The notes beneath the pieces were generated by a model. That model did not search any database, was not told the origin of the DNA, and saw nothing but the letters and a program-made list of their open reading frames with translations. Positions 1-9,361 of a stretch of 9,361 nt of DNA are shown one piece after another (positions within the stretch are counted from its first letter, which is position 1; the number at the start of each line of letters is the position of its first letter). The translations under genes and the position numbers were made by a program. Origin of the DNA: Gammaproteobacteria bacterium (GTDB taxonomy: Bacteria; Pseudomonadota; Gammaproteobacteria; Granulosicoccales; Granulosicoccaceae); the NCBI GenBank assembly GCA_019634245.1, contig JAHQVR010000057.1, positions 1 to 9,361 of the forward strand. Reading direction: 5' to 3'.

Positions 1-14
1 GGGTACCTTCGTGT

Positions 15-1403
15 TCAGCGAGGAGCAGTCTTTTCCCCCACGTCCCAGAACACACCGGCCATAACCTTCAACGAATCCCGGCATACCGTTTTCAAAACGT
101 GTTCATTGGGTGCATGTTGTGAGCAGCCGCGGTAGGAGTGCGGCACCCAGATCGTCGGCACTTTCAGGATATCGGTGAAGCTATCGTTGGGTAGAGACCC
201 GGCAAGGTTTGGCAGAATATGCACGTTGCCAGCGGTTTCACGGATTGATTCCGCAACAAAACGCACCCAGGGGTGCGTGGAATCAAGGCGGGTTGCGGCA
301 AAAAACCCTCGATCATGCAGATTAATCTGCACGCGTTCGAACCCATGCGCATCAAGGTGACGACGCAGCGCCGGGATTACCGCCTGCGGATCCGTACCGA
401 CGACGTAACGCAACTGACAAGTGGCTTTGGCCCAACCAGAAATTGCGTTTGCCGGAGCCTCAGGCACTCCAGAGATCATAGCCAAAACAGCAAAGCTGTT
501 CCAGCCAAAAACGCGCTCTGCCGGCGTCAGGCCTTCTTCGCCCCACTCATGGTCAACCTGTGGACCAATTCCACCCGTCACAGGCAGATCACGTAATGAG
601 TCGCGCACAGTATCAGTCAAGCTGTCGGGGCGCCATTCGGGCACCTTGATCTGACCTCGCGCGTCGGTAATGCACGCCAGCGCATGTGAAAGGATAATCG
701 CCGGATCCGCAAGCAACCCGCCCCAGTTACCAGAATGATGAGCACCTTCATGCGTTTCGACCAAGAGGTCAAAGCTGGTGCCGCCGCGCGATCCCATGAA
801 CATGGTCGGCACATCCGGCTGCAGGCGAGGCCCGTCAGACGCAATCAAAACGTCTGCTGTCAGCCTGTCCTTATACGTTCGAAAGATCTCCGGCAGGCCG
901 ACAGAGCCAAGCTCTTCGCTCATTTCAAGCACAATTCTCGTGTTGAAGCCAAGGGTGCCGCGAGTCTCCAATACGGCTTCCAGCGCTATAAGGTTAATCA
1001 GGTGCTGGCCTTTATTGTCTGCCGTGCCACGACCATAAAGCCTGTCACCCTCTTCAGTTAGTTCCCACGGCTGCAGTCCTTCACGCCATTGATCTTCCTG
1101 ACCCAACACTGCATCACCGTGACCATAAGTGAGGATAGTAGGCAGGTCATTACCCTCAAATCGTTCACCCAACAGCAACGGCCCGCCACGCGGATCAGGG
1201 TTGTCGATAATCTCGCAGTCAAAGCCCATTGTCTCAAGCCGTGGACGCATTGCGTCCTGCAGATAGCGCAGCGATTCCATGCGTGCCGCAGGTGCTGAAT
1301 TCTGGCTTTCGCTGCGATAAGTAACCAGCTTAGCAAGGTCGGATTGAAAGCTGCCTGCCTCGAAGTATTCGGTTGCTTTAGCAATGGCGACATCGCGAGT
1401 CAT
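15..1403 (-). CDS. M20-family metallopeptidase (ArgE/DapE/CPG2-like)
   Basis: This is a 462-residue predicted dizinc hydrolase of peptidase family M20, which cleaves dipeptides, N-acylated amino acids or related amides, usually in the cytoplasm. The family signatures are present in order: HGD with His95 and Asp97, the GRGTADNKG segment with bridging Asp129, catalytic Glu163 followed by metal ligand Glu164 in SEELGS, Asp190 in ASDGP, and the C-terminal ligand His430 in SQHAPNEH. Residues of about 205-330 form the inserted lid/dimerisation domain, including the [10 protein letters not shown] stretch. Length and ligand set indicate an intact enzyme. The ATG at 1403 is preceded by TTGAGGATG on the coding strand, a good ribosome-binding site. 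No signal peptide is seen. The gene is GC-richer than the right half of the window. Family is confident; substrate (dipeptide, acyl-amino acid or carbamoyl compound) cannot be told from sequence. Confidence 0.93.
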
Positions 1404-1606
1404 AGATCATCCTCAAGGGCTATGTCGCCAGAGGGCGACTGGATTTTCTAAATGTAAAATTCATTTTGCAAAAAAATCGGTCGAATCTGGATAGCTGAAA
1501 TCCGATTTATTGCAATCGTAATTTACCGGTTAAATCTAAGGAAATGCATCTTATACGGCTGTGCAGGTTTTGTGTGTTCGTATGAAATACCTTAGTTGAA
1601 GTTTTT
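1404..1606. promoter_or_regulatory. Intergenic leader of the M20 gene with a small inverted repeat
   Basis: This AT-rich gap should hold the promoter of the minus-strand peptidase gene. A perfect 6-bp inverted repeat, GTCGCC / GGCGAC with a 4-base loop, lies at 1424-1439, about 20 bases before the start codon. It could be a leader hairpin or an operator. No convincing -35/-10 pair could be fixed. No coding sequence was seen, and in particular no N-terminal half of the SMP-30-like gene that begins abruptly at 1607. Confidence 0.3.
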
Positions 1607-2071
1607 TTGTGTGGCGGCTTGGTGGATAGCGAGCACGACGGTTCTTTCGTATTTCGGCTTGATCCAACTTCAGATGAGCCGAGCACAGTGGTCACTGATT
1701 TTGTCAAACCCAATGGCCAGGCTTGCTCACCCGAGTCCTTGCTTTATATAGTTGATACCGGAGCCACAGATGTTGAAGACGGCCCACAGCACATTCGTGT
1801 CTTCGAAGTGACCTATGACAGTACACTGTCTAACGGTCGTATCTTTGCCACCTGTGAAACTGAGCTATTTGATGGTTTTCGGATTGGTACCAATGACAAT
1901 GTGTGGACTTCTGCAGGTGACGGCTTGCATTGTTATACGCCCGAGGGAGAGTTAATTGGCAAGATACTGATCAATGATGTTGTAGCCAACGTTGAGTTTG
2001 GTGAGATCAAACGCAATCGGCTTTTTAGTTGTGCAACACGAAGCCTGCATGCTGTCTGTCTCAATACTTAG
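1607..2071 (+). pseudogene. SMP-30/gluconolactonase family, C-terminal fragment
   Basis: A 154-codon open frame matches the C-terminal half of SMP-30/gluconolactonase/LRE-like beta-propellers, which hydrolyse sugar lactones using a divalent metal and are normally about 300 residues long. Recognisable blocks (numbered from the TTG at 1607) are FVKPNG with Asn36, LLYIVDTGAT, SNGRIFATC, the FDGF segment with Asp89, NVWTSAGDGLHCYTPEG and the terminal KRNRLF..ATRSL.AV.LNT. Asn36 and Asp89 correspond in type to two family metal ligands, but the N-terminal blades and their acidic ligand are missing. The SPESLLY segment appears one residue shorter than the usual SPDESLLY. The frame opens only from a TTG with no ribosome-binding site, and no matching N-terminal sequence lies upstream in any frame I read. 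I infer a 5'-truncated pseudogene whose remainder has not yet gained stops. Confidence 0.8.
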
Positions 2072-2190
2072 TGGGCAGTGCGATCTGCATAGAGCATAAG
2101 TTTTCCTGGCTGTTGGCGAATGACCCTGGACGGAGCGTTGCAGTCCTTCTACCACTACCCGGCGCTGCCTGTATGTTGGGATCGAAGCTT

Positions 2191-2228
2191 GGGTGCCAGG
2201 GCCTCCCCGGCCAGTGCCGGGGGCACCC
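2191..2228 (-). terminator. GC-rich hairpin just downstream of katG
   Basis: CCCCGGC (2205-2211) and GCCGGGG (2216-2222) form a perfect 7-bp stem with a CAGT loop. An outer stem, GGGTGC (2191-2196) with GCACCC (2223-2228), extends it across an asymmetric bulge. The hairpin begins 8 bases past the katG stop codon, where a transcription terminator is expected. However, no T-run follows it on the minus strand, so it is not a canonical intrinsic terminator. It may instead protect the 3' end or be a dispersed palindromic repeat. Confidence 0.4.
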
Positions 2229-2235
2229 TGTCAGT

Positions 2236-4500
2236 CTAGCTCTCGCGTTTCAAATCAAATCGATCAAGTTGCATGACTTTAGTCCAGGCGAACACAAAAT
2301 CGTTAACGAAACGTTCTTTGGCATCGTCATATGCATAAACTTCTGCTACTGCCCGCAACTCCGAATTGGATCCAAAAATTAAATCCACTGGCGTAGCACT
2401 ATATTTAATCTGCTCGGATTGACGATCAACCCCTTCAAACAAACCTTCATCTGCCGCCTTACGCCATACCGTCGACATATCTAAAAGATTAATGAAAAAG
2501 TCATTACTCAACGTACCGGGTGCATCAGTAAACACACCATGCGGGACACCATCAACGTTGGCATCCATCGCTCGCATACCTCCAAGCAGAACAGTCATCT
2601 CTGGAATAGTCAGATTGAGTTGATCGGCTTTATCAACAAGCATCTCTGTTGGGGATTTGTAACTTTTTTCTGTATCGAAGTAGTTGCGAAACGCATCGGC
2701 TGAAGGTTCTAATAGTGAAAAGGATGCAACATCTGTTTGCTCCTGTGACGCATCAGCGCGACCTGAAACGAACGGTACATCCACTTCCACACCTGCATTC
2801 ATTGCCGCCTTCTCAATTGCGGCGGCTCCTGCAAGTACAATCAAGTCAGCCAATGATATATTTACCGAAGCGTTGCCTTGTATCTCTTTTAGTTTGTCAA
2901 GCACTTTGCCCAGCTCATCGGGATTGTTCACTGCCCAGCTAATTTGCGGCTCTAGCTGAATCCGCGCACCGTTAGCCCCACCACGCATGTCACTTGCACG
3001 GAAGCTGGACGCTGCACCCCAAGCTGTTCTAACAAGTTCAGGAACCGTTAAGCCCGACCCGAGGATGTTAGCCTTTAACTCATCAATGGTATTTTCTTCA
3101 AGAAGCAATTCCGATGCAGCTGGAATTGGATCTTGCCAGAGCAATTCCTCTGTGGGTGCACTGTTACCAAGGTATCGGCTACGTGGTCCAAGGTCACGAT
3201 GCGTCAGCTTGTACCAGGCTTTGGCAAACGCCAGTTCATAAGCGTCAGGATCGGCGCGGAAACGCTCTACGATTTTTTTATACTCCGGGTCCGCCTTCAG
3301 GGCCAGATCGGCTGTGGTCATCACAGGGGGATTGAACTTCCCTTCAACGTGAGCATCCGGTACGATCTTATGCAAAGATTCATCACTCGGAATCCACTGA
3401 ATCGCACCAACTGGACTTTTAGTTTCCACCCAATCAAAATCAAGCAGATTGCTTAGATACAATGTAGTCCATTGTGTTGGTGCTTGCGTCCAGGCACCTT
3501 CTAATCCACTGGTTATTGTGTCTTCTGAATGCCCCTTACCGCACGAGTTTTTCCAGCCAAGCCCTTGTGATTCAGTCGATGCACCTCCCGGCTCTACACC
3601 AACACAATCACCCGCTCGTGCACCATGCATTTTTCCAAAGGTGTGGCCACCGGCGATAAGTGCGACAGTTTCTTCATCGTTCATCGCCATTCGACCGAAT
3701 GCCGTGCGAATATTGGCTGCCGATGCGACTGGGTCCGGATTACCCTTTGGCCCTTCCGGATTAACGTAAATCAGCCCCATGTGCATTGCTGCGAGAGGAC
3801 GCTGAAGCTTACCCTCGCGATCTTGGCGATCACTGGCAAGCATCTCAACTTCTGGTCCCCAATAGACAAGATCGGGCTCCCAGTCATCGGTACGACCACC
3901 TGCAAAACCGTAAGATTTAAACCCCATACTCTCCATGCCAACCGTACCGGCAAGGATCATTAAATCACCCCAGGAAATTCCAGCGCCGTATTTTTTCTTA
4001 ATCGGCCACAGCAAGCGACGCGCTTTGTCAAGGTTGCCGTTGTCTGGCCAACTGTTGAGCGGATCAAACCGCATCTGACCACCATCACCACCTCCTCGTC
4101 CATCCAGTGTGCGATAGGTTCCAGCGCTATGCCAGGCCATGCGTATAAAAAATGGTCCGTAGTGACCAAAGTCAGCCGGCCACCAGTCCTGCGAGTTTGT
4201 CAGCACTGCAGTGACATCCGCCTTCAGGGCGTCAAAATTCAGACGATCAAATGCAGTTGCATAGTTAAAGTCCGCTCCGAGTGGATTTGAGCGAGTGTCG
4301 TGATCTCGCAATGCGCTTAAATCCAATTGTTCAGGCCACCAAAAATTGTTTTTTTTCGCCGCACCAGACAGAGCAGCACTTTCTGGATTTTCTGTTGTCG
4401 TAGAGTCTTGAGCAAATAGGGTCTGTGATGTAGCCGCGCTGATGGCGATCAACATTATGCCTATTTTTTTTAACACGATTGATTTACGAATTAAGTCCAT
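2236..4500 (-). CDS. katG: Catalase-peroxidase KatG, exported form
   Basis: This bifunctional haem enzyme breaks down H2O2 by catalase and peroxidase reactions. From the ATG at 4500 it has 754 residues. The N-terminal active half carries the distal triad Arg120, Trp123, His124 in [11 protein letters not shown], Tyr213 in LVYWGPE and Met241 in [11 protein letters not shown] (with Trp123, the Met-Tyr-Trp crosslink needed for catalase activity), proximal His286 in GGHTFGK and Trp316 in GLGWK; Asp398 is the likely proximal Asp. The degenerate C-terminal peroxidase-like half starts near residue 425. Residues 1-30 form a signal peptide (basic start, then hydrophobic [11 protein letters not shown], probable cleavage at TLFA/QD), predicting a periplasmic enzyme like E. 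coli KatP. The start at 4500 is preferred because AAGGAAAA lies just upstream; the in-frame ATG at 4518 (760 residues) lacks a ribosome-binding site and puts six residues before the signal. The gene is divergent from oxyR and probably under its control. Confidence 0.95.
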
Positions 4501-4518
4501 AGAGTTTTCCTTTGCCAT

Positions 4519-4774
4519 AAAAAATTTTAATTAATATATTTCAACTGATAAACCGTGCACATGAACGCGAATGATCATTGAGGCTGTTACAACGAACGGA
4601 GGTGATGGACAAGCTCTATATAAATATGATTCTTTCCGGGTCAGCCAGTCGTCTCAGGTAAGCAAATCCCCAGCACTTGAACGCCTGGTACTAAAAATAA
4701 ATAAATTACCGCCTATAAAACAATCGTTTGTTCTGATGAGTTTGATAGGTCTAACCGATAGAATGGAAAAATAG
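4519..4774. promoter_or_regulatory. Divergent katG-oxyR control region
   Basis: About 256 bases separate the divergently oriented katG and oxyR, so both promoters should lie here. On the katG side the sequence is very AT-rich (4519-4545), with a possible -10 of TATATT on the minus strand about 20 bases before the upstream ATG. No good -35 accompanies it, which would suit an activator-dependent promoter. On the oxyR side the best recognisable signal is an OxyR-like half-operator at 4745-4759, listed separately. Promoter positions are inferred and weak. Confidence 0.45.
4723..4759 (+). promoter_or_regulatory. Candidate OxyR operator upstream of oxyR
   Basis: The E. coli OxyR site consists of two tandem copies of ATAGnTnnnAnCTAT separated by seven bases. 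The 15-mer ATAGGTCTAACCGAT at 4745-4759 matches nine of the ten fixed positions. A second 15-mer in exact register seven bases upstream, ATCGTTTGTTCTGAT at 4723-4737, matches six of ten. The pair ends 15 bases before the oxyR TTG start, so bound OxyR could repress its own gene, as E. coli OxyR does. It is more than 200 bases from the katG start, so a direct role in katG activation is less obvious. By-eye match only. Confidence 0.4.
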
Positions 4775-5650
4775 TTGAACATAAAGGACCTGCGCTATTT
4801 GATGGCAGTAGCTGAGCTGGAACACTTCAGTCAGGCCGCTGATCAGTGTAATGTGAGTCAACCGACTCTCAGCGGCCAAATCAAAAAGTTAGAAGAAGAA
4901 CTGGATGTTTTACTGTTCGAGCGAACCAATCGTCGAGTAATGCTGACCGAAGCTGGCCAGCATGTCTTCCGATCGGCCCAGCGAATCTTGAATGAAGTAG
5001 ATACTATCTATCGTACTGCTCAAAGCAAACAGGATCCGCTGATGGGCAAATTCCGCTTGGGTGCATTTCCCACCATATCAACGTATCTGTTTCCGTCTCT
5101 GGTGCAACAAGTTAAGACAGCTATGCCGAATCTCCGGTTGATCTTAAAGGAGGAAAAAACGCCCATTCTTTTCGATGATCTTCGATATGGTCGTATCGAT
5201 GCTGCGTTGCTCGTATTACCCGTGCACGATCAAAGCTTATCGAGCCTCAAGCTGTTTGTTGATGACTTCTATCTTGCTGTGTCGCCGGGCCATGAACTCA
5301 CAAAGCACACGACAATTGAGCAGAAGGACCTGTGGCAACACAATCCCTTACTGCTCGAGGAGTGGCGTAGCTTACGTAATCAAACATCGCCAATCTGTAA
5401 CAGTGATGAAGAACAGGATTACAGGGCTACGGGCCTGGAAAGTTTACGGCAAATGGTAAAAGCCGGTATTGGTATTACTATTGTGCCAAAAATCGCCATG
5501 CAAGAAAACGAAACTGGTATTGAATACATCCCATTTGTACCGCCAGTGCCATCGCGTACGATCGGTTTGGTTTGGCGAAAGAGCAGCTCCAAAGCGGTGG
5601 TTATTGAATTTTTATCACAGGCTATTTTAAAGTCCAGCGGACTAGCTTAG
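4775..5650 (+). CDS. oxyR: OxyR-type LysR regulator with Ser199 replacing the peroxidatic Cys
   Basis: This 291-residue LysR-family activator is colinear with E. coli OxyR. The N-terminal winged helix-turn-helix (about 1-60) has the OxyR signature MNIKDLRYLMAVAE, CNVSQPTLSGQIKKLE and LFERTNRRVMLTEAG. The effector domain (about 90-285) keeps FPT (Thr100), DYRATGLESLRQMVKAGIGIT and PSRTIGLVWR. In the redox loop, E. coli has Cys199 in GHCLRDQ and Cys208 in GFC. Here the loop reads EEWRSLRNQTSPIC, giving Ser199 (AGC codon, 5369-5371) and Cys208 (TGT). The only other cysteine is Cys25 in the DNA-binding domain. The peroxidatic thiol is therefore absent and the classic Cys199-Cys208 disulfide cannot form. 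The start is TTG at 4775, chosen because it yields the conserved MNIKDL terminus; a weak GGAAAA precedes it. Divergence from katG supports the OxyR assignment. Whether it still senses peroxide is open. Confidence 0.9.
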   Translation: MNIKDLRYLMAVAELEHFSQAADQCNVSQPTLSGQIKKLEEELDVLLFERTNRRVMLTEAGQHVFRSAQRILNEVDTIYRTAQSKQDPLMGKFRLGAFPTISTYLFPSLVQQVKTAMPNLRLILKEEKTPILFDDLRYGRIDAALLVLPVHDQSLSSLKLFVDDFYLAVSPGHELTKHTTIEQKDLWQHNPLLLEEWRSLRNQTSPICNSDEEQDYRATGLESLRQMVKAGIGITIVPKIAMQENETGIEYIPFVPPVPSRTIGLVWRKSSSKAVVIEFLSQAILKSSGLA

Positions 5651-5747
5651 TTTAACGCACACCTTAATATGTGATCATTCTTCCTGCTCTTCGATCCAGC
5701 GTGTGAAATACCGCTGGTGGCGGAATCACGAACACAGGAGGTTTCTA

Positions 5748-5771
5748 ATGTGTAGAGCACAATTAGATTAA
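5748..5771 (+). other. Seven-codon ORF behind a perfect Shine-Dalgarno
   Basis: AGGAGG at 5737-5742 is the strongest ribosome-binding site seen in the window. Five bases later an ATG opens a frame of only seven codons, MCRAQLD, ending in TAA. It could be a leader peptide, the first codons of a gene lost by deletion, or chance. Nothing downstream reads as a regulated gene on this strand. Confidence 0.2.
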
Positions 5772-5808
5772 GTGGGTGTGGTGCGTTGTCTTCGGTTACG
5801 GCCCACGG

Positions 5809-5958
5809 CTATTGCCCGCACTTAAACTCGGCGTGATATCTACCTGGCTTTGGCCTGCTGACGCCTGGATCTGCAGAGAGGCGATTGGCTACAACAGACC
5901 CCGCGGAACCTAAGCCAATAACTATGTGGTCGTATTCAACATTACCAGCCAATGCCAT
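5809..5958 (-). pseudogene. GMC oxidoreductase N-terminal relic (FAD-binding motif)
   Basis: Read on the minus strand from the ATG at 5958, a 49-codon frame begins MALAGNVEYDHIVIGLGSAG and continues SVVANRLSADPGVS, after which it turns into unrelated sequence and stops at 5809. The YDHIVIGLGSAGSVVANRLS segment is the classic N-terminal dinucleotide-binding fold (GxGSAG) of GMC-family flavoenzymes such as choline or alcohol dehydrogenases, which are normally over 500 residues. Only about the first 34 residues are recognisable; the usual follow-on (LLxEAGG) is missing. I infer a deletion inside a former GMC gene, with the junction near 5855. The fragment cannot be catalytic. The family call is confident because the motif, spacing and start position all agree. 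Confidence 0.7.
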
Positions 5959-5960
5959 AA

Positions 5961-6028
5961 GGCCTGTTTCACATCGCTTCAACCACCGTAATTCTTCATG
6001 AGGTTAAAGCGACAGGCCAGCCTTTTTT
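5961..6028 (+). terminator. Bulged inverted repeat followed by a T-run
   Basis: GGCCTGT (5961-5967) pairs with ACAGGCC (6012-6018), and CGCTT plus AACC (5975-5984) pairs with GGTT plus AAGCG (6002-6011), with a 7-base bulge on the left arm, one mismatch and a 17-base loop. Six T residues follow at 6023-6028, so on the plus strand this resembles an intrinsic terminator. It lies about 310 bases past the oxyR stop, and the long loop and bulge make it imperfect. It also sits directly upstream of the GMC relic on the other strand. Confidence 0.3.
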
Positions 6029-6047
6029 ACAGCGCAGCGAGCTTGCT

Positions 6048-6875
6048 TTAGGTTGCGTGCAAGTTTTTTGCTGCGAGATAAATTCCATCAATTACTTTGC
6101 GCACTGATGGTTGGTACTGTTCGTCAGGGTGTGTCACTAACCACTGGTCGTGAGATAGCTCTCCAATCGTCGAAGTCACGCGAATTAGCGATTCAGATTT
6201 GTCACCAACAAAAGTCGGTAGCACTGCTCGACCGACTCCTGTTTCTAGAAGGTCAAGAGCATTTCTAGGTGACGTTACCTCTATTGCCGAGTTACTGCTT
6301 GTATTACTTTGAGCCCAAAGTGCGGAGGGAGTTTCTTGATGAACCAATATCCAGTCCTTTACACTTTTATTCTTCGCGTAGCCAGCGAATTGAACTCGTC
6401 CAATTTTACGACAAACGAGGTTACCTTGAGTTGGCCGGAAGTTTCGTATTCCGATAGTCGTTTCGCGACGGGAAATATCAAGTACCGCTTCAGCAGCTAT
6501 AAATCGAATTCGAACATCGCTAGCTGGTTTGGTTATGTAATTAATGTTTTTACACAAACCATACGACATCCAACTTCCGGCAGATACCTTAACTAGTGCT
6601 TTTTTATCGAATTGAGTGGAGCTGCTTAAGGATAATATTCCTGATTCAAAAGCGGCGATCTTTTTAAATATCTTTTGTCCTTCCTCTGTTAATTCATAAC
6701 CTCTGGGAAGTCTATGAAATAGATCTGTACCGGTAAGTCTCTCAAGCAGTAGCATTCGCCTGCCAAGCGTAGGGGCGCTCTTTCCAGTCAGCCGGGCGGC
6801 CCCGGCCAGTCCGCGCTCCCTGGCCACAGCCATGAACAGCCGCCAGTTATCCCAATCTGAGTTCATTTCATCCAT
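6048..6875 (-). CDS. LysR-family transcriptional regulator
   Basis: A 275-residue LysR-type regulator. Residues of about 8-68 form the winged helix-turn-helix: WDNWRLFMAVARERGLAGAA, SAPTLGRRMLLLE and LFHRLPRGYELTEEG follow the usual LysR pattern. From about residue 92 to the end is the substrate-binding-like effector domain, with the late motifs LLETGVGRAVLPTFVGD and WLVTHPDEQYQPSVRKVID that are typical of this LysR subgroup. The start was placed at the ATG at 6875; a second ATG at 6866 (272 residues) is equally plausible and has GGATGAA before it. A longer frame from a TTG at 6959 adds 28 residues without family character. The gene is divergent from the aldo/keto reductase 85 bases away, the arrangement expected of a LysR regulator controlling its neighbour, and palindromes overlap its start. 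The inducer is unknown. Confidence 0.9.
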   Translation of the reverse strand: MDEMNSDWDNWRLFMAVARERGLAGAARLTGKSAPTLGRRMLLLERLTGTDLFHRLPRGYELTEEGQKIFKKIAAFESGILSLSSSTQFDKKALVKVSAGSWMSYGLCKNINYITKPASDVRIRFIAAEAVLDISRRETTIGIRNFRPTQGNLVCRKIGRVQFAGYAKNKSVKDWILVHQETPSALWAQSNTSSNSAIEVTSPRNALDLLETGVGRAVLPTFVGDKSESLIRVTSTIGELSHDQWLVTHPDEQYQPSVRKVIDGIYLAAKNLHAT

Positions 6876-6904
6876 GAAATGAGTATTCCATTTCGTTTCA
6901 TGGA
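6862..6904. promoter_or_regulatory. Nested inverted repeats, probable LysR operator
   Basis: Several arms based on TTTCAT/ATGAAA overlap here. CATTTCAT and ATGAAATG (6864-6871 and 6874-6881) form a perfect 8-bp repeat around CC. TCCATGAAA (6871-6879) and TTTCATGGA (6896-6904) form a perfect 9-bp repeat. GAAATG (6876-6881) with CATTTC (6889-6894) forms a third. The cluster covers the start codon(s) of the lysR gene and lies 56 bases before the reductase start, so the regulator could bind here to control both genes and itself. Position and symmetry are seen; binding is inferred. Confidence 0.5.
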
Positions 6905-6959
6905 TTTCCAGCCCTGCTGCAGGCAATATTCGGCAATGTTTAATATTTGGGGTGTTCAA

Positions 6960-7946
6960 ATGAAAGAAGAAATCAAAAGCGTAGCTCCGTTGGGTATGGG
7001 CTGTTGGGCGATTGGTGGTCCGTTCTATTCTGGAGAGGAAAGTTTAGGTTGGGGAGTTGTGGATGATGCGCAATCTATTCGTGCGTTGCACGCCGCCTAC
7101 GATCACGGGATAAGAATATTTGACACTGCCGCTGTTTATGGAGCTGGTCATTCAGAACGCATCGTCGGGGAAGCACTTAAAGGTCGTAACGACTGTCTGG
7201 TGGTAACTAAATTCGGACTGCGGTTTGATGAAGTGAGTAAACAGGTGTTAGGCACTAATACTGACCCGGCGCATGTTGCTTTAGCTATTGATGAAAGTTT
7301 AATCCGCTTACAACGTGAATCAATAGATCTATTGTTGCTTCACCTAAATGATCTGTCTACTGGAATCGCTGACCCCTTGTTTCACGAGATGACAAAGGCG
7401 TGTGAAAACGGAAAAATCAAAAGTTTCGGGTGGAGTACTGATTATCCGGATAGTGTAAAAGTAGCAGCCAGGTACGATAACTTCGTTGCAGTAGAGCACT
7501 GCATGAACGTATTCGTGGACACACCAACGATCCAAAAAGAGATCACCAATAATAATCTTATCCCTCTGATACGGTCACCATTGGCTATGGGTGTTTTAAC
7601 AGGTAAATATACTGCAGAAACCAGATTCCCCAAGAACGATAATCGATCACGTGAGGAGGCATGGCGTGATTATTTTGTAGATTCATCGGTCGCTCCTATT
7701 CATTTAAGAAATCTGGAAGCCGTGCGTGAATGCTTAATGAACGGCGGGCGTACGCTTACTCAAGGTGCGCTCAACTGGATTATGGCCAAATCTCCAGTGA
7801 ATATTCCAATACCTGGTGCTCGCACGGCTGATCAAATTATTGAAAGTGCCCGCTCAGTTGAGTTTGGGCCGTTGCCTGAAAATATTATGGATGAGATTGA
7901 AGCCTTGATAGAGCGTAGTCCGGAGGGTGAACCTAGAGATAGATAG
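6960..7946 (+). CDS. Aldo/keto reductase
   Basis: A 328-residue member of the aldo/keto reductase superfamily: an NADPH-dependent, cytoplasmic TIM-barrel enzyme that reduces carbonyl groups of sugars, aldehydes or ketones. The catalytic tetrad is visible as Asp55 and Tyr60 in FDTAAVYGAGHSE, Lys84 in VVTKFG and His128 in LLLHLND. The opening LGMGCWAIGGPF, the GKIKSFGWST strand and the C-terminal cofactor-binding PIPGARTADQIIES complete the family pattern, which resembles the IolS/YdjG-like group more than the classical aldose reductases. The ATG at 6960 was chosen because it starts the first barrel strand and follows TTGGGGTG at a suitable distance; the in-frame extension to 6879 would run through the operator palindromes. 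It is probably controlled by the divergent LysR gene. The substrate is not determinable. Confidence 0.94.
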   Translation: MKEEIKSVAPLGMGCWAIGGPFYSGEESLGWGVVDDAQSIRALHAAYDHGIRIFDTAAVYGAGHSERIVGEALKGRNDCLVVTKFGLRFDEVSKQVLGTNTDPAHVALAIDESLIRLQRESIDLLLLHLNDLSTGIADPLFHEMTKACENGKIKSFGWSTDYPDSVKVAARYDNFVAVEHCMNVFVDTPTIQKEITNNNLIPLIRSPLAMGVLTGKYTAETRFPKNDNRSREEAWRDYFVDSSVAPIHLRNLEAVRECLMNGGRTLTQGALNWIMAKSPVNIPIPGARTADQIIESARSVEFGPLPENIMDEIEALIERSPEGEPRDR

Positions 7947-8257
7947 TTACTATTACCCAATTCTTTTGGTTCAATTGCAATAAAACTAATTGAATCTTCT
8001 CCTAAGAAGACGTGCACCCCAATCATCGGAATGAAAGCAATGGGCACGTTAACAACCAACGTGGCACAGAATAATCGATATTGAAAATTCCATTCAATTG
8101 AAGAAACAATCAATGTCAATTCAAAGCAACTAGAAACATCTCCAGCTTAGTTGTTAATTAATGACACAAAGGCGAGTACTTTTACCGGTGATTCAATAAT
8201 GTTTATTTTGTTTTTAGTTTTATAGTGAATCTCCTTTAGTAATTTGTGAGAACCTTT
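7947..8257. other. AT-rich intergenic region with several inverted repeats
   Basis: No gene is convincing in these roughly 310 bases. Four symmetric elements stand out: TTCAATT/AATTGAA (7970-7976, 7988-7994), TCTTCT/AGAAGA (7995-8000, 8005-8010), CACGTT/AACGTG (8045-8050, 8058-8063) and the palindrome TTCAATTGAA (8093-8102). None has a T-run, so the end of the reductase transcript is not clearly marked. A possible -10, TATAGT at 8221-8226, would serve the secreted-protein gene, without a good -35. A minus-strand open frame crosses 7950-8119 but lacks a good start and continues antisense into the reductase. Confidence 0.4.
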
Positions 8258-9034
8258 ATGTTGATACAAGTACAAAAAGCTGCATTCATACTCTTTGCAG
8301 CAGCATACATTTTATTTACTCATGCGAATGTTGCGAACGCAGCGGGAACATTTACGCCACCTAGTGGCACTGTCGTGACTGCGTCTCCAATGACAATCGG
8401 TTGGAACTCAACCGCATCGCAACAATGGATCCGAATCTACGATACTTCAACTGGCGCTAAGATATTTGATTCAGGCAGACAAGTCTCAATGAACGGATCG
8501 ATTTCAGCTGTTGTCGCTGATGATATCTCGGAAATTCGAATTGTATTTTTTGAAAAAACGTCCGCTGGAGGCTGGGAGAATCAGCAGCGAATTTTAGCTG
8601 TCAACATTAATGGGCAGGGAACGGGCGGCTCTGGGCCGGTCATTGTTTCGCAACGTATTACTTGTACAGATGAAGTTGGCCCTCAATTACCTGCTGCACA
8701 AACTCAACCTGCATGGCAGCCATTTGATTATCAATTTGATTGGGAAGGATCTCCTGCTTTAACTTGTAATCTCTCTTGTCCCCAAGGTGAATACCTAATG
8801 GCAGTTGACTGTGTTTCCGGATTTTTGGTTGGGTTAGATAATACGTCGAATAGACGCACATTAGTATCGGAACTAAAATACTCTGACGCATCAACTGCAA
8901 GCTGTTCTATGTATGAACAAACTGAAGCGTACGCATACCTTGGTAACGGGCCTGACATTAATGGTACGGGTCTGAAAGAGTTTGTATGGGCTCTAAGTCT
9001 TGATGCGTCCGGCGCTTGTATGAGCATTCGTTAG
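8258..9034 (+). CDS. Secreted protein of unknown function, Ig-like domain plus Cys-rich domain
   Basis: I do not recognise this as a named family. From the ATG at 8258 it has 258 residues. Residues 1-28 are a signal peptide (MLIQVQK, hydrophobic AAFILFAAAYILF, then NVANA/AG), so the protein is exported. Residues of about 29-118 look like a small beta-sandwich of Ig/fibronectin type: FTPPSGTVVTASPMTIGWN and WIRIYDTSTGAKIFDSG match the strand pattern of such extracellular modules. A Gly-rich linker (GQGTGGSG) at about 119-126 leads to a C-terminal domain with six cysteines (136, 170, 174, 185, 216, 254), enough for three disulfides. The GTG at 8246 would add four residues, but GAGAACC lies before the ATG at 8258 and favours it. 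It is monocistronic in view. A surface-binding or adhesion role is possible but unsupported. Confidence 0.75.
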   Translation: MLIQVQKAAFILFAAAYILFTHANVANAAGTFTPPSGTVVTASPMTIGWNSTASQQWIRIYDTSTGAKIFDSGRQVSMNGSISAVVADDISEIRIVFFEKTSAGGWENQQRILAVNINGQGTGGSGPVIVSQRITCTDEVGPQLPAAQTQPAWQPFDYQFDWEGSPALTCNLSCPQGEYLMAVDCVSGFLVGLDNTSNRRTLVSELKYSDASTASCSMYEQTEAYAYLGNGPDINGTGLKEFVWALSLDASGACMSIR

Positions 9035-9361
9035 TCGGTATCTTCAAGCTGCTTTCTCAGGATTTCCTCTGGTTGCCACGAAATTGCGATCTTCGCGATA
9101 GTTCTCTGACAAATCAGAGTTAAAAAAAGATCTTATTGGCACTGGACAATCAGATCAATCCTGCCCCGGCAAGCTACACAACAGAGAAAATCCAAGGCTG
9201 GACCGTTTTCTCCAGTAATTTTGGTATCCCAGCAAAGCCGTTGATTCAGATCAACTTTAGTAAGAGCCTGGATTGCATTGGTAGCTGGCTGACATGACCG
9301 GCCGCAATCGGCCCAGAGTTATCGTTCGACAGATTTTTAGACATGCGAATTTTTCTACACC
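9035..9361. other. Right-end stretch without a convincing gene
   Basis: Nothing intact is visible. A perfect 6-bp hairpin, CTCTGA/TCAGAG with loop CAAA (9104-9119), is followed by TTAAAAAAA on the plus strand, which is the wrong polarity for a terminator of the secreted-protein gene. A plus-strand frame open from 9124 to its stop at 9295-9297 contains the protein-like segment EKIQGWTVFSSNFGIPAKP but has no ATG. A minus-strand frame, about 9154 down to a stop at 9044, contains SENYREDRNFVATRGNPEK, also without a start. Either may be a gene remnant or chance; I cannot assign them. Confidence 0.3.

What the first reader, a model, noticed from the sequence alone, without database searches (positions are those of the whole stretch)
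5369..5398. OxyR with Ser at position 199 in place of the peroxidatic cysteine
Seen: numbering coincides exactly with E. coli OxyR. Position 199 is Ser (AGC, one base from TGC) within EEWRSLRNQ, and Cys208 is kept. His198 is Arg and Asp202 is Asn. Known: Cys199 is the H2O2-reactive thiol that pairs with Cys208, and the C199S form of E. coli OxyR is not activated by peroxide. Inference: this protein is either locked in the reduced DNA-binding state, acting as a constitutive regulator or repressor of katG and itself, or senses something by another route, perhaps through Cys208.
Basis: partly seen in the sequence, partly recalled or inferred. Interest (0 to 1): 0.75.

Follow-up and report, generated by a model that had tools for sequence, protein, structure and literature searches.

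The report
Peroxide-sensor OxyR lacking its sensing cysteine
In a small group of bacteria known so far from short sequence fragments, the standard hydrogen-peroxide sensor OxyR has lost the cysteine with which it detects peroxide but keeps its DNA-binding half, and at least here its binding site beside a catalase gene, so it probably controls that gene without sensing peroxide in the usual way.

Summary
The ORF at 4775-5650 (+) is an OxyR-lineage LysR regulator with Ser199 (AGC, 5369-5371), Arg198, Asn202 and Cys208. It is not a sequencing error. Three further proteins (86, 74 and 73% identical) also lack Cys199 (Ser, Ser, Asn) and form one fully supported clade. The other 127 of 127 nearest listed proteins have Cys199, Cys208 and Gly197. 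Two of the four have also lost Cys208, which argues against clade-wide sensing through Cys208.

At positions invariant in 116 canonical relatives, the clade changed 6 of 9 in the redox segment but 3 of 51 elsewhere. A conserved OxyR operator lies between oxyR and a divergent katG whose product has a likely export signal. I conclude that the thiol switch was lost while DNA binding was kept.

The locked state is unresolved. I lean towards a peroxide-blind, constitutively active regulator, because some changed positions coincide with E. coli activating alleles; the predicted fold resembles reduced OxyR slightly more. A natural one-cysteine OxyR is already known in Deinococcus. No genome is held for the window, so a second OxyR could not be sought there; four of nine related genomes have one.

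The parts
4775..5650 (+). OxyR-lineage LysR-type regulator, 291 aa, TTG start, lacking Cys199
   Evidence: HTH_1 and LysR_substrate; best NCBIfam model is OxyR PRK11151, 248.9 bits, below its cut-off of 329; best PDB sequence match P. aeruginosa OxyR, E 1.8e-53
5369..5371 (+). codon AGC, Ser199 in place of the peroxidatic cysteine
5396..5398 (+). codon TGT, Cys208 (resolving cysteine); kept in the window and P0003, lost in P0004 and P0005
5363..5365 (+). codon TGG, Trp197; Gly in 127 of 127 canonical neighbours, Trp in 4 of 4 clade members
5345..5347 (+). codon CCC, Pro191; Pro in 4 of 4 clade members, Leu in 98% of 116 canonical neighbours
5366..5368 (+). codon CGT, Arg198; Arg in 2 of 4 clade members, His in 116 of 116 canonical neighbours
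4723..4759 (.). OxyR-type operator (four ATAG-like elements), 15 of 20 consensus bases; best match in the whole window
   Evidence: aligned with the same spacing in L001, L002, L117 and L129. The consensus is recalled
2236..4518 (-). katG, catalase-peroxidase with an N-terminal hydrophobic, signal-like leader (export inferred), divergent from oxyR
   Evidence: PRK15061 1163.7 bits, above its cut-off of 981; 5l05 E 9e-277 with [13 protein letters not shown] and GGHTFGK kept; leader read by eye

Best explanation
This is an OxyR whose thiol switch was lost, apparently once, in a small clade; it does not look like a broken gene. It should still bind the old OxyR operator between oxyR and katG and regulate the katG beside it, but it cannot form the Cys199-Cys208 disulphide. 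Shown by sequence: the loss, its presence in all four clade members, the focused change in the redox segment, the retained DNA-binding domain and, in the window, the retained operator. Inferred: that the protein binds this operator, and the direction of control. I think it most likely that the altered pocket (Trp197, Val or Thr at 147, and in relatives changed 201 and 208 and a shortened loop) holds the regulatory domain in a non-reduced, activating shape, so that katG is expressed without a peroxide signal. I put the loss of peroxide switching at about 0.8 and constitutive activation at about 0.4.
For: Clade of four, support 100/100, fewest label changes 1, nested among two-cysteine OxyRs. 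At 60 positions invariant in 116 canonical neighbours, 6 of 9 in residues 191-208 changed in at least one clade member against 3 of 51 elsewhere, Fisher P 1.2e-4; at looser conservation thresholds 6 of 10 against 5 of 73, and 8 of 15 against 14 of 124; one control set of four canonical proteins changed 0 of 9. The segment was chosen after the loss was known. Of HTH positions conserved in at least 90% of neighbours, 97% are retained. Operator at 4723-4759 is 15 of 20, P 0.003 against first-order Markov sequences, and aligned in four relatives. Of the five canonical-invariant positions among the nine named in PMC7038661 passages as evolved or activating, three (147, 201, 208) are changed in the clade, P 0.02, post hoc; the window itself has Val147, and A147V is listed there among E. 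coli isolates resembling activating alleles. In the window model residues 200-217 have pLDDT under 50 with only a short helix at 197-201, whereas the canonical control P0008 has a helix at its residues 193-202, itself of low confidence (blocks of 60 and 54).
Confidence: 0.45

Rival explanations
1. Locked reduced-like repressor: like laboratory C199S alleles, it holds the reduced form, represses its own gene and does not activate katG, or represses it, leaving induction to a second OxyR.
For: E. coli C199S is reported locked reduced and Shewanella C203S repressor only; the model fits reduced OxyR slightly better by Z and TM-score; four of nine related genomes carry a second OxyR with both cysteines.
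Against: Residues near the switch that canonical relatives keep (Gly197, His198, Arg201, Cys208) and the loop length change in the clade. Neisseria C199S neither repressed nor activated. Whether the window's genome has a second OxyR is unknown.
Confidence: 0.25
2. Changed effector: the pocket now answers a small molecule other than H2O2, as many LysR regulators do, with Trp197 as part of the new site.
For: Pro99, Thr100 and Thr129, named as part of the H2O2 environment, are kept in 4 of 4 although peroxide chemistry at 199 is gone, and Trp197 is fixed in 4 of 4. The regulatory domain fold also matches ligand-binding LysR regulators such as BenM, CynR and CysB, as does the canonical control.
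Against: Thr100 and Thr129 may be kept for folding. No ligand is suggested by the neighbours, and the adjacent gene is still katG.
Confidence: 0.17
3. Sensing by a remaining cysteine: Cys208 alone as in the one-cysteine Deinococcus OxyR, or Cys25 as in mycobacterial OxyS.
For: Cys208 is kept in the window and P0003; Cys25 is kept in 4 of 4. DrOxyR senses with C210, the Cys208 equivalent, alone and OxyS with Cys25 in the DNA-binding domain.
Against: Cys208 is lost in 2 of 4. Cys25 is also present in 116 of 116 canonical neighbours, so it is no special feature of this clade.
Confidence: 0.08
4. Decaying gene: an OxyR that lost its role and is drifting to a pseudogene.
For: Lower identity to canonical OxyR than four canonical ones show among themselves (about 61-65 against 71-78%), long stem of 0.46, TTG start.
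Against: Four database proteins diverged by up to 27% without a reported break, 97% retention of conserved HTH positions, and a kept operator in the window.
Confidence: 0.05

Closest known systems
Two-cysteine OxyR (E. coli, P. aeruginosa, Neisseria)
   Same: LysR architecture, numbering to 208 without a net gap, operator type, Pro99, Thr100 and Thr129; divergent katG as in several canonical relatives here
   Different: no Cys199; Trp197 for an invariant Gly; loop after 208 shorter; Cys208 lost in two of four clade members
Laboratory OxyR C199S / C203S alleles
   Same: Ser at the peroxidatic position
   Different: natural, clade-wide and accompanied by Trp197, Pro191 and other changes, so the laboratory phenotype cannot simply be carried over
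One-cysteine OxyR of Deinococcus radiodurans (DR0615)
   Same: a natural OxyR without Cys199; in the window protein too the only regulatory-domain cysteine is the 208 equivalent
   Different: two clade relatives lack that cysteine as well; how the two lineages are related was not tested here
Mycobacterial OxyS
   Same: LysR regulator of katG; switch is not the 199/208 pair; Cys25 present
   Different: OxyS is a peroxide-released repressor with three other cysteines; Cys25 here is simply the conserved OxyR residue
Porphyromonas gingivalis OxyR, described as consistent with a locked-on form (review PMC8115020, passage seen)
   Same: natural OxyR thought to have lost inducibility
   Different: its sequence was not compared here; whether it keeps Cys199 was not tested
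Shewanella OxyR L197P, locked in the oxidised state (PMC6416212 passages)
   Same: a proline shortly before the peroxidatic position; the clade has Pro191
   Different: by counting from its Cys203 that site equals E. coli 193, two residues from Pro191; a weak parallel

Membership tests
LysR-type regulators | HTH_1 plus LysR substrate domain | tested here: met
OxyR lineage | phylogenetic position among OxyRs | tested here: met
   nested among two-cysteine OxyRs, sister P0008, branch 97/92, tree of 45 rows
OxyR lineage | NCBIfam OxyR model PRK11151 over its cut-off of 329 bits | tested here: inconclusive
   248.9 bits, best model but below the cut-off; canonical OxyRs of related genomes also fail it, 0 of 8 and 0 of 1 genomes over it
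Two-cysteine OxyR peroxide sensor | peroxidatic Cys199 | tested here: not met
   Ser199; 0 of 4 clade members have Cys
Two-cysteine OxyR peroxide sensor | resolving Cys208 | tested here: met
   present in the window and P0003, absent in P0004 and P0005
Two-cysteine OxyR peroxide sensor | OxyR operator beside a peroxide-defence gene | tested here: met
   4723-4759, 15 of 20, aligned in four relatives; binding itself not tested
Two-cysteine OxyR peroxide sensor | H2O2-dependent activation | not testable with these tools
   needs the bench
One-cysteine OxyR (Deinococcus type) | only the 208-equivalent cysteine in the regulatory domain | tested here: met
   true of the window protein; not of P0004 and P0005, which have neither
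One-cysteine OxyR (Deinococcus type) | that cysteine oxidised to sulphenic acid and needed for sensing | not testable with these tools
   needs the bench
OxyS | Cys25 in the DNA-binding domain as switch, repression of katG | not testable with these tools
   Cys25 is present but also in 116 of 116 canonical OxyRs

The most novel reading that the evidence does not exclude
A natural OxyR lineage that discarded thiol redox sensing altogether (Cys199 in all members, Cys208 too in some) and became a regulator of a probably exported catalase-peroxidase through a rebuilt pocket around Trp197, either constitutive or driven by a ligand other than peroxide.
Probability: 0.35. Interest if true: 0.7.

Novelty: new variant of a known kind. 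Interest (0 to 1): 0.52.

Why it matters
OxyR is the textbook thiol switch, and what it does without the switch has been studied mainly with laboratory mutants (my judgement). A natural clade that removed the switch but, at least in the window, kept the operator and its catalase gene is an evolved test of that question. It also warns that a gene annotated as a hydrogen-peroxide-inducible activator need not respond to peroxide. Nine searches of the held library (listings and a few passages seen) gave one natural OxyR without Cys199, the one-cysteine Deinococcus protein, and no report of this clade or of an OxyR that lost both cysteines; most subscription papers are not in that library.

Tried and rejected
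Sequencing error at one base: rejected, since three other proteins lack Cys199 and share linked changes. An alignment placing another cysteine at 199: rejected, as there is no net gap up to 208 and the only other cysteine is Cys25.

Second oxyR in the same genome: could not be tested, no genome held. A genome holding a clade member was sought with alignment A1 in 390, 40, 140, 1, 396 and 369 genomes (sets overlap). None was found: the best genome match scored 417.5 bits, while clade members scored 582-595 bits (another database; bits compared only roughly). The order and class searches drew samples of larger groups and scored at most six candidates a genome.

katG linkage by equal contig length: P0003 and KatG P0134 both report one contig of 4926 bases, taken as the same contig by inference. 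P0004 (6555) and P0005 (3271) have no KatG row of equal contig length among the 120 listed. KatG P0135 (86%, contig 17518) has no OxyR row of that length. Both cases are left unexplained.

OxyR changing faster than KatG: with four canonical pairs (matched by equal contig length or by name), identities fall for both genes in the window and P0003 lineages, more for OxyR, so only weakly informative. A promoter scan of 4450-4850 gave two sites against a mean of 1.1 in shuffles and was not used. Kullik et al. 1995, the main source on constitutive OxyR alleles, was not held. That H198R and A233V are constitutive in E. coli is recalled from no call; a paper search for OxyR with H198R found none, and two listings hold A233V but were not read. 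P0005 has Val233, but so do 3 of 116 canonical proteins.

Rows dropped: P0002 is the window's own protein called from codon 10 and was left out of counts; E. coli OxyR was left out of the 116. The site tests use positions 10-289 and the 116, not the 11 further proteins; a gap in a clade member counts as a change. The 129 OxyR stretches include the same gene fetched more than once; 112 distinct ones remain, all with Cys199 and Cys208; one stretch of the 129 (L128) has Glu197.

Full report
What is there. The ORF at 4775-5650 (+) encodes 291 residues from a TTG start. It has the HTH_1 and LysR_substrate domains. The best NCBIfam model is OxyR PRK11151, 248.9 bits, under its cut-off of 329; canonical OxyRs of related genomes also fall under that cut-off, 0 of 8 and 0 of 1 genomes over it. 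The best solved relative by sequence is P. aeruginosa OxyR, E 1.8e-53. Ser199 is AGC at 5369-5371, next to Trp197 and Arg198, with Asn202 and Cys208. No net gap separates it from E. coli numbering up to 208.

How far the loss goes. One search lists its best 120 of 3104 proteins. P0002 is the window's own. P0003 (86%), P0004 (74%) and P0005 (73%) have Ser, Ser and Asn at 199. The other 116 all have Cys199, Cys208, Gly197 and His198. A profile search with the four listed no further clade member in its best 120, and the 11 new proteins in it have Cys199, Cys208 and Gly197. Of 112 distinct OxyR stretches in the loci fetched by then, 112 have both cysteines. In a tree of 45 rows the four form one clade, 100/100, with a stem of 0.46, sister to P0008, which has both cysteines. 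One loss is the simplest reading, not proof. P0004 and P0005 also lack Cys208; their only aligned cysteine is Cys25.

Focused change, not decay. At the 60 positions invariant in the 116 canonical neighbours, 6 of 9 within 191-208 differ in at least one clade member, against 3 of 51 elsewhere (Fisher P 1.2e-4; the segment was chosen after the loss was known). One set of four canonical proteins taken as a control differs at 0 of 9. HTH positions conserved at 90% or more are retained at 97%. The well-conserved positions changed in every clade member are 191 (Pro), 197 (Trp), 199 (Ser or Asn), 275 (Ser) and 278 (Lys). No DNA of the relatives was available, so dN/dS was not computed.

The neighbourhood. 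katG (2236-4518, -) is divergent from oxyR. Its product has a signal-like leader, read by eye, and matches catalase-peroxidases above cut-off. Divergent katG-oxyR also stands in L001, L002 (the same locus as L113), L117 and L132, and in the more distant L055 and L064. The close canonical relatives L115 and L116 (59 and 58% identical) have neither katG in the stretch held nor the operator.

The operator. Between the window genes lies ATCGTTTGTTCTGATGAGTTTGATAGGTCTAACCGAT at 4723-4759, 15 of 20 consensus bases, the best match in the window, P 0.003 by first-order Markov sequences. L001, L002, L117 and L129 align to it with the same spacing; L001, L002 and L117 score 17, 16 and 16, and the more distant L003 and L118 score 17 and 16. 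L055 is weak (13), L064 scores 14 at the corresponding place, and for L004 only 80 bases upstream were held. The consensus is recalled; four regularly spaced ATAG elements are described in a passage of PMC6416212.

Second OxyR. No genome is held for the window. Of nine related genomes examined for OxyR at E 1e-40, four (G002, G010, G020, G476) have a second match and five have one; these genomes may be incomplete. The second ones have both cysteines (for G476 read from the alignment; that of G020 has Glu197). G476's contig length of 1,895,525 equals that of P0061 and P0202, labelled Halieaceae bacterium IMCC14734 and Candidatus Litorirhabdus singularis; this identity is inferred.

State of the switch. 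Passages seen in papers give conflicting guides. E. coli C199S is locked reduced and Shewanella C203S represses only (PMC6416212); Neisseria C199S is null for both repression and activation (PMC2881104). Activating or evolved alleles in E. coli and V. natriegens map to the redox site, loop and dimer interface, including 147, 200, 201, 208 and 213 (PMC7038661). Of the five of nine named positions that are invariant in canonical neighbours, three (147, 201, 208) are changed in the clade, P 0.02, chosen after the fact; 99 and 107 are not. In the window protein itself only 147 (Val) is. AlphaFold gives pLDDT under 50 for 200-217 in the window model, with a short helix at 197-201, while the P0008 control has a helix at its residues 193-202, also of low confidence. 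Against this, the regulatory domain as a whole fits reduced OxyR a little better than oxidised OxyR by Z and TM-score, though not by Foldseek E-value. I lean to constitutive activation, about 0.4; the peroxide-blind reading (0.8) is the firmer claim.

Verdict. The reduced-lock reading is one of several, and sensing through Cys208 is unlikely clade-wide though open for the window protein, given the one-cysteine Deinococcus OxyR. I file it as a new variant of OxyR, not as a two-cysteine OxyR sensor.

Noticed in passing
1607-2071 (+): SMP-30/gluconolactonase fragment matching only profile positions 115-241 of 246; the N-terminal half is not in this ORF, so it looks truncated.
   Followed up: partly
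4775-4802: All four clade proteins are called in the database from about codon 10 (MAVAEL or MALAEL). In the window the conserved MNIKDL start is a TTG codon, and the sister P0008 also begins late; a non-ATG start may be shared.
   Followed up: partly
protein P0135: The second-closest KatG of another contig (86%, contig of 17518 bases) has no listed OxyR on a contig of that length; its regulator is unknown.
   Followed up: no
6048-6959 (-) and 6879-7946 (+): A divergent LysR regulator and aldo/keto reductase pair whose longest ORFs overlap at their starts; the true starts are probably internal.
   Followed up: no
8246-9034 (+): 262-aa ORF with a signal-like start and several cysteines in its C-terminal half, without any Pfam match at E 0.001.
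   Followed up: no
L004: A Myxococcota-labelled contig with oxyR followed by two katG genes in the same direction.
   Followed up: no
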